The notes beneath the pieces were generated by a model. It was not told the DNA's origin and did not search any database. It was given only the letters and a program-made list of their open reading frames with translations. This document shows, piece after piece, positions 1 to 64,000 of a DNA stretch of 64,000 bases. Location of the stretch: positions 1,178,001 to 1,242,000 of the forward strand of contig NZ_CP063845.1 of assembly GCF_021018745.1 (NCBI RefSeq), given 5' to 3'. A program made the translations under genes and the position numbers. Within the stretch, counting starts at the first letter, position 1; every line of letters starts with the position of its first letter. This stretch comes from Gloeobacter morelensis MG652769. Its GTDB lineage: Bacteria > Cyanobacteriota > Cyanobacteriia > Gloeobacterales > Gloeobacteraceae.

Positions 1-347
1 AGGGCCGCGGCCGTGTCCGGGAAAGCGGCGAGGATGTTGTCGATGACGTGCCCGAGGGTCTGGTGCAAAAAGTCCGCGCGGCTCGTCGTGGGCAGGTAGA
101 TGCGCGCCTTGCCCTCTTTGGCCACCACCTGCAATAAATGCTTTTCCACCAACGCCGTCATCGTGCAGACGATCGTGCTGTAACTCAAATCTTTGCCGGC
201 GGGCAATTGCGGGTGGATATCCTTGGCGAGCACCGGCTGCCCCTGTGCCCAGACCGCTTCCATGATTTCTGCCTCCAGATCACCCAGGACTTTTTTGAGC
301 CCCTGCTGGTTGGGGCGAAAGATGGCGTGAACGTTCGTCAGATCCAC
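1..347 (-). CDS. BlaI/MecI/CopY-family winged-helix repressor (3' end cut by window)
   Basis: The minus-strand frame reads as a BlaI/MecI/CopY-type repressor. The N-terminal winged-helix region includes LGDLEAEIMEAVW and DLSYSTIVCTMTALVEK, the typical recognition-helix segment, followed by the GKARIYLPT wing. About 115 codons are present and the C-terminus lies outside the window. I chose the GTG start at 347 because the homologous region begins about ten residues later and no ATG precedes it in frame. It is divergent from the metal RND efflux genes, so it probably represses them and itself, as CopY does for copper export. The inducer cannot be read from the sequence. No metal-binding cysteine cluster is visible in the part present. 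Confidence 0.75.
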   Translation of the reverse strand, partial: MDLTNVHAIFRPNQQGLKKVLGDLEAEIMEAVWAQGQPVLAKDIHPQLPAGKDLSYSTIVCTMTALVEKHLLQVVAKEGKARIYLPTTSRADFLHQTLGHVIDNILAAFPDTAAA

Positions 348-430
348 GGGCCGACACAAGTGAGGACTACCCGCCAGCTTACCCCAACCGGTGGGCGGCG
401 CTGCCGAGAAAGCGCTGGAGACGCAAATGG

Positions 431-483
431 TTTTCATTATTTTTTCACAATACCTATTTTCATTAATTTGAACAGGGTTCAAA
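431..483. promoter_or_regulatory. Operator region between repressor and efflux operon
   Basis: The AT-rich spacer between the divergent repressor and efflux genes holds a perfect 7-3-7 dyad, TTTGAAC-AGG-GTTCAAA, at 467-483, and a direct repeat TTTTCATTA at 431-439 and 457-465. Dyads of this type are usual binding sites for BlaI/CopY dimers. Assigning this dyad to the neighbouring repressor is inference. I see no convincing -35/-10 pair. Confidence 0.45.
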
Positions 484-545
484 ATTAGAGGAGTGGACGC
501 GCCGCCGGTTGTCGCGGTCTTGGCGTCCCCCAGGAGAGACGCCAG

Positions 546-1979
546 GTGCGCAGCAAAGCGGCAAGGATTTTGACGGTGGCGGTGCTGGCGGGAGCGGCGG
601 TGGCCGCTCCCGTTCGTGCCGGCGACGGTCACGGGGAAACGACTTTTGCTCCGCAGGGAGTGGCCGGTGGCGGCGAGGTGCGCATCGAGCCGCAGATGCA
701 GCGGGCATTGGGTTTAAAGGTGGCCACCGTGGGCGAGCGGCCGGTGCGGGCGGGGCTGGTCGTCAACGGTCAGATCGAGGCGATCCCCGGCCGTTCAGCC
801 CAGATCAACGCCCCGGTGGCGGGCCGGGTCGTGCGCCTGCAGGTGCAGCGCGGCCGGGCGGTGCGCGCGGGCCAGTCCCTGGCGGTGCTCGATAGCCCCG
901 AGGTGCGGACTCTGGCGCTTGAGGCGCAGCGCGAGCGCGCCCAGGCCCGCTCCGAGGTGGACCGGCTCAGCGCCGGGGTGCAGCTGGCCCGCCAGCACTA
1001 CGAGCGGGAAAAAGAATTGGTAGCACTGAAGATCTCCGCCCGCCGCGAATTTCAGCAGGCCGAGGCCGCTTTGCGCGCTTCGGAGGCGGATTGGCGGGCG
1101 GCCCGTTCCCGGCTCGCCCTGAGCGGGGCGGCCTTGAGCACCCGGCTTGCCCAACTGGGGCAAAGCGGCGTGCGGGCGCGCGCGGACGGCACGGTGGTGC
1201 TCTTTTCACCGATCGCCGGGGTGGTGGCAGATCAGCAGGTGACGGCGGGGGAAGCCGTCGAACCCGGCAAGGCGCTTTTTCGGATTCTCGATGCGACGCA
1301 AGTCTGGGCGACTGCCCAGGTCTACGAAAAAGATCTAGAGCGGGTGCGGGCGGGTCGGTCCATCGAGGTGACCACCCAGAGCTATCCGGGCAAGACGTTC
1401 CGCGGACGCATCGAGAGCCTCGACCCGGCGGTGGACCCCCAGACGCGCACGCTCGCGGTGCGGGCGGTGCTCGCCAACCCGGACGGGCTGTTGAAGCCGC
1501 AGATGTACGCCCGGTTGCTCCTGGTCAGCGACGGGGCGGCCCGGCCCGTATCGGTCGTGCCCCGCTCGGCGGTGGTGGCGGCCGACGGTCTGGCGGTGGT
1601 CTACCGCAAAGCGGGAGCGGACCGCTTTCGGCCGGTGCCGGTCGAATTGGGCCGCAGCTTCGAGGACACGGTCGAGGTGCGCGCGGGCGTGCGCGCGGGC
1701 GACGAAGTGGTCGTCGAGCGCGTCTGGCAGTTGCGGGCCCAGAGTTTGAAGCAGCAGGGGGCGGGTGTCGGCGGTGACGAGCCCGGCCTAGGGGAAGCAT
1801 CGCAGCCATCCACGGCCCGGACCGAGGCGCCCGGGCCGGACGGCGCAATCCCCGCGTGGATCTGGCTTGCGGCAGCGGTGGCACTGACGGTCGTCGGTTT
1901 TCTGGCCGGTCTGCAGGTGGCGGGCCGCCGGGGCGGCCAAAGCGCGGGCGTCTCGACCGGCGCACTCCCCAAGCCCTAG
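546..1979 (+). CDS. RND efflux periplasmic adaptor (membrane fusion protein), CzcB/CusB type
   Basis: The 477-residue protein starts at a GTG with a signal peptide (a short basic stretch, then ILTVAVLAGAAVAAPVRA). It continues as a membrane fusion protein: a barrel-sandwich (lipoyl-like) half near residues 80-120, an alpha-hairpin rich in Glu/Arg/Gln at about 120-200, the second lipoyl half (SPIAGVVADQQVTAGEAVEPG), and beta-barrel and membrane-proximal domains. Such adaptors link the inner-membrane RND pump to an outer-membrane channel. The C-terminus is unusual: a hydrophobic segment at about residues 440-462 (AWIWLAAAVALTVVGFLAG) looks like a transmembrane anchor. The stop is 9 nt before the RND pump gene, so the two are co-transcribed. 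Substrate is probably a heavy metal, judging from the pump. Confidence 0.88.
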   Translation: MRSKAARILTVAVLAGAAVAAPVRAGDGHGETTFAPQGVAGGGEVRIEPQMQRALGLKVATVGERPVRAGLVVNGQIEAIPGRSAQINAPVAGRVVRLQVQRGRAVRAGQSLAVLDSPEVRTLALEAQRERAQARSEVDRLSAGVQLARQHYEREKELVALKISARREFQQAEAALRASEADWRAARSRLALSGAALSTRLAQLGQSGVRARADGTVVLFSPIAGVVADQQVTAGEAVEPGKALFRILDATQVWATAQVYEKDLERVRAGRSIEVTTQSYPGKTFRGRIESLDPAVDPQTRTLAVRAVLANPDGLLKPQMYARLLLVSDGAARPVSVVPRSAVVAADGLAVVYRKAGADRFRPVPVELGRSFEDTVEVRAGVRAGDEVVVERVWQLRAQSLKQQGAGVGGDEPGLGEASQPSTARTEAPGPDGAIPAWIWLAAAVALTVVGFLAGLQVAGRRGGQSAGVSTGALPKP

Positions 1980-1988
1980 GAGGCGGCG

Positions 1989-4900
1989 ATGCTCAATCGG
2001 TTGATTTGGCTGTCGCTCGGCGCCCGCTGGCTGGTGGTGCTGGGGGCGGTGGCGGTGCTGGGCCTGGGCATTGCCACCGCCGTGCGGCTGCCGCTCGATG
2101 TGTTTCCGAATTTTGCCCCGCCGCAGGTGGTCCTCCAGACCGCTGCCCCCGGCCTGGCGCCGGAGGAGGTCGAATCGCTGGTGACCCTGCCGCTCGAAAG
2201 TGCACTGAACGGCACACCCGGTCTTACCGACATCCGCTCCAGTTCCGCCGTCGGTCTTGCGACGCTCACCCTCATCTTCGAAGGCAATACCGACATCCTG
2301 CGCGCCCGCCAACTGGTGAGCGAGCGCGTGCAGCAAGCGGTCCCCCGTCTGCCCGAGGGGGTGGATGCTCCGCTGCTGCTGCCGGTCAGTTCTCCGGTGG
2401 GGGTGATTTTGCGTTACGCGCTCACAGTCGATCCGGGCGCGCCCGGGCCGGAGCGCACCGATGTGCTGCAGCTGGCCACCCTGGCCAACTGGCCAATCCG
2501 CAACCGGCTATTGGCAATTGCCGGCGTCACCAATGTGCTTGTCATCGGTGGCGGCGAGATGCAGTACCAGGTGCTGGTGGACCCGGCCCGGCTCAAGCAG
2601 TTTGGCGTCACGCTGGGCCAGGTGAGCGAGGCGGTGCGGGAGGCGAACCTCAACGCGCCGGGCGGCTTTTTGCTCTCGCCCGACCGGGAACTGGTCATCC
2701 GCGGGATAGGACGAATTGCTTCGCTTGCGGATCTGGGCGAGTCGGTGGTGGCCGTGCGCTCCGGGGTGCCCGTGCGCATCGCGGAGGTGGCCCGCGTGCA
2801 GACGGGCTCGGGGGTCAAGCGCGGCGACGCGTCTTTTAATGGACAAGCGGCGGTGATCGTGACGGTGGTTCGCCAGCCTTTTGCCGATACTCCCACCGTG
2901 ACGCGCGCGGTAGAAGCGGCCATGGACGACATCCGGGCCACGCTGCCTGGGGACGTGCGGGTCACCACGACTTTTCGGCAGGAAGATTTTATCGACAAGT
3001 CCGTGGGCAACGTCCTCGAAGCGCTCAGAGACGGTGTGATCATCGTGGCGGTGGTGCTGGCACTGTTTTTGGGCAACTGGCGCACGATGCTCATCACCCT
3101 CACCGCCCTGCCGCTTTCGATCGCCCTGGGACTATTGCTATTGGCCGCTTTCGGCGTCGGCATCAACACGATGACGCTGGGGGGACTCGCCATCGCCTTA
3201 GGAGAAGTGATCGACGATGCGATCATCGACGCAGAGAACGTCTATCGCCGATTGCGCGAGAACCAGGCGCGCCCGCGCCCGCAGCCGCCTTTGCAGGTGG
3301 TTTTCGCCGGTTCGGTGCAGATCCGCGGCTCGGTGGTCTTTGCGACGTTGATCCTATGCGCGGTGATTGCGCCGCTGTTTACGCTCACAGGCATCGAGGG
3401 GCGCATCTTTGCGCCGCTGGGTCTGGCTTACGTCTTTTCGCTCGTCGCATCGCTGTTGGTGGCGCTCACGGTGACCCCGGCCCTGTGCTATATGCTGCTT
3501 GCCGGGCGACGCCTGCCGGAGGGCGAGACGCCGCTGGTGCAATGGCTCAAGCGGCTGTACCGCCCGGTATTGGGGTGGAGCCTGCGCCACCCGGCGCCCA
3601 TCCTGGCGGGGTCGGCGGGGCTGTTGGCGCTGTCGCTGGCCGTACTTCCCTTTTTGGGGACGACGTTTTTGCCGGAATTTCAGGAGCGCAGCCTCACCAT
3701 CCGGGCCGCCCAACTGCCCGGGGCTTCCCTCGCCTCGACCCAGCGTTTGGGTATTGCCATGGAAAAGGCGCTGATGGCGCTCCCCGAGGTCGAGACGGTA
3801 CAGTTTCGCGCCGGGCGGGCTATCGGCGACGATGACGCGGGGGGTGTCGATTTCGGCGAACTAGATGTGCAGCTCATCCCAAAAGTCCAAAGCTATCCAG
3901 AGGCCGTCGAGCGCGTCCGGCAGGTGCTGGAAAAGTTTCCCGGGGTGGCGCTCAACCTCGGCGGCTATATCTCCCACCGCATCGACGAGACGCTTTCGGG
4001 CACCCGCTCGGCGGTGGCGGTCAAGATCTTCGGCCCCGATCTCACCGTATTGCGCGCCAAGGCCGCCGAGGTCGAGCAGGCGCTGCGGACGGTGAGCGGC
4101 GTGGTGGACTTGCAGGTGGAGCCGCAGGTACCCGTCGAGCAGCTCTCGGTGCGCTTCGACCGCGTTCAAGCGGCGCGCCACGGCCTCACGGTCGGGCAGT
4201 TGGCCGGGACTCTCGAGACGGCCCTCAACGGCCGGGTCGTCTCCCAGGTACTCGAAGAGCAGCGGCTGTTTGATCTGGTGGTGCGGCTGATCCCGGAGGC
4301 GCGCGACCGACCGGACAAAATCGGCGAACTGCTCATCGACACACCCACCGGCCAGAAGATTCCGCTTTCCCAGGTGGCAAGCATCGTCACGAGCACCGGC
4401 CCCAACACGATCAACCGCGAAAACGTTTCGCGGCGCATCGTCGTCGCCTTCAACGCCGACGGCCGCGACCTCGGCTCGCTCATCGCCGAGGCCAGGGCCA
4501 GCATCGCCCGGCAGGTGCAGCTACCGGCGGGCTATTACCTCGAGTACGGCGGCCAGTTCGAAGCCCAGCAGCGCGCCACCCGCGAACTATTCATCTTCAG
4601 CGCCCTGGCGCTTTTGGGGGTGGCGGTACTGGTGTTCCTGGCGGTGCGCTCGGGGCGCGGGGCGCTTTTGATCTTGGCCAACCTGCCGCTGGCGCTCATC
4701 GGCGGCATTGCCGCAGTCTGGCTGGGAGGTGGGGTGCTCTCGGTCGCTTCGCTGGTGGGTTTTATTACGCTCTTTGGCATCGCCAACCGCAACGGGATCA
4801 TTCTGGTCACCACCTACCAGCAGCGGCTGGCTGCCGGAGAAAGTTTCGAGCAAGCCATCGAAGAAGGTTCCATCGAGCGCCTTTCGCCGGTGCTGATGAC

Positions 4901-5108
4901 CGCCCTGACGGCGGCCCTCGCGATGGTGCCTTTGATGTGGGGGGAACCGACGGGCAAAGAAATCCTCCAGCCGCTCGCGGTGGTCGTCTTCGGGGGGCTA
5001 TTTACCTCCACGGCCCTGACGCTGGTGGTGATCCCGGTCCTGTTCGCACGCTTCGGCGAGCGCACCGCCCCCGACCTCTGCGCTCAGGAGCGCCGGGCGC
5101 TGGTGTGA
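1989..5108 (+). CDS. Heavy-metal efflux RND transporter, CzcA/CusA family
   Basis: This 1039-residue protein has the length and architecture of an HME-RND inner-membrane pump. TM1 is at the N-terminus, followed by a large periplasmic loop, a block of TM segments around residues 335-520, a second periplasmic loop, and a C-terminal TM block from about 855. The TM4 signature reads GLAIALGEVIDDAIIDAENVYRRLRE, matching the HME family (acidic residues in the proton relay, conserved EN) but not the standard CzcA DGAVV or CusA DAAVV form, so the metal cannot be assigned. An AGGAGG stands just before the ATG. It probably exports a divalent or monovalent metal with the adjacent adaptor, in exchange for protons. 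No outer-membrane factor is encoded next to it. Confidence 0.9.
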   Translation: MLNRLIWLSLGARWLVVLGAVAVLGLGIATAVRLPLDVFPNFAPPQVVLQTAAPGLAPEEVESLVTLPLESALNGTPGLTDIRSSSAVGLATLTLIFEGNTDILRARQLVSERVQQAVPRLPEGVDAPLLLPVSSPVGVILRYALTVDPGAPGPERTDVLQLATLANWPIRNRLLAIAGVTNVLVIGGGEMQYQVLVDPARLKQFGVTLGQVSEAVREANLNAPGGFLLSPDRELVIRGIGRIASLADLGESVVAVRSGVPVRIAEVARVQTGSGVKRGDASFNGQAAVIVTVVRQPFADTPTVTRAVEAAMDDIRATLPGDVRVTTTFRQEDFIDKSVGNVLEALRDGVIIVAVVLALFLGNWRTMLITLTALPLSIALGLLLLAAFGVGINTMTLGGLAIALGEVIDDAIIDAENVYRRLRENQARPRPQPPLQVVFAGSVQIRGSVVFATLILCAVIAPLFTLTGIEGRIFAPLGLAYVFSLVASLLVALTVTPALCYMLLAGRRLPEGETPLVQWLKRLYRPVLGWSLRHPAPILAGSAGLLALSLAVLPFLGTTFLPEFQERSLTIRAAQLPGASLASTQRLGIAMEKALMALPEVETVQFRAGRAIGDDDAGGVDFGELDVQLIPKVQSYPEAVERVRQVLEKFPGVALNLGGYISHRIDETLSGTRSAVAVKIFGPDLTVLRAKAAEVEQALRTVSGVVDLQVEPQVPVEQLSVRFDRVQAARHGLTVGQLAGTLETALNGRVVSQVLEEQRLFDLVVRLIPEARDRPDKIGELLIDTPTGQKIPLSQVASIVTSTGPNTINRENVSRRIVVAFNADGRDLGSLIAEARASIARQVQLPAGYYLEYGGQFEAQQRATRELFIFSALALLGVAVLVFLAVRSGRGALLILANLPLALIGGIAAVWLGGGVLSVASLVGFITLFGIANRNGIILVTTYQQRLAAGESFEQAIEEGSIERLSPVLMTALTAALAMVPLMWGEPTGKEILQPLAVVVFGGLFTSTALTLVVIPVLFARFGERTAPDLCAQERRALV

Positions 5109-5141
5109 CTTTGGCTAACTATGAACAGATACGCCAGGTTG

Positions 5142-5651
5142 CTACTGGTCGTCGGGCAAATTTTTCACCTGTTCCAGCTTCTTGGTCAACCGATCGACAG
5201 CATCGAATTTTCCTGCTTCTCGGTACGCGGCGATCGCTGCAGTGATATTGTCAATTTTTTGCTGCTTGGTTAGTTTGGGAACCACAAAATTTGGATCGGG
5301 CGCGGGGCGCGGTTTGGCAGCTCTGGTCGTGGCGTACGACAGGTTTTCTCCAGTGACTGGATTTATGCCGACAATTACGGAGTACTTCCTGCCCGCGTAG
5401 AAATAAGTAATCAAGTTCTGGGCTGGAATGGCGTTGTCCGAAAACAAGAACTCAAGCTTTTCGATCAGTTCTCCAGATTTGCTATACAGTTCCAAAGATT
5501 GAGTTGAATCGATCTCAGCGTAACCCTCAGTACGGGTATCGTTCACGAGATCAAAAATGGGCAGATCAACTCTATTTACATCGTTTGCATTGGCTACTGG
5601 CGTAGCCAGAGCAGTGGATGCAAGAAAACCTGCGAGCAAATTTCTAAGCAT
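5142..5651 (-). CDS. Exported hypothetical protein
   Basis: No family is recognised. The protein (169 residues from the ATG at 5651, preceded by AGGA seven to eight bases upstream; an in-frame ATG at 5666 is the alternative) starts with a signal peptide ending near ALATPVANA. A beta-rich middle contains YFYAGRKYSVIVG, followed by a Pro/Lys-rich linker. The C-terminal helix pair (KQQKIDNITAAIAAYREAGKFDAVDRLTKKL) resembles a single TPR-like hairpin. It is convergent with the RND operon, with only 33 nt between stop codons. The next gene upstream on the same strand also encodes an exported protein. Confidence 0.65.
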   Translation of the reverse strand: MLRNLLAGFLASTALATPVANANDVNRVDLPIFDLVNDTRTEGYAEIDSTQSLELYSKSGELIEKLEFLFSDNAIPAQNLITYFYAGRKYSVIVGINPVTGENLSYATTRAAKPRPAPDPNFVVPKLTKQQKIDNITAAIAAYREAGKFDAVDRLTKKLEQVKNLPDDQ

Positions 5652-5706
5652 TTTGTCGTTCCTCATGATACTTCAGGTCATTCAGATTCCACTAAAGACA
5701 AAAGGA

Positions 5707-6072
5707 TCATTGCACCACTTCACAATTCTCTCCTACGCACGTACTCAAGCCTCCGGGGCAGTTCAGTACGGCACCCGCTGCCATATTCGGCGACGTGCAG
5801 GGGGCCAAATTGGGATTGACATTGCTCCAGCCACCACTCGGACTTGGCGCCATTTGAGAGAACAAGTTATTCGAGGATTTTTCGAGAAAGACATCATAAC
5901 CTCCAGGGATAGTGGGACTGGACAACCAGAAGGAATTTTCCCTGAGCTGATTGTAGGGATCATAAACACTGCCCAGCGTCGAACCAGCGGGTACAGCAAA
6001 AGCAGATTTGCCGCTGCCTACCAGGACGTAGGTGGCAGCCGTTGTTACCGCTATCATCTCTCTTCTGTTCAT
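5707..6072 (-). CDS. Small exported protein with cysteine-bearing C-terminus
   Basis: This 121-residue protein begins MNRREMIAVTTAATYVLVG, a basic then hydrophobic leader that looks like a Sec or weak Tat signal. It has no recognised domain. The mature part is rich in Ser, Pro, Asn and Gly, and its last 30 residues hold four cysteines (CTSPN, NCPGG, TCVG, NCEVVQ) that could form disulfides outside the cytoplasm. It lies 55 nt upstream of the other exported unknown, in the same orientation, so both may be expressed from the AT-rich region beyond 6072. No clear ribosome-binding site precedes the ATG. Confidence 0.55.
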   Translation of the reverse strand: MNRREMIAVTTAATYVLVGSGKSAFAVPAGSTLGSVYDPYNQLRENSFWLSSPTIPGGYDVFLEKSSNNLFSQMAPSPSGGWSNVNPNLAPCTSPNMAAGAVLNCPGGLSTCVGENCEVVQ

Positions 6073-6448
6073 AGGCGAGAACTTTTAAGGCGAAATGCAA
6101 GTACGCAAACGACTGTAGTTGCAAAAAAAACAGAATCAGTATCCGTTAATACATTATTTGCTTTTAAGATATTGATGATTTTTGTAATAACACCGACTTC
6201 CATAGATTTTTTATTTGGGTCGCCAACTGTAGTTGCAACAGTCGTTTTGGTGTATCCAAAGTTCCGCTGTCTATGATTTACTGCAGATGAACTTGCGTGA
6301 CGCGCGCAACTGTGAAACTCCCTACTTTGGACAATTTGGTCGCCCGAATCCGCTTTTAGAAGCGTTCAAGGGAGCGGAAAAAATCAAAGGGCAGTGATCA
6401 ATCAGCTCGATCTGGCAGGCATGCTGTAGAACGGCCGCAGGAACACAC
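6073..6448. other. AT-rich intergenic region with repeated 13-mer
   Basis: No convincing gene lies in these 376 bases. The part from about 6110 to 6260 is far more AT-rich than its surroundings. ACTGTAGTTGCAA occurs twice in direct orientation (6112-6124 and 6226-6238). The first copy is preceded by ACG and the second is followed by CAGTCGT, so ACGACTG at 6109-6115 can pair with CAGTCGT at 6239-6245. It probably holds the promoter for the exported-protein gene starting at 6072, and perhaps a regulator site. Confidence 0.4.
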
Positions 6449-7354
6449 GTGCTTATGGCAAGCGGACACGTCCACGGACCCGCCGACTACAACCGCGCCT
6501 TTGCGATCGGCATCGCCTTGAATGTCGGTTTCGTGGTGATCGAAGCGGTCTACGGGATCCTGGCCGGCTCCCTGGCGCTGCTGGCGGACGCCGGGCACAA
6601 CCTCAGCGACGTGCTGGGGCTGGCCCTCGCCTGGGGGGCAAGCGTGCTCACCACCCGCCACCCCTCGCCGCGGCGCACCTACGGGCTCAGGCGTTCGTCG
6701 ATTTTGGCCGCCCTGCTCAATGCCGTCACGCTGCTGGTCGCCGTGGGCGCCATCGCCTGGGAGGCCGTTATCCGCCTGCAAGATCCAGGTCCGGTGGCGG
6801 CAGGCACCATCGTCTGGGTGGCGGCCGTCGGTGTGCTCGTCAACTCGGTGAGCGCCTACTTGTTTGTAAAAGGCCAGGCAGATCTCAATATGCGGGGGGC
6901 CTTTTTGCACCTCGCTGCCGACGCGGCCGTGTCGCTGGGGACCGTATTCGCGGGGGTCGCCATCCTGCTCACCGGATGGGCCTGGCTCGATCCGGTCGTG
7001 AGCCTGGTGATCAGCGCTGTGATCGTGACGGGCACCTGGGGGCTATTGGTGGATTCGGTGAATCTGGCCCTCGACGCGGTGCCCGAGGGGATCGATCCCG
7101 AGGCGGTCAAAACCTACCTGGGGAGTCTTCGCGGAGTGAGCGAAGTCCACGACCTGCACATCTGGGCGATGAGCACCACCGAGACGGCCCTGACCGCCCA
7201 CCTGGTCATTCCGGACGGACTTCCCGGCGACGCCTTTCTGGCTGCCACCTGCCGCCAGTTGCACGACCGCTTCGGCATCGAGCATGCGACATTGCAGATC
7301 GAGACGGGCGATCCTGCCCATCCCTGCTGTCTGGCCCCGGATACCCGGGTTTGA
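6449..7354 (+). CDS. Cation diffusion facilitator (CzcD/ZitB-like)
   Basis: This 301-residue protein is a CDF-family metal exporter. It has six transmembrane segments, with the metal-site signatures DAGHNLSD in TM2 and HLAADAAVS in TM5 (HxxxD in each), and a C-terminal ferredoxin-like cytoplasmic domain (VKTYLGSLRGVSEVHDLHIWAM). These features fit zinc/cobalt/cadmium export by proton antiport at the plasma membrane. The GTG at 6449 follows CAGGAA at a good distance; an ATG at 6455 is an equally possible start. A universal stress protein gene follows 32 nt downstream and is probably co-transcribed. Together with the RND pair this makes the first 7.5 kb rich in metal efflux functions. Confidence 0.9.
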   Translation: MLMASGHVHGPADYNRAFAIGIALNVGFVVIEAVYGILAGSLALLADAGHNLSDVLGLALAWGASVLTTRHPSPRRTYGLRRSSILAALLNAVTLLVAVGAIAWEAVIRLQDPGPVAAGTIVWVAAVGVLVNSVSAYLFVKGQADLNMRGAFLHLAADAAVSLGTVFAGVAILLTGWAWLDPVVSLVISAVIVTGTWGLLVDSVNLALDAVPEGIDPEAVKTYLGSLRGVSEVHDLHIWAMSTTETALTAHLVIPDGLPGDAFLAATCRQLHDRFGIEHATLQIETGDPAHPCCLAPDTRV

Positions 7355-7386
7355 AATCCCAGAGGCGAGCCGCTCGGAGATTGTTG

Positions 7387-7851
7387 ATGGACGAGACCGC
7401 AACCGCCGCTTTGCTATATCGCAAGATTCTTGTACCCTGCGTCGATCTCGCCAGCGCTACGGCGTCGATCACTGCCGCCGCCGCTCTAGCGACCGTGTTT
7501 GACAGCGAAATGCTGGTGCTGCATGTCGTTCACCCCAAGGAGTACGTCGATTACGCCAAAGAACATATCCACGATCGCGTCACCCCCCTGCCTGTCAACG
7601 CCTTGCAAAGCTTCGAGCGCAAGCTCGCACCGGTGTTGGAGCGCTTCGCCGCAGCTGGGGCGCCCGCCAGACTTTACCTGGAGACTGGCGATCCGGGAAG
7701 TAAAATTTGCGAGTTCGCCGCGGCACAGGGAGTGGATTTGCTGGTGATGACCCGAAGAAGCCTCGGTTTTTGGGATCGGCTGATGGGAGGCGGCAGCGTT
7801 ACCGAATACGTCCTGCGCCACGCGCCGTGCTCGCTGCTGATTGCTCAGTAA
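7387..7851 (+). CDS. Universal stress protein (UspA family)
   Basis: From the ATG at 7387 the frame gives 154 residues of a single Usp domain: a first beta strand YRKILVPCVDLA, an alpha/beta core, and the ending DLLVMTRRSLGFWDRLMGGGSVTEYVLRHAPCSLLIAQ. The G-2-x-G-9-G(S/T) ATP-loop region is present as MGGGSVTEYVLRHAPCS. These are small cytoplasmic nucleotide-binding proteins induced by stress. The gene follows the CDF exporter by 32 nt in the same direction, so a shared response to metal stress is plausible. The open frame continues far upstream inside the CDF gene, but only the part from 7387 resembles a protein. Confidence 0.85.
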   Translation: MDETATAALLYRKILVPCVDLASATASITAAAALATVFDSEMLVLHVVHPKEYVDYAKEHIHDRVTPLPVNALQSFERKLAPVLERFAAAGAPARLYLETGDPGSKICEFAAAQGVDLLVMTRRSLGFWDRLMGGGSVTEYVLRHAPCSLLIAQ

Positions 7852-8024
7852 TCGAGCCTGATATTGAATCCGGTTGATGCGCTTTGCGATCGAACGCGAT
7901 ACAGGCCAACCGGGAAGGCTCTGGACAGACAGTTCCTGGCTTTTGTGCCGTTTTGTCTCCAACTGAAAGCCGCTCTAGGCCCTTTGGTATAGAAGACGAC
8001 AAGCTGGACTGGCGACAAAACACT

Positions 8025-8966
8025 TTACGGATGGATGCTGCCGTCGGGCATCGTGGCACCGTCGAGCCGGGCACCCTCAAGATTGACTCCCTCCCATCGC
8101 GCCCCGTCCAGGTTCACCCCGCACAAATCCGCCTCGGAAAGGTCCACATTGATGAAGTCGGTCCCCGCCAGCTTCGCCCCGCGCAAATTCGCCTCACGCA
8201 GAATAGTATTGCACAGCACCGTTTCGCGCAGATCAGCACCGCGCAGGTCGGTCTCGTTCATGTCGGTTCCCACCAGTTTGGCTTCGCGCAAATCCGCCCC
8301 ACGCAGGAAAGCTCCACCCAGATTGGTTTGGCGCAGGTCGGCCCCTCTGAGGTTAGCCCCGGTCAAGTTGGCACTGTCGGCATTGGCCTCGCGCAGGTCC
8401 GCTCCTTCTAGATTCGCTTCCGACAAGTCGGTACTTTCCATAGAAGAATCGCATAAACTAGCCCCGACAAGATTCGCTCTTTTGAGAGAGGCTCCGGCAA
8501 ACATACTGCTGGAGAGGTCCGCTGCGGGCAGTTGGCGGCCGTCGACCGGCGGCAGGTTGACCAGTTCCCACACCGTCCGCCATTTGGGGTCTATCTGTGT
8601 GTGCTCGTCGATGAGCAAGCCTCTCAGGCTAGCGTAAGCGAACGTCGTCCCGGTCAAATTCGCCCCGCGCAGGTCCGCTCCTTTCAAGAAGGCTCTCGTC
8701 AAGCAGGCCCCTGACAGGTCCGCATTGCGCAAATCCGCTTTTCTCAGACCGGCGCTCCTCAGGGAGGCCCCCGCCAACAGTGCCCCGCGCAAGTCCGCTT
8801 TTCTCAGACCGGCATCGTCAAAATTGCGCTCGCCCCGGGCGTAGCGCTCCAGCAACTCTTGGGCGTTGTGCACTCTTACTTTGTCCCGGGCGGCAGCATC
8901 TATCTCGTGCTGCCAAGCTTGGTACAGGCCTCGAAAGATGTCCGTGAAATATTCGAGGATAAACAT
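8025..8966 (-). CDS. Pentapeptide-repeat protein
   Basis: After an N-terminal helical region of about 60 residues, the 313-residue protein consists of tandem A(D/N)Lxx pentapeptides (RKADLRGALLAGASLRSAGL, then RGADLRETVLCNTILREANL and others), which fold as a right-handed quadrilateral beta helix. The run is broken once by the insert IDEHTQIDPKWRTVWELVN, frequent in cyanobacterial members. The function is unknown; some relatives mimic DNA and protect gyrase, but that cannot be claimed here. It begins 18 nt after the stop of the amber-interrupted gene on the same strand, so the two are probably one transcription unit. Confidence 0.9.
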   Translation of the reverse strand: MFILEYFTDIFRGLYQAWQHEIDAAARDKVRVHNAQELLERYARGERNFDDAGLRKADLRGALLAGASLRSAGLRKADLRNADLSGACLTRAFLKGADLRGANLTGTTFAYASLRGLLIDEHTQIDPKWRTVWELVNLPPVDGRQLPAADLSSSMFAGASLKRANLVGASLCDSSMESTDLSEANLEGADLREANADSANLTGANLRGADLRQTNLGGAFLRGADLREAKLVGTDMNETDLRGADLRETVLCNTILREANLRGAKLAGTDFINVDLSEADLCGVNLDGARWEGVNLEGARLDGATMPDGSIHP

Positions 8967-8984
8967 GACTGTACGCCTCCTGCC

Positions 8985-10097
8985 CTAGGGTTTTGGGTGT
9001 GGAGCGCCTGTGGCATTTTCTGCCACCGCCTCCCCCACTGCCGACCCGCCGAAGTAACCTACCGTTCCACCGACCAGGCCACCCAACGCTCCTCCGACGA
9101 TTGTACCGACACCCGGTAGGAGCGTGGTGCCGATGGTGGCCCCGAGACCGCCTCCCACCTGTGCTGCTGCCCACCCTCCGACCCAGCCGCCACCAATGCG
9201 GGCTCCTTCGACGATGGTATTGTCCCAGTGACCGCTCTGGAGACTGGTATTGACCGCGCTACCCATTGCCCAGGCATCGAGAAACACACCACCGACCAGG
9301 GCTGCTCGGCCGAGCGGTTTCGCCTTCTCCAGCGTGCGGCCGAGGTTTGCTGCGAAGGTGCCGACCTCGATTTCTGCATGATTTTCAATGCCGAAAGCAT
9401 CAAATGCTTTGTTGTGATTCCAGTGCCAGCCGACTTTGTATATTTTCTCTCCGGTGAGCGGGTCCATCGTGAATTGTCCGCTGGCCGCATCTTTGACCGG
9501 AAATGGTCCATAGTCCAACCGCAAACCTTTCCACTTGTTTGGATTGTCGGTCAAGGAGTCCACCTGATTGATGTAGGCATGACCGGTCGGCTTGGAAAAA
9601 CCCGAAATGTCTCGAAATGATAGGTTGAAATCGGTCGCTACCTTTTGAGAATCCAGCAGTTGCTTCCAGATCGGATAAGTCAACTCCTGTACCATTCCCA
9701 GGCCACTGAGGCCCGCTTTGCCGATATCCGCGAGCCACTCGCCGGCCGAGTCTTCTTGCGTACCTGGCAGTTCCCCGGCATCCGCTCCATCAAAATCAAC
9801 GCTGAGCTGAGCCTGCAGAATTTGTGGACTCTTATCACCACCACTGCTCTGTGCGTCACCAGACGCCCTGTCCGCAGCCAACAAGTGATCGCCGACAACA
9901 CCAGCCTCCTCAGTGTCATCGGCAGCCAAAATCTGGGAAAACGGCTCCCACGCCGCTGAAGCGTCACTGGCGCTTGCGGCGTTATCCAAGCTCGGCAACG
10001 CCTCGGACAGCTCGCCACTCGGGAAAGCATCGAGAGCAGGGGCATGCGCATACCCGTCGTGGCTGTCTGGTCCATCCGCGGCGTGGTCCCAGGGCAA
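8985..10097 (-). CDS. Glycine-zipper protein, downstream ORF of the amber-interrupted gene
   Basis: If the amber codon at 10415 is not read through, the first conventional start is a TTG at 10097, giving 370 residues. No clear Shine-Dalgarno sequence supports that TTG. The protein has an acidic start, a central Trp/His-rich segment (YKVGWHWNHNKAFDAF) and a C-terminal domain with long Gly/Ala runs resembling glycine-zipper pore or membrane-association domains of bacteriocin-like proteins. Its biological role is unknown. This entry is the alternative reading of the longer interrupted gene. Confidence 0.5.
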   Translation of the reverse strand: MPWDHAADGPDSHDGYAHAPALDAFPSGELSEALPSLDNAASASDASAAWEPFSQILAADDTEEAGVVGDHLLAADRASGDAQSSGGDKSPQILQAQLSVDFDGADAGELPGTQEDSAGEWLADIGKAGLSGLGMVQELTYPIWKQLLDSQKVATDFNLSFRDISGFSKPTGHAYINQVDSLTDNPNKWKGLRLDYGPFPVKDAASGQFTMDPLTGEKIYKVGWHWNHNKAFDAFGIENHAEIEVGTFAANLGRTLEKAKPLGRAALVGGVFLDAWAMGSAVNTSLQSGHWDNTIVEGARIGGGWVGGWAAAQVGGGLGATIGTTLLPGVGTIVGGALGGLVGGTVGYFGGSAVGEAVAENATGAPHPKP

Positions 10098-10326
10098 CGC
10101 TCTCGCCTCCCAGGCGCTCGCAGCCGCTGCGCCACTTTGGCTGAACGATGCATCGCTGTCCTCGGTGCTCCCGTAGCCGGCCTGCAGGTCATTGGCTGAG
10201 CCAAGCTCGTCCGGCTCACCGCCGTATCCATCCCCCCAGCCATTTGCGTCGTGATCGCCGCTCAGGGATGCTGCCTCCGCAGCAGCGGTATCGGCAGCAA
10301 ACTCCTCAAAGGCCAGCTCGGCCTCT

Positions 10327-10372
10327 GGCTGTTGCTGATGGGTGCATGGATAAGGAGGCTGTTGCTGATGGG
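10327..10372. repeat. Direct duplication of a 16-bp motif, 30-bp offset
   Basis: GGCTGTTGCTGATGGG occurs at 10327-10342 and again at 10357-10372. On the coding strand it encodes HQQQP twice (HQQQPPYPCTHQQQPE). The offset is 30 bp, a whole number of codons, so the duplication is frame-neutral. It lies in the translated frame just after the amber codon. Confidence 0.7.
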
Positions 10373-10412
10373 CGGTGAGGTCGGACCCATCCCAGGCGTG
10401 GCTGTCCCACGC

Positions 10413-10643
10413 CTACGGGCCGGTCATTTCGCCGTAAGTTCTGTCGTAGCCTGGCTGGCTGATGCTGTCTGCCTCCAGGCTATGGTCGCTCAAGCCGCCG
10501 GGATTTTCCCCGCCGGCATCGCCGAGGCCTGCACCGGTGGCGAAAAACTCGACATTACCCGTGTCTGTAGCGTCTACCGGGTAGAAGTTCTCGAAGCCTG
10601 CTGGCTCTTCGGTGTTGGCGGCATACTGCTTATTCTCGTCCAT
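10413..10643 (-). CDS. Acidic N-terminal fragment upstream of the amber codon
   Basis: The ATG at 10643 opens 76 codons that end at TAG 10415-10413. The peptide (MDENKQYAANTEEPAGFENF then Asp/Gly/Glu-rich sequence) has no signal peptide and no recognised domain. It is in frame with the glycine-zipper ORF downstream, so it is better seen as the start of that gene than as an independent small protein. Confidence 0.45.
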   Translation of the reverse strand: MDENKQYAANTEEPAGFENFYPVDATDTGNVEFFATGAGLGDAGGENPGGLSDHSLEADSISQPGYDRTYGEMTGP

Positions 10644-10700
10644 ATGGACCTCAGTGCAGGCCTGGCGGCGTGCAGGCAACTCTCATATTGACTGCATAAT

Positions 10701-10728
10701 AATATATCTATTGAGCGGCATTGTTCAA
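10701..10728 (-). promoter_or_regulatory. Sigma-70-like promoter for the amber-interrupted gene
   Basis: On the minus strand TTGAAC (10728-10723) and TATATT (10706-10701) are spaced by 16 bases and lie about 58 bases before the ATG at 10643. The stretch is an AT-rich spot between this gene and secF. The match to -35/-10 consensus is fair; no transcript evidence is available. Confidence 0.45.
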
Positions 10729-10841
10729 GGGATGCCAGACATTGCGCAGAAGGCGGTTGGGCGCATGGCGGTTGACCAGGATGGCTTGGATATGACACAC
10801 GGCCTGTGGACACAATCTTGCAGCGGGGCAACGCCCGTGCC

Positions 10842-11768
10842 TCAGCGCTCGGCTTTGGCCGCCCCGGCGCCTGCCGCCGACGCGGGCTTGCGCTCGCGCC
10901 ACCAGACCAGCAGGGCCGCCGCGATAAAGATACTTGAATACGTCCCCACCACAAAGCCGATGATCAGGGCCAGGGCAAAATAGCGGATGCTCTCGCCCCC
11001 GAAGATCGACAGCGGCAGCAGCACCAGCAGGGCGGCGATGTTGTTGTTGACCGAGCGCACCCAGGTCTGGTTGACCGAGTCGTTGACGATGTCGGGGAAG
11101 GGTTTCTTGCGCGAAAGAAACTTCAAATTTTCGCGCACGCGGTCGAAGACGACCACGGTGTCCTGCACCGAGAAGCCGACGATCGTGAGGATGGCGACCA
11201 CAAAGAGGGTATCGACCTCGATGCCGAAAAGCAGGCCCAGAATGGCGAAGACGCCCATCGTCGCAATGACGTTGTGGAACATGGCGACGGCGGCGCAAAC
11301 GGCGTAGTCGAGCTGAAAGCGAAAGGCCAGGTAGACGAGGATGGCCGCCAGGGCAAGCGCCAGCGACAACAGGCCGTTAAAGAGCAACTCCTGGCCGAGG
11401 GTCGGGCCGACGCTCTCGATGCGCTCCAGTTGAAAGTTACCCAGATCGGCTTTCAAGTCGTTCTGGAGCTTGCTGCGCTCCGGCTGGCTGAGGGGCCGGG
11501 TACGCACGGCGATCGTGTCGTTGCCGATTTGCTGGACAACACTGTTGGGATAGCCCGCCTCAGCCACCTCGGCGCGCACCTTGGCGATGTCGGGAATCGC
11601 CTTCGGAAATTGCAGTTGCAGCAGCGTGCCGCCGGTGAAATCGAGGCCCAAACGCAGGGGGCTGCCGAGGGTGATCAGCGAAATCACCATAGCGACCAGC
11701 CCGATACCCAGTCCGATGCCAGAGGCGGTGAACCACCTGGACTTGCTCTTGGCAACTTCGATTTTCAT
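10842..11768 (-). CDS. secF: Protein translocase subunit SecF
   Basis: The 308-residue protein is SecF. It has an N-terminal TM segment, a short periplasmic P1 domain beginning LGLDFTGGTLLQLQF, and five further TM segments (ALAAILVYLAFRF, MGVFAILGLLFGIEVDTLF, VGFSVQDTVVVFDRVREN). The conserved FSVQDTVVVFDR and SVNQTWVRSVNN motifs of SecF are intact. With SecD it uses the proton gradient to pull exported proteins through SecYEG; in cyanobacteria it may also act at thylakoid membranes, if these exist. Its ATG overlaps the secD stop codon (ATGA), showing translational coupling. Confidence 0.96.
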   Translation of the reverse strand: MKIEVAKSKSRWFTASGIGLGIGLVAMVISLITLGSPLRLGLDFTGGTLLQLQFPKAIPDIAKVRAEVAEAGYPNSVVQQIGNDTIAVRTRPLSQPERSKLQNDLKADLGNFQLERIESVGPTLGQELLFNGLLSLALALAAILVYLAFRFQLDYAVCAAVAMFHNVIATMGVFAILGLLFGIEVDTLFVVAILTIVGFSVQDTVVVFDRVRENLKFLSRKKPFPDIVNDSVNQTWVRSVNNNIAALLVLLPLSIFGGESIRYFALALIIGFVVGTYSSIFIAAALLVWWRERKPASAAGAGAAKAER

Positions 11769-13030
11769 GGGCGCACCGCCTTGGCAGGAACATCACTTAC
11801 TCCAAAAAGCGCCGGTTTGCGCAGCGCCGGGAAATTCAAGATCGTGAGCAAAAACGTGCGTGAGCAAGTGACCGAGGTAAACAAATTGACGATGAGGCCG
11901 ATGGCCAGGGTGAGGGCGAAGCCCTTGACCAGTCCGGTTCCCAGCCAAAAAAGCACCGCACAGGAGATAAGCGAGGTGGCGTGGCTGTCGAAGATGCTGG
12001 TAAAAGCCCGCGAAAAGCCGGCCTCGACCGCAGTGAACAGTTGCTTGCCGGCGCGCAATTCCTCTTTGGTGCGCTCGAAAATCAGCACGTTGGCGTCGAC
12101 GGCCATGCCGATGGAGAGGATAAAACCGGCGATGCCCGGCAGGGTGAGGGTGACCGGGATCAGCTTGAAGATGGCAAAGGTGGAGAGCCCGTAGATAATC
12201 AAAGCCATATCGGCGATCAGTCCCGGCAGACGGTAGTAGGCCACCATGAAGATGAACACCAAGAGCGTGCCGGCGATGCCGGTGTAAAGGCTCTGGCGCA
12301 CCGAGTCGGCGCCGAGGGTGGCGCTGACCGTCCGGTTTTCGATAATTTCGACCGGCACCGGCAGGGCGCCGGCTTTGAGCTTGATGCCCAGTTCGCTCGC
12401 CTCCTGGGCGCTGAAGTTGCCGGTGATCACCGCCTTGCCGCCGGTGATGCCCCGGTCGACAAATTCGACCCCGACCGTCGGGGTGCTGATCGCCTCTTCG
12501 TCGAGAAAAACGCCGAGGCGGCGGCCGGTGCCCGCCAGTTCGCGGGTGATGCGGGCAAATTTTTCGCCCCCAGGACCGGTAAATTCGAGGGCCACCTCCC
12601 AGCCGTTGCCGCTCTGCAGCGCCTGGGGAAAGGCGTTGGTCAGATCCGCGCCGGTCAGATCAGTTTTTTCGAATTCGCCGTTGGGCGCTTCTTTGCGAAA
12701 TTCGAGCTGGGCGGTGTCGCCCAGAAGCCGCTCAGCCTGGGTGGGATCTTTGACCCCGGGAAGCTGCACCAGGATCTGGTCGCTGCCTTTGAGCTGCACG
12801 ACGGCCTCCGAGACCCCGAGCCCGTTGACCCGCTGCTCGACGACGGCGGCGACGCCTTTCATCACTTCCTGGTTGATCGTTTTGACTTTGTCGGTGGGTT
12901 TGGCCAGCAGCGTCAACTGGCTACCCCCCTGCAAATCGAGACCCAGCACCGTCGGTCGGGTGGCCACGATCAAAATCGAGCCGACGATGACGACCGCAAC
13001 CAGAAGCAGCAATAAAGTTCTCTGACGCAT
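11765..13030 (-). CDS. secD: Protein translocase subunit SecD
   Basis: SecD of about 421 residues from the ATG at 13030 (a TTG four codons upstream is possible). It has a TM segment at the N-terminus, LGLDLQGGSQLTLLAK (the conserved D-LQGG region), a large periplasmic P1 domain with VVEQRVNGLGVSEAVVQ, and the C-terminal TM bundle containing GFILSIGMAVDANVLIFERTKEEL. It is the partner of SecF in protein export across the plasma membrane. It follows an SRPBCC-family gene by 57 nt in the same orientation and overlaps secF by four bases, so the gene set upstream may feed transcription into it. Confidence 0.96.
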   Translation of the reverse strand: MRQRTLLLLLVAVVIVGSILIVATRPTVLGLDLQGGSQLTLLAKPTDKVKTINQEVMKGVAAVVEQRVNGLGVSEAVVQLKGSDQILVQLPGVKDPTQAERLLGDTAQLEFRKEAPNGEFEKTDLTGADLTNAFPQALQSGNGWEVALEFTGPGGEKFARITRELAGTGRRLGVFLDEEAISTPTVGVEFVDRGITGGKAVITGNFSAQEASELGIKLKAGALPVPVEIIENRTVSATLGADSVRQSLYTGIAGTLLVFIFMVAYYRLPGLIADMALIIYGLSTFAIFKLIPVTLTLPGIAGFILSIGMAVDANVLIFERTKEELRAGKQLFTAVEAGFSRAFTSIFDSHATSLISCAVLFWLGTGLVKGFALTLAIGLIVNLFTSVTCSRTFLLTILNFPALRKPALFGVSDVPAKAVRP

Positions 13031-13087
13031 AGCAAGGTGCAACGGTAACGCACCTTATCCTAGCGTTCTGTGGATCGGCCCGGCCAG

Positions 13088-13534
13088 CTAGCGCGGCCGG
13101 CCCAGTTCCTCGACCAGCCGCTCGGTCCGCCAGGCGAACACCCCTTCGAGCACCGGCCGCAGCAACGGTCCATCCAGCAGCGGGTTGAATTCGAACAGGA
13201 CGCTCTCAACCACCAGGGTTCTTTCGGGGGTCAGAGCGCTAAAAGCATGGGTGTGCTCCCAAAAGCGAAACGGTCCGCTCACCTGCCGGTCGACAAAGCG
13301 CTCGGGCGGCTCGAAGCGGACAATCTCGACCTGCCAGTCGATGGCCGCCAGATTCGGCACCAGCGACAAACGAACCGTGAAGCGGCTTGCGAGCCCATAG
13401 GAGGGGGGTTTGTCGAGCACTTCGACGATCGGGTAGGGCAGGGAAACGCGCTCCAGCAGTCCGAGATCCTGGTGGGCTTCCCAGACATCGGCAATCGGGC
13501 GACTGACGACGGCACTACTTTCGAGGCGCTCCAT
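13088..13534 (-). CDS. SRPBCC-superfamily (START/cyclase-like) protein
   Basis: From the ATG at 13534 the protein has 148 residues with the helix-grip pattern of SRPBCC proteins. It starts SSAVVSRPIADVWEAHQDLGLLERVSLPYP, typical of polyketide cyclase/dehydrase and cell-division inhibitor SulA-like relatives, and ends with a long C-terminal helix (LLRPVLEGVFAWRTERLVEEL). These proteins bind hydrophobic ligands or act as cyclases; the ligand is unknown here. The start is 10 nt after the yvcK stop, so it belongs to the rapZ-yvcK unit. An upstream extension of the frame would run inside yvcK and is not credible. Confidence 0.75.
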   Translation of the reverse strand: MERLESSAVVSRPIADVWEAHQDLGLLERVSLPYPIVEVLDKPPSYGLASRFTVRLSLVPNLAAIDWQVEIVRFEPPERFVDRQVSGPFRFWEHTHAFSALTPERTLVVESVLFEFNPLLDGPLLRPVLEGVFAWRTERLVEELGRPR

Positions 13535-13544
13535 GGGGTGTCCG

Positions 13545-14882
13545 TTACGAGACGCGCTGCTGGCGGTTTTGCTGGCGGCGCTTGTACCAGTGCAACAAAG
13601 CGCGCCCGAGGCGCTGGGAGGAGTGGCGGATGGTGTCGCTTGCGTGATCCTCGTCCATGACGTTGGCAAGCACGATCTGCAAACCCATCAGCGCCAGCTT
13701 GTCGCGGTCGACCGTCACTGGCTGCGACTGCTGCTTGGCGTAGCGATCGAGGTTGCGGGTGGGGGTGTCCTTCTGGACCATGACCGCCTCAAAAAACGGT
13801 CCCCCCGCCGCCACTTCCAGAGCGCGCACGTGGTCGCTCACCGAATAGCCGTCGCTCTCACCGGGCTGGGTCATCACGTTGCAGACATAGATCTTGTGGG
13901 CGCTGCTCGCCTTGAGGGCCTGGGCAATTTCGGGCACCAGCAAATTGGGCGCGATGCTGGTGTAGAGCGATCCCGGCCCAATGATCACCAACTCGGCCTC
14001 CCGAATCGCCGCCACCACCTGCGGTAGGGCGCGCGGTGCGACCGGCGTGCAGCCGATGCGGGCAATTTGACCGCCCGCGTGGGAGATGTTCGACTCGCCC
14101 TCGATGTGGCGGCCGTCCTCCAGATCCGCCCAGAGGGTCATGTTGTCGAGGGTGGCAGGCAGCACCCGGCCGCGAATGGCAAGAACCTTCGAACTCGCTT
14201 CGACACCCTTCTCGAGATCGCCGGTAATTTCGGCCATCGCCGTGAGAAACAAATTGCCGAAAGAATGGCCCGCGAGGCCCTCGCCCAGCTTGAAGCGGTA
14301 CTGGAAAAGCTCGGTGAGCAGTTTTTCTTCGTCGGCCAAAGCCGCGAGGCAATTGCGCAAATCTCCCGGCGGCAACACGCCGAATTCCTGGCGCAACCTG
14401 CCGCTGGAGCCGCCGTCGTCGGCGACGGTGACCACCGCCGTGATATTCGTGCTGTAGCGCTTCAGCCCACGCAAAAGGGTCGAAAGACCCGTGCCGCCGC
14501 CGATGGCCACGATCTTCGGCCCCCGGCTGAGGCGGCGGCGCTGGTAAAGTCTTTCGACCAGATTGTCCTCGCCCTCGGGCACCAAGACCTCGGTAATCGA
14601 ACTGAGGGTGAGCCTGAGCCCCATCACCACGCACAGCAGCCCAACCGCCAGGACCAGCGGACCGCTGATGTCGTTGGGCAACAGATCGGCGAGCCCCTGC
14701 ACCAGGCCCCACAAAAAGCGGCTGCTGTAGAAGATGGGCCGCAGATCCACCCAGATCGCCAGCCCCAAACTCACAAAGATGGTGCCGATCACCACCATAC
14801 CCAGCCAGCGCTTGACGCGCATGCCGGGGTACAACCATTTGCCGAACTGGCCCGTGAGCTTGCCCACACGCAAAGCGCTCAT
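13545..14882 (-). CDS. yvcK: YvcK/GlmR-type gluconeogenesis factor (CofD-like) with N-terminal membrane segments
   Basis: Reading from the ATG at 14882 (445 residues), the protein has two TM segments near residues 20-90, then the CofD-like YvcK domain: [51 protein letters not shown], and later [17 protein letters not shown]. YvcK binds UDP-GlcNAc and helps balance carbon flow to cell-wall precursors in Bacillus and Mycobacterium. The membrane extension is common in cyanobacterial versions. The ATG overlaps the rapZ stop (ATGA), which decides the start and shows coupling. The longer upstream frame overlaps rapZ and is rejected. Confidence 0.9.
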
Positions 14883-15778
14883 CGACTCAACTCCTGCAGG
14901 CGATTGACCGCCAGATCGCGGTGGGAGGGTCGGCAGGCAAACCCTTCTGCCGACAGATCGCCGCTGAGGCGCTCGACAAAGGCTACCGAGCGGTGCTGCC
15001 CACCGGTGCAACCGATCGCAATCAACAGCTGACTCCTGCGGTCCTGGCGGTACTGGTGCAACAAAAAGCGCAAAAATTCGAACAGCGACCGGTAGGTCGC
15101 CTGGGACTGCTCCGAGGCGAATACATATTCTGCCACCCCGCTATCGAGACCGGTGAGCGGCTTCAGAGCACTCTCGTAATAAGGATTGGGTAAAAAGCGA
15201 ATATCGAGCACAAACTGGGCGTCGGCGGGCACGCCGCGCTTGAAGCCGAAGCTCATCACCGTCACCGGCAACGCGGGGGGCCGACCGCCGACAAGCGCCC
15301 CCAGGTGCACTCGCAACTGGGCAGGATCAAGCGGGCCAGTATCGACGACTTCGTCGGCCAAGGCGCGCACCGGTTCCAGGGCGGTGCGCTCGGCGCGGAT
15401 GGCGGCGAGCAAACCCTCGCCGTGGTCAAACCAGGGGTGAGGACGCCGGGTGAGGGCATAGCGGCTCAGAAGCACCCCTTCCGGGCAATCGAGATGCACA
15501 TGCACCGCCGTGCGGGCAAGGGAACGCAGGGCGACGCGCGCGGCAATCAGCCCCGCCTGCGCGTCCACCTCCGGTCGCGAGGCCAGACACAGCACCAGCC
15601 GGGGGGCAATCGGCGCGTAATGCTTCAAAAATGTCGGCACCAGCTCGGGCCAGACGTGATTGAGGCACAGATAGCCCAGATCTTCAAAAATGCGGATGGC
15701 CTCAGTCCGCCCCGCTCCGGCAGGCGAGGTTAGCAAAACCGTATCAACAGGAGAACCTGGCGCGCTGAAGCTAGTCAT
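14879..15778 (-). CDS. rapZ: RapZ-like protein with degenerate P-loop
   Basis: From the ATG at 15778 the protein has 299 residues and follows the RapZ plan: an N-terminal kinase-like domain and the C-terminal domain with [30 protein letters not shown] and [19 protein letters not shown], both highly conserved in RapZ. The P-loop is altered: [19 protein letters not shown] replaces the usual GxSGSGKS, with Arg where the catalytic Lys stands, so ATP/GTP hydrolysis may be lost. RapZ proteins sense GlcN6P or related amino sugars in enteric bacteria; the role here is inferred from the coupling to yvcK. A start 22 codons upstream (15844) is possible. Confidence 0.87.
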
Positions 15779-15844
15779 GATCGGCACATCACTCGCAAAA
15801 TATTGTACGGTATCGGGGCAAACATTCCCCAGCCAGGCCAACAC

Positions 15845-15956
15845 CGAACCCCTGAGTGAGTAATCGCTCCGCAGTGAAACGCGCTATAATAAGTATGATG
15901 CAGGCCGATTAAGTTAAGTTAAGAAACATCCAAACATAAGACAACAAGGATTACGA
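15845..15956. promoter_or_regulatory. Divergent promoter region of rapZ and rpaA
   Basis: The 112-base spacer has TATAAT at 15885-15890 on the plus strand, about 67 bases before the rpaA ATG, but no clear -35 at the right distance. Three tandem copies of the pentamer TTAAG stand at 15909-15923 in the probable 5' leader. AAGGA at 15945-15949 is the ribosome-binding site for rpaA. Confidence 0.4.
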
Positions 15957-16694
15957 ATGCCACGCGTGCTTGTCATAGACGACGACCCTGCAATTTTGGA
16001 ACTCGTCGCTTTCAACCTGGACATGTCCGGGTACGAGGTGATCGAGGCGCCGGATGGGCACAAGGGTCAGGCGTTCGCTCTGCAGATGCTGCCGGATTTG
16101 ATCGTGCTCGATTTGATGCTGCCGCAGGTCGACGGTCTCACCATCTGTCAGCGTCTGCGCCGCGACGAGCGCACTGCGGAGATTCCGATCTTGATGCTCA
16201 CCGCCCTCGGTCAGATCAAGGACAAAGTCGGCGGCTTCAACGCCGGGGCCGACGATTACATGACCAAGCCGTTCGAGATTGAGGAGTTGCTGGTGCGGGT
16301 GCGGGCCCTGTTGCGGCGCACCGACCGGATGCCCCAGGCGGCACGCCACGCCGAGATTCTCTCGCTGGGTCCTCTGACGCTCATTCCGGAGCGCTTCGAG
16401 TGCATCTGGTTCAACAAGCCCATCAAGCTCACCCACCTCGAATTCGAGCTGTTGCACTGCCTGCTGCAGCGCCACGGCCAGACCGTTTCTCCCAGCGAGA
16501 TTCTGCGCGAAGTCTGGGGGTACGACCCGGACGACGACATCGAGACTATCCGCGTGCACATCCGCCACCTGCGCACCAAGCTCGAACCGGATCCGCGCCA
16601 TCCGCAGTTCATCAAGACCGTCTACGGTGCCGGCTACTGCCTGGAGGTTCCCCAGGCCATCCAAGACGGCCAGATGATCCAGCCTGCGGAATAA
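15957..16694 (+). CDS. rpaA: OmpR-family response regulator, RpaA type
   Basis: The 245-residue protein has a complete receiver domain (DDD at 8-10, phospho-acceptor Asp52 in LIVLDLMLP, Lys in MTKPFE) and a winged-helix DNA-binding domain. The C-terminal stretch [68 protein letters not shown] matches RpaA over its whole length when compared from memory, in pieces. In Synechococcus RpaA is phosphorylated by SasA and drives circadian gene expression and phycobilisome-photosystem coupling. Gloeobacter is reported to lack kaiABC, so here it probably has a non-clock input. A histidine kinase gene follows 142 nt downstream on the same strand. Confidence 0.9.
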
Positions 16695-16836
16695 ATTTGC
16701 GAGCGGCTTACCGGTTTACCTGGGCTTGCGGTTGGATACACTGTTGAAGACGCGGCGCTGCCCGGCAGGTGGTGCCAGTCTTTAGTTTTTTTTTCGCACG
16801 CCTTACCGGTACCCCATGCTACTCAATAATGGCTAG
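16695..16836 (+). terminator. Spacer with possible terminator downstream of rpaA
   Basis: A short hairpin CTGCC-C-GGCAG near 16759-16769 is followed, after about 16 bases, by a T-run of nine at 16786-16794, so a weak intrinsic terminator is possible. CTTACCGGT occurs both at 16707-16715 and 16802-16810. The meaning of this repeat is unknown. The hairpin is weak and separated from the T-run, so confidence is low. Confidence 0.25.
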
Positions 16837-17865
16837 ATGCTTGCTGAACGAGAGATTCTGGATTGCCTTCCTTTCGGGCTGATTGTAACCGACCGGGAGG
16901 GCCGTATCCTCCTGTGGAACGATGCGATGGAAAGCCTGACAGGGACGAAGGCTGCCGATGTACAGGGCGGGTGGATTCAGTGTTGGTCGGCGGAACTGGC
17001 CGAGATCGGCACCCAGGGCCACATTTTTTTGCGCAACGGCGAGGAGCAGAGTTTCAGCCTCAGCGTGCGCACCGCCGTCAGCCGCAAGGGCCATCGGGTG
17101 TGGGTGGTCATTCCCGACAGCCGCCAAGAACTGGATCAGGCCCAGACCGACTTTGTCTCGACCGTCTCCCACGAACTGCGCACGCCGCTTACCAGCATCA
17201 AAGGTTTCGTCGACACGCTGCTGCGCTCGGGATCGCAGCTGAGCGAGGCGCAGCACCGCCGGTTTTTGCGCATTATCAAAAACCAGGCCGACCGGCTCAC
17301 CCGCCTAGTCGAAGATATTCTCACCGTCTCACGCATCCAGTCGGGGCGGCTCAAGAATTTGCCCCAGAGGCTCGATCTCGGGGAGATGATCGACCGGGTC
17401 TTTGAGAATTTGGCACAAAAGTACGGGGCTGAGCGCATGCGCCGGGAACTGCCCGGTGCCCTGCCCGAGGTCTGGGCCGATCAAGACCGTCTGGAGCAGA
17501 TTCTCACCAACTTGATCGACAACGCCCTCAAGTACTCCGAACACGGTGCGCCGGTGTGCGTGAGCGCCGACCTCGACCCGGAAGATCGCAATGTGCTGTG
17601 GATTGCCGTGCACGACCTGGGCATCGGCATCCCCGAAGAGAACCTTGACCAGATCTTCAACCGCTTCAGCCGCATCGATTCGCCCCTCACCCGCGAGCGC
17701 GAGGGTACAGGTCTTGGGCTTTACATCACCAAGTCCCTGGTTGAGAGTCTGGGGGGCACCATCCACGTCGAGAGCCGCTACGGCATGGGCAGCACCTTTA
17801 CGGTGAGCCTACCCGCCGTCCAGGCCGGGGCGATCGAACCGGGCGAGGAAGGGTGGCATGCCTGA
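16837..17865 (+). CDS. PAS-domain sensor histidine kinase
   Basis: The 342-residue kinase has an N-terminal PAS domain (about 1-95; LPFGLIVTDREGRILLWNDAME), a HisKA dimerisation helix with phospho-acceptor His112 in TVSHELRTPLTSIKGF, and a HATPase domain with N box (LTNLIDNALKYSE), G1 box (DLGIGIPEENL), F box (IFNRFSR) and G2 box (GTGLGLYITKSLVE). No TM segment is visible, so it is probably cytosolic and senses an internal signal through the PAS pocket. It lies between rpaA and a receiver protein gene that it overlaps by eight bases. The natural inference is that it phosphorylates one or both neighbours. Confidence 0.92.
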   Translation: MLAEREILDCLPFGLIVTDREGRILLWNDAMESLTGTKAADVQGGWIQCWSAELAEIGTQGHIFLRNGEEQSFSLSVRTAVSRKGHRVWVVIPDSRQELDQAQTDFVSTVSHELRTPLTSIKGFVDTLLRSGSQLSEAQHRRFLRIIKNQADRLTRLVEDILTVSRIQSGRLKNLPQRLDLGEMIDRVFENLAQKYGAERMRRELPGALPEVWADQDRLEQILTNLIDNALKYSEHGAPVCVSADLDPEDRNVLWIAVHDLGIGIPEENLDQIFNRFSRIDSPLTREREGTGLGLYITKSLVESLGGTIHVESRYGMGSTFTVSLPAVQAGAIEPGEEGWHA

Positions 17866-18838
17866 GCAGCGCGAACAGCAATTGCCCGAAGTCCTGGGAG
17901 CGGCCGAGCACGCAGTGCTCGACCAGTTTTTGCACCGTGAGGACTGGGCGCTTTTGTACGTCGACTTGCGCGACTTTCGGCTTTACAACCAGCTGTATGG
18001 GCGGGTGGCGGGTGAGCAGATGCTTGTAGCCCTCACGAACACCCTGGAGCAGTGCGTCGATGATCACAGCCTCCTCTACCGGCTCGGGGCGCAGGAATTT
18101 CTGGTACTCACCGAGAACGCCCAGGCCGAGGCACTCGCCAGCAGCGTCTGTCGGCACTGGGGCAAGGTCTCGACCGGATTTTATACCCGCCAGGATCGCC
18201 AGCGCGGCTTTATGGTCGGTACCGATCGCCACGGCATCGGTCGGCGCTGTCCGCTGGTGGCGGTCAATATCGGCATCGTCCCTTCGACCGTCCAGACCGA
18301 TCGCTCGCTGGCGGAGATCTTTTCGAGCGCCCTGGAGAGCAACCTCCAGGCTCAGGCGGGGGTCGACTGCAGCTACTGCGTCGCGACCCCATCGGCCCCT
18401 CAGCGCGGGGCGGGAACAGGCCCCCACCGGGTGTTGGTGGTCGAGCCGGACGCGGCCCTGGCCTACCTGTTGCAGACCACCCTGGAGATGCGCGGCTACG
18501 AAGCGGCGGTCACCAGTTCCGGCCAGGAGGCCTTCAAACTCGCCGTCACCAACCCGCCGAAGGTGATCATCCTCGACCTGTTCACCTCCGACTTGCCGGC
18601 CGGGCCGTTTTTGTGCCAGGAGCTGCGCCGCCAGCCGGAACTGAAAAACACGCTGCTGATTGTGGCGGCCACCAACGCCGATCGCGAGGAGTCGCTCGCA
18701 GCCGGGGCCGACCTGTTCGTACCCAAGCCTTTTGAATTGAGCGATTTGTTGGGCTGGATCGATCGGCTCATCGAAGAATCGGCCAAGATGGTCGATCTTC
18801 CCAACGCCGACCGGCACTTTCGCAGCTTCCGGCGCTAG
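17858..18838 (+). CDS. Degenerate GGDEF domain fused to a receiver domain
   Basis: This 326-residue protein starts inside the histidine kinase gene (8-nt overlap). The N-terminal part (about 25-180) looks like a diguanylate-cyclase fold: YVDLRDFRLYNQLYGRVAGEQML, then YRLGAQEFLVL where active enzymes have GGDEF. With GAQEF it is very probably catalytically inactive. The C-terminal part (about 190-310) is a CheY-like receiver with the acidic pocket VEPDAA, phospho-acceptor Asp in VIILDLF and Lys in VPKPFEL; the usual Thr/Ser is replaced in VAATN. It is probably a phosphorylation target of the adjacent kinase. Confidence 0.82.
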   Translation: MPEQREQQLPEVLGAAEHAVLDQFLHREDWALLYVDLRDFRLYNQLYGRVAGEQMLVALTNTLEQCVDDHSLLYRLGAQEFLVLTENAQAEALASSVCRHWGKVSTGFYTRQDRQRGFMVGTDRHGIGRRCPLVAVNIGIVPSTVQTDRSLAEIFSSALESNLQAQAGVDCSYCVATPSAPQRGAGTGPHRVLVVEPDAALAYLLQTTLEMRGYEAAVTSSGQEAFKLAVTNPPKVIILDLFTSDLPAGPFLCQELRRQPELKNTLLIVAATNADREESLAAGADLFVPKPFELSDLLGWIDRLIEESAKMVDLPNADRHFRSFRR

Positions 18839-18910
18839 CGCCATCTTCGCTTTGACAGCCTGCAGTCGAGACTTTTGGGGGTTAAGCTGTCGGCAGAGTA
18901 ATAGTTCGCG

Positions 18911-19363
18911 GTGAGTATTCGGATGGATACAACCTACGCGAAGGACTTCGACCTCTGGCTTCGGCAGACCGTTCGACTCTTGCGCGAGCGACGCTGGCAG
19001 GAAATCGACCTGGAGCCACTGATCGAGCAGATCGAAAGTTTGGGCAAAAGTGAACGGCGCGCCATTGCCAGCCAGCTGACGCGCCTGCTTCTGCACCTGC
19101 TGAAGTGGCAATACCAGCCCCGACGCCGCTCAGACAGCTGGCTCGATTCGATTTCAGACGCGCGCACCCAGATCGAACTGGTGACCCAGGATAGCCCCAG
19201 CCTCCGCGATTACCCGGCCGAGCAGCTTGAGCAAAGCTACGCCCGGGCTCGGCAAAAAGCGGCCACCCAAACCGCAATGCCGCTTTCGACCTTTCCGGAG
19301 CAATGCCCGTACGCCCTACCTCTGGTTCTAGAAGATAGCTGGTTGCCGGGAGAACGCTCTTAA
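18911..19363 (+). CDS. DUF29-family protein
   Basis: The 150-residue protein matches the DUF29 pattern, a helical family very common in cyanobacteria: YAKDFDLWLRQTVRLLRERRW, DLEPLIEQIESLGKSERRAI, then LTRLLLHLLKWQYQP. Its biochemical function is not established. It begins with GTG at 18911 or ATG at 18923; no Shine-Dalgarno sequence decides between them. It is separated from the signalling cluster by 72 nt and is convergent with the ferredoxin/MBL gene. Confidence 0.82.
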   Translation: MSIRMDTTYAKDFDLWLRQTVRLLRERRWQEIDLEPLIEQIESLGKSERRAIASQLTRLLLHLLKWQYQPRRRSDSWLDSISDARTQIELVTQDSPSLRDYPAEQLEQSYARARQKAATQTAMPLSTFPEQCPYALPLVLEDSWLPGERS

Positions 19364-19372
19364 AACGGCGCG

Positions 19373-20266
19373 TCAGGTGCTTCCTACCCGCTGCGCGCGA
19401 GCGTGCAAATCCTCGACACAGCGGCGCAGCTGCAGAGCCATCCGCTCGGCGCTTGCGTGGTAGCGCCGTCCGTGCCCAGGCAGAACCCACTCGAAGCGGT
19501 AGCGCGCCAGTTTTTCCATCGAGCGCACCAGTTCGCTGCGCGAGTACCAGCAGTAATCCCAGAAGCCGACCAACTGGTGGCGGTGCTCCGACCAGGCGAG
19601 GTGATCGCCGCTGAAGCAGAACTGCTCGCGCAGCAGCAGCACCGTATGCCCGGGGGTGTGACCGGGAACGGGCAAGATGGTGATTCCCGGAGCAAAGGCG
19701 ATCGGGTCCGCTCCCTCCAGAACGATTTCAACCTCGCGGGTGGCGGCGGTGAGGTCGTCCCGATGCAGAATCCGCTCGCAGCCGAAGTGTTCGCGGAAAC
19801 GGCGGTGGTCAGCTACATCGTCGCGGTGGGTGAGATACAAATAGCGCACCCCGCCCGATGCCTCCAGGCGCTTCACCAGCGGCGGAGCGAAGCGGGGCGA
19901 ATCGACGAGGATATTGCCCTCGGGCCGCAGTATCAGATAGCTTGCCGCCCCGTAGGACGATTCGGCGTGGTAGCCGCAGTAGTACACTTCGTCTTCGATC
20001 GCAAGCGGAAAATCCGCCTGGGCCGCCTGGATGTCCGCCGGTTTGTGGACGGTGCCGATCGAAGCGGTGGGGCAGGCCAGCAGCGCGTGCAACGCCCGGC
20101 GCCGCTCGCTCTCGTTCGCCGGCTGGTGGTAGACCGCCGATTGCGCCCCGGCCTCGTGAAAGGTCTCGGGTGCCACCCAGCGGCAGGTGTCGCAGTCGAT
20201 GCAGGTGCTGTCGACGTAAAATTCGCCCTCGGCGTTCTCTTTTCGACGCCTTTCAAGAGTCGCCAT
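19373..20266 (-). CDS. Ferredoxin-like domain fused to metallo-beta-lactamase-fold hydrolase
   Basis: From the ATG at 20266 (297 residues; AGGAGG precedes it by six bases) the N-terminal 80 residues form a single-cluster ferredoxin domain (CIDCDTCRW with a distant CP), followed by an MBL-fold domain: LTHRDDVADH for the first metal ligands, VPGHTPGHT, FSGDHLAW and LPGHGRRYH. The fusion suggests a redox-linked hydrolase, for example a glyoxalase II-like or flavin-independent oxidoreductase relative. Substrate is unknown. A UBP zinc-finger gene ends 41 nt upstream on the same strand, so they may be co-expressed. Confidence 0.85.
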   Translation of the reverse strand: MATLERRRKENAEGEFYVDSTCIDCDTCRWVAPETFHEAGAQSAVYHQPANESERRRALHALLACPTASIGTVHKPADIQAAQADFPLAIEDEVYYCGYHAESSYGAASYLILRPEGNILVDSPRFAPPLVKRLEASGGVRYLYLTHRDDVADHRRFREHFGCERILHRDDLTAATREVEIVLEGADPIAFAPGITILPVPGHTPGHTVLLLREQFCFSGDHLAWSEHRHQLVGFWDYCWYSRSELVRSMEKLARYRFEWVLPGHGRRYHASAERMALQLRRCVEDLHARAQRVGST

Positions 20267-20307
20267 GGTGGGCCTCCTGAAAACCCCAGGATAACCTCGG
20301 GCGGCCC

Positions 20308-20562
20308 CTAGACGAAGGAGCGGTCGATATAGCACCAGCGCCAGTCTTCGCCGGGCTCGAAGGAGCGGACGATCGGGTGGCCGGTGTCCACAAAGTGGCG
20401 GGTGGCGTGTTTATTTTTCGACGAATCGCAGCAGCCGATGTGGCCGCAGCTCAGGCACTCGCGCAGGTGCACCCACCGTTCGCCCGCGGCGAGGCATTCC
20501 TCGCAGCCGTTGGCGCTCGGGGTAACGGTGCGGATTTGATCGGTGTGCTTGCACTTGGCCAT
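20308..20562 (-). CDS. UBP-type zinc finger protein
   Basis: This 84-residue protein is a stand-alone ZnF-UBP domain: KCKHTDQI, GCEECLAAGERWVHLRECLSCGHIGCCDSSKNKHATRHFVDTGHPIVRSFEPGEDWRWCYID. The Cys and His ligands of three zinc sites are visible, as is the HPIVRS region that in eukaryotic members holds the ubiquitin C-terminal tail. Bacteria have many such small proteins, of unknown use. GGAGG stands before the ATG. It precedes the ferredoxin/MBL gene by 41 nt, and homologues of the two families are often neighbours as far as I recall; this is not verified here. Confidence 0.9.
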   Translation of the reverse strand: MAKCKHTDQIRTVTPSANGCEECLAAGERWVHLRECLSCGHIGCCDSSKNKHATRHFVDTGHPIVRSFEPGEDWRWCYIDRSFV

Positions 20563-20669
20563 GGTTCCTCCGTCGGTGGCGAGACAACGCCCATGCCAAA
20601 TTGTGTCGTATGGCTGCGTGCGGCACCAGTGCGTAAGATGGGCGCAAAGCCAGCCGCTGGAGCGCCGGA

Positions 20670-21383
20670 ATGTCCGCCTACGTAAAATCGCCCGAGAACA
20701 TCGTCTATCCGAGTGGGGACGGCGAGCCTGTGGCTGAGACTTTCGTGCATCTCTATGCCCTGCTCACCATCCTCGAAGTGCTCAAGCAGTACCTCGAAGG
20801 GCAACAGGCCACGGTATTGGCCAACCAGTTTTTGTATTTTATCGAGGGCAATCCCCGCGCCCGGGTCGCCCCCGACGTGATGGTCATCTTTGGCGTCGCC
20901 CCCGGCGGTAGGGACCATTACAAGCTCTGGGAGGAAGGCGGGCAGGTGCCGGCCGTCATCGTCGAGGTCACTTCCAAGAGCACCCAGGAGAAGGACAAAG
21001 CCTTCAAGAAAATGCTCTACGAACGGCTCGGGGTGCACGAGTACTGGCTATTCGATCCGAAGGGGGAATGGATCGCGGGGCAATTGCAGGGGTACCGGCT
21101 GGTGCCGGTGGAGGTGGACGGCGAGCAAGAAGAACTGTACACCCCGATCGTCGATGGTCGGATTGCACCGCTCGGGTTGCGCGTCGCAGTGGATGGGCAG
21201 TTGCTCGCTTTTTTTCGGGAAGACACGAGAGCAAAATTGTTCTTGCCCTCGGAGCTGCATGCTGAGCTGAGGCGCACAGCAGCCTTGCTCGAACAGGAGT
21301 ACGCACGGGCGGAACGGGAGCGGGCGGAACGGCTGGCGGAGTACCTGCGCTCCCAGGGCATTGACCCCGATTCGATTGCCTGA
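20670..21383 (+). CDS. Uma2-family (DUF820) PD-(D/E)XK nuclease-like protein
   Basis: The 237-residue protein has the Uma2/DUF820 signature: RVAPDVMVIFG (catalytic Asp), PAVIVEVTSKSTQEKD (ExT form of the nuclease motif) and KMLYERLGVHEYWLFDP. A coiled-coil tail rich in Arg/Glu (ARAERERAERLAEYL) follows. These proteins are abundant in cyanobacteria and belong to the restriction-endonuclease fold, but their role (transposon-related, defence or other) is unproven. GGAG precedes the ATG. It is divergent from the UBP zinc finger gene. Confidence 0.88.
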   Translation: MSAYVKSPENIVYPSGDGEPVAETFVHLYALLTILEVLKQYLEGQQATVLANQFLYFIEGNPRARVAPDVMVIFGVAPGGRDHYKLWEEGGQVPAVIVEVTSKSTQEKDKAFKKMLYERLGVHEYWLFDPKGEWIAGQLQGYRLVPVEVDGEQEELYTPIVDGRIAPLGLRVAVDGQLLAFFREDTRAKLFLPSELHAELRRTAALLEQEYARAERERAERLAEYLRSQGIDPDSIA

Positions 21384-21393
21384 AAGCCCCCCT

Positions 21394-21424
21394 AAAAAAA
21401 CCGGCGCCGCATGGGTGGCGCCGG
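21394..21424 (-). terminator. Intrinsic terminator downstream of the GH57 gene
   Basis: CCGGCGCC (21401-21408) and GGCGCCGG (21417-21424) form a perfect 8-bp stem with an 8-base loop. On the minus strand it is followed by a T-run of seven. It lies about 100 bases beyond the GH57 stop codon and 10 bases after the convergent Uma2 stop. Confidence 0.75.
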
Positions 21425-21524
21425 GGCAGGGAAAAGCGGAGACCGATAACTCTCTAGAGCGACCGGCAGGTCGGCCAAAAACCTCGATGGGCAGCGGTTT
21501 TTACCCTGACACCCGGCACCTGCC

Positions 21525-23114
21525 CTAGAGCGGTCGGTAGGTGCGGTAGTTCATGCTCGGGAAGATGTTGTCGACCGTCTCGACTTTCTGGAGCCACTCG
21601 CTGTCGACCTTGCCCTGGTGGATCGCTTCGAACAGGCGATTGAAGCGCAGCAGGTGCGACCGGGTGCGGCGCACGGCGTAGGGGACCATGGTGCCCGTGC
21701 GCATGATGAAGGCCCAGTCGGAGGATTGGGCGAGCAGCACCTCGCGGGCCGCCTGGTTGAGCACGCGCCACTCCAGTTCGTCGGCCGGTTCGCGCCGGGC
21801 GAGGTCAATCATCCGCTCGGTGGCTTTGTGCAGGTGCGGGTAGATCCAGGCGTTGGTGTCGTTGAGCCAGAACTCGTGGAAACCCTTGGCCCCCCAGCTC
21901 GACTGGGCCGGGTGGCAGACCTGCTGGGTCGGGTTGGCGCGCAGGTAGTCGGCCAGGTGGGTCATCTGGTAGGTGTGCTGGTCGTAGTAGGACTTGCGGA
22001 ACAAATAGTTCAAAAACCACGGCCCCTCGTACCACCAGTGACCAAAGAGCTCCGCATCGTAGGGGGAGACGACGATGGGCGGGCGGCCCATCACCCCGTG
22101 CAGGTACTCGATCTGCTGGCCGCGGTTGAACATGAAGTTGCTCGCGTGCTCGGCGGCTCTTTCGCGCGCCCAGTAGGGGTCGTAAAGTTCCTTGCCGCCC
22201 ATGTCGCCCTGGCGGCTGGTGATCTTGTGGTACTTGATGCCGACGTTCTTGCGGGTGCCGTTGGGCTGGATGTAGGGCTTGATATACTCGTACTCGGCCT
22301 CGTAGCCCAGGTCTTTGTAAAATTCGCGATAGGACGGGTCGCCCGGGTAACCCACCTCCGAACTCCAGACTTGCTGGGACGATTCGTAGTCGCGGCCGAA
22401 GGCGGCGACACCGGTGGTGGTAAATATCGGGGCGTAGGCGCCGTAGCGCGGCCGGGGCTTGGCGTAGAGCAGACCGTGGGCGTCGGTGAGAAAATAGCGC
22501 AAACCGACATCGGCCAGCATCCGCTCAAGCCCGGTGTAGTAGGCGCACTCCGGCAGCCAGATCCCCTTCGGTTCGCGGCCAAAGCTTTCGCAATAGTGAT
22601 CGAAGGCCGTCTTCAGTTGCGCCCAGACCGCCTGCGGGTACATCTGCATCAAGGGCAAGTAGCCGTGGGTGGCGCCGCAGGTGATAATTTCGAGATTGCC
22701 CGAATCCTGGAACTGCTTGAAAGCACGCACCAGATCGCCGTCGTAGCGCGTCCAGGTGGAGCGGGCGGCGGCAAAAAATTCTTCGTAGTGGTGGGCCAGA
22801 TAGTTGAGGTGCCCGTGGGTCTTGGTGCGCTCCAATTCTTTCTCGGTCAGCTCTTCAAGCTGTGTCAGGTGCAGCTCGAATTTTTCCTGCAGGTACGGAT
22901 CGCGCAGCATCGAGACCAGGGGTGGCGTCATCGACATGGTGAGCTTGAAGTCGATGCCGTCGGCGCGCAGGCCCTCGAACATGTTGATAAGCGGAATGTA
23001 CGTCTCGGTGATGGCCTCGTAGAGCCACTCTTCCTCCAGGACGTAGTCGCTTTCCGGATGGCGCACGAAGGGCAGGTGGGCGTGCAGAACAAGTGCCAGA
23101 TAACCCAGGGGCAT
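21525..23114 (-). CDS. GH57 1,4-alpha-glucan branching enzyme
   Basis: The 529-residue protein opens LALVLHAHLPFVRHPE, conserved GH57 motif 1. It contains WLPECAYYTGLERML, the motif with the glutamate nucleophile, and SPYDAELFGHWWYEGPWFL, which holds the aspartate acid/base, and then a C-terminal helical domain. Length and motifs fit the branching-enzyme (DUF1957-containing) subgroup, which introduces alpha-1,6 branches in glycogen. It is coupled to the DUF4912 gene located 78 nt upstream on the same strand, an arrangement common in cyanobacteria. The enzyme acts in the cytoplasm in glycogen synthesis. Confidence 0.92.
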   Translation of the reverse strand: MPLGYLALVLHAHLPFVRHPESDYVLEEEWLYEAITETYIPLINMFEGLRADGIDFKLTMSMTPPLVSMLRDPYLQEKFELHLTQLEELTEKELERTKTHGHLNYLAHHYEEFFAAARSTWTRYDGDLVRAFKQFQDSGNLEIITCGATHGYLPLMQMYPQAVWAQLKTAFDHYCESFGREPKGIWLPECAYYTGLERMLADVGLRYFLTDAHGLLYAKPRPRYGAYAPIFTTTGVAAFGRDYESSQQVWSSEVGYPGDPSYREFYKDLGYEAEYEYIKPYIQPNGTRKNVGIKYHKITSRQGDMGGKELYDPYWARERAAEHASNFMFNRGQQIEYLHGVMGRPPIVVSPYDAELFGHWWYEGPWFLNYLFRKSYYDQHTYQMTHLADYLRANPTQQVCHPAQSSWGAKGFHEFWLNDTNAWIYPHLHKATERMIDLARREPADELEWRVLNQAAREVLLAQSSDWAFIMRTGTMVPYAVRRTRSHLLRFNRLFEAIHQGKVDSEWLQKVETVDNIFPSMNYRTYRPL

Positions 23115-23192
23115 GGCGGAACCTCGAAGTAAATTGTCAAAAGTCAGCGGGTGGCCGGGGCGCGGTTCGCCGCGCCCCGATGGGTGAAGCGC

Positions 23193-24413
23193 TTAGTACG
23201 CTTCGATTTTCATCTCGGCTTTGGTGTTGGTGTTGCGCAGAGGCGTCTGGCGCATAAAGCGCATCGTGATCGCCCGGCGCTGCTCACCGTCCACCGCCAC
23301 CGCCTCGATTGGGAAGTTCATCAGCCCGTCGGGGAAAGCGTACTGGAAGCGGAAGGTGCCGTCGGGGGCGAGATCAATGCGCTGGCCGCCGATGGTGACC
23401 GAGGCGTCCGGTTCGGTGGCGCCGTAGATAATCAGCTCGGCGTCGGCCACCAGCCAGAAGCCGCGGGCGCGGCCGGGCGGCACCGAGGCGCCGGAGAAGA
23501 GGGCGCCGGAGAAGAGCGCTCCGGAGAACAAACCGAGCCCCGAGGGGGTAATAAACGAACTGATCGCCATCTCCGAGAGCGGCACCTGCTGGTGGGAGCC
23601 GAACAGCGAACCGGTCACCGCCGCTTCCATACCGCCTGCGTACTCGAAGAGCGCCTCGTGGGGCGTCAGGCCGTAGCCGCGGGTGAGGCCGCCGCCCTGC
23701 AGTGCCGGGGCCGCCGCATAAGGAGGCACCAGCGTGTAGACGGTCTTGCCCTTGAGATCCATCTCAAAGGGAATGGTGACAAACCGGTCGTCGATCCAGT
23801 CGGATGGGTACATCGGTGGAATGCGCACCGAAGCCGAGCGCGCCGCCACCAGCCAGCGCCCGTCGCCGGTGCGATAACCGATGTCGGTTACAAAGTCGCG
23901 GTCGCTGATCGGAATTGGAATGTACCACTCGCGCGCCAGTTCGTCGCAGGGAAATTCCTGAACGCTGTGGCTGTTGTAGCCGTTGAAGCTGATATCGGTG
24001 ACGTCGTACAGGCGCAAAGAAAGCTGCTGGCCGCCCTGGCGGCGCAGCTCCTCGCGGTGCTCGTTGGGCACATCCCAGTAGACGTAGGCCCACTGCGGGT
24101 CGCGGGGCAAAATCACAACGCGGCTCTCGCCGTAGCCGCCGGGGAGATCCCCGAGATCTGCGTCGATATCCGAAAGGTCTTCGATTGCCATCTCCGACGC
24201 GCCAACGCGAAACTTGCTGTCTTCCACTTCTGCCTGGGCCTCCAAACCGCGAGTACGTCTGCCTGTTTGTTGCTGCAATTGCGCTTCGTGAATCGCCTCT
24301 AGCAGTTCCGTCTTTGTCATGCGGCTGTAGCGCGAAACTTTATACTGCTGGGCTACCGCCCGCAGCTGCCGGAGGGTCATCTCTTCGAGGGACCACTGCT
24401 CATTCGGGGACAT
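23193..24413 (-). CDS. DUF4912 protein with N-terminal SAP/Rho-N-like domain
   Basis: The 406-residue protein starts with a short helix-extended-loop-helix domain (TLRQLRAVAQQYKVSRYSRMTKTELLEAI) like SAP or Rho-N nucleic-acid-binding motifs. The DUF4912 core follows (WAYVYWDVPNEHREELRRQGG and SVRIPPMYPSDWIDD). A short repeat LFSGALFSGALFSGA precedes a C-terminal second beta domain (VADAELIIYGATEPDASVTIGG). GGGAG precedes the ATG. Members stand next to GH57 genes in many cyanobacteria, so a role in glycogen metabolism is inferred; the biochemical function is not known. Confidence 0.83.
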   Translation of the reverse strand: MSPNEQWSLEEMTLRQLRAVAQQYKVSRYSRMTKTELLEAIHEAQLQQQTGRRTRGLEAQAEVEDSKFRVGASEMAIEDLSDIDADLGDLPGGYGESRVVILPRDPQWAYVYWDVPNEHREELRRQGGQQLSLRLYDVTDISFNGYNSHSVQEFPCDELAREWYIPIPISDRDFVTDIGYRTGDGRWLVAARSASVRIPPMYPSDWIDDRFVTIPFEMDLKGKTVYTLVPPYAAAPALQGGGLTRGYGLTPHEALFEYAGGMEAAVTGSLFGSHQQVPLSEMAISSFITPSGLGLFSGALFSGALFSGASVPPGRARGFWLVADAELIIYGATEPDASVTIGGQRIDLAPDGTFRFQYAFPDGLMNFPIEAVAVDGEQRRAITMRFMRQTPLRNTNTKAEMKIEAY

Positions 24414-24486
24414 AGCAAACTCCCTAGCTGCGCAAAACCGTCACTTGCGAGCGCGCAAGGGCTCCAGGAGGAACCGCTGACGGGGT

Positions 24487-24566
24487 GATCCCGATGGGGA
24501 TCGAGGTTTGGTTCTATAGTGCCAGGCATTTGTACTTAGATCAAGTCTTTGATCCCGTCGGGGATC
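24487..24566. promoter_or_regulatory. Two 16-bp palindromes upstream of the rhodanese gene
   Basis: GATCCCGATGGGGATC (24487-24502) and GATCCCGTCGGGGATC (24551-24566) are near-identical 16-base inverted repeats, 64 bases apart, in the spacer between the divergent DUF4912 and rhodanese genes. They could be operators for a dimeric regulator, or copies of a small dispersed repeat. Confidence 0.5.
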
Positions 24567-24622
24567 ACGACCGGTCCTGCCGCTGGCGTAGGATGGATCG
24601 GTGCGCTTGTACTTTGCTATCT

Positions 24623-24964
24623 ATGCCTTACCAGGAGATTTCCGTCGCCGAACTCCAGCGCAAACTCGCTTCGCAGGCCGAAAGCATCCAGTTTGTCGAT
24701 GTGCGCGAACCGGAAGAATTAGAGCAATCGCGGCTCGACGGCTTCATCCACCTGCCGCTGAGCCAAGCTCAGGAGTGGTCGGTGCGCCTCGGCGAGCTTC
24801 TCGATCCGCAAAAGGAGATCGTGGTGCTGTGCCACCACGGCATGCGCTCCGCCGACCTGTGCTCGTTTTTGTTGCGCCGCGGCTACGAGAACGTCAAGAA
24901 CGTCCAGGGCGGCATCCACGCCTACTCGCTGTACGTCGATCCGAGCGTGCCGCGCTATTTGTAG
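24623..24964 (+). CDS. Rhodanese-like domain protein
   Basis: From the ATG at 24623 the 113-residue protein is a single rhodanese domain: ISVAELQRKL, VDVREPEELEQSRLDGFIHLPLSQ, and the active-site loop VVLCHHGMRSADLCSFL with the catalytic cysteine, ending GGIHAYSLYVDPSVPRYL. It probably carries persulfide sulfur in the cytoplasm, for example in sulfur transfer or detoxification. The frame extends 46 codons upstream to 24485, but those codons cross the palindromes and show no homology, so the shorter start is preferred. Confidence 0.87.
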   Translation: MPYQEISVAELQRKLASQAESIQFVDVREPEELEQSRLDGFIHLPLSQAQEWSVRLGELLDPQKEIVVLCHHGMRSADLCSFLLRRGYENVKNVQGGIHAYSLYVDPSVPRYL

Positions 24965-25031
24965 GAGCGCCTCGAGCTTGCTCCATACTGGCGTCAGTGT
25001 CCAAAGGTGCCAGCGTTGGGCTGGGAGCGCT

Positions 25032-25685
25032 CTACCGGCACCGCAACCGGTCCAGGTCGACCTCCTGCAGCCGTTCGCCCTGGGAGCCCGGGTCGCGCTG
25101 CATAACGCCGGTGCGCACGTGGTAGGCGCCGCTGGTGCCGGGGGCGTGCTCGAACAGGCCGCCGGTGCGCTTTTTGCCGGTCCAGCCCGCTGCTTTGAGC
25201 ACCACGGTGCGCTGGCGGATCGCCGCCTGGCCGGGTTTGACGCTGGTGATTTCGACAACATCTTCCAGAAGTGCTCCGCGGCTATCTTTGAGGCGCTCGG
25301 TAAAGGCGAAGCGATCGGAAGTGTGGCGGGTCACCTGCCAGCAGACGCGCTCTAGCTTCTCGCCGTCGTCGTAATGGGTGTAGTAGCGCGGCGAAAGGTC
25401 GCCGGGCAGGGCCAGTTCTTCTTTGCGGTAGCGGCCCAGGTTTCGAAAGCCCTTTTCTTCGACAATGATCGATGTGTAGCGCCAGGTACCGCGCACCCAC
25501 TCGGGGATCACTTTTTCGATGCCCAGTTGCAAAGCGGGCGGCGAGGCGGTGGGCGGTTCGCTCAATTCGGTATCGGCGGTGCTGTCGAGGGTCTGGGCAC
25601 CTGCCCGGATAGCGAAGACCAGCAGCCATCCAGCCGCGATGAGTAGACTTTTGCTTGGCTTGTGCAGCGGGAGCATAGAAGGCAT
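25032..25685 (-). CDS. Exported protein of unknown function (cyanobacteria/plastid-type)
   Basis: The 217-residue protein has a signal peptide (KSLLIAAGWLLVFAIRAGAQ) and a mature beta-rich domain starting VIPEWVRGTWRYTS, followed by SPRYYTHYDDGEKLERVCWQVTRHTSDRFAFTERL. The pattern WVRGTWRYT with later conserved Arg/Trp residues resembles a family also found in chloroplasts (DUF6816-like), but I cannot confirm that. An alternative ATG at 25676 would remove three residues. It is convergent with the rhodanese gene and divergent from the next gene. Confidence 0.7.
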   Translation of the reverse strand: MPSMLPLHKPSKSLLIAAGWLLVFAIRAGAQTLDSTADTELSEPPTASPPALQLGIEKVIPEWVRGTWRYTSIIVEEKGFRNLGRYRKEELALPGDLSPRYYTHYDDGEKLERVCWQVTRHTSDRFAFTERLKDSRGALLEDVVEITSVKPGQAAIRQRTVVLKAAGWTGKKRTGGLFEHAPGTSGAYHVRTGVMQRDPGSQGERLQEVDLDRLRCR

Positions 25686-25788
25686 CGGTGGTGATCCTGC
25701 AGGCGGAGGGGGGCCTCTATTCTATGCGCTAGGATGATTGCCATCTGTATGAACACGCAGCCGCCGCGGCGAAAGGCGGGAGACGGCG

Positions 25789-26811
25789 ATGCAGGACTTG
25801 GGCGGACGGGTAGTGGCGGTAGCGGCAGCTGTAGGATTGTTCTGGGCAGGTGTGGGACCGCTGCAGGCCGCCCCGGACGCCCAGCTGCAAAAGGCCGTCA
25901 TCCAGAGTGGACTCGCAGGGGAGCGGGTACGGTTGTCGCGCGCGCGGGAATTGCTCACCATCGAGACAGGGCAATTATATACAGATAGCAATCAATTGAA
26001 GCTGGTGCTGGTGGGGTTGGCCAATCTGGTGGGTTCTCGGGACAAACAGATTACACAGGTAAAGTTGCGCGCTCAACTGCTCGGTGAGGAGCGACCGGTC
26101 GAAGCGACGGTGCCGGTGAGTCTGGCAGGCCGGATCCGGCGGCAGAGCAGCCCGGCCGGGCTCAAAAACATTGCCCTTGCCCCTTTTTCCGGAGATCTAA
26201 GTGCGCTTGCGAGCGAGCCTGCGGCTAAGCCGCGACCGGCCATCAGCACTGCCCAGAGCGCCCGGCCCCACCTGCCGGTCATTGGCGAGCCGCTGATGGC
26301 CGGTCAACCGGTGGCGGACGCCGGACGGGGTGACGAGAGCCAACTGGTGCACGCGGGCAACGCGATGCTCGTGCGCCTGGATCAGGAGGTTTCTTTAGCG
26401 TCCAGTCCGTCGGTAGCGATCAGCGCCGTGGTGGATCAGCCGGTGGTGGGGGCGCGCGGCACGATCGTCATCCCGCGTGGCAGCCGCGTGCACGGGGCGG
26501 TCGAGAAGGCCGACGGCGGGGCGCAACTGGTGATCCGCGAACTGGAAATCGACGGGAGCCGCTATGCAATCGCCGCCGCTTCAGCAGTAATCTACACGCC
26601 CCTATCTGGTGGAAGCACGAGCCCTGTGGCCCATCCGAGCGTGATGGCGGGTTACGGCGGTTTTCTGGTGGGAGGACCCATCGGCGGCCTGCTCGGGGTG
26701 CTGCTGGGGGGTCTGGCTGGTCCCGCCGCCGCCCCGCCGCGCGTCTACGGAGTCCCGGCCGGACCGCTCACGGTGCGCCTTACGGAAGATTTGAGAACAG
26801 ACCTGCCCTAA
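25789..26811 (+). CDS. Exported protein with VirB10/TrbI-like periplasmic region and glycine zipper
   Basis: The 340-residue protein has a signal peptide ([20 protein letters not shown]), an N-terminal part that includes [26 protein letters not shown], and a low-complexity linker. The C-terminal region [21 protein letters not shown] to [18 protein letters not shown] recalls the soluble barrel domain of TrbI/VirB10-like proteins. A glycine-zipper stretch follows ([22 protein letters not shown]). GGGAG precedes the ATG. No secretion or conjugation genes are near, so the similarity is structural at best. Function unknown. Confidence 0.65.
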
Positions 26812-26978
26812 CGACATTGCCAGAAAAGTGTGCTCATCTATGCACTTTACCGCTGTCCTGCGCCAGTATTGCCGCCACCGTAAAGTACAATGAAGCCAGT
26901 GAAACAGCACCAACTCAGTGCGGTATCTGTGCGAGTCCGCAGTGCGAAACGTCCAGCATCCGCAGGGAAATAGGCAGG

Positions 26979-28199
26979 ATGACCAGCAGAGCTATCTACA
27001 TGGACAACAATGCCACCACCCCGGTCGACCCGGTGGTGCTGGAGGCGATGTTGCCGTACTTTACTGAAAAATTCGGCAACGCGGCCAGCCGCAACCACGC
27101 CTACGGCTGGGAAGCGGAGGAGGCGGTCGAAAACGCCCGCGCCCAGATCGCGGCGGCGGTGGGAGCCGACCCCAAAGAGATCATCTTCACCAGCGGTGCT
27201 ACCGAATCGAACAACCTCGCCCTCAAGGGCGTGGCTGAGATGTACCGCGAGAAAGGCAACCACATCATCACCGTCGTCACCGAGCACAAGTGCGTCCTAG
27301 ATAGCGCCAAATACCTCGAACGGCACGGCTGTCGTGTCACCTACCTGCCGGTCAAGCCCGACGGTTTGGTAGATCTAGCCGAGTTGGAAGCGGCAATTAC
27401 CGCCGAGACTGTCTTGATCTCGGTGATGTTCGCCAACAACGAAATCGGCGTCATCCAGCCCGTCGCCGAAATCGCCAGGATTGCCAGGTTCCATGGCGTG
27501 CTCTTTCACACCGACGCCGCCCAGGCACTGGGCAAGGTGCCCATCGACGTGCAGGCTGTGGGTATCGATTTGATGTCGATGTCGGGCCACAAGCTCTATG
27601 GCCCCAAGGGCATTGGTGCTTTGTACGTGCGGCGCAAGAACCCGCGCGTGCGCCTCGAAGCGCAGTTGCACGGCGGCGGCCACGAGCGGGGCATGCGCTC
27701 CGGTACCCTCTATGTGCCGCTCATCGTCGGCATGGGTGCTGCGGCTGAGCGGGCAACTCAAAATCTTGAAGCAGAGGCGACCCGCACCCGCAAACTGCGC
27801 GAGCGGCTTTTGGAGCAGATTACCAGCCGGTTGAGCGAAGTCTACGTCAACGGCTCGCTAGAACATCGCCTGTCCGGCAACCTCAACTTGAGTTTCGCTT
27901 TCGTCGAAGGGGAGGCGCTGCTGATGGGTCTCAACGATACGGTGGCGCTCTCCTCGGGGTCGGCATGCACCTCGGCGTCGCTGGAGCCCAGTTACGTGCT
28001 CAAGGCGCTGGGGGTGGGCGACGAATTGGCCCACTCCTCGCTGCGCTTCGGGATCGGCCGCTTCAATACTGAAGAGGACATCGACCGTACCAGCGCCAAG
28101 ATCGTCGAGGTGGTCAACCGCCTGCGCCAGATGTCACCCTTGTGGGAGATGCACCAGCAGGGCATCGACCTGCAGCGGGTGGCCTGGACCGCCCACTGA
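26979..28199 (+). CDS. Cysteine desulfurase (NifS/IscS family)
   Basis: From the ATG at 26979 the 406-residue PLP enzyme starts [22 protein letters not shown], the conserved NifS/IscS start. The PLP-binding lysine is in [16 protein letters not shown], and the catalytic cysteine in [21 protein letters not shown], a flexible loop of class I desulfurases. It removes sulfur from cysteine for Fe-S cluster and thiolated-product biosynthesis. AGGCAGG lies before the ATG; the open frame upstream of it is not conserved. An IscA-type carrier gene follows 92 nt downstream, and the two probably act in the same pathway. Confidence 0.92.
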
Positions 28200-28291
28200 C
28201 TTTCTTTTGCCCACCGCACACCCTGAGCGGACTGCCGTCGCCGACTGCCAGGCCGAACAATCCAAAACCCTACCCACCCAGGAATGACACC

Positions 28292-28666
28292 ATGACCACC
28301 AGCATCGACACCGCTCCGGCCCGTCGCCTTCCGCGCCGGGGCATCCAGATGACCGAAAGCGCCCTCGCCGAGGTGATGCGCCTGCGCGAGCGCCGCGGCG
28401 GCGATCTGATGCTGCGCGTCGGCGTCAAAGGCGGCGGTTGCTCGGGCCTCAGCTACACGATGGACTTCGAAGAAGCATCCAACGTCACCGCCCACGACGA
28501 GGTCTTCGACCACAGCGGCTTTAAAGTTGTCTCCGACAAAAAGAGTCTGTTGTTTCTCTACGGGCTGGTGCTCGATTACAGCGACGAATTGTTGGGCGGC
28601 GGCTTCAAGTTCAACAACCCCAACGCCGAGCGCTCCTGCTCCTGCGGCAGTTCCTTCTCGGCCTAG
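28292..28666 (+). CDS. Fe-S cluster assembly protein IscA/SufA/HesB type
   Basis: The 124-residue protein has the HesB/IscA domain: QMTESALAEVMRLRERRG, LRVGVKGGGCSGLSYTMDFE (first cysteine) and the C-terminal SCSCGSSF pair. The three cysteines bind iron or a [2Fe-2S] cluster for transfer to apo-proteins. The N-terminal extension of about 20 residues is slightly long. Its position between the cysteine desulfurase and rsmE supports a role in cluster assembly. The ATG at 28292 was selected since the frame upstream overlaps nifS. Confidence 0.92.
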   Translation: MTTSIDTAPARRLPRRGIQMTESALAEVMRLRERRGGDLMLRVGVKGGGCSGLSYTMDFEEASNVTAHDEVFDHSGFKVVSDKKSLLFLYGLVLDYSDELLGGGFKFNNPNAERSCSCGSSFSA

Positions 28667-28680
28667 CGGCGCACCGCCCC

Positions 28681-29397
28681 ATGGGCAGTACCACCCGGCT
28701 GTTTCTCGACCCGGTTCAGTTTAGTGCTGATACCGCCCGGCTCGACCCAGCCCAGTCGCATTACCTCAGGCAGGTACTGCGGCTGCGGGACGGAGCAAGC
28801 TGCATCATCGGCGACGGTCTGGGCAACACCTGGCAGGCGACGCTTGCGGGCAACACCGCCCGGCTCGGCCCGCTTTTGCCCCGAACGGGCGAATTGCCCC
28901 TGCCGGTCACTATCGCCTGCGCGGTTCCCAAGGGCGATCGCTGGGACTGGCTATTACAGAAGTCTACAGAGCTGGGGGCAGACCGGATTGTGCCGCTGGT
29001 GTGCGAGCGCTCGGTGGTGCAGCCGGATGCCAAGCGGCGCGTGCGCTGGCAGGCGATCGTCCGCGAAGCCGCGGAGCAGTCGGAGCGCGCCGTGCTGCCC
29101 GTCGTCGAGCTACCGGCCTTGTTCGGTGTATTCCTGAAGCACCCTGCCCGGGGTACCCGGCTTATCTGCACCGCCCGCGGTGTGCGGCCGTCTTTGTTGA
29201 ATTTTTTGCCGACTACCGCCCTGACGTTGCTATTTGGTCCGGAAGGGGGGTTTAGCGAGAGCGAAGTGGCCGCAGCCACCGACGTCGGCTACCAGGTATG
29301 CAGCCTGGGCAGCCGCATTCTGCGCACCGAGACCGCGCCGTTGCTCGCCCTCGGTTGGATTGCCGCCTGGTATGAAGGGAAGCCTGAGGACACTTGA
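28681..29397 (+). CDS. rsmE: 16S rRNA (uracil-1498-N3)-methyltransferase RsmE
   Basis: The 238-residue protein is a SPOUT-class methyltransferase of the RsmE family. It has an N-terminal PUA-like domain (HYLRQVLRLRDGASCIIGDGLGNTW) and the knot region with KSTELGADRIVPLVCERSVV, VREAAEQSERAVLPVV, LLFGPEGGFSESEVAAA and SLGSRILRTETAPLLAL. It methylates U1498 of 16S rRNA using S-adenosylmethionine. It starts 14 nt after the iscA stop, so it is likely in the same transcript. Confidence 0.93.
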   Translation: MGSTTRLFLDPVQFSADTARLDPAQSHYLRQVLRLRDGASCIIGDGLGNTWQATLAGNTARLGPLLPRTGELPLPVTIACAVPKGDRWDWLLQKSTELGADRIVPLVCERSVVQPDAKRRVRWQAIVREAAEQSERAVLPVVELPALFGVFLKHPARGTRLICTARGVRPSLLNFLPTTALTLLFGPEGGFSESEVAAATDVGYQVCSLGSRILRTETAPLLALGWIAAWYEGKPEDT

Positions 29398-29461
29398 CGC
29401 TCCCTGGCGCAGATGCCACGATCGAATTACAAGATGTTACGCACAAGCCGCCGAGGATGCC

Positions 29462-29806
29462 ATGCTTGTCCCTTTCGACCCTTCGCAATTTGAATCCGAG
29501 TCGGCCACCGGCGAACGGCCGCAGGATAACAAACTCGTCCATTACCTGCGCATGCAGCCGCCCGAGTTGCTTTCGCAGATCGCCCAATCCGTCACCCCAG
29601 ACGTGCACCAGATGATCGCAGGCAATATCCAGGGGCTGATGGGTAGCCTGCCGAGCAGCCAGTTCAATGTTCAAGTCAGCACCAACCGCGACAACCTCTC
29701 GGCTTTGCTCGCCTCGGCGATGATGACCGGCTATTTTCTGCGCAACGTCGAGCAGCGCATGGAACTGGAAGGCCGCCTGAATGCCGCCCTTGGCGGCGAG
29801 GACTGA
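29462..29806 (+). CDS. DUF760-family protein
   Basis: From the ATG at 29462 (GAGG upstream) the 114-residue protein has the DUF760 pattern of cyanobacteria and plastids: LVHYLRMQPPELLSQIAQSVTPDVHQMI then LLGSLPSSQFNVQVSTNRDNLSALLASAMMTGYFLRNVEQRMELE, read across the sequence with small differences. Plant relatives are chloroplast proteins of unclear role. It is the last gene of the nifS-iscA-rsmE run and is followed by an intrinsic terminator. Confidence 0.8.
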   Translation: MLVPFDPSQFESESATGERPQDNKLVHYLRMQPPELLSQIAQSVTPDVHQMIAGNIQGLMGSLPSSQFNVQVSTNRDNLSALLASAMMTGYFLRNVEQRMELEGRLNAALGGED

Positions 29807-29833
29807 GCACGTCCGTCGCTGCCATCGCAGCCG

Positions 29834-29869
29834 ATGCCTCACACCGCAAAAGCACGGGTGAGGCATTTT
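29834..29869 (+). terminator. Intrinsic terminator after the DUF760 gene
   Basis: ATGCCTCAC (29834-29842) and GTGAGGCAT (29858-29866) form a 9-bp stem, followed at once by TTT. It lies 28 bases after the DUF760 stop codon and closes the nifS-iscA-rsmE-DUF760 run. Confidence 0.7.
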
Positions 29870-30094
29870 GCTATGTTGCTGAGTAACGGTCCCAACGCGG
29901 AATCAGGATAACAAATCCCGAGAGGCTCTGGGGGTAGATATACGCATGCGCTGCAGACAAAATTTCGCGAACAACTTGGTGGCGGCATGAAACCCTTACC
30001 CCCGCAGCCGGAGGTCTATGCTAAATTCCCACAAGCAGTGTTCGCCGGTACGGCATGCCGTTTACTACCCGAACAAAAGGGACTTGTAGCGCGC
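29870..30094. other. Intergenic region with no clear gene
   Basis: The 225 bases between the terminator and the HTH gene have no recognised feature. A 45-codon plus-strand ORF (29987-30124, beginning MKPLPPQPEVYAKFPQ) overlaps the end of the minus-strand regulator gene and has no ribosome-binding site; I do not call it a gene. Confidence 0.4.
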
Positions 30095-30496
30095 TTAGAG
30101 GACGCTGGTTTCTTTTTCATTTAGTGAAGGGTATTCGTCTTCATCGGTCGAAAGCAGCGTCGAACCCTTCGCCCAAGTGAGCAACGAAATCAAAAACGAC
30201 TGGTAGCCAACGTGGCGCCTTTGGGCTTCGTCCTTAAGCCACTTAAGCAGCTCTCCGGGCATCCGGATGCTGATGAGAAAGCGTTCGTCAGTCTTCGCCG
30301 CTTCAAGGGTTTCATCGAGACTGGTGCGCGGCTTGTAGGCAAAACGTTTCCACACGTGGCGGTAACGATAAATAGTGCTCACCGAGAGCTGGGTCTCGGA
30401 GGCGAGTTCGCGCACCAACTGGCTACTTTGCATCGGCAGCGCATTCTTTTTATGCAGCGCCTTCAATGCCAACTCGATCTTCTCCTGGTTTTCCAT
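30095..30496 (-). CDS. Probable HTH DNA-binding regulator
   Basis: The 133-residue protein starts with a helix-turn-helix-like part (LVRELASETQLSVSTIYRYRHVWKRF), where STIYRYRHVW is a plausible recognition helix. A second part (FLISIRMPGELLKWLKDEAQRRHVGYQSFLISLL) resembles a ribbon-helix-helix fold as in CopG/Arc-type proteins. It has no known family to my knowledge. The last residues are acidic. The gene is between the terminator and the GDPD gene, on the same strand as GDPD and chlP. Confidence 0.6.
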   Translation of the reverse strand: MENQEKIELALKALHKKNALPMQSSQLVRELASETQLSVSTIYRYRHVWKRFAYKPRTSLDETLEAAKTDERFLISIRMPGELLKWLKDEAQRRHVGYQSFLISLLTWAKGSTLLSTDEDEYPSLNEKETSVL

Positions 30497-30555
30497 ATCT
30501 ACTGGTTTCCCTCCGGGATCATGGCTTGCTGTTGCAAACTATACATCAAACATAG

Positions 30556-31488
30556 CTAAGTTCCCGGGGAAGTGGGAGGCGATTTTTTGACTTTTTTGCA
30601 ATCCAGCGCCTGCAGAAGATCGGGCACATCGGTAACCAAACCGTTCACCCGCCATTCGGTAAGTACAGCCATTTCCTTGGTATCATTGACAGTCCAGGGT
30701 ATTACCTGTAGACCGGCCGCCTGGGCTATCTCGACTGCGGAGCGATCGATAGACTGGTAGTAGGGACACCACAGCTGTGAATTAAGGTGTTGCATATCGG
30801 CCAGCAAATTGACCGGTGTATGTGCGGTAAGTAGGGCAGTTCGGATCGTGCGATTGCACTGCCCGATCGTCTGAAGTGCGCGGGGCACAAAGGACAGAAC
30901 CACAACATTCTTACAGAAACTCGATCGTTCAATCGCAGAGGCAACACACCGTTCGAAGCGCTCGGCATGGGGGCCAAGCCAAAGGGCGTCATAAAACGGG
31001 GCGCGTTTGATCTCAAGAAATATGCGAATACTTCGCAAATATAGCGCCTGTTCGGCACCCAATTGGCCATAAGCCGCTAGCAACGCGAACACCTGCTCGA
31101 GGGTAGGCGGCACAAAGACGCTAGGTACATTTTTCATCACCAGCGGTGCGATCCGGCCGGTATAGAGGGTTTTTGGGCGCTCTGCGGGCCCCAATTCGAA
31201 CTGGCAATCAGCGATGTAATTATCTTGAATCGTTGACAGTTCCAACTCCCCCCAGCAGGGTGGCTCCCCAGGAAGCGGACCGGTGCTGAGGCGGCATTTG
31301 CCGGGCAGCGGGCGCGGGTCGTGGCTGACCAGCACCTGGCCGTCGCCGCTCAGGTGCAAGTCCATCTCGATACCGTCGACGCGCAGGTCGAGGGCTCTTT
31401 CGAAAGCCGGCAGCGTATTCTCGGGCACCTGCGCCCGGCAGCCGCGGTGGGCGATGACGAGCGGTCTAGCGGGTGGGGGAGAGAGCAT
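30556..31488 (-). CDS. Glycerophosphodiester phosphodiesterase family protein
   Basis: The 310-residue protein has the GDPD signature: LVIAHRGCRAQVPENTLPAFERALDLRVDGIEMDLHLSGDGQVLVSHD (read in parts), with the catalytic His pair HRG and SHDP and the metal ligands in EMDLH. The C-terminal part VIPWTVNDTKEMAVLTEWRVNGLVTDVPD is also conserved. It hydrolyses glycerophosphodiesters to glycerol-3-phosphate and an alcohol. The start overlaps the chlP 3' end by 23 bases, and no signal peptide is visible, so it is probably cytoplasmic. Confidence 0.9.
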   Translation of the reverse strand: MLSPPPARPLVIAHRGCRAQVPENTLPAFERALDLRVDGIEMDLHLSGDGQVLVSHDPRPLPGKCRLSTGPLPGEPPCWGELELSTIQDNYIADCQFELGPAERPKTLYTGRIAPLVMKNVPSVFVPPTLEQVFALLAAYGQLGAEQALYLRSIRIFLEIKRAPFYDALWLGPHAERFERCVASAIERSSFCKNVVVLSFVPRALQTIGQCNRTIRTALLTAHTPVNLLADMQHLNSQLWCPYYQSIDRSAVEIAQAAGLQVIPWTVNDTKEMAVLTEWRVNGLVTDVPDLLQALDCKKVKKSPPTSPGT

Positions 31489-32662
31489 TGCCCCGCAGCA
31501 GCGAGCCGAGCGTCTTGAGGGTGATTTTGGTCTGCACGAAGGGACCGGCGGGGACCACGGTCTTGTACAGGTACGAATCGAACGTCAGCCGCTGCACATC
31601 GCGGTCGGCGCACATCTCGACGAACGCCTCGCGGGTAGCATCGCTGCGGTAGAAGACATCCTGCAGGATCGAGAGCACCCGGTAGGTGAGGCCGTACTGG
31701 CGGTCCCAGCGCCGCACGTATTCGCCCAATTGCGCTTCGGAGGGCAGCTTGCCTCCTGCTGCCGCCTCGACGATCGTCTGGGCGGCCATGCGGCCGGACT
31801 TGGCGGCGAAGTAGATGCCTTCGCCGCTCGATTTGGTGACGTAACCCGCGGCGTCGCCCACCAGCATTACCCGGTCTACCACCCGGCGTGGGCGCGAGCG
31901 CTCCGGCAGCGGGTGCGCTTCAATTTTGATAATCTTGCCCCCGGCGATTTTGTCCCCCGCCCGCTCGCGCAGCGCCTTCTGCATGCGGCGGATGCCGTCT
32001 TTGTTGGGGGACATGGTGCCGGTGCCGACGGCGACGTGATTTGACTTCGGAAAGATCCAGGCATAAAAATCGGGCGAGACGTCAAAACCCAGGTACATCT
32101 CGGCGCGATCTTCGTAGTAGGCCATCTTCTCAGGCGGCAACTCGATGCGCTCTTGAAAGGCGATGGCGTAGGGTACGTCCCCGGCGTCGATGGTCTTGGC
32201 AATCTTCGAGTGAAAGCCGTCGGCACCGATCACGATGTCCGCTTTGAGGGAGCGGGCGTTGCCCTCCTTGTCGCGGTACTCCAGAACGTAGGGGGTGCCG
32301 CGCTTGAGTGCGGTGAAGGTGCCCTCGACGAGGTGCGCTCCCTGCGAAGCGGCCCGGTTGCGCAAGAACCCATCGAGCACCTCGCGGCGGCACATGCCGA
32401 TGTATTCGTCCTGCTTGGTCAGGGAGATGTCCACCGCGTGGTTGCTCGGGGCAATCATCGACATGTTGCGCACGCGCCGGTCGATGATCTCGCCGGGCAA
32501 ATCGAATTCGCTCACCATGCACAGCGGAATCGCCCCGCCGCAGGGTTTAGCGTTGCTTAGGTTCTTCTCGATGAGATAAGTTTCAAATCCGGCCTTCGCA
32601 CAGATTTCGGCGGCGCTCGAACCGCCAGGACCCGAACCCACCACCGCTACTCGAAGTGTCAC
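31466..32662 (-). CDS. chlP: Geranylgeranyl diphosphate/chlorophyll reductase ChlP
   Basis: Starting at the GTG at 32662, the 398-residue flavoprotein has the Rossmann motif VAVVGSGPGGSSAAEICAKAGF, PCGGAIPLCMVSEFDLP, the mid-region IVIGADGFHSKIAK and the second FAD motif VMLVGDAAGYVTKSSGEGIYFAAKSG. This matches ChlP, which reduces the geranylgeranyl side chain to phytyl for chlorophyll a, tocopherol and phylloquinone. GGAGGG precedes the GTG. A protein extended to 32713 is less likely. Its presence is direct evidence for a chlorophyll-making phototroph. Confidence 0.95.
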   Translation of the reverse strand: MTLRVAVVGSGPGGSSAAEICAKAGFETYLIEKNLSNAKPCGGAIPLCMVSEFDLPGEIIDRRVRNMSMIAPSNHAVDISLTKQDEYIGMCRREVLDGFLRNRAASQGAHLVEGTFTALKRGTPYVLEYRDKEGNARSLKADIVIGADGFHSKIAKTIDAGDVPYAIAFQERIELPPEKMAYYEDRAEMYLGFDVSPDFYAWIFPKSNHVAVGTGTMSPNKDGIRRMQKALRERAGDKIAGGKIIKIEAHPLPERSRPRRVVDRVMLVGDAAGYVTKSSGEGIYFAAKSGRMAAQTIVEAAAGGKLPSEAQLGEYVRRWDRQYGLTYRVLSILQDVFYRSDATREAFVEMCADRDVQRLTFDSYLYKTVVPAGPFVQTKITLKTLGSLLRGNALSPTR

Positions 32663-32766
32663 TGGTTTCCCTCCGCCGCAAGACGCCCGACTGGTGCGCA
32701 TACTAACACGCACTTTCGCGGCTCCCGGTGGGAGATTGCGCAGTGTAACAAAACGTCGCGGCCGGG

Positions 32767-33255
32767 TTAGCGCTCGCGACCCTTGTCCAGAATCTTGAGA
32801 TAGAGCCGCTTGTAGCCAGTCTCCAGGTCGTTGGTGGGGTCGGTGAGTTTGCCGCGCACGGGTGTGCGGCCGTAGGCGCTGGTAAATTCGTACTTATCCC
32901 CGGTGTAGAGCGCCTCGTTGACGTCGGTCGATTCGGTACCGCCCATCAGTTGCCAGCGTCCGCCGATAAATTCGAGCTGGTAGCGCGCCTTATCCAGCGT
33001 CTGCGACGGGCGGACGATGCCGGCTCGAATCAGGCCCTTAAACGGGCGGTCGGCCCGGTCGGTGGTGCTGACTTGAAAGCGCACGTCGGTGTAGCGGCAG
33101 CGGCCGCTCTGGCAGAAACGGGTTTTTTCGAGCTGTTCGATGATTTTGATTAGACGATTGCGCGCCTCGGCCTCGCTCACTTTGCCCGCCGCCCCCGCCG
33201 CGAGCAGGCCGCAGGCAAGCACGGCCACCAGGCCCAGGCTCTGTCTTCTGCGCAC
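32767..33255 (-). CDS. Exported hypothetical protein
   Basis: The gene starts at a GTG at 33255 preceded by a near-perfect AAGGAGG at eight bases, so expression is well supported. The protein (162 residues) has a signal peptide (LGLVAVLACGLLAAGAAG) and a mature part that starts with SEAEARNRLIKIIEQLEKTRFCQSGRCRYTD, with two nearby cysteines that could form a disulfide. No family is recognised. It follows obgE by 16 nt on the same strand, so it is probably co-transcribed with it. Confidence 0.75.
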   Translation of the reverse strand: MRRRQSLGLVAVLACGLLAAGAAGKVSEAEARNRLIKIIEQLEKTRFCQSGRCRYTDVRFQVSTTDRADRPFKGLIRAGIVRPSQTLDKARYQLEFIGGRWQLMGGTESTDVNEALYTGDKYEFTSAYGRTPVRGKLTDPTNDLETGYKRLYLKILDKGRER

Positions 33256-33271
33256 TTGGGATACCTCCTTC

Positions 33272-34279
33272 CTATGTCGTCACACCCTGGGGAACCTCCA
33301 GAACCTGCCAGACCCGCGCGAGCAGCGCGTCGAGGTTGCTTCTCGCTGCTGCTGAGATCACCAGCACCGGCTCGCCTGTCTCAATCGACAGCATCCGCCG
33401 CCAGTGCTCCGCCTCCTCAGGGAGGCAGACATCGGCTTTGTTGAGGGCGACGATCCGGGGTTTATGGAGCAGCTCGCGGCCGTAGCGGCCCAGTTCGTCG
33501 ATGACCGTCCGGTAGTCGGCCAACGGATCGACACTGTCCAGAGCAATCAGCTGCACCAGCACGCGCGTGCGCTCGATATGGCGCAAAAATTCGTGCCCGA
33601 GCCCGACGCCCTGGTGGGCCCCCTCGATGAGCCCTGGAATGTCGGCAAAGACGACCCCGTCGCCGGTTACCTTGCGCACCACCCCCAGATTGGGCACCAG
33701 CGTCGTAAACGGGTAGTCCGCGATGCGCGGGCGTGCCGCCGAGAGTACCGAGATGAGCGTCGATTTGCCGGCATTCGGCAGCCCGATAATCCCGACTTCG
33801 GCAAGCAGCTTCAATTCGAGCAAAAGCTTGCGCTGCTGGCCCAATCTGCCCTCGGTGGCGTAGTCTGGGGCGCGGTTCTGGTTGCTGGCAAAGTGGGTAT
33901 TGCCGTGGCCGCCCCGGCCCCCCACCGCCACTACCAGCCGCTGGCCCGGTTCGGTAAGATCGCCTATCGTCTCGCCGGTCACGGCATCCTGCACCACCGT
34001 GCCGCAGGGGACAGCAATCACCAGATCTTTGCCCTTGGCGCCGGTGAGATTTTTGGGGCCGCCCTTGGCGCCGTCGTCGGCTTCGAAGCGGTGGCGATAC
34101 TTAAAATCGAGCAGCGTCTGCAAATTGGCGGTCGCCTCCAGCACCACCGCGCCGCCGTGGCCGCCGTCTCCACCCGCCGGCCCGCCCGCCGGCACGTACT
34201 TCTCGCGGCGGTAGGCCACCATACCGTCGCCGCCTCTGCCCCCTTCGACTTCGATTTCTGATCGATCGATAAACTGCAT
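33272..34279 (-). CDS. obgE: Obg GTPase
   Basis: The 335-residue protein has an N-terminal glycine-rich Obg fold ([36 protein letters not shown] in parts) and a P-loop GTPase domain: [15 protein letters not shown] (G1), [12 protein letters not shown] (G2), [26 protein letters not shown] (G3) and NKADVC (G4). Obg is an essential GTPase that associates with the 50S ribosome and stress control. The C-terminal OCT domain of some Obg proteins is absent, as usual in cyanobacteria. It starts with ATG at 34279. Confidence 0.95.
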
Positions 34280-34554
34280 CGCCCGCCTGTTCGCTCAGAT
34301 CCCATCGTAGCCAGCCAAGACCGAACGGCACCGAAAAGGGCGGCACTCCCCCGGGGAAGGAGAGACTCAACCATTGACAAAGAATTTTCTCCACCCCAGG
34401 GTGCAAGCGCGGGGAGCCCCCCAGTTCACAGAATATGGGAGCGGACTTTTTTGTATTGAAAACTTTTGAATTCGAGCCATCTTGGCATTCGAAATCCATG
34501 GGCATTTGTTTGACAAGTCCGCACAAAGCCGTTTATTCATTCGGGGAGCTTTCG
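34280..34554. promoter_or_regulatory. Divergent spacer with promoter for the Mn catalase gene
   Basis: The 275 bases separate obgE (minus) from the Mn catalase gene (plus). TTGACA at 34510-34515 with TTTATT at 34532-34537 (16-base spacer) is a good sigma-70-like promoter for the catalase, 18 bases before its ATG. A second TTGACA at 34374-34379 has no convincing -10. GGGGAGC near 34543-34549 is the catalase ribosome-binding site. Confidence 0.45.
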
Positions 34555-35247
34555 ATGTTCATTCACAAAAAAGAACCGATCCACGCAGTCAAGATTGATG
34601 AAGCCAACCCGCGCTTTGCCCAACTGCTGCTTGAGCAGTTCGGCGGGGCGACAGGAGAACTTTCAGCCGCTTTGCAGTATTGGGTGCAGTCGTTCCACAT
34701 CGAGCATCCGGGCATCAAGGACATGCTGCAGGACATCGCCGTTGAGGAATTCGGCCATCTGGAGATGGTGGGCAAGCTCATCGAGGGGCACACCAAAAAT
34801 GTCGATCAGACCGATGCGTTCAAGAGCACGCTCTTCGCCGTGCGCGGCGTCGGACCGCACTTTCTTGACAGCCAGGGGTCGGCCTGGACCGCCGCCTACC
34901 TCAACGAAGGGGGAGACGTAGTGCGCGACTTGCGCGCCAATATTGCCGCCGAGGCGGGAGCAAGACAGACCTACGAAGCGCTCATTAAGCTAGCGCCCGA
35001 CGAAGGCACCCGCAAAACCCTGGTACATCTGCTGACCCGCGAGATCTCCCATACCCAAATGTTCATGAAGGCCCTCGATTCGCTGGGCAAACTCACCGAC
35101 CCGCTGTTCGGTTCGATCGAGCCCGACGAGACGGTGCGCCTGTACTACAACCTGTCCTCCAATGGCGCTCAGGCCGACGAGCGCGGCCCGTGGAATACCG
35201 AACCCACCTTCGAGTACGTCGCCGATCCGCTCGCCCGGGCACAGTAG
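34555..35247 (+). CDS. Manganese catalase
   Basis: From the ATG at 34555 the 230-residue protein is a ferritin-like di-manganese catalase. The four-helix bundle carries the ligands in ATGELSAALQYWVQS, IAVEEFGHLEMVGKLIE, AEAGARQTYEAL and LTREISHTQMF. It breaks down hydrogen peroxide without haem and is expected in the cytoplasm or periphery. Length and motifs fit the short cyanobacterial type. The earlier ATG at 34435 overlaps the promoter and is rejected. It protects against photosynthetic oxidative stress. Confidence 0.93.
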   Translation: MFIHKKEPIHAVKIDEANPRFAQLLLEQFGGATGELSAALQYWVQSFHIEHPGIKDMLQDIAVEEFGHLEMVGKLIEGHTKNVDQTDAFKSTLFAVRGVGPHFLDSQGSAWTAAYLNEGGDVVRDLRANIAAEAGARQTYEALIKLAPDEGTRKTLVHLLTREISHTQMFMKALDSLGKLTDPLFGSIEPDETVRLYYNLSSNGAQADERGPWNTEPTFEYVADPLARAQ

Positions 35248-35255
35248 CAAGGATT

Positions 35256-35295
35256 GAACCCATTTGGAGGCCTGTTGCGGTTTTCCAATGGGTTC
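35256..35295 (+). other. Hairpin after the Mn catalase gene
   Basis: GAACCCATTTGGA (35256-35268) and TCCAATGGGTTC (35284-35295) form a 12-bp stem with one bulged base and a loop of about 15 bases, starting nine bases after the catalase stop. No T-run follows, so it is not a typical intrinsic terminator. It could stabilise the catalase mRNA end or lower expression of the next gene. Confidence 0.45.
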
Positions 35296-35405
35296 GATTC
35301 GGTGCGGCCGATCCGGCTTGCCCAGCCGCTTCAGGCAAACCACCCGAGTCCCTCGGCAAACGGTGGTATCTTGGGAGAACGCAACAAGCGGGGAGGAGGT
35401 ACCCC

Positions 35406-35945
35406 CTGGGGGACATCGAACTGGCCTTCCGCAAGGCATGGTTGTTCCTGTACGCGCGCGGTGTCGGCCCCGATTACATCGCTGCTCTGGAAGCTTTTGC
35501 CCGCGCGACGATCGCTGCCTACCGCCAGGGGCTGAGCCTCGACCGGCTGAAGCTTGAACTGATCGCCAACCGCAAGCTCACCGGCAACGCCGCCCTCGAC
35601 GCCAATCTCGCCTTCGACCCCGAGGAATTGGGGGTGCGCGATCTGTGGCTGAGGCTTATCTATCTCACCCTCGAACTGGCAGGAGAAGCGCCCCCGGGGG
35701 AACCGCTCGCCAGCCCCGACCCGAGCGCCGATGAGACCGGCGTCGAGATGTTGGTCGAAGGGGTGATCCGCGCCCACCGCGACGGCTACACCCTCGATTC
35801 GTTCAAGTTCGAACTGGCCTTCGAGGGTCGCCAGATCGAAGATCCGGAGCAGGCGGCGCTCTTTAGCCAGTGGCTGCGGATCATCTTTATGTGTCTGCAA
35901 CTGCGCGAAGAAGATAATCTCGAAGCGGACGATCAAAACGTGTAG
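35406..35945 (+). CDS. Conserved hypothetical protein, probable CTG start
   Basis: The frame has no ATG, GTG or TTG near the conserved part. AGGAGG (35394-35399) is positioned six bases before a CTG at 35406, so I propose CTG as the start (179 residues). The alternative ATG at 35190 lies inside the catalase gene and would add 72 unlike residues. The protein begins GDIELAFRKAWLFLYARGVGPDY and shows two similar halves (YRQGLSLDRLKLELIANRK versus HRDGYTLDSFKFELAFEGR), so it may be an internal duplication. The function is unknown; I recognise no family. Confidence 0.6.
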   Translation: MGDIELAFRKAWLFLYARGVGPDYIAALEAFARATIAAYRQGLSLDRLKLELIANRKLTGNAALDANLAFDPEELGVRDLWLRLIYLTLELAGEAPPGEPLASPDPSADETGVEMLVEGVIRAHRDGYTLDSFKFELAFEGRQIEDPEQAALFSQWLRIIFMCLQLREEDNLEADDQNV

Positions 35946-36064
35946 CTGAGGCCGCGTTCGCGCTGCAGGGCGCTTCGGGCGCGGAGGGCACACCACAAGG
36001 CAGGTGGGATGTCCGCAGGGTGAGACCCCCGGTGAAAGCGACTTTGCGCCGGTGGAGCCGCTGT

Positions 36065-36676
36065 CTACGCGGCTGGAACCTGCATACCCCGTTGCACGGC
36101 GGGCCGGGCTTTGAGCCGCTCGAACCACACTTCGACGGCGGGAAAATCTTCGAGGTTGATGCCTTGAAAGGCGTGGATCTGTACCCAGGGAAAGACGGCT
36201 ACATCGGCGATCGTATACTCGCGGCCCGCCACGTATAGATTGCGGCTCAACTGCCGGTTGAGCACGCGGTAGAGGCGGATGCTCTCGCGAAAGTAGCGGT
36301 CGATGGCGTAGGGGACGTGCTCGTCGGCGAAGCGCTTGAAGTGGTTGAGCTGTCCGAACATCGGTCCTACCCCGCCCATCTGCCACATCAGCCACTGCAG
36401 AGCGGTGTAGCGGGCGGCAGGCTCGCTCGGGAGCAACTTGCCGGTCTTCTCGGCCAGGTAGATCAAGATCGCTCCAGATTCGAAGATCGTAAGCCCTGTG
36501 TCGTGGTCGACAATCGCCGGGATTTTGCCGTTTGGGTTGATGGCCAGGTACTCCTCCCGGTGCTGGTCGCCGCTGGAGATATCCACCACGTGGACGGTGT
36601 AGGGCAGACCCACCTCCTCCAACACGATCGAGACTTTGTGGCCGTTGGGGGTGGCGAACGTGTACAGGTCGATCAT
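36065..36676 (-). CDS. Glutathione S-transferase family protein
   Basis: The 203-residue protein has an N-terminal thioredoxin-like domain (LYTFATPNGHKVSIVLEEVGLPYTVH, NPNGKIPAIVDHD, IFESGAILIYLAEKTG) and an all-helical C-terminal domain with NLYVAGREYTIADVAVFPWV. The pattern resembles Ure2p/YfcG/YghU-like transferases or disulfide reductases. It probably conjugates or reduces glutathione-linked compounds in the cytoplasm. Its ATG overlaps the stop of the methyltransferase gene by four bases (ATGA), so the two are translationally coupled. Confidence 0.9.
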   Translation of the reverse strand: MIDLYTFATPNGHKVSIVLEEVGLPYTVHVVDISSGDQHREEYLAINPNGKIPAIVDHDTGLTIFESGAILIYLAEKTGKLLPSEPAARYTALQWLMWQMGGVGPMFGQLNHFKRFADEHVPYAIDRYFRESIRLYRVLNRQLSRNLYVAGREYTIADVAVFPWVQIHAFQGINLEDFPAVEVWFERLKARPAVQRGMQVPAA

Positions 36677-37518
36677 GGCGCTTCGGACGGTTGCGGACGA
36701 GTTCCAGCATAGGCGAGCCCGGGTCGCCAGATGGGCTTCACCCCCCGGCTCACCTGGTGGATAAGCCAGTGCTCCTCGGTGCGCACCGCCCCGAAACCGA
36801 CCGCCGCCAGGTCGTTTGCCAGATCTCCCGCCGCGTAGGCCCGGATAAACGGCTCCTCAAAAATCTCGCTGAGCCACTCCACCCGGCGCAGGGTGCTCTG
36901 GGCACCGTCCAGAATCAGGCACTGCCCCCCCGGCGCCAGCAATCGGTGCATCTCGCAAAGGATCACCGGCACCTCAGCGGGTGGGGTCTCGTGAAACAAA
37001 AGCGACGCGCTCACCAGGTCGAAGGACGCCTCCGGCAGTCCGGTCGTGCGGGCGTCGCCGTGCACCCACTCGATGGCGAGCTTTTCGCGCCGGGCCTTGA
37101 GGCGGGCCGCCACGAGCATGTCGGGGGAAAGATCCAGTCCCGTCATCTGTGCTTCTGGAAAAGCACCCGCCAGCAACACCGTCGTCGAGCCGGTGCCGCA
37201 GCCTAGATCCAGAATCCGAGCAGGCGGCCGGGTGACGGATTTTACCAGACAATCGCGCACCCAGGTTTCATTGGGCCACAAAACGTACTGGGTAATTGGG
37301 TCGTAGGTGACGGCGGCGCGCATGCTCAGGTAGCCCCCCGGGATGCCGTGGAAGTTGTTCTCCAGGTAGTAGGGCGGATAGTGCACCTCGGGACGGCGCA
37401 GTTCGGAGGTGGCCTGCTCCCAGTCGATGCCCCGGTAAGGGCGCAAGAAGGCGTCCTCGTCGATGAGCGCTTTGAGTACGGGCGCGAGGTAACGGTCGAA
37501 GAGGGCTTCGCGGGTCAT
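36673..37518 (-). CDS. Class I SAM-dependent methyltransferase
   Basis: The 281-residue protein has a long N-terminal helical part (LAPVLKALIDEDAFLRPYRGIDWE) and a Rossmann-type methyltransferase core: ARILDLGCGTGSTTVLLAGAF (motif I), MTGLDLSPDMLVAARLKA, EWVHGDARTTGLPEASFDLVSASLLFHE, with LLAPGGQCLILDGAQ as motif III. Substrate unknown; small-molecule type by its pattern. It overlaps the glutathione transferase gene start by four bases and is divergent from the oxygenase-like gene at 37556. Confidence 0.88.
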   Translation of the reverse strand: MTREALFDRYLAPVLKALIDEDAFLRPYRGIDWEQATSELRRPEVHYPPYYLENNFHGIPGGYLSMRAAVTYDPITQYVLWPNETWVRDCLVKSVTRPPARILDLGCGTGSTTVLLAGAFPEAQMTGLDLSPDMLVAARLKARREKLAIEWVHGDARTTGLPEASFDLVSASLLFHETPPAEVPVILCEMHRLLAPGGQCLILDGAQSTLRRVEWLSEIFEEPFIRAYAAGDLANDLAAVGFGAVRTEEHWLIHQVSRGVKPIWRPGLAYAGTRPQPSEAP

Positions 37519-37555
37519 GGGCCTGACAGATGACGACGTTTCCCTTGTACCATCG

Positions 37556-38188
37556 ATGCGGACAAGCGCGAATGGGAGCGGCGTGGGCTACTACCGGTTG
37601 CAGCCTCGGGCCTTCAGCCCGGCTTATCTGGCGGATCTATCAGGGCAGATCCTCGCTTCGCCCTATCTGGCCATCAACAACCTCAACCGCGACTTTGTGG
37701 CCACCCGCGGCTTCTCGGTCGTCTTCACCCGGGCGGGGCTTGCCACTGTCCGACGCCGGTTTCCGTTTTTTGGCAGCTATCTGGATCTGGCGCTGGTGGA
37801 GGAGTGCAACGCTTTTTATCTCAATCCGCTGCTGCTTGAAGAAAATTCGCGCGTCGATCCCCACATCGACCGCAGCCTGCGCTCGTACTGCAAGACCATC
37901 GAGCCGCCCTTTGCGGTGAGCGTGCTCTACGTGCAGGTGCCCACGGATCTAGAAGGCGGCGAACTGGTGCTCAGCCGTACCCGCAGGCCGGTGGGCCGCA
38001 TCCGGCCTGAAATCAATTTGCTCGTCCACTTTCAAGGGGATCTCACCCACGCGGTCGAGCGGCTGCGGGTGCCCGGCCGCCGGTTGAGCCTGGTATGCGA
38101 GCAGTACCAACTGGATGCGGAACAACTCGCCCAGATACCGGAGTTTGTAATCGAATCGCGCGCGGCGGTCCGCCGGGGTGGCTACTAG
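37556..38188 (+). CDS. 2-oxoglutarate/Fe(II)-dependent oxygenase-like protein
   Basis: The 210-residue protein (from the ATG at 37556; an ATG at 37517 would overlap the divergent methyltransferase start by two bases) shows a double-stranded beta-helix pattern. The iron-binding facial triad can be read as DPHIDRS (HxD) and LTHAVERLR (distal His), with a following Arg in PGRRLSLVC for 2-oxoglutarate. This fits prolyl-4-hydroxylase-like oxygenases. The substrate is unknown. It is convergent with glyA with a 4-base overlap of stop codons. Confidence 0.7.
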
Positions 38189-39459
38189 CCCACCGGGGCC
38201 ACCACCCGGCCGAGGTGCGGGTAGAGCGCGAAGCGCGTGCACAGCGATGCGACCCGCTCCAGGCAGTCGGCTTCGACCCTGGCGTCGGTGGGCTGGGTGA
38301 GCCGGTTGGCGATGATCTCGCCGATTTCGCCAAATTCGGCTGTGCCCAGGCCGCGGGTGGTCATCGCCGGGGAGCCCAGGCGCAGGCCACTGGTCACAAA
38401 GGGCGACTGCGGGTCGAAGGGGATCGTGTTTTTGTTGGTGGTGATGTTGACGTCGCTCATCAACAGGTCGGCCTGCTTGCCGGTGAGATCCACCGAGCGC
38501 AGGTCCACCAGCATCAGGTGGTTGTCGGTGCCGCCGGAGACCAGGCTCAGGCCGCGGGCCGTCAGGCGCTCGGCCAGGGAGCGGGCGTTGGCCACCACAT
38601 CGGCGGCATAGGTCTTAAACTCGGGCTGCAGGGCTTCGCCGAAGGCGACGGCCTTCGCCGCGATCACGTGTTCGAGGGGACCGCCCTGGATGCCGGGGAA
38701 GACCGCTTTGTCGAACCTTTTGCCCAGGGCTTCGTCGCGGGTAAGGATCAAGCCGCCGCGCGGTCCGCGCAGGGTCTTGTGGGTGGTGGTGGTGACCACG
38801 TCGCAGTGGGGAATTGGATTGGGGTGCACCCCCGCCACCACCAGCCCGGCGATGTGGGCGATGTCGGCGAGCAAGTAGGCTCCCACTTCGTCGGCGATCT
38901 CGCGGAAGCGCTCGAAATCGATCTCGCGCGGGTAGGCCGAGTAACCGCAGATAATCAGTCTCGGGCGGTGGGTATGGGCCAGTTCGCGTACTTGATCGAA
39001 GTCGATGCGGTGGCTTACCGGGTCGACGCCGTAGTGGAGCGCCTCGAAGTAAATGCCCGACTGGTTCACGGGTGAGCCGTGGGTGAGGTGGCCGCCGTGG
39101 CTGAGGTCCATGCCCAGAATCTTGTCGCCGCGCTCCAGCAGCGCCAGAAACACCGCCGCGTTCGCCTGCGCACCCGAGTGGGGCTGCACGTTGGCGTGGG
39201 CGGCGCCAAAGAGCGCCTTGGCGCGGTCGATGGCAATCTGCTCGATAGCATCGACAAATTCGCAGCCGCCGTAGTAGCGCTTGCTGGGCAGACCCTCGGC
39301 GTATTTGTTGGTGAGCACCGAGCCCTGGGCCGCCATCACCGCCGCCGAAGTAAAGTTCTCGCTGGCAATCAGTTCCAGGTGGGAGCGCTGCCGATCCAGT
39401 TCCTGGTCGATCCAGCCTGCCACCAGCGGATCGGTTGCGCGCAGCAGATCGTCACTCAC
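38185..39459 (-). CDS. glyA: Serine hydroxymethyltransferase
   Basis: GlyA of about 424 residues. It has [29 protein letters not shown] and [14 protein letters not shown] near the start, and the PLP lysine in [18 protein letters not shown]. The C-terminal part includes [14 protein letters not shown] and [13 protein letters not shown]. It converts serine and tetrahydrofolate to glycine and methylene-THF, supplying one-carbon units. I chose GTG at 39459 because GAGG lies nine bases upstream; the frame extends to an ATT-proximal ATG at 39486 as the alternative. Confidence 0.95.
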
Positions 39460-39651
39460 AAGGGTGTACCTCTTCGGGCGAATCACTCTCGATCGATAGC
39501 ATATTGCCGGTGCGTCTGCTGCTGAAGTAGAAAAATCCGCGCTCAGGCGATGGTTGTGGGATTACTCTACGACAGGCATTTAGAAGTTTGGATCTCCCAA
39601 TATCTGTCGACGGCCGCAGCATCCGGGCAAGCAGGGAGGTTTCCCAGCCGT

Positions 39652-40092
39652 TTACCTGTCAATGTAGAACTCCTGGATGTATTCGGCGTCGTTGGTTTTG
39701 CCTGCTGCCAGATACATATTTCGCATCTTGATGTACTCGCTGCGGGCCAAGGATTTGCGGCCCTGGGCTTTGTACACTGTACCCCGCCAAAGATAAGGAT
39801 CGGTGGATGACGGATCAGTGGCACTGGCCCGATCAAGGGCGACAAGGGCTTCTTTAAACTCGTTGTCGGCAAAGTGACCGATCGCGATCTTTACCAATTT
39901 CTTTGCCTGCTGCGCCGGCGTCGGGGGCGGCTGGAACAAGGAAAAAACCGAGGAAACGGCGGAGTTGATCGTGACCACGACAAAAAGTACAGCCGCAACC
40001 GCTAGGGTTGCCCAACGAGGCAAGCTGCGGCCCAGGCCGTGGTGGTAAATATGGAGGAGTGCCGCAAGACGCTGTATATCCATCCCGTTCAT
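39652..40092 (-). CDS. Membrane-anchored TPR-like protein
   Basis: From the ATG at 40092 (GGGGG seven bases upstream) the protein has 146 residues, with one TM segment (LPRWATLAVAAVLFVVVTINS) near residues 25-45. The soluble C-terminal part carries TPR-like helices (IAIGHFADNEFKEALVALDRASATDPSSTDPYLWRGTVYKAQG and SEYIKMRNMYLAAGK). It is probably anchored with TPRs on one face of the membrane to mediate protein contacts. No partner can be named. A start further upstream (40116) is possible. Confidence 0.65.
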   Translation of the reverse strand: MNGMDIQRLAALLHIYHHGLGRSLPRWATLAVAAVLFVVVTINSAVSSVFSLFQPPPTPAQQAKKLVKIAIGHFADNEFKEALVALDRASATDPSSTDPYLWRGTVYKAQGRKSLARSEYIKMRNMYLAAGKTNDAEYIQEFYIDR

Positions 40093-40503
40093 AACCAATC
40101 CCCCTTTACTGGTCATTTCAGGCCGACACCTGCATCCGAGGACGCACGCCTTTAAGTGTATGTGATTGTCAGAACCTCTATGCACATCATAGCGATAGTC
40201 AGGTGAACAATCCAACTCGACATCGCTAACCATCCGGCATCGGCTGAAGATCCGGCAAGATCAAGACGTGTGATTGGGAAAAATACGCGAAAGCCTGCTT
40301 TGGCAAAGAATTGGATAACGTGCCGCCGACTTTGTATTCAAGAAAGAATCGCACTGTCTTGAGTACAAATGTTTATTTAGTTAGCGAGCCAAACAACCCA
40401 AAACATAGACATTTGCACTTATAAATAAAGAAATTTTGTTTCTTGGCCCAACTTTATAACCCGCATGTGTATGCTTGATTTCAACAGCACGAGTGCAAAT
40501 CGC
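40093..40503. other. Divergent intergenic region
   Basis: In the 411 bases between the TPR gene and the lipoprotein gene I see no gene. The part from about 40340 to 40460 is AT-rich and probably contains the promoter of the lipoprotein gene. No consensus promoter could be fixed. Confidence 0.35.
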
Positions 40504-41190
40504 ATGGTCGCAGAACATTTCAAAAGGTTTACAATGCCAATTCTGGCCGGGATGCTGGTAGCCTGTGCCGACCCCAACGAATTGAGTGCCGACAAAGCCG
40601 CCTTGGTGCTGGGCAGTTCCGAGCAACTCACAACCCGTTCGGCCTCGGCGCTGTTTATCGAGCAGCTAAAGCTCTCCGAGGCGGGTATGACGGCGGTGGA
40701 TAAGGCCCTGTTGGGAATGGATCTGGCCCAAAAGGTGGATGTTCCTAAGCGCGGGGTGTTTATCCAACTGACGCCCAAGGGTTTGCAAGCGGCGAAGACA
40801 GGTGGGTGGGTGGAAGATCCCAACCGCATGGATTACATCAGTCGATTGGGTATGGCGGCCGTGGCGAGCATGGGCGGAACGCCCGATCCTTACTTGGGGG
40901 ATCGCAGCTGGGATATCCCGATGGCCACTGCCAAGGTAGACAAAGTGAGCGCATTGTTGAAAAAGGCTGAAAACCTTGTCGAAGTGAGTTTTAGCTACGA
41001 CTGGGTTCCCAACGAGATTGGTAAAAAGATTCTTGCCTTGGCACCTTCCGATGACAAGCAATTCGGCCAGAAAAACTGGGGACAGGACAACGGCGGCGGC
41101 GAGGCCACGCTTCGGTTGACCGAGGACGGCTGGAGGGTTGAAAGTTTGTCGTTCAGTACGTTCGAAGATTTTGCGGCCGGACGCCAGTAG
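40504..41190 (+). CDS. Putative lipoprotein
   Basis: Starting with ATG 40504, the 228-residue protein has a lipoprotein-type signal (KRFTMPILAGMLVAC, with lipobox LVAC) and a mature soluble domain without known family. Features include LSEAGMTAVDKALLGMDLAQ and FSYDWVPNEIGKKILALAPSDDKQF, followed by LRLTEDGWRVESLSF, typical of domains with a beta sheet at the end. It is probably anchored to the outer leaflet of the plasma membrane or the outer membrane. ATG 40465 and ATG 40534 are other possible starts. Confidence 0.65.
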   Translation: MVAEHFKRFTMPILAGMLVACADPNELSADKAALVLGSSEQLTTRSASALFIEQLKLSEAGMTAVDKALLGMDLAQKVDVPKRGVFIQLTPKGLQAAKTGGWVEDPNRMDYISRLGMAAVASMGGTPDPYLGDRSWDIPMATAKVDKVSALLKKAENLVEVSFSYDWVPNEIGKKILALAPSDDKQFGQKNWGQDNGGGEATLRLTEDGWRVESLSFSTFEDFAAGRQ

Positions 41191-41472
41191 TTACTGTGTG
41201 CGGTCGGTAGAGTCTTGTTGAGCGGACATGACCTCGCGCAGTTCGTCTATCATGGCCAAGTCTGCCCGCCCGAGGCGCTCCACTACCACAGAGACCGAAC
41301 TTCCCATCGCTTCAGCCAGTTCTCGGATACCTGCCCATCCGGCGTCGGTTACCCGGATGGTGCGGTTGACTTTTGCCTCTTCGTATTGCGGTTGCCTGCT
41401 TTGCAGATTTTCCAGAGACCGCCGGTTCATCTTTCTGCGAATTCGCACCTGCAGTCCGGAAAGCTCCCCCAT
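41191..41472 (-). CDS. Ribbon-helix-helix-like DNA-binding protein
   Basis: The 93-residue protein contains VNRTIRVTDAGWAGIRELAEAMGSSVSVVVERLGR, a pattern like an RHH motif (strand, helix, turn, helix) of antitoxin/plasmid regulators. The N-terminus is basic (VRIRRKMNRRSLENL). ATG at 41472 or 41430 could be the start. It might regulate nearby genes, but no toxin partner is evident. Its stop follows immediately after the convergent lipoprotein stop. Confidence 0.55.
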   Translation of the reverse strand: MGELSGLQVRIRRKMNRRSLENLQSRQPQYEEAKVNRTIRVTDAGWAGIRELAEAMGSSVSVVVERLGRADLAMIDELREVMSAQQDSTDRTQ

Positions 41473-41692
41473 AGGCTACCACGCCCGTGGCTCATCGCAG
41501 CGCTTGCGCTCGGGCACTCGGAGGTAAATTCTGGAGATTTCCGGGGCCATCGCCTTGCAGTCCGTCTGCACTTGACACTATCGTTGCGCATGTGCTCAAT
41601 GAAATTGAGGCTGCCTCCCAGGGTGGATATGTAAATGAAACGATTCTCCGAACGCACGTTGCGTATGTTCAGGCGCGTCAAGGCCGACAACG
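41473..41692. other. Intergenic region with no clear gene
   Basis: I see no coding pattern or clear regulatory element in these 220 bases between the RHH gene and the small tandem genes. Confidence 0.35.
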
Positions 41693-41875
41693 ATGTCTGC
41701 AGCGAGGTATCCAGTGGCGAAAAGCGAACTCGACGATTCCACAAAAGCAGAACTTGCCAAATTGTTCAGCAACCTGAGCACAGATCAACTTCTGGAAGTG
41801 TCTGCCCTCGCTCGCAACCTCGCGGGCGCTTTGCTTCTCGCAGAGGTTCCTCCCTCGACCGCCACGAATCGGTAG
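41693..41875 (+). CDS. Small helical protein A (tandem pair)
   Basis: A 60-residue protein begins at ATG 41693. The C-terminal part LFSNLSTDQLLEVSALARNLAGALLLAE is amphipathic and helical. The pattern xLSxxQLLxxxxxAxxxAxAxxLL is shared with the next ORF 8 nt downstream, so the two seem to be tandem duplicates that diverged. No known family. The short length and weak ribosome-binding site reduce confidence. Confidence 0.4.
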   Translation: MSAARYPVAKSELDDSTKAELAKLFSNLSTDQLLEVSALARNLAGALLLAEVPPSTATNR

Positions 41876-41883
41876 CGTCTCTC

Positions 41884-42045
41884 GTGCATTCTTCGGCCGT
41901 ACTTCAAAAACTTGGGCTGCTTATGGCGATGTTGTCTGCCCGCCAACTGCTGCAGTTGGCGCAGATAGCGAGTACCGTGGCCTGTGCAAAGCGCCTACTC
42001 GAAGCCAAGCAGCACGACGATTGCCGGTGGAGTACGCCTTTTTGA
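41884..42045 (+). CDS. Small helical protein B (tandem pair)
   Basis: A GTG at 41884 opens 53 codons containing LGLLMAMLSARQLLQLAQIASTVACAKRLLEAK. This aligns without gaps to the previous ORF around LS..QLL.....A...A.A..LL. The start codon lies eight bases after the stop of protein A, consistent with translational coupling. The role is unknown. Confidence 0.35.
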   Translation: MHSSAVLQKLGLLMAMLSARQLLQLAQIASTVACAKRLLEAKQHDDCRWSTPF

Positions 42046-42090
42046 TTGGGCGCTCAAAATTATAAACTCGTGGTTTAAAGTGTTTGCGTT

Positions 42091-42405
42091 GTGTCCGAGC
42101 GAGGACAACGCTTGCATATGCCTGCCCCAGGACGTTTTCGACTATTCGTGGAGCGGTCGCTCTTCGGGAGGGCCTCGGCCGATCCCAGCCCGGTGCAAAT
42201 TGAAATTTTGAGCAGCATCGGTAGCTCCGAAAAACCTTTCCGACTCATCTATCTCGATATTCAAAGCAAGGCCACGCAAACGGCTTCGCCCAAACCCGGC
42301 CGCGTCTACGGTTTGCTGGTGCGAGAATTGCTGGATTTGCAGAGCAGGGGTCGCATCTTCGTCCGATGCGATGGGACCAAAATTCTCCTTCGCAAAAGCT
42401 CGTAG
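42091..42405 (+). CDS. Hypothetical protein
   Basis: A GTG start gives 104 residues (MSERGQRLHMPAPGRFRLF, then KPFRLIYLDIQSKATQTASPKPGRVYGLLVRELLDLQSRGRIFV in parts). Nothing characteristic is seen; codon use is compatible with a real gene. It lies 45 nt after small protein B on the same strand. Confidence 0.3.
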   Translation: MSERGQRLHMPAPGRFRLFVERSLFGRASADPSPVQIEILSSIGSSEKPFRLIYLDIQSKATQTASPKPGRVYGLLVRELLDLQSRGRIFVRCDGTKILLRKSS

Positions 42406-42498
42406 CAAACCGATTAGGTCAAAGAGTGTTTGCACATTATCGGCAGCGCTTTTTGGTGGGCTTGGGTGAATGGTTGTTGGCTATTGGGGGGACGGGAA

Positions 42499-42654
42499 AT
42501 GGACAGCGAGGATCGCGAATATGGCCGCCGGGATTTGTTGTTTTCTGTGTCGGGCAGTGTGGCACTTGCAATTGCTGCGGTGGCGTTGATAGTAACCGGC
42601 CACGCAATCACAGGGGTGATTTACTTGAGCTGCGTGGGTACCCTACCTGGGTAG
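42499..42654 (+). CDS. Small membrane protein
   Basis: From the ATG at 42499, preceded by a G-rich stretch, 51 residues are coded: an acidic/basic start (MDSEDREYGRRDLLF) and one or two hydrophobic segments (SVSGSVALAIAAVALIVTGHAITGVIYLSCVG). It could be a single-pass or hairpin membrane peptide. Function unknown. Confidence 0.35.
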   Translation: MDSEDREYGRRDLLFSVSGSVALAIAAVALIVTGHAITGVIYLSCVGTLPG

Positions 42655-42670
42655 TCTGCTTTAAACGTGG

Positions 42671-42856
42671 ATGGAGCCGAGCGAGGCACAATTCTTAATC
42701 GTCAATGCCCTCGATGCGCTCGAATTGCTCGAATCCGATGTTTACGATCGAGAGACAGGCATCTGGTATATCAAGACGCCCAGCCCGTCGTTGCCGGTAG
42801 CCCAGCTGATGTTTGATGGAGAGGTGGTACCCGTGAATGCAGAACCAGGAAGATGA
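42671..42856 (+). CDS. Small hypothetical protein, coupled pair member 1
   Basis: A 61-residue ORF (MEPSEAQFLIVNALDALELLESDVYDRETGIWYIKTPSP, read in pieces). It is acidic with mixed alpha/beta pattern. Its stop overlaps the start of the next ORF (ATGA at 42853-42856), a typical operon coupling that supports both ORFs as genes. Confidence 0.45.
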   Translation: MEPSEAQFLIVNALDALELLESDVYDRETGIWYIKTPSPSLPVAQLMFDGEVVPVNAEPGR

Positions 42857-43038
42857 GCAACGTGATAGATCAACGCCAACAGCGCCTTGTAGAGCTGATG
42901 CAGCTGGCTCGTGCACGGGCGGTGGCCAGCGGTGCAACCGGTCGGGACAAACTGCGAGGCGAGCGCTTTTTGAACCCTGAAGAATGGCAGGAATTCAAAG
43001 CACTGGTAGACCAATTTCGGGGCCGGGCAAACCCGTAA
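42853..43038 (+). CDS. Small hypothetical protein, coupled pair member 2
   Basis: A 61-residue basic, helical protein (VIDQRQQRLVELMQLARARAVASGATG then LNPEEWQEFKALVDQFRGRA). The ATG overlaps the previous stop codon. It ends eight bases before the native stop position of moaE (convergent) and 37 bases before the insertion sequence. No family recognised. Confidence 0.45.
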   Translation: MSNVIDQRQQRLVELMQLARARAVASGATGRDKLRGERFLNPEEWQEFKALVDQFRGRANP

Positions 43039-43065
43039 ATCGGCTTCAGGTACTCGGTTCGGTGA

Positions 43066-43075
43066 GAACCGCCAG
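43066..43075. repeat. Target-site duplication, left copy
   Basis: GAACCGCCAG stands directly left of the insertion sequence and is repeated exactly at 44339-44348 on its right. The 10-bp length fits several IS4-family groups. It belongs to the 3' end of moaE. Confidence 0.92.
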
Positions 43076-44338
43076 CTGAGTGACGGACAGATCGCCAAGT
43101 AGTGAGCAGGGCTGACTCGCGCTCGGTGCCTGGGGTACCCTGCGGACGTTTCTTCTTGCGAGACGTTTCCCAATGCTTGGCACCGTCGGCTTCCATCGTC
43201 GCCTGCTCACCTGGCTCAGGCAAGAGCTTCCGGCCAGGACGACCGTCATCTGCAGACCCTCGCCTGGATGGTCCTCGCCGTGATGCTCTCTGGAGCCATC
43301 GGCTTGACCCGCTGGAGCACCTACATCTGCAGCCCGCGCTCGCTGCGCCCAATCCCATCAACGCCGGTTGCGTCGCTGGCTGTCCAATCCTCGAATTCAC
43401 CCGCAGACTCTGTACGCCCCTTTGATCCGTGCGGCACTGAGCACCTGGGGTTCCCATCCGCTTTACCTGGCCCTCGATACCTCGGTGCTCTGGGAGCAGT
43501 TTTGCCTTGTGCAGGTGGCGGTGCTGTTTCGTGGAAGGGCGGTGCCCCTGGCTTGGCGGGTGATGCGCCACGCTAGTGCGTCCGTCGGCCTCGAAGACTA
43601 CCGGCTCATCCTCAACCAGGCCGCCCGTCGCTTGCCCGAAGGGGTCAAGGTTCTGCTGCTGGCCGACCGGGGCTTTGTGGACCTGGCCCTGATTCGACAT
43701 CTGAAGTATCTGGGCTGGCACTGGCGGCTGCGCCTCAAAGCGGGGCTGTGGATTCACCCTCCCGGTAGCGGCTCGTTTCGCTTAGGCAGTGTGGCCATCC
43801 CTCCCCGGCAGGTGCAGTTGTGGCCGTCGGTGCGGGTGGGCAAAGAACGCTATGGCAAAGTGCATCTGGTCATGGCCCATCCCGAGCGGGGCAAAGAACG
43901 TTGGTATGTCCTTTCTGACGAACCGGTCAGTCTACAAACCCTTTGGGAATATGGGCTGCGCTTCCAAACGGAACAGCAATTCAAGGACAACAAATCCGGC
44001 TGTCTGAAGCTGGAGGATTGTCGGATTCGGCAGGTCAAGGCCCTCTCGCGCCTGTATCTGGTCGTCGCCCTGGCCGAATTGTACGGGGTGTCGCAGGGAG
44101 CGGCAGTCGTGGAGTTAGGCGAGCGGAGCCGGGTGGATGCGCATTGGTTTCGAGGGATGAGCTACCTCAAGATTGGCATCGAATGGGTAAAGCGCAGTCT
44201 GGCTGAGCGGTGCACCCGACCCGACCCCAGCGATGAGCAGTCGGCGGCAGTGCCGTCAAAGGCTGGAGCAGATAGAGTTTGGGCCGATTGTCGAGCGAAG
44301 ACAGGTGGCCTGAGCATGGCGTTTTGTCCGTCACTCAG
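43076..44338 (+). mobile_element. IS4-family-like insertion sequence (1263 bp) in the 3' end of moaE
   Basis: The element is bounded by inverted repeats that both begin CTGAGTGACGGACA (14 identical bases; about 20 of the first 22 match) at 43076 on the plus strand and 44338 on the minus strand. It is flanked by exact 10-bp duplications GAACCGCCAG at 43066-43075 and 44339-44348. Inside is a transposase gene of the IS4/DDE type, now with several apparent frameshifts. The intact ends and exact target duplication show a fairly recent insertion, even though the transposase looks broken. The moaE stop codon is now provided by the right end. Confidence 0.93.
43173..44313 (+). pseudogene. IS4-family DDE transposase with frameshifts
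   Basis: The protein can be assembled from several frames. MLGTVGFHRRLLTWLRQEL starts at ATG 43173, then QDDRHLQTLAWMVLAVMLSGAIGL in another frame after about 43230. From about 43330 ARARCAQSHQRRLRRWLSNPR and the remainder are in the first frame again. The catalytic triad is intact: ALDTSVLW (Asp), LLADRGF (Asp) and YGLRFQTEQQFKDNK (Y-2-R-3-E-6-K). Near 44210 a third shift is suggested, since LEQIEFGPIVERRQVA and a stop at 44313 are in a third frame. The long ORF beyond 44313 is readthrough into moaE antisense. Confidence 0.8.
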
Positions 44339-44768
44339 GAACCGCCAGACCGACCACCCAGTCGCTGTCCCCATCCGCCCAGTGCTCTTTTTTCCAGATA
44401 GGCGCGTCCAGCTTGAGGGTGTCGATGGCGTACTGGCAGGCACCGAAGGCGTCGGCCCGGTGGGCGCCCCCCACGGCGACGATCACGCTCGCTTCGCCCA
44501 CGGTGAGCCGCCCCAGGCGGTGGTGGATGACGATATTGCCGGTGGCGGGCCAGCGCTCGCGGATCTGTCGGGCGATGCGCGCAAAGACCTCCAGGGCCAT
44601 CGGCTCGAAGGCTTCGTAATCGAGAAAGGCGACCGCCCGGCCTGCTGTGCTGGCGCGCACCGTACCCACCATCGCCACCACCGCCCCCGAGGCCGGATCG
44701 GCCGCCAGGGCGTAGGTGCGCTCGATCGAGAGCGGCTCGCTCGTAAAGCACAAGTGTTCGCTGCCCAC
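44331..44768 (-). CDS. moaE: Molybdopterin synthase catalytic subunit MoaE, 3' end altered by insertion
   Basis: The 145-residue protein is MoaE. Recognisable parts are GAVVAMVGTVRASTAGRAV, LDYEAFEPMALEVFARIA, VIHHRLGRLTVGEASVIVAVGGAHRADAF and the C-terminal KKEHWADGDSDWV with the active-site Lys residues. It transfers sulfur from MoaD thiocarboxylate to cPMP. The insertion sequence altered the terminus: the native GLAVLTEPST (stop at 43046) became GLAVPE, with stop from the IS end. As catalytic residues remain, activity is probably kept. moaD ends four bases upstream. Confidence 0.93.
   Translation of the reverse strand: MGSEHLCFTSEPLSIERTYALAADPASGAVVAMVGTVRASTAGRAVAFLDYEAFEPMALEVFARIARQIRERWPATGNIVIHHRLGRLTVGEASVIVAVGGAHRADAFGACQYAIDTLKLDAPIWKKEHWADGDSDWVVGLAVPE
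44339..44348. repeat. Target-site duplication, right copy
   Basis: Exact second copy of GAACCGCCAG, directly right of the insertion sequence and inside the moaE coding region (complement CTG GCG GTT C, coding LAV). Confidence 0.92.
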
Positions 44769-44772
44769 GGCC

Positions 44773-45018
44773 CTACCCTCCGCTCACCGGTGGGATGAGC
44801 ACCAATTCGTCACCGTCGGCCACCGGGGTGTCGGGGGCGACGAACTGGCGGTTGAGGCCGTAGCGGACCACCGCCTCCCAGCGCGCCAGCTGCGGCCGCT
44901 CGCCCGCCAGGTACCGCTGGATCTGGGCGCAGGTGGTGCCCTCGGGCAACTCCAGCACCAGCTCGTCGCGCTCGAACGCCTCGCGGTAGCTGGCGAACAA
45001 CTTGATCTCGATTTTCAT
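44773..45018 (-). CDS. moaD: Molybdopterin synthase sulfur carrier MoaD
   Basis: The 81-residue ubiquitin-like protein has the fold pattern MKIEIKLFASYREAF, LPEGTTCAQIQRYL, and VADGDELVLIPPVSGG. The terminal Gly-Gly, on which the thiocarboxylate forms, is intact. It donates sulfur within the MoaD-MoaE complex for molybdopterin. The gene stops four bases before the moaE start and they are co-transcribed. Confidence 0.93.
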   Translation of the reverse strand: MKIEIKLFASYREAFERDELVLELPEGTTCAQIQRYLAGERPQLARWEAVVRYGLNRQFVAPDTPVADGDELVLIPPVSGG

Positions 45019-45057
45019 CGCCCCCTGCGAACGCTTTTATCCCTATCGTGCCCCGCC

Positions 45058-46248
45058 TCAGTCGATGCTGATCAGCAGATATTTCAGGTACTCGGTCTCG
45101 GGGATGTGCAGCAAGATCGGGTGATCGGGCGCCTGGCCGCGCTGTTCGACCAGACAGGCGGTGCGGCCGGTGTCCTGGGCAGCGTCGCGGATGACGTCGC
45201 GGAACATCTCCATGCTCAGGTGGGACGAGCACGAGCAGGTGACCAGGATCCCCCCCGGGGTAAGCAGTTTCATCGCCCGCAGGTTGATCTCTTTGTAACC
45301 GCGCAAAGCCCCCTCCAGCACGCTGCGGCTTTTGGCGAAGGCGGGCGGATCGAGAATAATCATCTCGAAGCGCCGACCCTCCCGGTCGAACTCGCGCAAG
45401 ACATCGAAGGCGTTGGCGGTGAGCGCCCGGCATTGCTCGCCCACCCCGTTGAGCTGGGCGTTCTGCTCGGCGATGGCGGTGGCCGCCTCGGCGATATCGA
45501 CGTTGAGCACCGAACTGGCCCCGGCCAGGGCGCAGTGCACACCGAAGGCGCCGGTGTAGCCGAAGGCGTTGAGTACGCTGCGCCCCTCGGCAAAGCGGGC
45601 GGCGTGCTGGCGGTTGAAGCGCTGATCGAGAAAAAGGCCCGTCTTTTGCCCCTGCTGAATGTCCACCAGGAGCCGGGCGGAACCTTCTTCGATCTCGACT
45701 AAGGTCGGCGGCGGCTCGCCCCACAGACAACCCACCCGCTCCTTGAGCCCTTCCAGGCGGCGCACTGGCGCGTCGGAGCGCTCGAAGATACCCAGAGGCG
45801 AGCCCAGTTCCGCCAGACACTCGACGATCACCTCGCGCCAGGGCTCAAGCCCCAGCGCCAATAGCTGCACGACGACAAAATCGCCGTAGCGATCGACCGT
45901 GAGCCCCGGCAGGCCGTCCGCCTCGCCGTGGATCCAGCGGAAAGTCTTCACCTGCGGCCCCAAAAAACGGTGCCGGTGCTCCAGGGCCTTGCCGAACCGT
46001 TCGATCCACCAGGCTCGGTCGATCACCACATCCGCGCCGCGCTCCAGATAGCGCACCGCGATTTGTGACTGGCGGTTGAGAAATCCCCGCCCGCAAAAGC
46101 GGCCCTGGGCATCGAGCACATCGACCATGCTGCCGTCCGCCACCTGCTCAAGCGACGGAAAGCGGGCGACTTCACTCGCAAAGATCCACGGATGGGTGCG
46201 GCGGTTGCGGCGTTGGGGCTTCAGCTGCACCGCCCCGGGCGCACTCAC
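45058..46248 (-). CDS. RlmI-type 23S rRNA (cytosine) methyltransferase
   Basis: From the GTG at 46248 the protein (396 residues) has an N-terminal PUA domain (HPWIFASEVARF, DVLDAQGRFCGRGFLNRQSQIAVRYL), an EEHEA-like middle domain, and a Rossmann methyltransferase core (SVLNAFGYTGAFGVHCALAG, FEMIILDPPAFAKSR, LLTPGGILVTCSCSSHLS). The DPPAF motif fits base-methylating enzymes. RlmI adds a methyl group to C1962 of 23S rRNA. GGGAGG five bases before the GTG decides the start; a frame with ATG at 46323 is longer. The moaD start lies 39 nt downstream. Confidence 0.9.
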   Translation of the reverse strand: MSAPGAVQLKPQRRNRRTHPWIFASEVARFPSLEQVADGSMVDVLDAQGRFCGRGFLNRQSQIAVRYLERGADVVIDRAWWIERFGKALEHRHRFLGPQVKTFRWIHGEADGLPGLTVDRYGDFVVVQLLALGLEPWREVIVECLAELGSPLGIFERSDAPVRRLEGLKERVGCLWGEPPPTLVEIEEGSARLLVDIQQGQKTGLFLDQRFNRQHAARFAEGRSVLNAFGYTGAFGVHCALAGASSVLNVDIAEAATAIAEQNAQLNGVGEQCRALTANAFDVLREFDREGRRFEMIILDPPAFAKSRSVLEGALRGYKEINLRAMKLLTPGGILVTCSCSSHLSMEMFRDVIRDAAQDTGRTACLVEQRGQAPDHPILLHIPETEYLKYLLISID

Positions 46249-46362
46249 CGGAACCTCCCGGCGCGCAACACGGTTGCGCACCTGGAGGAAAAAACTGCTA
46301 TACGTTGCTGAAACATTGGACAACCCCTCTGCGGGAATAATACAGACGAAACAACAGTTTTG

Positions 46363-46821
46363 TCAGCGGCGGCCGGGTTCGGGCGGATCGAGAACCCAGC
46401 GCAACAATTGACCGACAAGACTGACGCGTGGCACCTGGTGGGCCACCAGGGGCGGGTGCGGGTCCGACAACTGGCCGGGTTGGCCGCCGCCGAATTCGCG
46501 ACTTTCGTCTGTACCAGCCGCACAGCGGCAGAGTTGCAAAATTCCCCGGCCTATCGTCCGGCCGAAGCCGACGACGAACCGGGCACAGGCCTCCTGGGTT
46601 TTGACGATCAGAACCTGGACGTCTTCGATATCGCTGCGCTGCGGGCTTTCGAGTCCACCGCTTCCTGCCAGGCAAACGTTCTCAACGGCGAGCAACTGGG
46701 CCAGGTACGTGACCGCTGCGCCGAAGTACGTTCGCAACCGGCCCCACAGCGGCAGCACGACCGCCGGCACTTCGGCAAGCGGTCGGGCAAAAAGTGGGGA
46801 CGGGAACGCGATAAAGGCCAT
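46363..46821 (-). CDS. Hypothetical protein
   Basis: The 152-codon frame from the ATG at 46821 has codon use like neighbouring genes (G/C-ending codons) and begins MAFIAFPSPLFARPLAEVPAVV. No domain is recognised. The opposite strand also has a long frame (46360-46842), but its composition looks less protein-like. The N-terminal hydrophobic portion could be a weak signal sequence. Confidence is moderate to low. Confidence 0.45.
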   Translation of the reverse strand: MAFIAFPSPLFARPLAEVPAVVLPLWGRLRTYFGAAVTYLAQLLAVENVCLAGSGGLESPQRSDIEDVQVLIVKTQEACARFVVGFGRTIGRGILQLCRCAAGTDESREFGGGQPGQLSDPHPPLVAHQVPRVSLVGQLLRWVLDPPEPGRR

Positions 46822-46937
46822 GGAACGCTAGCTACGGGATGAATGAACACCGAGTCAACCGGCCTCGGGATGCCTGGCAAAGCCACTGGCTGTGCTCGGG
46901 GGCTGCCGCCTGCAGCGGCTCGCGGTCGAGCTTCGCC

Positions 46938-47255
46938 CTATTCGATTTCGCGGCTGGCGGAAAAACGGTGCAACGGCAAGCTCAGCACGCTCGCCCAGGT
47001 CAACAAGTAAGCAAGCACACTGGTGGCGCGCAGGCTGCGGATCATAAACTCACCCTCCAGCCAGCCGAAGCGCACAACCGCTACCGAAGCGCAGTAGACC
47101 ATCCAGTAGGCAAAGATCATGGCAAAGAGCGCCTCATCCACCCGCTCGTATTCGTCCGCCGGGGCGCGCCGAAAACCCAACACAAGCACCAGGCCAATCG
47201 CACAGGCTACGAATGAGATAACGATCACGGCATTTTGCCAGACAATGCTTTCCAT
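46938..47255 (-). CDS. Small membrane protein with three TM segments
   Basis: From the ATG at 47255 the 105-residue protein has three hydrophobic segments (AVIVISFVACAIGLVLVLGF, ALFAMIFAYWMVYCASVAVV, SVLAYLLTWASVLSLPL) and charged loops (RRAPADEYERVDE). No known family. An upstream ATG at 47333 would add 26 residues. It is divergent from cbiT. Confidence 0.6.
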   Translation of the reverse strand: MESIVWQNAVIVISFVACAIGLVLVLGFRRAPADEYERVDEALFAMIFAYWMVYCASVAVVRFGWLEGEFMIRSLRATSVLAYLLTWASVLSLPLHRFSASREIE

Positions 47256-47413
47256 CGATATACCCAGGCTGTCCACAGTAAACGAAAAGCAGTTTAGCGG
47301 ACCGTCCAAAAGTGGGATCGAATCGGTAACCAATTGAAATATTCCTCAAGGCGGAGGCGAGCGCCCCTCTACCCCGCTCCAGTTCTCATCGGCTAGGGTA
47401 GTGATCGTTTCCG

Positions 47414-48046
47414 TTGTCTGGACAATCCTTGAGCGAGAGCGGACCTTCGAGCGGCAGACCCTGGCCCTACGCCTCTCCGGGCATTCCGGACGAGTGGTTC
47501 GAGCGCATCCCGGGCATTCCCCTCTCGCCTCGGGAGGTGCGGGTGCTGATGCTCTCGCAGTTGCGCCTCAGTTGTCGGCTGCGGTTCTGGGATATCGGCG
47601 CCGGGACCGGAACGCTCCCGGTGGAAGCGGCCTTACTGTGTCCCACCGCCCCGATCGTTGCCATCGAGCGCGACGAAGAAGTAGCGGAGCTTATCGAGCG
47701 CAACTGCCGCAAATTTGGGGTCACCAATGTGCAGGTTGAGCGCGGCAGTGCCCCCGAATGTCTCGCCGACCTCGCAGACGATCCCGATCGCGTTTGCATC
47801 GAAGGGGGACAAGCTTTGGCCGGTATCTTGCACTCGGTCTGGCCGCGGCTGAAGGCGGGGGGACGGGTGGTGGCGGTCACTTCCACCCTCGAAGGACTCT
47901 ACCGTCTCACCGAAGGGTTCGCCGAACTGCAGGCGCGCCAGGTGGAGGTGGTGCAGGCGGGCATTTACCGACTGGAGCGGCGAGGTGCCCAGCAGGCTTT
48001 TATGGCCCTCGATCCTACCTTTGTGCTGAGCGGCGAAAAAATCTAG
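47414..48046 (+). CDS. cbiT: Precorrin-6Y/cobalt-precorrin C15-methyltransferase, CbiT type
   Basis: The 210-residue protein has a CbiT-type SAM-dependent methyltransferase domain: GIPLSPREVRVLMLSQLRL (the conserved GxPxTKxEVR-like start), RFWDIGAGTGTLPVEAALL, VAIERDEEVAELIERNCRKFGVTNVQVERGSAPECL, and VWPRLKAGGRVVAVTSTLE. It methylates C15 with decarboxylation in cobalamin/corrin ring synthesis. Start at TTG 47414; no better one is present. No other cob gene is in the window. It ends overlapping the 3' end of the nuclease-like gene on the other strand. Confidence 0.87.
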   Translation: MSGQSLSESGPSSGRPWPYASPGIPDEWFERIPGIPLSPREVRVLMLSQLRLSCRLRFWDIGAGTGTLPVEAALLCPTAPIVAIERDEEVAELIERNCRKFGVTNVQVERGSAPECLADLADDPDRVCIEGGQALAGILHSVWPRLKAGGRVVAVTSTLEGLYRLTEGFAELQARQVEVVQAGIYRLERRGAQQAFMALDPTFVLSGEKI

Positions 48047-49500
48047 GCATCGCGCATCAGTTCGGGGTCGGCGTGTACCTGCACCCCCATCGAGCGGATG
48101 AGTGCCAGACTTTCCTCGGGGCCGTCGATGTGCTGGTCTTCGCCAATCCAGTAGGTGTGAATATTCAAAGCGCCCAGGAAGGTCACAAATTCGCCGATGG
48201 GAGGGCGCTCGAAGACGGCGGCCATGGCGATTGGATAGCCTTCCTCGCGCCAGGGTGCCAGCGCAAAGCGCTGGTAGTAGAGCAGTTGGCCGACCGTCTC
48301 CTGGATGGCTTCGGCCAGATCCTGCTGGCCGAGCACCTTGATTTCGGCGAGTAACACCTGTTGTTCGTCGATGGCCAAAAAATCGAAGGTATCGGCGTCC
48401 TCGCGCACCTCTTTGCCCGCCAGGCGAAACCAGCGCCGGAAGTGGGTGAGCACTTCGTCGTGACGGGCGGTGCGCTCCAGTTGGCGGCGGCGGCGACGCT
48501 CGGCCAGCAGCGGATCGCGGGCGCTGCCGCCGGGGACGCCGCTTTTTTGGTAGGCGGGTTTTTCGTCGGGGTCGATGACGAGCCTGCCGCCGCTCGGGCG
48601 CCCGCGATCGCGCTCGGTCGGCAGCACCGGTAGCGCGAAGCGCGGCGAGAGCGGTTCGCCCGCAGGCGGTGCATCGAGATGAGTCAGCAGGCGGCGATTG
48701 AGCGGATGCTCGGGATCGGCTTCAAAAAGAGCCGCGAAGATCGCTTCTGTCAGGCCAAAATCGCGGCGGAACTGTTCGGGGGTGACCGTCGCCCGGCCCT
48801 TGGCCAGTTGGGGTGCTCCGAAGTAGAGGGCCGCCAGCAGCGGATAAACCGGCAGCGCCTGACCCACCGGTACGAGCGCTTGCCACATCGGCACCGTCCA
48901 GGCCACCCGGCTGAGGCGAGCCTGGCGGCCCCGGCCGAGCACCTGCAAAAACTTGGGCAGACCCGGTTGCCAGCCGCAGGGATTGCCGTCGAAGCCGCAC
49001 TTCTGGCGGCCCTGGTCGATCACCAGGGAGGTGTGGCCATCGTAGACCCGAAATGGGCACAGGTCGCGGTCGCCTTCGAGAAATTCGACATCCTGCCAGA
49101 AGTGGATGGCGGCTGCGTGACAGCCGATGCCGCGCTGGCCGTTGCACAGCTTGTGCCAGCGAAAATCGCCTTCGGCACTCGACTGCGGCAACAGCGGCAG
49201 GGGCACCCCTTCGCTATCCAGGTTCAAGATAGGCCAGACGAGCGCTTCGTCCTTGGGACCGTGGGGCAGGCGCCCGTCGCTTTTGCGGTAGAGGCCGTCG
49301 CAGATGCGCTCGGCCACCGCATCGAGGCCGATGCCTTCGCTGCTGCCCACCACCGGCACCAGTTCTTGAAAGTACTGCACCGCCAGGGCCACCTCGAAGG
49401 CCCTAGCCTGGACTCCGCCCGCGCGGGCCAAGTGATGTGCAAGCAACCGGCCCGCCAGCAAATACAGGTCGTAGCGCTCAAGCGGCAGTGCGTAATCCAT
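48043..49500 (-). CDS. Large protein with C-terminal PD-(D/E)XK nuclease-like domain
   Basis: The 485-residue protein starts at ATG 49500. The first 330 residues are of unknown type (YDLYLLAGRLLAHHLARAGG, ICDGLYRKSDGRLPHGPKDEALVWPILNL). The C-terminal 130 residues show a restriction-nuclease-like core: DADTFDFLAIDEQQVLLAEIKVLGQQDLAEAIQETVGQLLYY, with Asp in DFLA and the EIK of the motif, and a Gln/Tyr-rich helix. It is coupled to an XRE regulator 4 nt upstream. No methyltransferase is adjacent, so a standard restriction-modification system is unlikely. A defence nuclease or repair enzyme is possible. Confidence 0.6.
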   Translation of the reverse strand: MDYALPLERYDLYLLAGRLLAHHLARAGGVQARAFEVALAVQYFQELVPVVGSSEGIGLDAVAERICDGLYRKSDGRLPHGPKDEALVWPILNLDSEGVPLPLLPQSSAEGDFRWHKLCNGQRGIGCHAAAIHFWQDVEFLEGDRDLCPFRVYDGHTSLVIDQGRQKCGFDGNPCGWQPGLPKFLQVLGRGRQARLSRVAWTVPMWQALVPVGQALPVYPLLAALYFGAPQLAKGRATVTPEQFRRDFGLTEAIFAALFEADPEHPLNRRLLTHLDAPPAGEPLSPRFALPVLPTERDRGRPSGGRLVIDPDEKPAYQKSGVPGGSARDPLLAERRRRRQLERTARHDEVLTHFRRWFRLAGKEVREDADTFDFLAIDEQQVLLAEIKVLGQQDLAEAIQETVGQLLYYQRFALAPWREEGYPIAMAAVFERPPIGEFVTFLGALNIHTYWIGEDQHIDGPEESLALIRSMGVQVHADPELMRDA

Positions 49501-49504
49501 CGGC

Positions 49505-49777
49505 CTACAACCTCCCGTCTTCTCCACAGAGCAACCAGGTCACCGACACCCCGAGCGCCCGCGCGAAGCCCACCAGCTCCCAATCGACGACCCGGCGCTT
49601 GCCGTTTTCGATTTGTCCGATTTTGACGTAGTCGAGTTCCAACCCGTAGCGGCACAGCCGCCCCGCCAACTCGTCCTGGGTCAGCCCCAGCCGCTCGCGC
49701 AGGTAGCGCACCTGCGGTCCGATCAAATTGGTGGGGCGGGTGCCGTGGTTAGGGTTAATCGCATCTGCGTGGGACAT
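49505..49777 (-). CDS. XRE-family helix-turn-helix regulator
   Basis: The 90-residue protein from ATG 49777 contains a Cro/CI-type HTH: QVRYLRERLGLTQDELAGRLCRYGLELDYVKIGQIENGKRRVVDWELVGFARALGV, with standard helix 2-3 (LTQDELAGRL, YVKIGQIENG). The unusual insertion CRYGLELD between helices is also seen in some C-protein-like regulators. It stops four bases before the nuclease-like gene starts, so it probably autoregulates the pair. It is divergent from the sigma factor gene. Confidence 0.82.
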   Translation of the reverse strand: MSHADAINPNHGTRPTNLIGPQVRYLRERLGLTQDELAGRLCRYGLELDYVKIGQIENGKRRVVDWELVGFARALGVSVTWLLCGEDGRL

Positions 49778-49957
49778 GATCGAAAATCGAAAATTGCTGA
49801 AAGAACTTCGCATCAGAGACAAGAAAGCTCTCACCCAGGTTGGATTTATCCTAACCCTGTAAAAAATCTTAGCTGATGATCGATTTTCGTTTACAGCCGT
49901 TTGCAAGATTTCCTTAATGTTGAGACATCCGGCAGCCAGATGAGAGGGAGAGGAACG
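49778..49957. promoter_or_regulatory. Divergent spacer with inverted copies of CGAAAATCGA
   Basis: CGAAAATCGA at 49781-49790 (directly before the XRE ATG, in the direct repeat CGAAAATCGAAAAT) recurs in inverted orientation (TCGATTTTCG) at 49880-49889. Both are close to the divergent genes' starts and could be operator half sites for the XRE protein. This is an inference from position only. Confidence 0.4.
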
Positions 49958-50995
49958 GTGGTGAGAGCGAGGCACCGCGATTTGGAGGAGCAACCCTTTA
50001 GCCTTGATGAGGGCAATCTGCCCTCCAGGAGCGAGGCCCAGGGTAGTGACGACCTGGTCGATCTCTATCTCAACGAGATTGGTCGCATCCCGCGGGTAAC
50101 CCCTGAGGAAGAAATTCATCTGGCCCGCCGCATCCAGGCGAAGCTAGGCATCGACGCGGCGCGCGAGGAGCTGCTGGTCATGCGACTGGGTCGGCCCTCG
50201 GCGGAGGAGGATGTGGCTGCCTTTATAGGCTGCGATCCCAAGGCCCTCATCGAGGCGACCCGCCAGGGGCTGTGGGCGCAGCGCAAGCTCATCAACGCCA
50301 ATTTGCGCCTGGTGGTCTCGATCGCCAAAAAATACATCGGTCGCAATGTGCCCTTTCTCGATCTCATCCAGGAGGGCAACATTGGCCTGATGCGCGCCAC
50401 CGAGAAGTTCGACCCCGAAAAAGGCTACCGCTTCTCGACCTACGCCACCTGGTGGATCCGCCAGAGCATCACCCGCGCCATCGCCAACCAGGCGCGCACG
50501 ATTCGCCTGCCCATTCACATGGTTGAAAAAGTGCGCAAGGTGCGCCGCGAGATGCGCATGGCGACGCTAGAACTGGGCCGGCGGCCGAGCGAGGACGAAC
50601 TCGCTTCCCGTCTGGCGATCAAAGTCAAGAAGCTGCGCACCATTCAAGAAGTCTCCCGCCAGCCGGTGTCCCTCGACATGCCCGTGGGCAGCGAAGGGGA
50701 CATTTCACTGGGCGAGATGATCGAGGACGGCACCGCGGAGCGGCCCTTCGACGAACTGGTACAAAAAGCGCTGGCAAGCGAACTGTACGCGGCGATGAAT
50801 GTACTTAAGCCCGTAGAGCGCGAGGTTCTCGCCCTGCGCTTCGGCCTCAAAGGTGAAGAGGCCCTCACCCTGCGCGAGGTGGGTGAGCGCTTCGATCTGA
50901 CCCGTGAGCGCATCCGGCAGATCGAATCGGAAGCGCTGCGCAAGCTGCGGCGCAGCAAGCGCAAGCAGATCCTGGAGCAGTATGTAGGCAGGTAA
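49958..50995 (+). CDS. RNA polymerase sigma factor, group 2 (SigB/C/D/E-like)
   Basis: Sigma-70 family protein of 345 residues from GTG 49958; GGGAGAGG lies five bases upstream (ATG 49940 is the alternative). All regions are visible: region 1.2 (DLVDLYLNEIGRIPRVTPEEEIHLARRI), 2.1-2.4 (NLRLVVSIAKKYIGRNVPFLDLIQEGNIGLMRATEKFDPEKGYRFSTYATWWIRQ), 3 (IRLPIHMVEKVRKV) and 4 (LREVGERFDLTRERIRQIESEALRKLR). Its short N-terminus without region 1.1 and overall size fit a cyanobacterial group 2 sigma factor, used under stress or nutrient change. Confidence 0.93.
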   Translation: MVRARHRDLEEQPFSLDEGNLPSRSEAQGSDDLVDLYLNEIGRIPRVTPEEEIHLARRIQAKLGIDAAREELLVMRLGRPSAEEDVAAFIGCDPKALIEATRQGLWAQRKLINANLRLVVSIAKKYIGRNVPFLDLIQEGNIGLMRATEKFDPEKGYRFSTYATWWIRQSITRAIANQARTIRLPIHMVEKVRKVRREMRMATLELGRRPSEDELASRLAIKVKKLRTIQEVSRQPVSLDMPVGSEGDISLGEMIEDGTAERPFDELVQKALASELYAAMNVLKPVEREVLALRFGLKGEEALTLREVGERFDLTRERIRQIESEALRKLRRSKRKQILEQYVGR

Positions 50996-51019
50996 GCCGC
51001 CTACAGAATGGGGGGGGGA

Positions 51020-52003
51020 TCAGGCCCCGAGCCAGCGGGCGGCGTCCTTGGCATGGTAGGTCAAGATCAGGTCCGCCCCGGCGCGTTTCATCGACATCAG
51101 CGTCTCCATCACGACCCGCTCCTCGTCGATCCAGCCTTTGAGGGCACCGGCTTTGACCATCGCGTACTCGCCTGAGACGTTGTAGGCGGCTACCGGCAGG
51201 TGGGTCGCCGCTTTGACGCGGTGCAGGATATCCAGGTAGGCCAGGGCCGGTTTGACCATCAGCATGTCGGCACCCTCGGCGATGTCGAGGGCAATTTCTT
51301 TGAGTGCCTCGCGGCTGTTGGCCGGGTCCATCTGGTAGGTGCGCCGATCGCCAAACTGGGGGGTCGATTCGGCGGCGTCCCGAAAAGGACCGTAGTAGGC
51401 GGAGGCGTACTTCGCCGCGTAAGAAAGAATCGGCGTGTCGGTGAAACCCGCTTCGTCGAGGGCCGTGCGGATGGCCCGCACCATGCCGTCCATCATCCCG
51501 GAAGGAGCGATCACATCCGCCCCGGCGCGCGCCTGGGCGACGGCGGTCTTGCCTAAGATGGCAAGGGTCGGATCGTTGAGGACATGGCCCATCGTGTCGC
51601 TCAACCCGATGACGCCGCAGTGGCCATGGTTGGTGTACTCGCACAGGCAGGTGTCGGCCATCACCACCAGATCCGGCAGGGCCGCCTTGATGGCGGCACT
51701 CGCCTCCTGGACGATGCCGTGGTCGTGCCAGGCGCCCGTGGCCCCGGCGTCCTTTTGCTCGGGGATGCCAAAAAGAATCACCGAGGGAATACCCAGATTC
51801 CACACTTCGCGCGCCTCCTCGACAGCCTTATCCACCGACAGCTGAAAGACGCCGGGCATCGAGGAGACCTCGCGGGCAAAGCCCGATCCCGGCACTACGA
51901 AGATGGGGCTCACTAGATCTTCGGGGTGCAAATGGTTTTCGCGCACCATCCGGCGCAGGGTAGGCGTCGTACGCAATCGGCGCGGGCGAACAGACGGAAA
52001 CAT
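51020..52003 (-). CDS. hemB: Delta-aminolevulinic acid dehydratase (porphobilinogen synthase)
   Basis: HemB of 327 residues, starting at ATG 52003 with GGAGG eight bases upstream. Motifs: [17 protein letters not shown] (approximate start), [17 protein letters not shown] (metal-binding cysteines), [35 protein letters not shown] (catalytic Lys), and [13 protein letters not shown] (second Lys of the Schiff base site). It condenses two ALA molecules to porphobilinogen for haem, chlorophyll and corrins. It follows the sigma factor gene on the opposite strand, convergent by 24 nt. Confidence 0.95.
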
Positions 52004-52038
52004 GGCGGGCCTCCTCCCCTGGTGCGTTGGACAAAGAA

Positions 52039-52064
52039 CGGCGCCTACTACGTTAGCAGGCGCC
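52039..52064 (-). terminator. Possible terminator after the ECF sigma gene
   Basis: GGCGCCT and AGGCGCC form a 7-bp stem (loop about 11 bases) about 30 bases past the sigma stop and 36 bases before hemB on the same strand. A short T-rich stretch follows on the minus strand (GTTCTTTGT). It could separate the two genes. Confidence 0.45.
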
Positions 52065-52095
52065 GGTACGGGGAAGGGATCCCATCGGTGCCGGG

Positions 52096-52686
52096 CTATT
52101 CGATGAGTGCCTTGAGGTCTTCTTTGAGCTGCAGCATGCCCTTGCGCGCCCAGCGCTTGATGGTGCCCAGCGGGGTGCCCGTCTGGGCGGCGATCTGCGG
52201 ATAACTCAGGCCGCCAAACACGCTCAGTTCGAGCACCTGGCGCTCCTTGAGGGGCAAACTGGCCACCGCCTCGCGCACCCGCTCGCAGCACTCGTCGACG
52301 GTGGCCCGCTCCAGGGGAGTCACCCCGGAGGGTTCGCCCAGATTCACCTGGCCGACCCGCTCGACCATCTTGAGTTTGCGGCCGCGGGCGCGCAATTTGT
52401 CGAGGGCGCGCGAGCGGGTGAGCAACATCAAATAGCTCGACAGCGAACCGCGCTCCGGGTTGTAGCCGCCGCCGCGCCAGAGGCTCAAAAAGATCTCCTG
52501 GCTGAGGTCTTCGGCCTCCTGAGGATTTTTGAGAATGGACAGGGCCAGGCCATAGACGACGCTCGCATAGCGGCGGTACAAGCTCACCATCGCCGTGCGC
52601 TCACCTGAGCGCAGGGCATAGAACAGCTGCGCATCGCTCGGTTGGGCCATCGATTCGGACAATTCGGTAGTCGCCATGGTTTGCAT
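52096..52686 (-). CDS. ECF-type sigma factor
   Basis: From the ATG at 52686 the protein has 196 residues with region 2 ([69 protein letters not shown] in parts) and region 4 ([48 protein letters not shown]). It lacks region 3, typical of ECF factors (SigG-like group 3 in cyanobacteria). An anti-sigma factor gene is not apparent next to it. A small ORF upstream overlaps the start codon (TGATG). Confidence 0.92.
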
Positions 52687-52859
52687 CACTGTATTTGAAC
52701 CCGATTGCGAAGAAAAGAGAGAACGGGCGCGTCGCGGCGCCTGGCGAGGCACGCGGAGCACGGGCCCGGTGCGGGCGGGGTGGTGAGCGCTCGTTGCGGA
52801 GCGGTCAAGCTCATCAGCTGCTTCCACAGCACAGCCGGTGCGAATCGATTGGCTTCCAT
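52686..52859 (-). CDS. Small ORF coupled to the ECF sigma gene
   Basis: A 57-codon frame starts at ATG 52859 after a G-rich stretch and ends at TGA 52688-52686, sharing one base with the sigma ATG (TGATG). The peptide (MEANRFAPAVLWKQLMSLTA then CSACLARRRDAPV) contains a CxxC motif. A real small regulator or a chance leader ORF are both possible. There is no homology evidence. Confidence 0.22.
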   Translation of the reverse strand: MEANRFAPAVLWKQLMSLTAPQRALTTPPAPGPCSACLARRRDAPVLSFLRNRVQIQ

Positions 52860-53201
52860 GCTTCCCCCCGCTGGGAAATTAACTGCTGAGTATCGACTAC
52901 CTAGCCGCAGACTCCGGGCGGTTGACCGGTTGGGCGGGCAAAATCCAGAAGGAACGGCCAAAGAGCGCCACAGCACCAAGCTTAGGGAACTACACTGGCC
53001 ATATCCAGGGACGATAGGGACGTTAAGGGCTGCTGCGCATTGCATTGCAGTCCAAGGCTCAGGGCCTGCTCCAGGGCGCTTTTATAGAAGATATAGATTG
53101 CTCTGCGATAGCCCCTTAACACCCTTAACTTCCAGAACGGGCGTACATTCTCTAGAGGGCCGCCCGGGTAGGGGCACCTGCATTCCGTGCGAGGAGCGCC
53201 G
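52860..53201. other. Spacer upstream of the first STAND gene
   Basis: In this spacer of about 340 bases lies an element at 53003-53027 (ATCCAGGGAC then GATAGGGACGTTAAG) that is similar in about 20 of 25 positions to a site at 59585-59609 before the second STAND gene. TTTTATAGAAGATATAGA at 53079-53096 may contain a -10 region. No gene was identified. Confidence 0.4.
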
Positions 53202-56200
53202 ATGAACCACCCCCCCAAGGCAAAACGCAGGCGCGGCTTCCGGCTGACCCCCCAGGGCTGGCAGCGACTGCACGAGGCGCGCTGCGAACTGGAGAACCGG
53301 ACGAACGGCGGCGAGCGCTTTACCCTCGAAGAACTGAGCGACCGCATCGGCCTTGATCCGAGCACCGTCGCCAAGGTGCTCACAGCAGAAGAAGGGGTCG
53401 ATAAACAGACGCTCTTTCGCTGCTTCCAGGCGTTCGGTCTGGATCTAGGTTCCGGCGACTATGCTCGGCCGGAAGCGGTGGAGCCCTCGGAGCCGGTCCC
53501 GCCGCGCTCTGCACGTCAGGATTGGGGTGAGGCGGTCGATGTGTCCTTGTTCTATGGGCGCACCGAGGAACTGGCCACCCTCGAAGACTGGCTGGTCCGC
53601 GAGCGCTGCCGGTTGGTGGCGCTGCTGGGTATGGGCGGCATCGGCAAATCCACCCTCGCCGTCAAGCTCGCCCGCCAGACCCAGGAGCACTTCGAGCATT
53701 TGGTCTGGCGCTCGCTGCGCAACGCTCCGCCGCTCGGCGAACTGCTCGGCGAGCTTATCGAGTGCCTGTGCGACAGCCCACCGGTGAACCTGCCCACGAG
53801 CACCGAGGGGCGTCTCTCGAAGCTGATCGAATGCCTGCGCCGTTCGCGCACGCTGTTGATTCTGGATAATGGCGAGTCGCTATTAAGCGGCGCCGAGCAG
53901 ACCGGCACCTACCGCGAGGGCTGCGAGGCCTACGCAGAATTGTTCCGGCAGGTGGGAGAGGTGCCCCACGCCAGTTGCTTGATCCTCACCAGCCGCGAGA
54001 AACCCAAGGAAGTCGCTTCGCTGGAGGGGGCGAGCCTGCCGGTGCGTTCGCTGCGGTTGGGCGGTCTGCGCGAGGACGAGGGCGAAGCGATTCTGGAGGC
54101 GAAGGGGCTCAGCGGCAGCCCCGACGAGCGCCGCAGTCTGGTGGAATGCTACCGGGGCAATCCCCTGGCGCTCAAGATCGTTTCCACATCGATTCAAGAG
54201 TTGTTCGGCGGTGCCATCGGCGAATTTTTTATCCACGGCGCAGTCGTCTTCAACGGTATCCGCAACCTGCTGGAGCAACAGTTCGACCGGCTCACCCACT
54301 TCGAAAAACAGCTGATGTACTGGCTAGCCATCCACCGGGAACTGGTGAGCGCCGCCCAGCTTCGAGAAGACACCGTCCCAGCCGCCCCGACCCCCAGGTT
54401 GCTCGAAGCGCTCGAATCGCTGTTGCGCCGCTCGCTTATCGAGCGCAGTAGCGCAGGTTTTACCCAGCAGCCGGTGGTGATGGAATTTACCGCCGAGCGG
54501 CTGATCGAGCAGGTGTGTGCCGAAATCGAGCACGGACCTATTGCACTGTTGAAATCCCACGCTCTGATGAAGGCCCAATCGAAAGATTACGTCCGCGAGA
54601 CGCAGGTGCGCCTGATCGTGCGGCCCATCCTCGACGAGTTGCTCACCAGCCTGGGCAGCAGGCGCAGCCTGGAGCAGCGGCTTTTTGCCGTCCTGGAAGC
54701 CCAGCGCGAGCACTCGCCCCTAGAACCCGGTTACGTGGGCGGCAATGCCCTCAATTTGCTATGCGAACTGAAAAGCGATCTGGCCGGCCGGGATTTTTCG
54801 CGCCTCGCCATCTGGCAGGCATACTTGCAAAAAGTCAGTCTGCACCGCACAAATTTTGCCGGTGCGGATCTAGCGCGATCGGTCTTTGCCCAAACCTTCG
54901 GCGGCATCCTGTTCGTCGCCTACAGCCCGCATGGGGAATTGCTCGCCATCGGCGACGACAGCGGCGAGGTGCGCCTGTGGCGAGTGCGCGACGGCCAACA
55001 GCAGCTAAGCTTTCGGGGCCATACCGACTGGATCAGCGCCCTTGCCTTCAGTCCCGACGGGAGCGTGCTTGCCAGCGGCAGCGAAGATCAGACCATCAAA
55101 CTGTGGGATACAGCCACGGGGCAGTGTCTGCGCACGCTTACCGGTCACGGTGGTTGGGTGTACTCGGTCGCCTTCAGCCCCGATGGGACGCTGATAGCGA
55201 GCAGCAGCCCCTCCGACGAGACCGTCCGGCTGTGGGATGCGGCCGGCGGTCAGTGCACCCGGACGTTCAAGTCGCGCACGGGTCGGATGTGGTCGGTGGC
55301 CTTCAGTCCGGACGGGCACACCCTCGCCGCGGCAAGCCTCGATCGCACCGTCAAGCTCTGGGATGTGAGAACCGGCGAGCGCCTGGGCACCCTCGCTGGC
55401 CACACCGACCAAGTACTCTCGGTCGCCTTCAGTCCCGACGGCGGTGTGCTGGCCAGCGGCAGCCACGACCAGACCCTCAAACTCTGGAAAGTGACGACCG
55501 GTACCTGCCTGAGCACCCTCACCGGCCACACCGGCCGCATCCGCGCGATCTCCTTCAGCCCGGACGGAGAATGGCTGGCCAGCAGCAGCCTCGATTGCAC
55601 CGTCAAGCTCTGGGACGCAGCCACAGGCGCATGCCTGCGCACCTTCACCGGCCACAGCGGCCAGGTCTGGTCGGTGAGCTTTGCCCCGGACGGCCAGACG
55701 CTAGCGAGCGGCAGCCTCGATCAAACCGTGCGGATCTGGGATGCGGCCACCGGCCAGTGTCTGCGCACGCTGCAGGGCAACGCCGGCTGGATCTGGTCGG
55801 TGAGCTTTGCCCCGGACGGCCAGACGCTAGCGAGCGGCAGCCTCGATCGCACCGTGCGGATCTGGGATGTACCCTCGGGCCGTTGTGTGCGCACCCTCAC
55901 CGGCCACAGCAGTTGGGTGTGGTCGGTGGCTTTTAGCCCCGACGGCCGCACCCTGGCCAGCGGCAGCTTCGATCAGACCATCAAACTCTGGGATGCGGCC
56001 ACCGGCCAGTGCCTGCGCACCCTCTCGGGCCACAACAACTGGGTGCGTTCGGTGGCTTTTAGCCCCGACGGCCACACCCTGGCCAGCGGCAGCCACGACC
56101 AGACGGTGAAATTGTGGGAGGTTTCCTCCGGCCAGTGCCTGCGCACCCTGACTGGTCACAGCAGTTGGGTGTGGTCGGTGGCTTTTAGCCCCGACGGCCG

Positions 56201-56762
56201 AACGGTGGCCAGCGGCAGCTTCGATCAGACCGTTCGGATCTGGAATGCCGCTACAGGCGAATGCCTCCATACGCTCAAAGTCGACAGCAGCCAGGTGTGG
56301 TCGGTGGCCTTCAGCCCGGATGGCCGCACCCTGGCAGGCGGCAGCGGCAACTACGCCGTCTGGCTCTGGGACACGGCCACCGGCGAGTGCCTGCGGACGC
56401 TTACCGGGCACACCAGTCAGGTGTGGTCAGTCGCCTTCAGCCCCGACGGCCGGACGGTCGTCAGCAGCAGCCACGACCAGACGGTCAGACTCTGGGACAC
56501 GGCCACCGGCGAGTGCCTGCGGACGCTCACCGGGCACACCAGTCAGGTGTGGTCGGTGGCTTTTAGCCCCGACGGCCGCACCGTCGTCAGCGGCAGTCAG
56601 GACGAAACGATTCGGCTGTGGGACAGTCACACCGGCCAACCCCTCGAATTGCTGCGCGCCGACCGGCTCTACGAGGGCATGGACATCACCGGGGTGACGG
56701 GTCTGACCGACGCCCAAAAGTCGATGCTCCAGGCTTTGGGGGCAGTGGAGGCGGCAGGCTAA
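53202..56762 (+). CDS. STAND ATPase: HTH-like, NB-ARC and 14 WD40 repeats (paralogue 1)
   Basis: The 1186-residue protein (ATG 53202) begins with a basic helical/HTH-like domain ([38 protein letters not shown]). An NB-ARC ATPase follows with Walker [16 protein letters not shown], Walker B-like [12 protein letters not shown] and GNPLALKI. After a helical linker with an ISxLxxANFAGADL-like section, 14 WD40 repeats of 42 residues start at about 560 ([23 protein letters not shown] type), consistent with two seven-bladed propellers. The tail is [25 protein letters not shown] proteins assemble on ligand binding; some act in phage defence. The ligand is unknown. Confidence 0.93.
55668..56560 (+). 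repeat. Near-identical WD40 blade repeats in paralogue 1
   Basis: Blocks starting at 55668 and 55794 (TGGTCGGTGAGCTTTGCCCC onwards) and at 56368 and 56494 (GGGACACGGCCACCGGCGAG onwards) are almost the same for 55 or more bases, in each case 126 bp apart. These are duplicated WD40 blades. Confidence 0.75.
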
Positions 56763-57454
56763 ACGCTGCCGTAAACCGGCACCGCCGCCCCGCGTACATC
56801 GCGGGCCGCCTCCGAAGCGAGAAAACAAATCACCTCGGCGAGCGACTCGGGTTTGACCCACTTGTCGGCATTTTCTGCACCCATCGCCGCCCGGTTGCCG
56901 GGGGTGTCGATGACGCTCGGCAGCACGACATTGGCGGTGATCCCGGTGCCTTTGGTCTCGGCGGCGATCGCCTTGGTGAGCGCCACCACCCCGGCTTTTG
57001 CCGCCGAATAGGCGGCCAGTTGCCCGGCAGGCTCCAGCGCACCGCGCGAACCGACCGTGACGATCCGTCCGTAGCCCGTGGTCAGCATCCGCCCCAGGCA
57101 GTGCTTACACAATAAAAACGTCGTATCCAGGTTCAACTCGAAGTCGCGCTTCCAGGCGGCGTAGGTGTACTGGTGGGTCGGTCCCATGTTGAACCCTCCC
57201 ACCAGATGGATAAGCACGTCGACCCGCTCCAGCGCAGCCACCAATCCCTCGACACTCGCCTCCTCGGCCAGGTTCGCCTCCACAAAGCGCACGCGGCTCA
57301 GATCCGCCGGGGAGAGATGATTTTTGAGGCGCTCGACTTCCTGCTGCGCGATAAACGGGATCGTCAAATGCGCCCCTCGCGCCAGCACCGCCGGGGTCAC
57401 CCCCAGACCCAAACCGCCCGTGCCGCCGGTGAGCAATACGTGCCTTCCCTGCAT
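56759..57454 (-). CDS. Short-chain dehydrogenase/reductase
   Basis: From ATG 57454 (GAGGAG upstream) the 231-residue protein has the SDR pattern: [23 protein letters not shown] (cofactor motif TGxxxGxG), [23 protein letters not shown], and the active-site YSAAKAG (Tyr-x3-Lys), followed by [19 protein letters not shown]. It probably reduces or oxidises a small substrate with NAD(P)H. It is convergent with the first STAND gene, overlapping by four bases. Confidence 0.92.
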
Positions 57455-57590
57455 CGGATCTCCTCGCTTGTCGCTGCTTATCGATTGTTCCTGAAATAGC
57501 AACAATTGGTAAGTATTTATACTGGACAGGTGAAAGATTTGTAAACAGAATGGGATCAAAGGATATCGCAGATAGAGCAAGGGGTTAAAC

Positions 57591-57794
57591 ATGGACGGCT
57601 GGATGAAGCCTTTGGCCAAGGAAATTGCCGACTGCTACGAGCAGCGGACCGATGTTGCGAAGGCTTTGCCGCAGGTGATGACCCAGGTGCTCACCGAGCA
57701 TCAGATCAAAATTTGCGACCTGCGGCTCTGGCAGCAACTGCAGCGGGCAGCCGAGGGCCAGCTCAATCAGGTCGCAGGCTCCAAGGCATCCTAG
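57591..57794 (+). CDS. Small hypothetical protein
   Basis: A 67-residue protein (MDGWMKPLAKEIADCYEQRTDV, then VMTQVLTEHQIKICDLRLW) has a well-placed AAGGGG before the ATG. It is helical and mildly acidic. No family is recognised. It is divergent from the SDR gene. Confidence 0.6.
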   Translation: MDGWMKPLAKEIADCYEQRTDVAKALPQVMTQVLTEHQIKICDLRLWQQLQRAAEGQLNQVAGSKAS

Positions 57795-57837
57795 GCCGCC
57801 GGATGGGGATCACTCCGATGCGGAGACCTGCGAGAAC

Positions 57838-58296
57838 TTGCGGTTGACAGAGCCGCAGGTCCGAATTCGCTTCGGTGGTGGATGGGTGAAAGCAACCCTC
57901 GCAATGGCGTGCCTTATTTTGCTGGGCAGTATCCTGGGGCCGGGTGAAGCGATGCCCTGGCCTGTGCGCCTCGGTAGCGCTCTGGCCGCCGTCTGGGTGC
58001 TTTTGGTATTGGTGGGATTTGAACTGCGCATCGGCGATGGCGGTCTTACGCGCCGTTTGGGACCACTGGTGCTGCATTGCCGGTGGACAGACCTGGACAC
58101 GGTTCGGGTCAAGGCCGTGCCCGGCTTCGGGCGGGTACGTCTGGTCTTGTGCTTCCGCAACGGAGATCAAATCAGCTTTCCACTCTTTTTGCTGGGCGAT
58201 AGAGACCGCATACGGCTGGCCGATAGGCTGTTGCACCACCTGCCGGACACGTTGAGGCAACAATGGCTGAATGACGGAGACAGCCTGCTGCGCTAA
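57838..58296 (+). CDS. Membrane protein with PH-like C-terminal domain
   Basis: The 152-residue frame begins with TTG 57838. It has two TM segments (ATLAMACLILLGSILG and RLGSALAAVWVLLVLVGF) and a C-terminal beta-rich soluble part (LRIGDGGLTRRLGPLVLHCRWTDLDTVRVKAVPGFGRVRLVL), similar to bacterial PH-domain (YdbS/DUF304-like) membrane proteins. Function unknown. Confidence 0.55.
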   Translation: MRLTEPQVRIRFGGGWVKATLAMACLILLGSILGPGEAMPWPVRLGSALAAVWVLLVLVGFELRIGDGGLTRRLGPLVLHCRWTDLDTVRVKAVPGFGRVRLVLCFRNGDQISFPLFLLGDRDRIRLADRLLHHLPDTLRQQWLNDGDSLLR

Positions 58297-58453
58297 TGCA
58301 CCGAGCAATCGCCTCATCTGCGCTGTGCGGCAGTTATGAAAACGTGCAGGCAATCGCGCAGAGTGGTTCCGCTGGAACTGGTCATGGCATATTCCTTACC
58401 AAGATAGAAGGCCGAATGGCTCCCCATCAATCGCCTTCAGCCGAGCAATACCC

Positions 58454-59311
58454 ATGGCTTACGACAACCTCTGCAAACTGCTGGCCGAGCAGGCGCCAAT
58501 CGCCTTTGCCACCTGGCTGCTTCGCCGTCCTGTTTCCACGGCCAGTGTCTTGAAAACCGAGTTGAGTATCGAGCCTATCCGAGCCGACTCGGTATCTTTT
58601 CTGGCCGCCGAGGGTAGCATTTTGCATATCGAATTTCAGATAAAGTACGATTCTGATCCGCCCCTGCCGTTGCGCATGCTCGATTACTTTGTGCGACTGT
58701 CCCGGCGCCACCGCCAGCCGATCGAGCAGGTGCTGGTTCTGCTGCGGGAACCGGCCGGCAGCGCAACGATTGAGCAGGAGTACCGCTCGGAGAATACGTT
58801 GCACCGCTACCGGGTCGTGTGCCTTTGGGAGGAAGACCCGGAACCTCTGCTTGCGGATCGGGCTTTATTGCCGCTGGCCACTTTGGCTAGGGCGCCATCG
58901 GCCGAGGAACTGCTCGGCCGGGTCGCACGGCAACTCGGTACGATAGAGGAGCCGGTGCAGCGGCGAGACATCGCAACCTTTGCCACCATCCTGGCTGGTT
59001 TAAAGTTCGATGCGGGGTTGCTCGCTCAAATTTTTCCGGAGGGTATGATGCGTGAGTCGGTGATATTTCAGCAAATCCTGCAGGAAGGACGAAAGGCAGG
59101 TCAATCCGAGGGACGGGCCGAGGGACGGGCCGAGGGACAGCTTGAAGGTGAGCGCCGCGTACTGCTGCGGCAACTGGGTCGCAAGTTCGGTCCTTTGCCG
59201 GACACACTGGTGCAGCAGGTGCAAGCGATTGTGGATCTTGCTCAGCTTGAGCAACTGGCGGACGCGGTGCTCGACGCCGGCAGCATTGGTGACTTTCGCA
59301 GCAGATTGTAG
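58454..59311 (+). CDS. Rpn-family nuclease-like/DUF4351 protein
   Basis: The 285-residue protein starts MAYDNLCKLLAEQAPIAFATWLL and has the core ADSVSFLAAEGSILHIEFQIKYDSDPPLPLRMLDYFVRLSRRH, with the HIEFQ(I/T) motif of Rpn/PD-(D/E)XK proteins. The C-terminal part contains a short tandem repeat EGRAEGRAEGQLEG and then a DUF4351 helical domain (LLRQLGRKFGPLPDTLVQQVQAI). Such proteins are common in cyanobacteria and promote recA-independent recombination in E. coli relatives. It is located between the two STAND genes. Confidence 0.85.
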   Translation: MAYDNLCKLLAEQAPIAFATWLLRRPVSTASVLKTELSIEPIRADSVSFLAAEGSILHIEFQIKYDSDPPLPLRMLDYFVRLSRRHRQPIEQVLVLLREPAGSATIEQEYRSENTLHRYRVVCLWEEDPEPLLADRALLPLATLARAPSAEELLGRVARQLGTIEEPVQRRDIATFATILAGLKFDAGLLAQIFPEGMMRESVIFQQILQEGRKAGQSEGRAEGRAEGQLEGERRVLLRQLGRKFGPLPDTLVQQVQAIVDLAQLEQLADAVLDAGSIGDFRSRL

Positions 59312-59351
59312 TTCCTGGCCGCGGCATGGGTAAATACTCAAATCCCTGCTC

Positions 59352-59471
59352 TCAGATCCACCCAAAAGCCGGAAGGACCGGAGCGGCGACCATGGCCACG
59401 CAGTACAGTGTTCCCAGGGCGATTTTAAGCGCATCAATGCGCCCGATTCTACGCGAATGTGTCGGCTGCAT
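59352..59471 (-). CDS. Small membrane peptide with strong ribosome-binding site
   Basis: AAGGAG stands eight bases before ATG 59471, opening 39 codons: a basic start (MQPTHSRRIGRIDALK) and one hydrophobic segment (IALGTLYCVAMVAAPVLPAFGW). It is a plausible single-pass small membrane protein. Nothing else is known. It overlaps no other gene and lies upstream of the second STAND gene on the opposite strand. Confidence 0.45.
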   Translation of the reverse strand: MQPTHSRRIGRIDALKIALGTLYCVAMVAAPVLPAFGWI

Positions 59472-59772
59472 GTGTCTGTCTCCTTGTGAATGTTGGAGCG
59501 GAAATTTTGGTTGGAGCGTCAGGGTGTATTCGGACTCTTCATCTCTCCGCTGCTGTAACCAGACTAAATAGCCGCACTGCGCCAATCCAGGGACAATTAG
59601 GTCGATAAGCACTTGTTTGGCAGCGGGTCGTCGGCCATACACGGTGGGCTGCTCTGCCGTCCGTGACAACTCTTGAAGCCCGCAGCTGAAATCCCCTTAA
59701 AATCCGGATAGTTCCTTATCTTCCGAAAAGCCCGCCGACCCGAGGTTATCGAAATTCACGCGAGCGACGCCG
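59472..59772. other. Spacer upstream of the second STAND gene
   Basis: This spacer of 301 bases contains the copy of the conserved upstream element (59585-59609, ATCCAGGGAC then AATTAGGTCGATAAG), located 164 bases before the STAND ATG; the first paralogue has it at 175 bases. It is followed in both genes by CCCCTTAA about 80 bases before the start. No gene is seen here. Confidence 0.4.
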
Positions 59773-62700
59773 ATGAGCGATACTCCCAAGGCAAGACGCA
59801 GGCGTGGGTACCGGCTGACTTCCCAGGGCTGGCAGCGCCTGCACGAGGCGCGCTGCCGGACTGAAGAGCGCGAGCATGCCGGGGAGCGCTTGACCCTCGA
59901 AGATCTCAGCGAGCGCACCGGCTTTGACCCCAACACCGTCGCCAAGGTGCTCAAGGCCGAGGAAGGCGTGGATAAACAGACCCTGTTGCGCTTTTTCGTC
60001 GCTTTTGGCCTGGAACTGGAAAGCGACGATTATGCTCGGCCGGAAGCCGGGGCACCATCGTCTCAGCCGCCGCGCGAGGTACGTCGCGACTGGGGCGAGG
60101 CGGTCGATGTGTCGCTGTTCCACGGCCGGGGAGGCGAATTGGCGATTCTGGAGAACTGGCTGGTCGAGGAGCGTTGCCGGCTGGTGGCCATTTTGGGGAT
60201 GGGCGGCATCGGCAAGACGGCCCTCGCCGTTAAACTCGCCCGCCAGAGCGAGGCGCACTTCGAGCGGCTCATCTGGCGCTCGCTGCGCAACGCGCCACCG
60301 CTTGCGGATCTGCTTACCGAGTTGATTGCCTTTGCAGGCGAGGAGCAGGCCCCGGCACTGCCCACGGGCATCGAAGGCCGGATCTTGCGGCTTTTAGAAT
60401 GTCTGCGCCGCAACCGCTGTTTGCTGGTGCTCGACAACGCCGAATCGCTGTTGCGCGGCGGAGAGCAGGCAGGCACCTACCGCGAGGGCTGCGAAGGCTA
60501 TGGTGAGCTGCTCAGACGGGTTGGGGAGGTACCCCACGCGAGCTGCCTGGTGCTCACCAGCCGCGAAAAACCCGCCGAGGTCGCAGCCCTGGAGGGGTCG
60601 AGCCTGCCGGTGCGCTCGCTGCGGCTGGGTGGTCTGCAGCAGAGCGAAGGCGAGGTCATTTTACAGGCGAAGGGCCTCAGGGGCGCAGCGGACGAGCGGC
60701 GCAGGCTGGTGGAATGTTACCGGGGCAACCCGCTGGCGTTGATGATTATCTCGACGTCGATCCGGGAGCTGTTCGACGGCCAGATCTGCGAATTTCTCGC
60801 CCAGGACACGGCGGTCTTCAACGGGATCGCCAACCTTTTGCAGCAGCAGTTCGACCGGTTGACCGAGGCTGAAAAACAGCTGATGTACTGGCTGGCCATC
60901 CACCGGGAGCCAGTGGTTGCCTCTCAGTTGCGGGAAAACGTCGTCCCTGCCGTCTCCGCGCCCAAGATCCTCGAAACGCTCGAATCGCTGTTGCGCCGCT
61001 CGCTCATCGAGCGTGGCGCCACGGGGTATTCGCAACAGCCGGTGGTCATGGAATACACCACCGAGCACTTCGTGGAGCGCATCTGTGACGAAGTGCACCA
61101 AAGGGCGCTCGCTCTATTGAGAAGCCATGCCCTGCTGCTGGCCCAGGCAAAAGACTATATCCGCGCCGCCCAGAGCCGGCTGATCCTCAAGCCGGTGATC
61201 GACGGGTTGCTTTTTAGACTCGGGTCGCAGACGCACCTGGAGCAACGGCTGGCGGCCCTCCTGGCGCAGCAGCGCGATGAGGCGCCATTGCAGCCGGGGT
61301 ATGTGGGTGGTAATACCCTCAACATGCTCGCCACTTTGCAGACGGAATTGCGCCACTGGGATTTTTCTCACCTGGCCGTCTGGCAAGCCTATCTGCAGGA
61401 GGTGAACCTGTACGGCGTCAATTTTGCCCACGCCGATCTGGCCCGCTGCGTCTTTGCCCAGAACTTCGGGGGGGTGTTCTCGGTGGCCTTCAGTCCGGAC
61501 GGCGAGCAGATAGCTGTCGGTGACGACAACAGCGAAATCCGTCTGTGGCGCGCGGCCGACGGCCAGCAACAACTCAGCTGTCAGGGCCACACCGATTGGG
61601 TCTGCGCCGTCGCCTTCGCCCCGGACGGACAAACTTTCGCCAGCGCCAGCCAGGATGGCACCGTCAAACTCTGGGATGCGCGCATAGGCCAGTGCCTCGC
61701 GACCCTGCGCGGGCACATCGGCTGGGTGCGCTCGGCGGCCTTTGCCCCGGACGGGAGCATTCTTGCCAGCGCCGGACAGGACAGCACCGTCAAACTCTGG
61801 GATGCGGCCACGGGAAGGTGCCTCGCCACGCTCCAAGGACACACCGGTGTGGTCCACAGCGTCGCCTTCGCCCCGGACGGGAGCATTCTTGCCAGCGCCG
61901 GTCAGGACAGCACCGTCAAACTCTGGGATGCGGCCACGGGAAGGTGCCTCGCCACGCTCCAAGGACACACAGAGCCGATCCGCTCGGTAGTGTTTTCCCC
62001 GGACGGCCACAGGCTCGCCAGTGCCAGCCACGACCGGACCGTCAAACTCTGGACTCCGGCCACAGGAAGATGCCTCGCCACCCTCGCCGGGCATGGCGAC
62101 TGGGTCTCGGCGGTGGCTTTCGCCCCAGACGGGCGCAGCCTTGCCACCGGTAGCCTCGATCGGACCGTCCGGCTGTGGGAGACGATCACCGGTCAATGCT
62201 TGAAAACGCTGCAGGAGCATACCGATCAGGTCTTCTCCATCGCCTTCCATCCCCAGGGCCATACCCTTGCCTCCGGCAGCCCGACCCAGACGGTCAAGCT
62301 CTGGGACACCGAGAGCGGCCAATGCCTGCGCACGCTGCAGGGAAAAACGGTCACAGTCCTCGCGGTGGCCTTCAGCCCGCAGGCGCAAATCCTGGTTTCC
62401 GGCAGCGACGACCGGCTGGTCCGGCTGTGGGATGTGCGCACCGGCGAATGCACCCGCGTGCTGCGCGGTCACCTGCGGGGGGTCACCACCGTCGCCTTCG
62501 CCCCGGACGGGCGCACCCTGGCAAGCGCCGGTGCGGATCTGAGCGTCAAGCTCTGGGACGCGCTCTCGGGCCAGTGCCTCAGGACGCTGCGCGAGCACAC
62601 CGGCTCGATCCGCTCGGTGGCGTTTGCCCCGGACGGGCGGCTGCTCGCCAGCGGCAGCCAGGACGGTACCGTCAAGCTCTGGGATCCCGGTACAGGGCGC

Positions 62701-63327
62701 AGCGTCGCGACGCTGCAGGGGCACACAAGCTGGATCCGCTCGGTGGCGTTTGCCCCGGACGGGCGGCTGCTCGCCAGCGGCAGCCAGGACGGCACCGCCA
62801 GAATCTGGGACACCCGCACCGGCGAATGCCTCCAGATCCTGGCAGGACATACGTATTTGATTTGCTCGGTGGCCTTCAGCCTCGACGGACAGCTGCTCGC
62901 CAGCGGCAGCCAAGATCAGACCATCCGGCTGTGGGAGGTACAGACAGGAGCGTGCCTGCGCACCCTTACAGAAAAAACCGGCATGGTCTTCTCGTTGGCC
63001 TTCAGTCCCGACGGACAGCTGCTCGCCAGCGGCAGCAACGACATGACCGTCAAACTCTGGCAGGTGGGCACCGGCCGGTGCGTCAAGACGCTGGGTCCGC
63101 ACACCAGCCTGGTCGTGTCGATCGCCTACGCCCCGGACGGCAGTACCCTCGCAAGCGCCAGCCTCGATGAGAGCATTCGGCTTTTCGATCCGGCCACGGG
63201 CGCGTGTTTGCGGAGGTTCACGGTCGAAAGAACCTACGAAGGCACCGACATCACCGGCGCCACCGGCCTCAGCGAGGCGCAAAAGGCGGTGCTGATCGCC
63301 CTTGGGGCCGTGGAACGCATTCTGTAA
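59773..63327 (+). CDS. STAND ATPase: HTH-like, NB-ARC and 14 WD40 repeats (paralogue 2)
   Basis: The 1184-residue protein is a full-length paralogue of the one at 53202. It has the same N-terminal domain ([43 protein letters not shown]), Walker [38 protein letters not shown], and 14 WD40 repeats. The final YEGTDITGATGLSEAQKAVL tail is shared. The propellers differ most between the two proteins; two adjacent blades (encoded at 61744-61844 and 61870-61970) are nearly identical at the DNA level. The sensor part may therefore evolve by blade duplication. Ligand and output are unknown. Confidence 0.93.
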   Translation: MSDTPKARRRRGYRLTSQGWQRLHEARCRTEEREHAGERLTLEDLSERTGFDPNTVAKVLKAEEGVDKQTLLRFFVAFGLELESDDYARPEAGAPSSQPPREVRRDWGEAVDVSLFHGRGGELAILENWLVEERCRLVAILGMGGIGKTALAVKLARQSEAHFERLIWRSLRNAPPLADLLTELIAFAGEEQAPALPTGIEGRILRLLECLRRNRCLLVLDNAESLLRGGEQAGTYREGCEGYGELLRRVGEVPHASCLVLTSREKPAEVAALEGSSLPVRSLRLGGLQQSEGEVILQAKGLRGAADERRRLVECYRGNPLALMIISTSIRELFDGQICEFLAQDTAVFNGIANLLQQQFDRLTEAEKQLMYWLAIHREPVVASQLRENVVPAVSAPKILETLESLLRRSLIERGATGYSQQPVVMEYTTEHFVERICDEVHQRALALLRSHALLLAQAKDYIRAAQSRLILKPVIDGLLFRLGSQTHLEQRLAALLAQQRDEAPLQPGYVGGNTLNMLATLQTELRHWDFSHLAVWQAYLQEVNLYGVNFAHADLARCVFAQNFGGVFSVAFSPDGEQIAVGDDNSEIRLWRAADGQQQLSCQGHTDWVCAVAFAPDGQTFASASQDGTVKLWDARIGQCLATLRGHIGWVRSAAFAPDGSILASAGQDSTVKLWDAATGRCLATLQGHTGVVHSVAFAPDGSILASAGQDSTVKLWDAATGRCLATLQGHTEPIRSVVFSPDGHRLASASHDRTVKLWTPATGRCLATLAGHGDWVSAVAFAPDGRSLATGSLDRTVRLWETITGQCLKTLQEHTDQVFSIAFHPQGHTLASGSPTQTVKLWDTESGQCLRTLQGKTVTVLAVAFSPQAQILVSGSDDRLVRLWDVRTGECTRVLRGHLRGVTTVAFAPDGRTLASAGADLSVKLWDALSGQCLRTLREHTGSIRSVAFAPDGRLLASGSQDGTVKLWDPGTGRSVATLQGHTSWIRSVAFAPDGRLLASGSQDGTARIWDTRTGECLQILAGHTYLICSVAFSLDGQLLASGSQDQTIRLWEVQTGACLRTLTEKTGMVFSLAFSPDGQLLASGSNDMTVKLWQVGTGRCVKTLGPHTSLVVSIAYAPDGSTLASASLDESIRLFDPATGACLRRFTVERTYEGTDITGATGLSEAQKAVLIALGAVERIL
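61744..61970 (+). repeat. Near-identical WD40 blade duplication, 126-bp unit
   Basis: Bases 61744-61844 and 61870-61970 differ at about one position in 101. The 126-bp offset equals 42 codons, one WD40 blade. This indicates a recent in-frame duplication of one blade. Confidence 0.85.
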
Positions 63328-63435
63328 AGATCGGGTTGCAGAGTGTAACTAACAATTGCGAATGTTGGAGCCCTCCGGGGCCGCAGGGGTACCCTCCTAC
63401 ACTGAGAGGACGGGTTGCCAAGGGAGTGCGCCTCG

Positions 63436-63933
63436 ATGCACTGTGAATTATCGACCACCGGGCGATTGCGCCTCGATACCGCCTACCGCTGTCCGGCCTG
63501 CCGCTTCGGGCGGATCGCCATGATGCCGCTGATGGAAGTGATGGCCTGCGATCTGTGCCGCCACATGTTCGATGTCGATCTCACAAAGCAAGAAGTCAAA
63601 ATGAACGGCAGCCTGCCGCCATTGAGTTGGCGGTGGAACGGCCGTACCTGGCATGACCCCTTTGCCCAGGGGCCAAACCGCCTCGATAAGCTCGTAGCCC
63701 TCGCAATGCTCGTTTTTCCGGCCGCGCTGGTGGGGGGGCTCGCCTGGCGGTTCGGCCCGCCCCCGGACGCTCCGCTTGCCTGGTTGCCGCCATTGTGGAC
63801 CGCGCTCACCTTCACCTGTCACCTGAGCTGCGTGCTGCTGGCGGTGTGTTCATATTATCAATTCTCACCGTTAGCCTTCGGCAAAGCGCTGATGCGCAGG
63901 CTCCGGCAACGGTTGGCCACAGGATCAAGCTGA
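63436..63933 (+). CDS. Zinc-ribbon membrane protein
   Basis: From ATG 63436 (AGGGAG nine bases upstream) the 165-residue protein has a zinc-ribbon-like N-terminus (YRCPACRFGRIAMM, VMACDLCRHMFDVD, two CxxC pairs). A Trp-rich linker follows (LSWRWNGRTWHDPF), then two TM segments (VALAMLVFPAALVGGLAWRF and LWTALTFTCHLSCVLLAVCSYY). A TTG at 63415 is a possible earlier start. Family unknown to me; it may be a cytoplasmic-facing metal ribbon anchored to the membrane. Confidence 0.65.
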   Translation: MHCELSTTGRLRLDTAYRCPACRFGRIAMMPLMEVMACDLCRHMFDVDLTKQEVKMNGSLPPLSWRWNGRTWHDPFAQGPNRLDKLVALAMLVFPAALVGGLAWRFGPPPDAPLAWLPPLWTALTFTCHLSCVLLAVCSYYQFSPLAFGKALMRRLRQRLATGSS

Positions 63934-64000
63934 CGTTTCGCCCGGAAACGCTTCAACCGGCACCTCCAGCCAGACTTGCTCCCGGTGGGAGCGTTGGGCC
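63925..64000 (-). CDS. C-terminal end of a further gene (partial)
   Basis: On the minus strand a frame enters from the right edge (AQRSHREQVWLEVPVEAFPGETSA) and stops at TGA 63927-63925. It overlaps the 3' end of the zinc-ribbon gene by nine bases. Codon use fits a real gene, but the fragment is too short to identify. Confidence 0.35.
   Translation of the reverse strand, partial: AQRSHREQVWLEVPVEAFPGETSA

What the first reader, a model, noticed from the sequence alone, without database searches (positions are those of the whole stretch)
48043..49777. XRE regulator coupled to a PD-(D/E)XK nuclease-like protein without a methyltransferase
Seen: the HTH gene stops four bases before a 485-residue protein whose C-terminus has DFLAID then LLAEIK and AIQETVGQLLYY, a nuclease core pattern. 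The first 330 residues match nothing I know. Known C-protein/restriction pairs always have a methyltransferase; here neighbours are cbiT and a sigma factor. This could be an undescribed self-controlled nuclease or defence module.
Basis: partly seen in the sequence, partly recalled or inferred. Interest (0 to 1): 0.65.

Follow-up and report, generated by a model that had tools for sequence, protein, structure and literature searches.

The report
Ancient lone restriction-like nuclease, switch-linked
An early-branching group of cyanobacteria has kept a DNA-cutting enzyme that looks like a restriction enzyme without its partner methylase, in one operon with a small regulator that also faces a sigma-factor gene across a strongly conserved control site.

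Summary
A 90-aa XRE gene ends 4 bp before a 485-aa protein (NUC) with an intact PD-(D/E)XK core, and no DNA methyltransferase lies beside them. Each half of NUC has a distant relative encoded beside a C5 DNA methyltransferase, so NUC is best read as a solitary restriction-type endonuclease. It does not look like a mobile defence island. The arrangement sigma70 gene / shared intergenic / XRE-NUC is fixed in 8 of 9 genomes of the order (the ninth is inconclusive: its sigma match lies 85 bp from a contig end). It is the only gene cluster that recurred across genera there. A 19-bp element, GTRAAYGAAAATCGATCAT, lies between sigma and XRE and occurs exactly once per genome in those eight. In two more distant cyanobacteria (family f26) XRE, the element core and the sigma gene stay together while NUC lies elsewhere. 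So XRE belongs first with the sigma gene, and NUC rides in its operon; "self-controlled nuclease" is only partly right. Of four DNA-methyltransferase families searched, only the Dam type is in all nine genomes, a testable guess about what NUC spares. Cutting, operator binding and any defence role are inferred, not shown.

The parts
48043..49500 (-). NUC: 485-aa two-domain restriction-type nuclease
   Evidence: ORF; 8 of 9 genomes of the order; whole-gene dN/dS 0.12, 0.20 and 0.14 in the three comparisons with the window gene that could be computed (NG86)
48649..49500 (-). NUC residues 1-284: N-terminal domain shared with proteins encoded beside DNA cytosine methyltransferases; C127, C148, C168 invariant (metal site inferred)
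   Evidence: hhalign 98.9% probability, E 1.2e-17, 257 columns
48046..48549 (-). NUC residues 318-485: PD-(D/E)XK nuclease domain
   Evidence: AlphaFold2 mean pLDDT 84.8; VIA-align Z up to 9.7
48382..48384 (-). D373 codon, catalytic Asp (inferred)
   Evidence: invariant in 9 of 9 and 10 of 10 with the distant L065
48337..48345 (-). E386-x-K388 codons, catalytic E-x-K (inferred)
   Evidence: invariant in 9 of 9 and 10 of 10 with the distant L065
49505..49777 (-). XRE-family regulator, 90 aa
   Evidence: orthologues aligned from 10 genomes, LDYVKIGQ stretch invariant
49778..49789 (-). O2: CGATTTTCGATC directly before the XRE start codon
49876..49894 (-). O1: GTAAACGAAAATCGATCAT, conserved control element
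   Evidence: 0 mismatches exactly once per genome in 8 of 8 genomes of the order with NUC; core also between XRE and sigma in G177 and G332
49940..50995 (+). divergent sigma70 factor (SigA-family type, not the most conserved sigma of the genome)
   Evidence: TIGR02997 above cut-off; reciprocal best match of the G177 sigma beside XRE; beside XRE-NUC in 8 of 8. The start at 49940 is my choice of ATG; the ORF opens at TTG 49901

Best explanation
NUC is a solitary restriction-type endonuclease, inherited vertically in Gloeobacterales. Its N-terminal, probably metal-binding domain recognises DNA, and its C-terminal PD-(D/E)XK domain cuts it with metal ions (fold by prediction, activity inferred). 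It is co-transcribed with XRE (inferred from the gaps). XRE binds partial dyads (CGA-WWW-TCGATC) in the region shared with a divergent alternative sigma70 gene (sites shown, binding inferred), and switches both directions together, so the nuclease is released with the sigma response (inferred). The XRE-operator-sigma unit can exist without adjacent NUC (shown in two genomes). The host is spared by low dosage, by the resident Dam-family methylase, or both (inferred).
For: NUC domain and active site. REase kinship: the N-terminal domain matches a protein (L027) with a C-terminal NOV_C domain that stands beside a C5 and an N6 methyltransferase and a Roseomonas plasmid frame that overlaps an annotated DNA cytosine methyltransferase gene by four bases; the C-terminal domain matches a 499-aa ORF directly behind the end of a C5-methyltransferase frame. 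Fixed trio in 8 of 8 genomes, XRE-NUC gaps -4 to +9 bp. O1 once per genome in 8 of 8; its core with XRE-sigma in 2 of 2 f26 genomes. CGAWWWTCGATC: 17 occurrences in 333,622 bp (window and 20 of the loci held), 15 upstream of XRE and 2 inside XRE. Purifying selection, strongest in the nuclease domain. Dam-type methylase in 9 of 9 genomes.
Against: No cutting, binding or expression data exist. Foldseek gave no PDB match at E <= 0.001 for either model; the best VIA-align Z of 9.7 is only somewhat above the 7-8 that the tool calls usual for models without a clear match. The N-terminal fold is unresolved (pLDDT under 50 over most of residues 103-193). No REase of known specificity was matched. The C-terminal match to L065 is weak (85% probability, 75 columns). 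NUC and XRE are unlinked in G177 and G332, so XRE need not control NUC there. No sigma70-type promoter was found around the genes. The DNA counted for CGAWWWTCGATC was chosen around these genes and is no genome-wide rate; in the window, at up to 1 mismatch, 4 matches stand against 1.55 expected, and 6 of 100 shuffles reach 4. One neighbour in G392 is an AAA ATPase that resembles defence ATPases.
Confidence: 0.55

Rival explanations
1. Housekeeping DNA-metabolism nuclease: NUC was recruited from a restriction enzyme to DNA repair, recombination or handling of incoming DNA, and is switched on with the alternative sigma factor under stress.
For: Order-wide retention in single copy, fixed link to a sigma gene, purifying selection; structural neighbours include EndoMS and Hjc.
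Against: The N-terminal domain is shared with proteins next to DNA methyltransferases, which suggests sequence-specific recognition; structural neighbours also include restriction enzymes such as BsmI, FokI, PaqCI and BstEII.
Confidence: 0.22
2. Self-controlled defence pair: XRE is a C-protein-like regulator of NUC, and the sigma gene is a bystander.
For: XRE upstream and coupled in 8 of 8 genomes; weak PADLOC control-protein match, E 3.1e-6.
Against: XRE, the operator core and sigma occur without adjacent NUC in two f26 genomes; XRE matches other XRE families about as well as control proteins.
Confidence: 0.13
3. Toxin-antitoxin pair: XRE neutralises or represses a toxic nuclease.
For: Small regulator gene overlapping or nearly touching the nuclease gene; weak match of XRE to the Y4mF antitoxin family, 28.3 bits against a cut-off of 71.65.
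Against: NUC is kept without adjacent XRE in two genomes and XRE without adjacent NUC; no patchy distribution inside the order.
Confidence: 0.06
4. Inactive remnant of a lost restriction-modification system.
For: No linked methyltransferase.
Against: Catalytic residues invariant; dN/dS of the nuclease domain 0.00, 0.11, 0.08 and 0.07 in the four comparisons with the window gene (NG86); open frame without inner stops in 10 genomes.
Confidence: 0.04

Closest known systems
Solitary (orphan) Type II restriction endonucleases (PMC3488263: outline, abstract and passages seen)
   Same: Restriction-type nuclease with no linked methyltransferase; systems with a distant methyltransferase are described there.
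   Different: Here it is fixed across an order, coupled to an XRE gene and tied to a sigma gene with a conserved element. The main text of that paper holds 0 occurrences of 'cyanobacteri' or 'Gloeobacter'.
C-protein controlled restriction-modification systems (search listing only)
   Same: Small HTH gene directly upstream of a restriction-type gene, with dyad-like sites before the HTH gene (comparison partly recalled).
   Different: No methyltransferase; the regulator and its site also stay with a sigma gene without the nuclease.
Nostoc-like protein L027 with NOV_C domain beside C5 and N6 methyltransferases (genus is a guess)
   Same: Shared N-terminal domain (257 aligned columns), with three aligned invariant cysteines.
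   Different: C-terminal domain is NOV_C, which NUC does not match; it has linked methyltransferases.
COG4636 PD-(D/E)XK proteins abundant in G. violaceus (PMC551604: abstract and passages seen)
   Same: PD-(D/E)XK fold, no methyltransferase association reported.
   Different: Those are many and without recurrent neighbours, mostly with a migrated Lys; NUC is one copy with a classic E-x-K and fixed neighbours. No direct comparison of sequences was made here.

Membership tests
PD-(D/E)XK nuclease superfamily | core fold with helix, three strands, helix, strand | tested here: met
   Model of residues 318-485, pLDDT 84.8, H28-43 E47-51 E55-60 E65-71 H78-96 E107-113; best Z 9.7, 109 aligned, 3.0 A
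PD-(D/E)XK nuclease superfamily | conserved D and E-x-K | tested here: met
   D373, E386, K388 invariant
PD-(D/E)XK nuclease superfamily | metal-dependent DNA cleavage | not testable with these tools
   needs purified protein
Type II restriction-modification system | linked cognate DNA methyltransferase | tested here: not met
   none among the neighbours scanned (not all ORFs); C5 methyltransferases in 5 of 9 genomes, absent from three that have NUC
Separated Type II system with distant methyltransferase | a methyltransferase present wherever NUC is | tested here: inconclusive
   Dam-type PF02086 in 9 of 9 genomes of the order, but only four families were searched, the f26 genomes were not searched for it and the specificity of NUC is unknown
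C-protein regulators | dyad operator upstream of the C gene | tested here: inconclusive
   partial dyad sites O1 and O2 are there, binding not shown
C-protein regulators | match to C-protein families above other XRE families | tested here: inconclusive
   PADLOC control protein E 3.1e-6, Pfam HTH_31 E 4.2e-9, NCBIfam Y4mF antitoxin E 1.2e-6 below its cut-off
Anti-phage defence system | recurrent location among defence genes or mobile elements | tested here: inconclusive
   NUC has no PADLOC match. Of 20 neighbouring ORFs run against PADLOC at E 1e-5, 16 had no match; the 4 matches were the cbiT-like methyltransferase (twice, orthologues), one AAA ATPase in G392 and one desaturase-type match in G386. 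Not every ORF was run, and some may be shadow ORFs
Anti-phage defence system | protection against phage | not testable with these tools
   needs phage challenge

The most novel reading that the evidence does not exclude
A restriction enzyme was domesticated into a sigma-factor stress circuit: XRE reads sites that contain GATC, the Dam-family methylase marks both those sites and the chromosome, and loss of GATC methylation (as on invading or newly replicated DNA) both opens the XRE-sigma switch and makes DNA cuttable by NUC. That would be a methylation-sensing, sigma-linked restriction response.
Probability: 0.1. Interest if true: 0.8.

Novelty: new variant of a known kind. Interest (0 to 1): 0.5.

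Why it matters
Type II restriction enzymes without their methylase are expected to be toxic (PMC3488263, abstract). One kept across a deep-branching cyanobacterial order, next to one conserved control site shared with a sigma factor, suggests a lasting cellular job. It gives a direct test of how an orphan restriction-type nuclease becomes safe and useful, and it names a regulator-operator pair (XRE/O1) that can be assayed at once.

Tried and rejected
Tried without result: NUC against plasmids (E 1e-5) and phages (E 0.01), no match; N- and C-terminal profiles in viral contigs, none confirmed; PDB sequence profiles, no credible match; Pfam scan of the 9 members of A1, four families each in one member, best E 0.0091; the N-terminal REase-type domain in phages and XRE in plasmids, none; promoter scan of 47900-50100, none found.

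Rejected: the G026 match (45 residues, two stops) as spurious. The 12 three-mismatch hits of the 19-mer (1 each in G000, G386, G388, G389, G391, G393; 2 in G390; 4 in G392; 0 in G387) as chance, since the reversed control pattern gave 15 in all (0-4 per genome). A C5 methylase as the universal partner (absent from G389, G390, G391). That the sigma gene is the genome's primary sigma: another G000 sigma is 80% identical to its G177 counterpart while this one is 58% (6 G000 and 5 G177 sigma genes compared).

Limits: NG86 dS could not be computed in 6 of 22 comparisons and YN00 failed in 15 of 22. A1 held 9 of the 10 NUC orthologues. L027 and L028 are 99% alike and count as one witness. In one search an overlap filter dropped some XRE and sigma ORFs, which one search recovered; the neighbourhoods compared span 7.7 to 20 kb. 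PADLOC was run on 20 neighbouring ORFs only.

Full report
What is there. The window lies in G000, a 5.1-Mb genome. Window 48043-49500 (-) encodes NUC, 485 aa, and 49505-49777 (-) encodes XRE, 90 aa, 4 bp apart. NUC has no listed match in Pfam, PADLOC or NCBIfam at a limit of E = 10. XRE is an HTH_31/HTH_3 protein. From contig lengths shared, G389 is presumably Aphanocapsa lilacina HA4352-LM1, and G391 and G392 the Gloeobacterales bins ES-bin-141 and ES-bin-313.

Distribution. NUC is in 8 of 9 genomes of the order, one match each, the seven others at 57-97% identity to the window protein. In 386 genomes of the phylum, 6 matched: the own genome, two f26 genomes full-length at 54%, two (G103, G245) over residues 29-276 only, and one spurious match that I dropped. 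Profile searches of 386 genomes found 5 with the N-terminal and 4 with the C-terminal domain. Nothing was found in plasmids or phages and nothing was confirmed in viral contigs.

Nuclease domain. The whole-protein model is poor (pLDDT 59.9), but residues 318-485 folded alone reach pLDDT 84.8 and pTM 0.80. VIA-align puts it closest to 1y88 (Z 9.7), XisH 2okf (9.3), Cdn1 (8.8), Can2, BspD6I and, lower, BsmI, McrBC, FokI and Hjc (that these are PD-(D/E)XK folds is recalled for most rows). Foldseek E-values stay above 0.001, and Z near 9 is only somewhat above the tool's usual level for models without a clear match. D373, E386 and K388 are invariant in 9 of 9 orthologues and in a distant relative. 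Whole-gene dN/dS against the window gene is 0.12, 0.20 and 0.14 in the three comparisons that could be computed, and 0.00, 0.11, 0.08 and 0.07 for the nuclease domain in four (NG86).

Restriction kinship. The N-terminal domain matches, by profile comparison (98.9% probability, E 1.2e-17, 257 columns), a set of three sequences. Two are near-identical proteins from G103 and G245. The G103 protein (441 aa) has a C-terminal NOV_C domain and sits beside a C5 and an N6 DNA methyltransferase. The third is from a Roseomonas mucosa plasmid, where the matching frame overlaps a gene annotated DNA cytosine methyltransferase by four bases. Three cysteines (127, 148, 168) are invariant across all 12 rows, which suggests a structural metal site (inferred). 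The C-terminal domain independently matches a 499-aa ORF in G340 that begins at the end of a C5-methyltransferase frame; this match is weaker (85% probability, 75 columns). Each half therefore has a relative in a restriction-like setting. This supports origin, not present function.

Methyltransferases. Of the nine genomes, C5 methyltransferases (PF00145) are in 5, N6_Mtase (PF02384) in 7, N6_N4_Mtase (PF01555) in 5 and Dam-type (PF02086) in 9. G390 has NUC but no PF00145 or PF01555 match and only one short N6_Mtase match (24 bits, positions 23-71, above the 20.4 cut-off), so among these four families the Dam-type enzyme is its only clear candidate protector. The two Dam-type proteins that I ran (G000, G386) score above the Dam-family cut-off (TIGR00571). 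PMC4390886 (passages) reports GATC-methylating DmtA orthologues in both Gloeobacter strains then known. Other methyltransferase families were not searched, and the f26 genomes were not searched for methyltransferases.

Control region. In 8 of 8 genomes of the order with NUC, XRE lies -4 to +9 bp from NUC and a sigma70 gene diverges from XRE. Across genera only these three families recurred in the neighbourhoods compared (7.7-20 kb; some sigma and XRE ORFs were dropped there by the overlap filter and were recovered). Of 20 other neighbouring ORFs run against PADLOC, 16 had no match at E 1e-5; the four matches are the cbiT-like methyltransferase twice, one AAA ATPase beyond the sigma gene in G392 (best model mads_3, E 1.3e-30) and one desaturase-type match in G386. 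No defence gene recurs across genera. A 19-bp element, GTRAAYGAAAATCGATCAT, occurs with 0 mismatches exactly once per genome in the 8 genomes, always in this intergenic region, with no 1- or 2-mismatch copy elsewhere; the 12 three-mismatch copies are at control level (15). A second copy of the core, CGATTTTCGATC, lies directly before the XRE start codon in the window, and TTTTCGATCAT or TTATCGATCAT is there in 6 of 8. CGAWWWTCGATC occurs 17 times in 333,622 bp (window and 20 loci): 15 upstream of XRE, 2 inside XRE of G386 and G387; L021 has a one-base variant of O1. With equal base frequencies about 0.3 would be expected (my arithmetic); the DNA was selected, so this is only a guide. In the window the exact pattern occurs twice, both here; at up to 1 mismatch there are 4 matches against 1.55 expected, and 6 of 100 shuffles reach 4.

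The turn in the story. In f26 genomes G177 and G332, the XRE orthologue (68%) stands divergent from the sigma orthologue (57-58%, reciprocal best match in G177) with the element core CGAAAATCGATCAT between them (2 mismatches to the 19-mer), while NUC is far away in G177 (677 kb versus 2,862 kb) and on another contig in G332. No element was found near NUC there (L025 and L026). The XRE stretch LDYVKIGQ is invariant in all 10 rows. XRE with its site therefore belongs with the sigma gene, and NUC is a passenger in the XRE operon of Gloeobacterales, or was separated from it in f26. G393 has the sigma orthologue 85 bp from a contig end and no detected XRE or NUC, so it does not decide.

Reading. 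Shown: predicted fold and active-site conservation, REase-related domains, fixed gene order, conserved element, separability. Inferred: cutting, DNA recognition by the N-terminal domain, co-transcription, XRE binding, joint control with sigma, protection by Dam methylation, and any role in defence. The half-site TCGATC contains GATC; a link to Dam methylation is a lead only.

Literature. Searches for Gloeobacter with restriction and methyltransferase terms (7 of 7 listed), solitary or orphan restriction enzymes (9 of 9), Gloeobacter sigma factors (15 of 44), XRE-nuclease-sigma combinations (10 of 14), NOV_C, Gloeobacter defence (3 of 3) and XRE with group 2 sigma factors (8 of 48) listed no paper whose title or abstract start describes this locus. 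I saw passages of PMC4390886, PMC551604 and PMC11119718, and the outline and passages of PMC3488263. The library lacks most subscription papers.

Noticed in passing
window 49876-49894; L105 7089-7107; L106 7417-7435: Conserved XRE-sigma control element that persists in f26 genomes without adjacent NUC: a likely ancient XRE-sigma70 regulatory pair in early-branching cyanobacteria.
   Followed up: partly
L023 10757-10768, L024 10927-10938: An exact copy of the operator core lies inside the XRE coding sequence in G386 and G387; it overlaps codons of the conserved QIEN stretch, so it may be due to coding constraint.
   Followed up: partly
window 53187-56762: Large 1191-aa protein with many WD40 repeats and a Walker-type GMGGIGKST stretch in its N-terminal half (seen by eye); several repeats look nearly identical.
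   Followed up: no
window 52099-52827: A second sigma70-type gene (regions 2 and 4 only) lies about 1.1 kb beyond the end of the trio's sigma gene, overlapping the frame of the ALAD ORF.
   Followed up: no
L022 6532-8265: In G392 an AAA ATPase with PADLOC matches (mads_3, PtuA, GajA models) lies just beyond the sigma gene; not seen at this place in the other genomes scanned.
   Followed up: no
L027 7393-13522: Restriction-modification cluster with an N6 and a C5 methyltransferase and a NOV_C protein, near a recombinase-like ORF and a NifD-like ORF (last two seen by eye): possibly carried on a nif-region element.
   Followed up: partly
L065 50-1914: A 499-aa REase-like ORF begins at the end of a C5-methyltransferase frame in G340; its own best PADLOC match is weak (REase_II, E 0.026).
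   Followed up: partly
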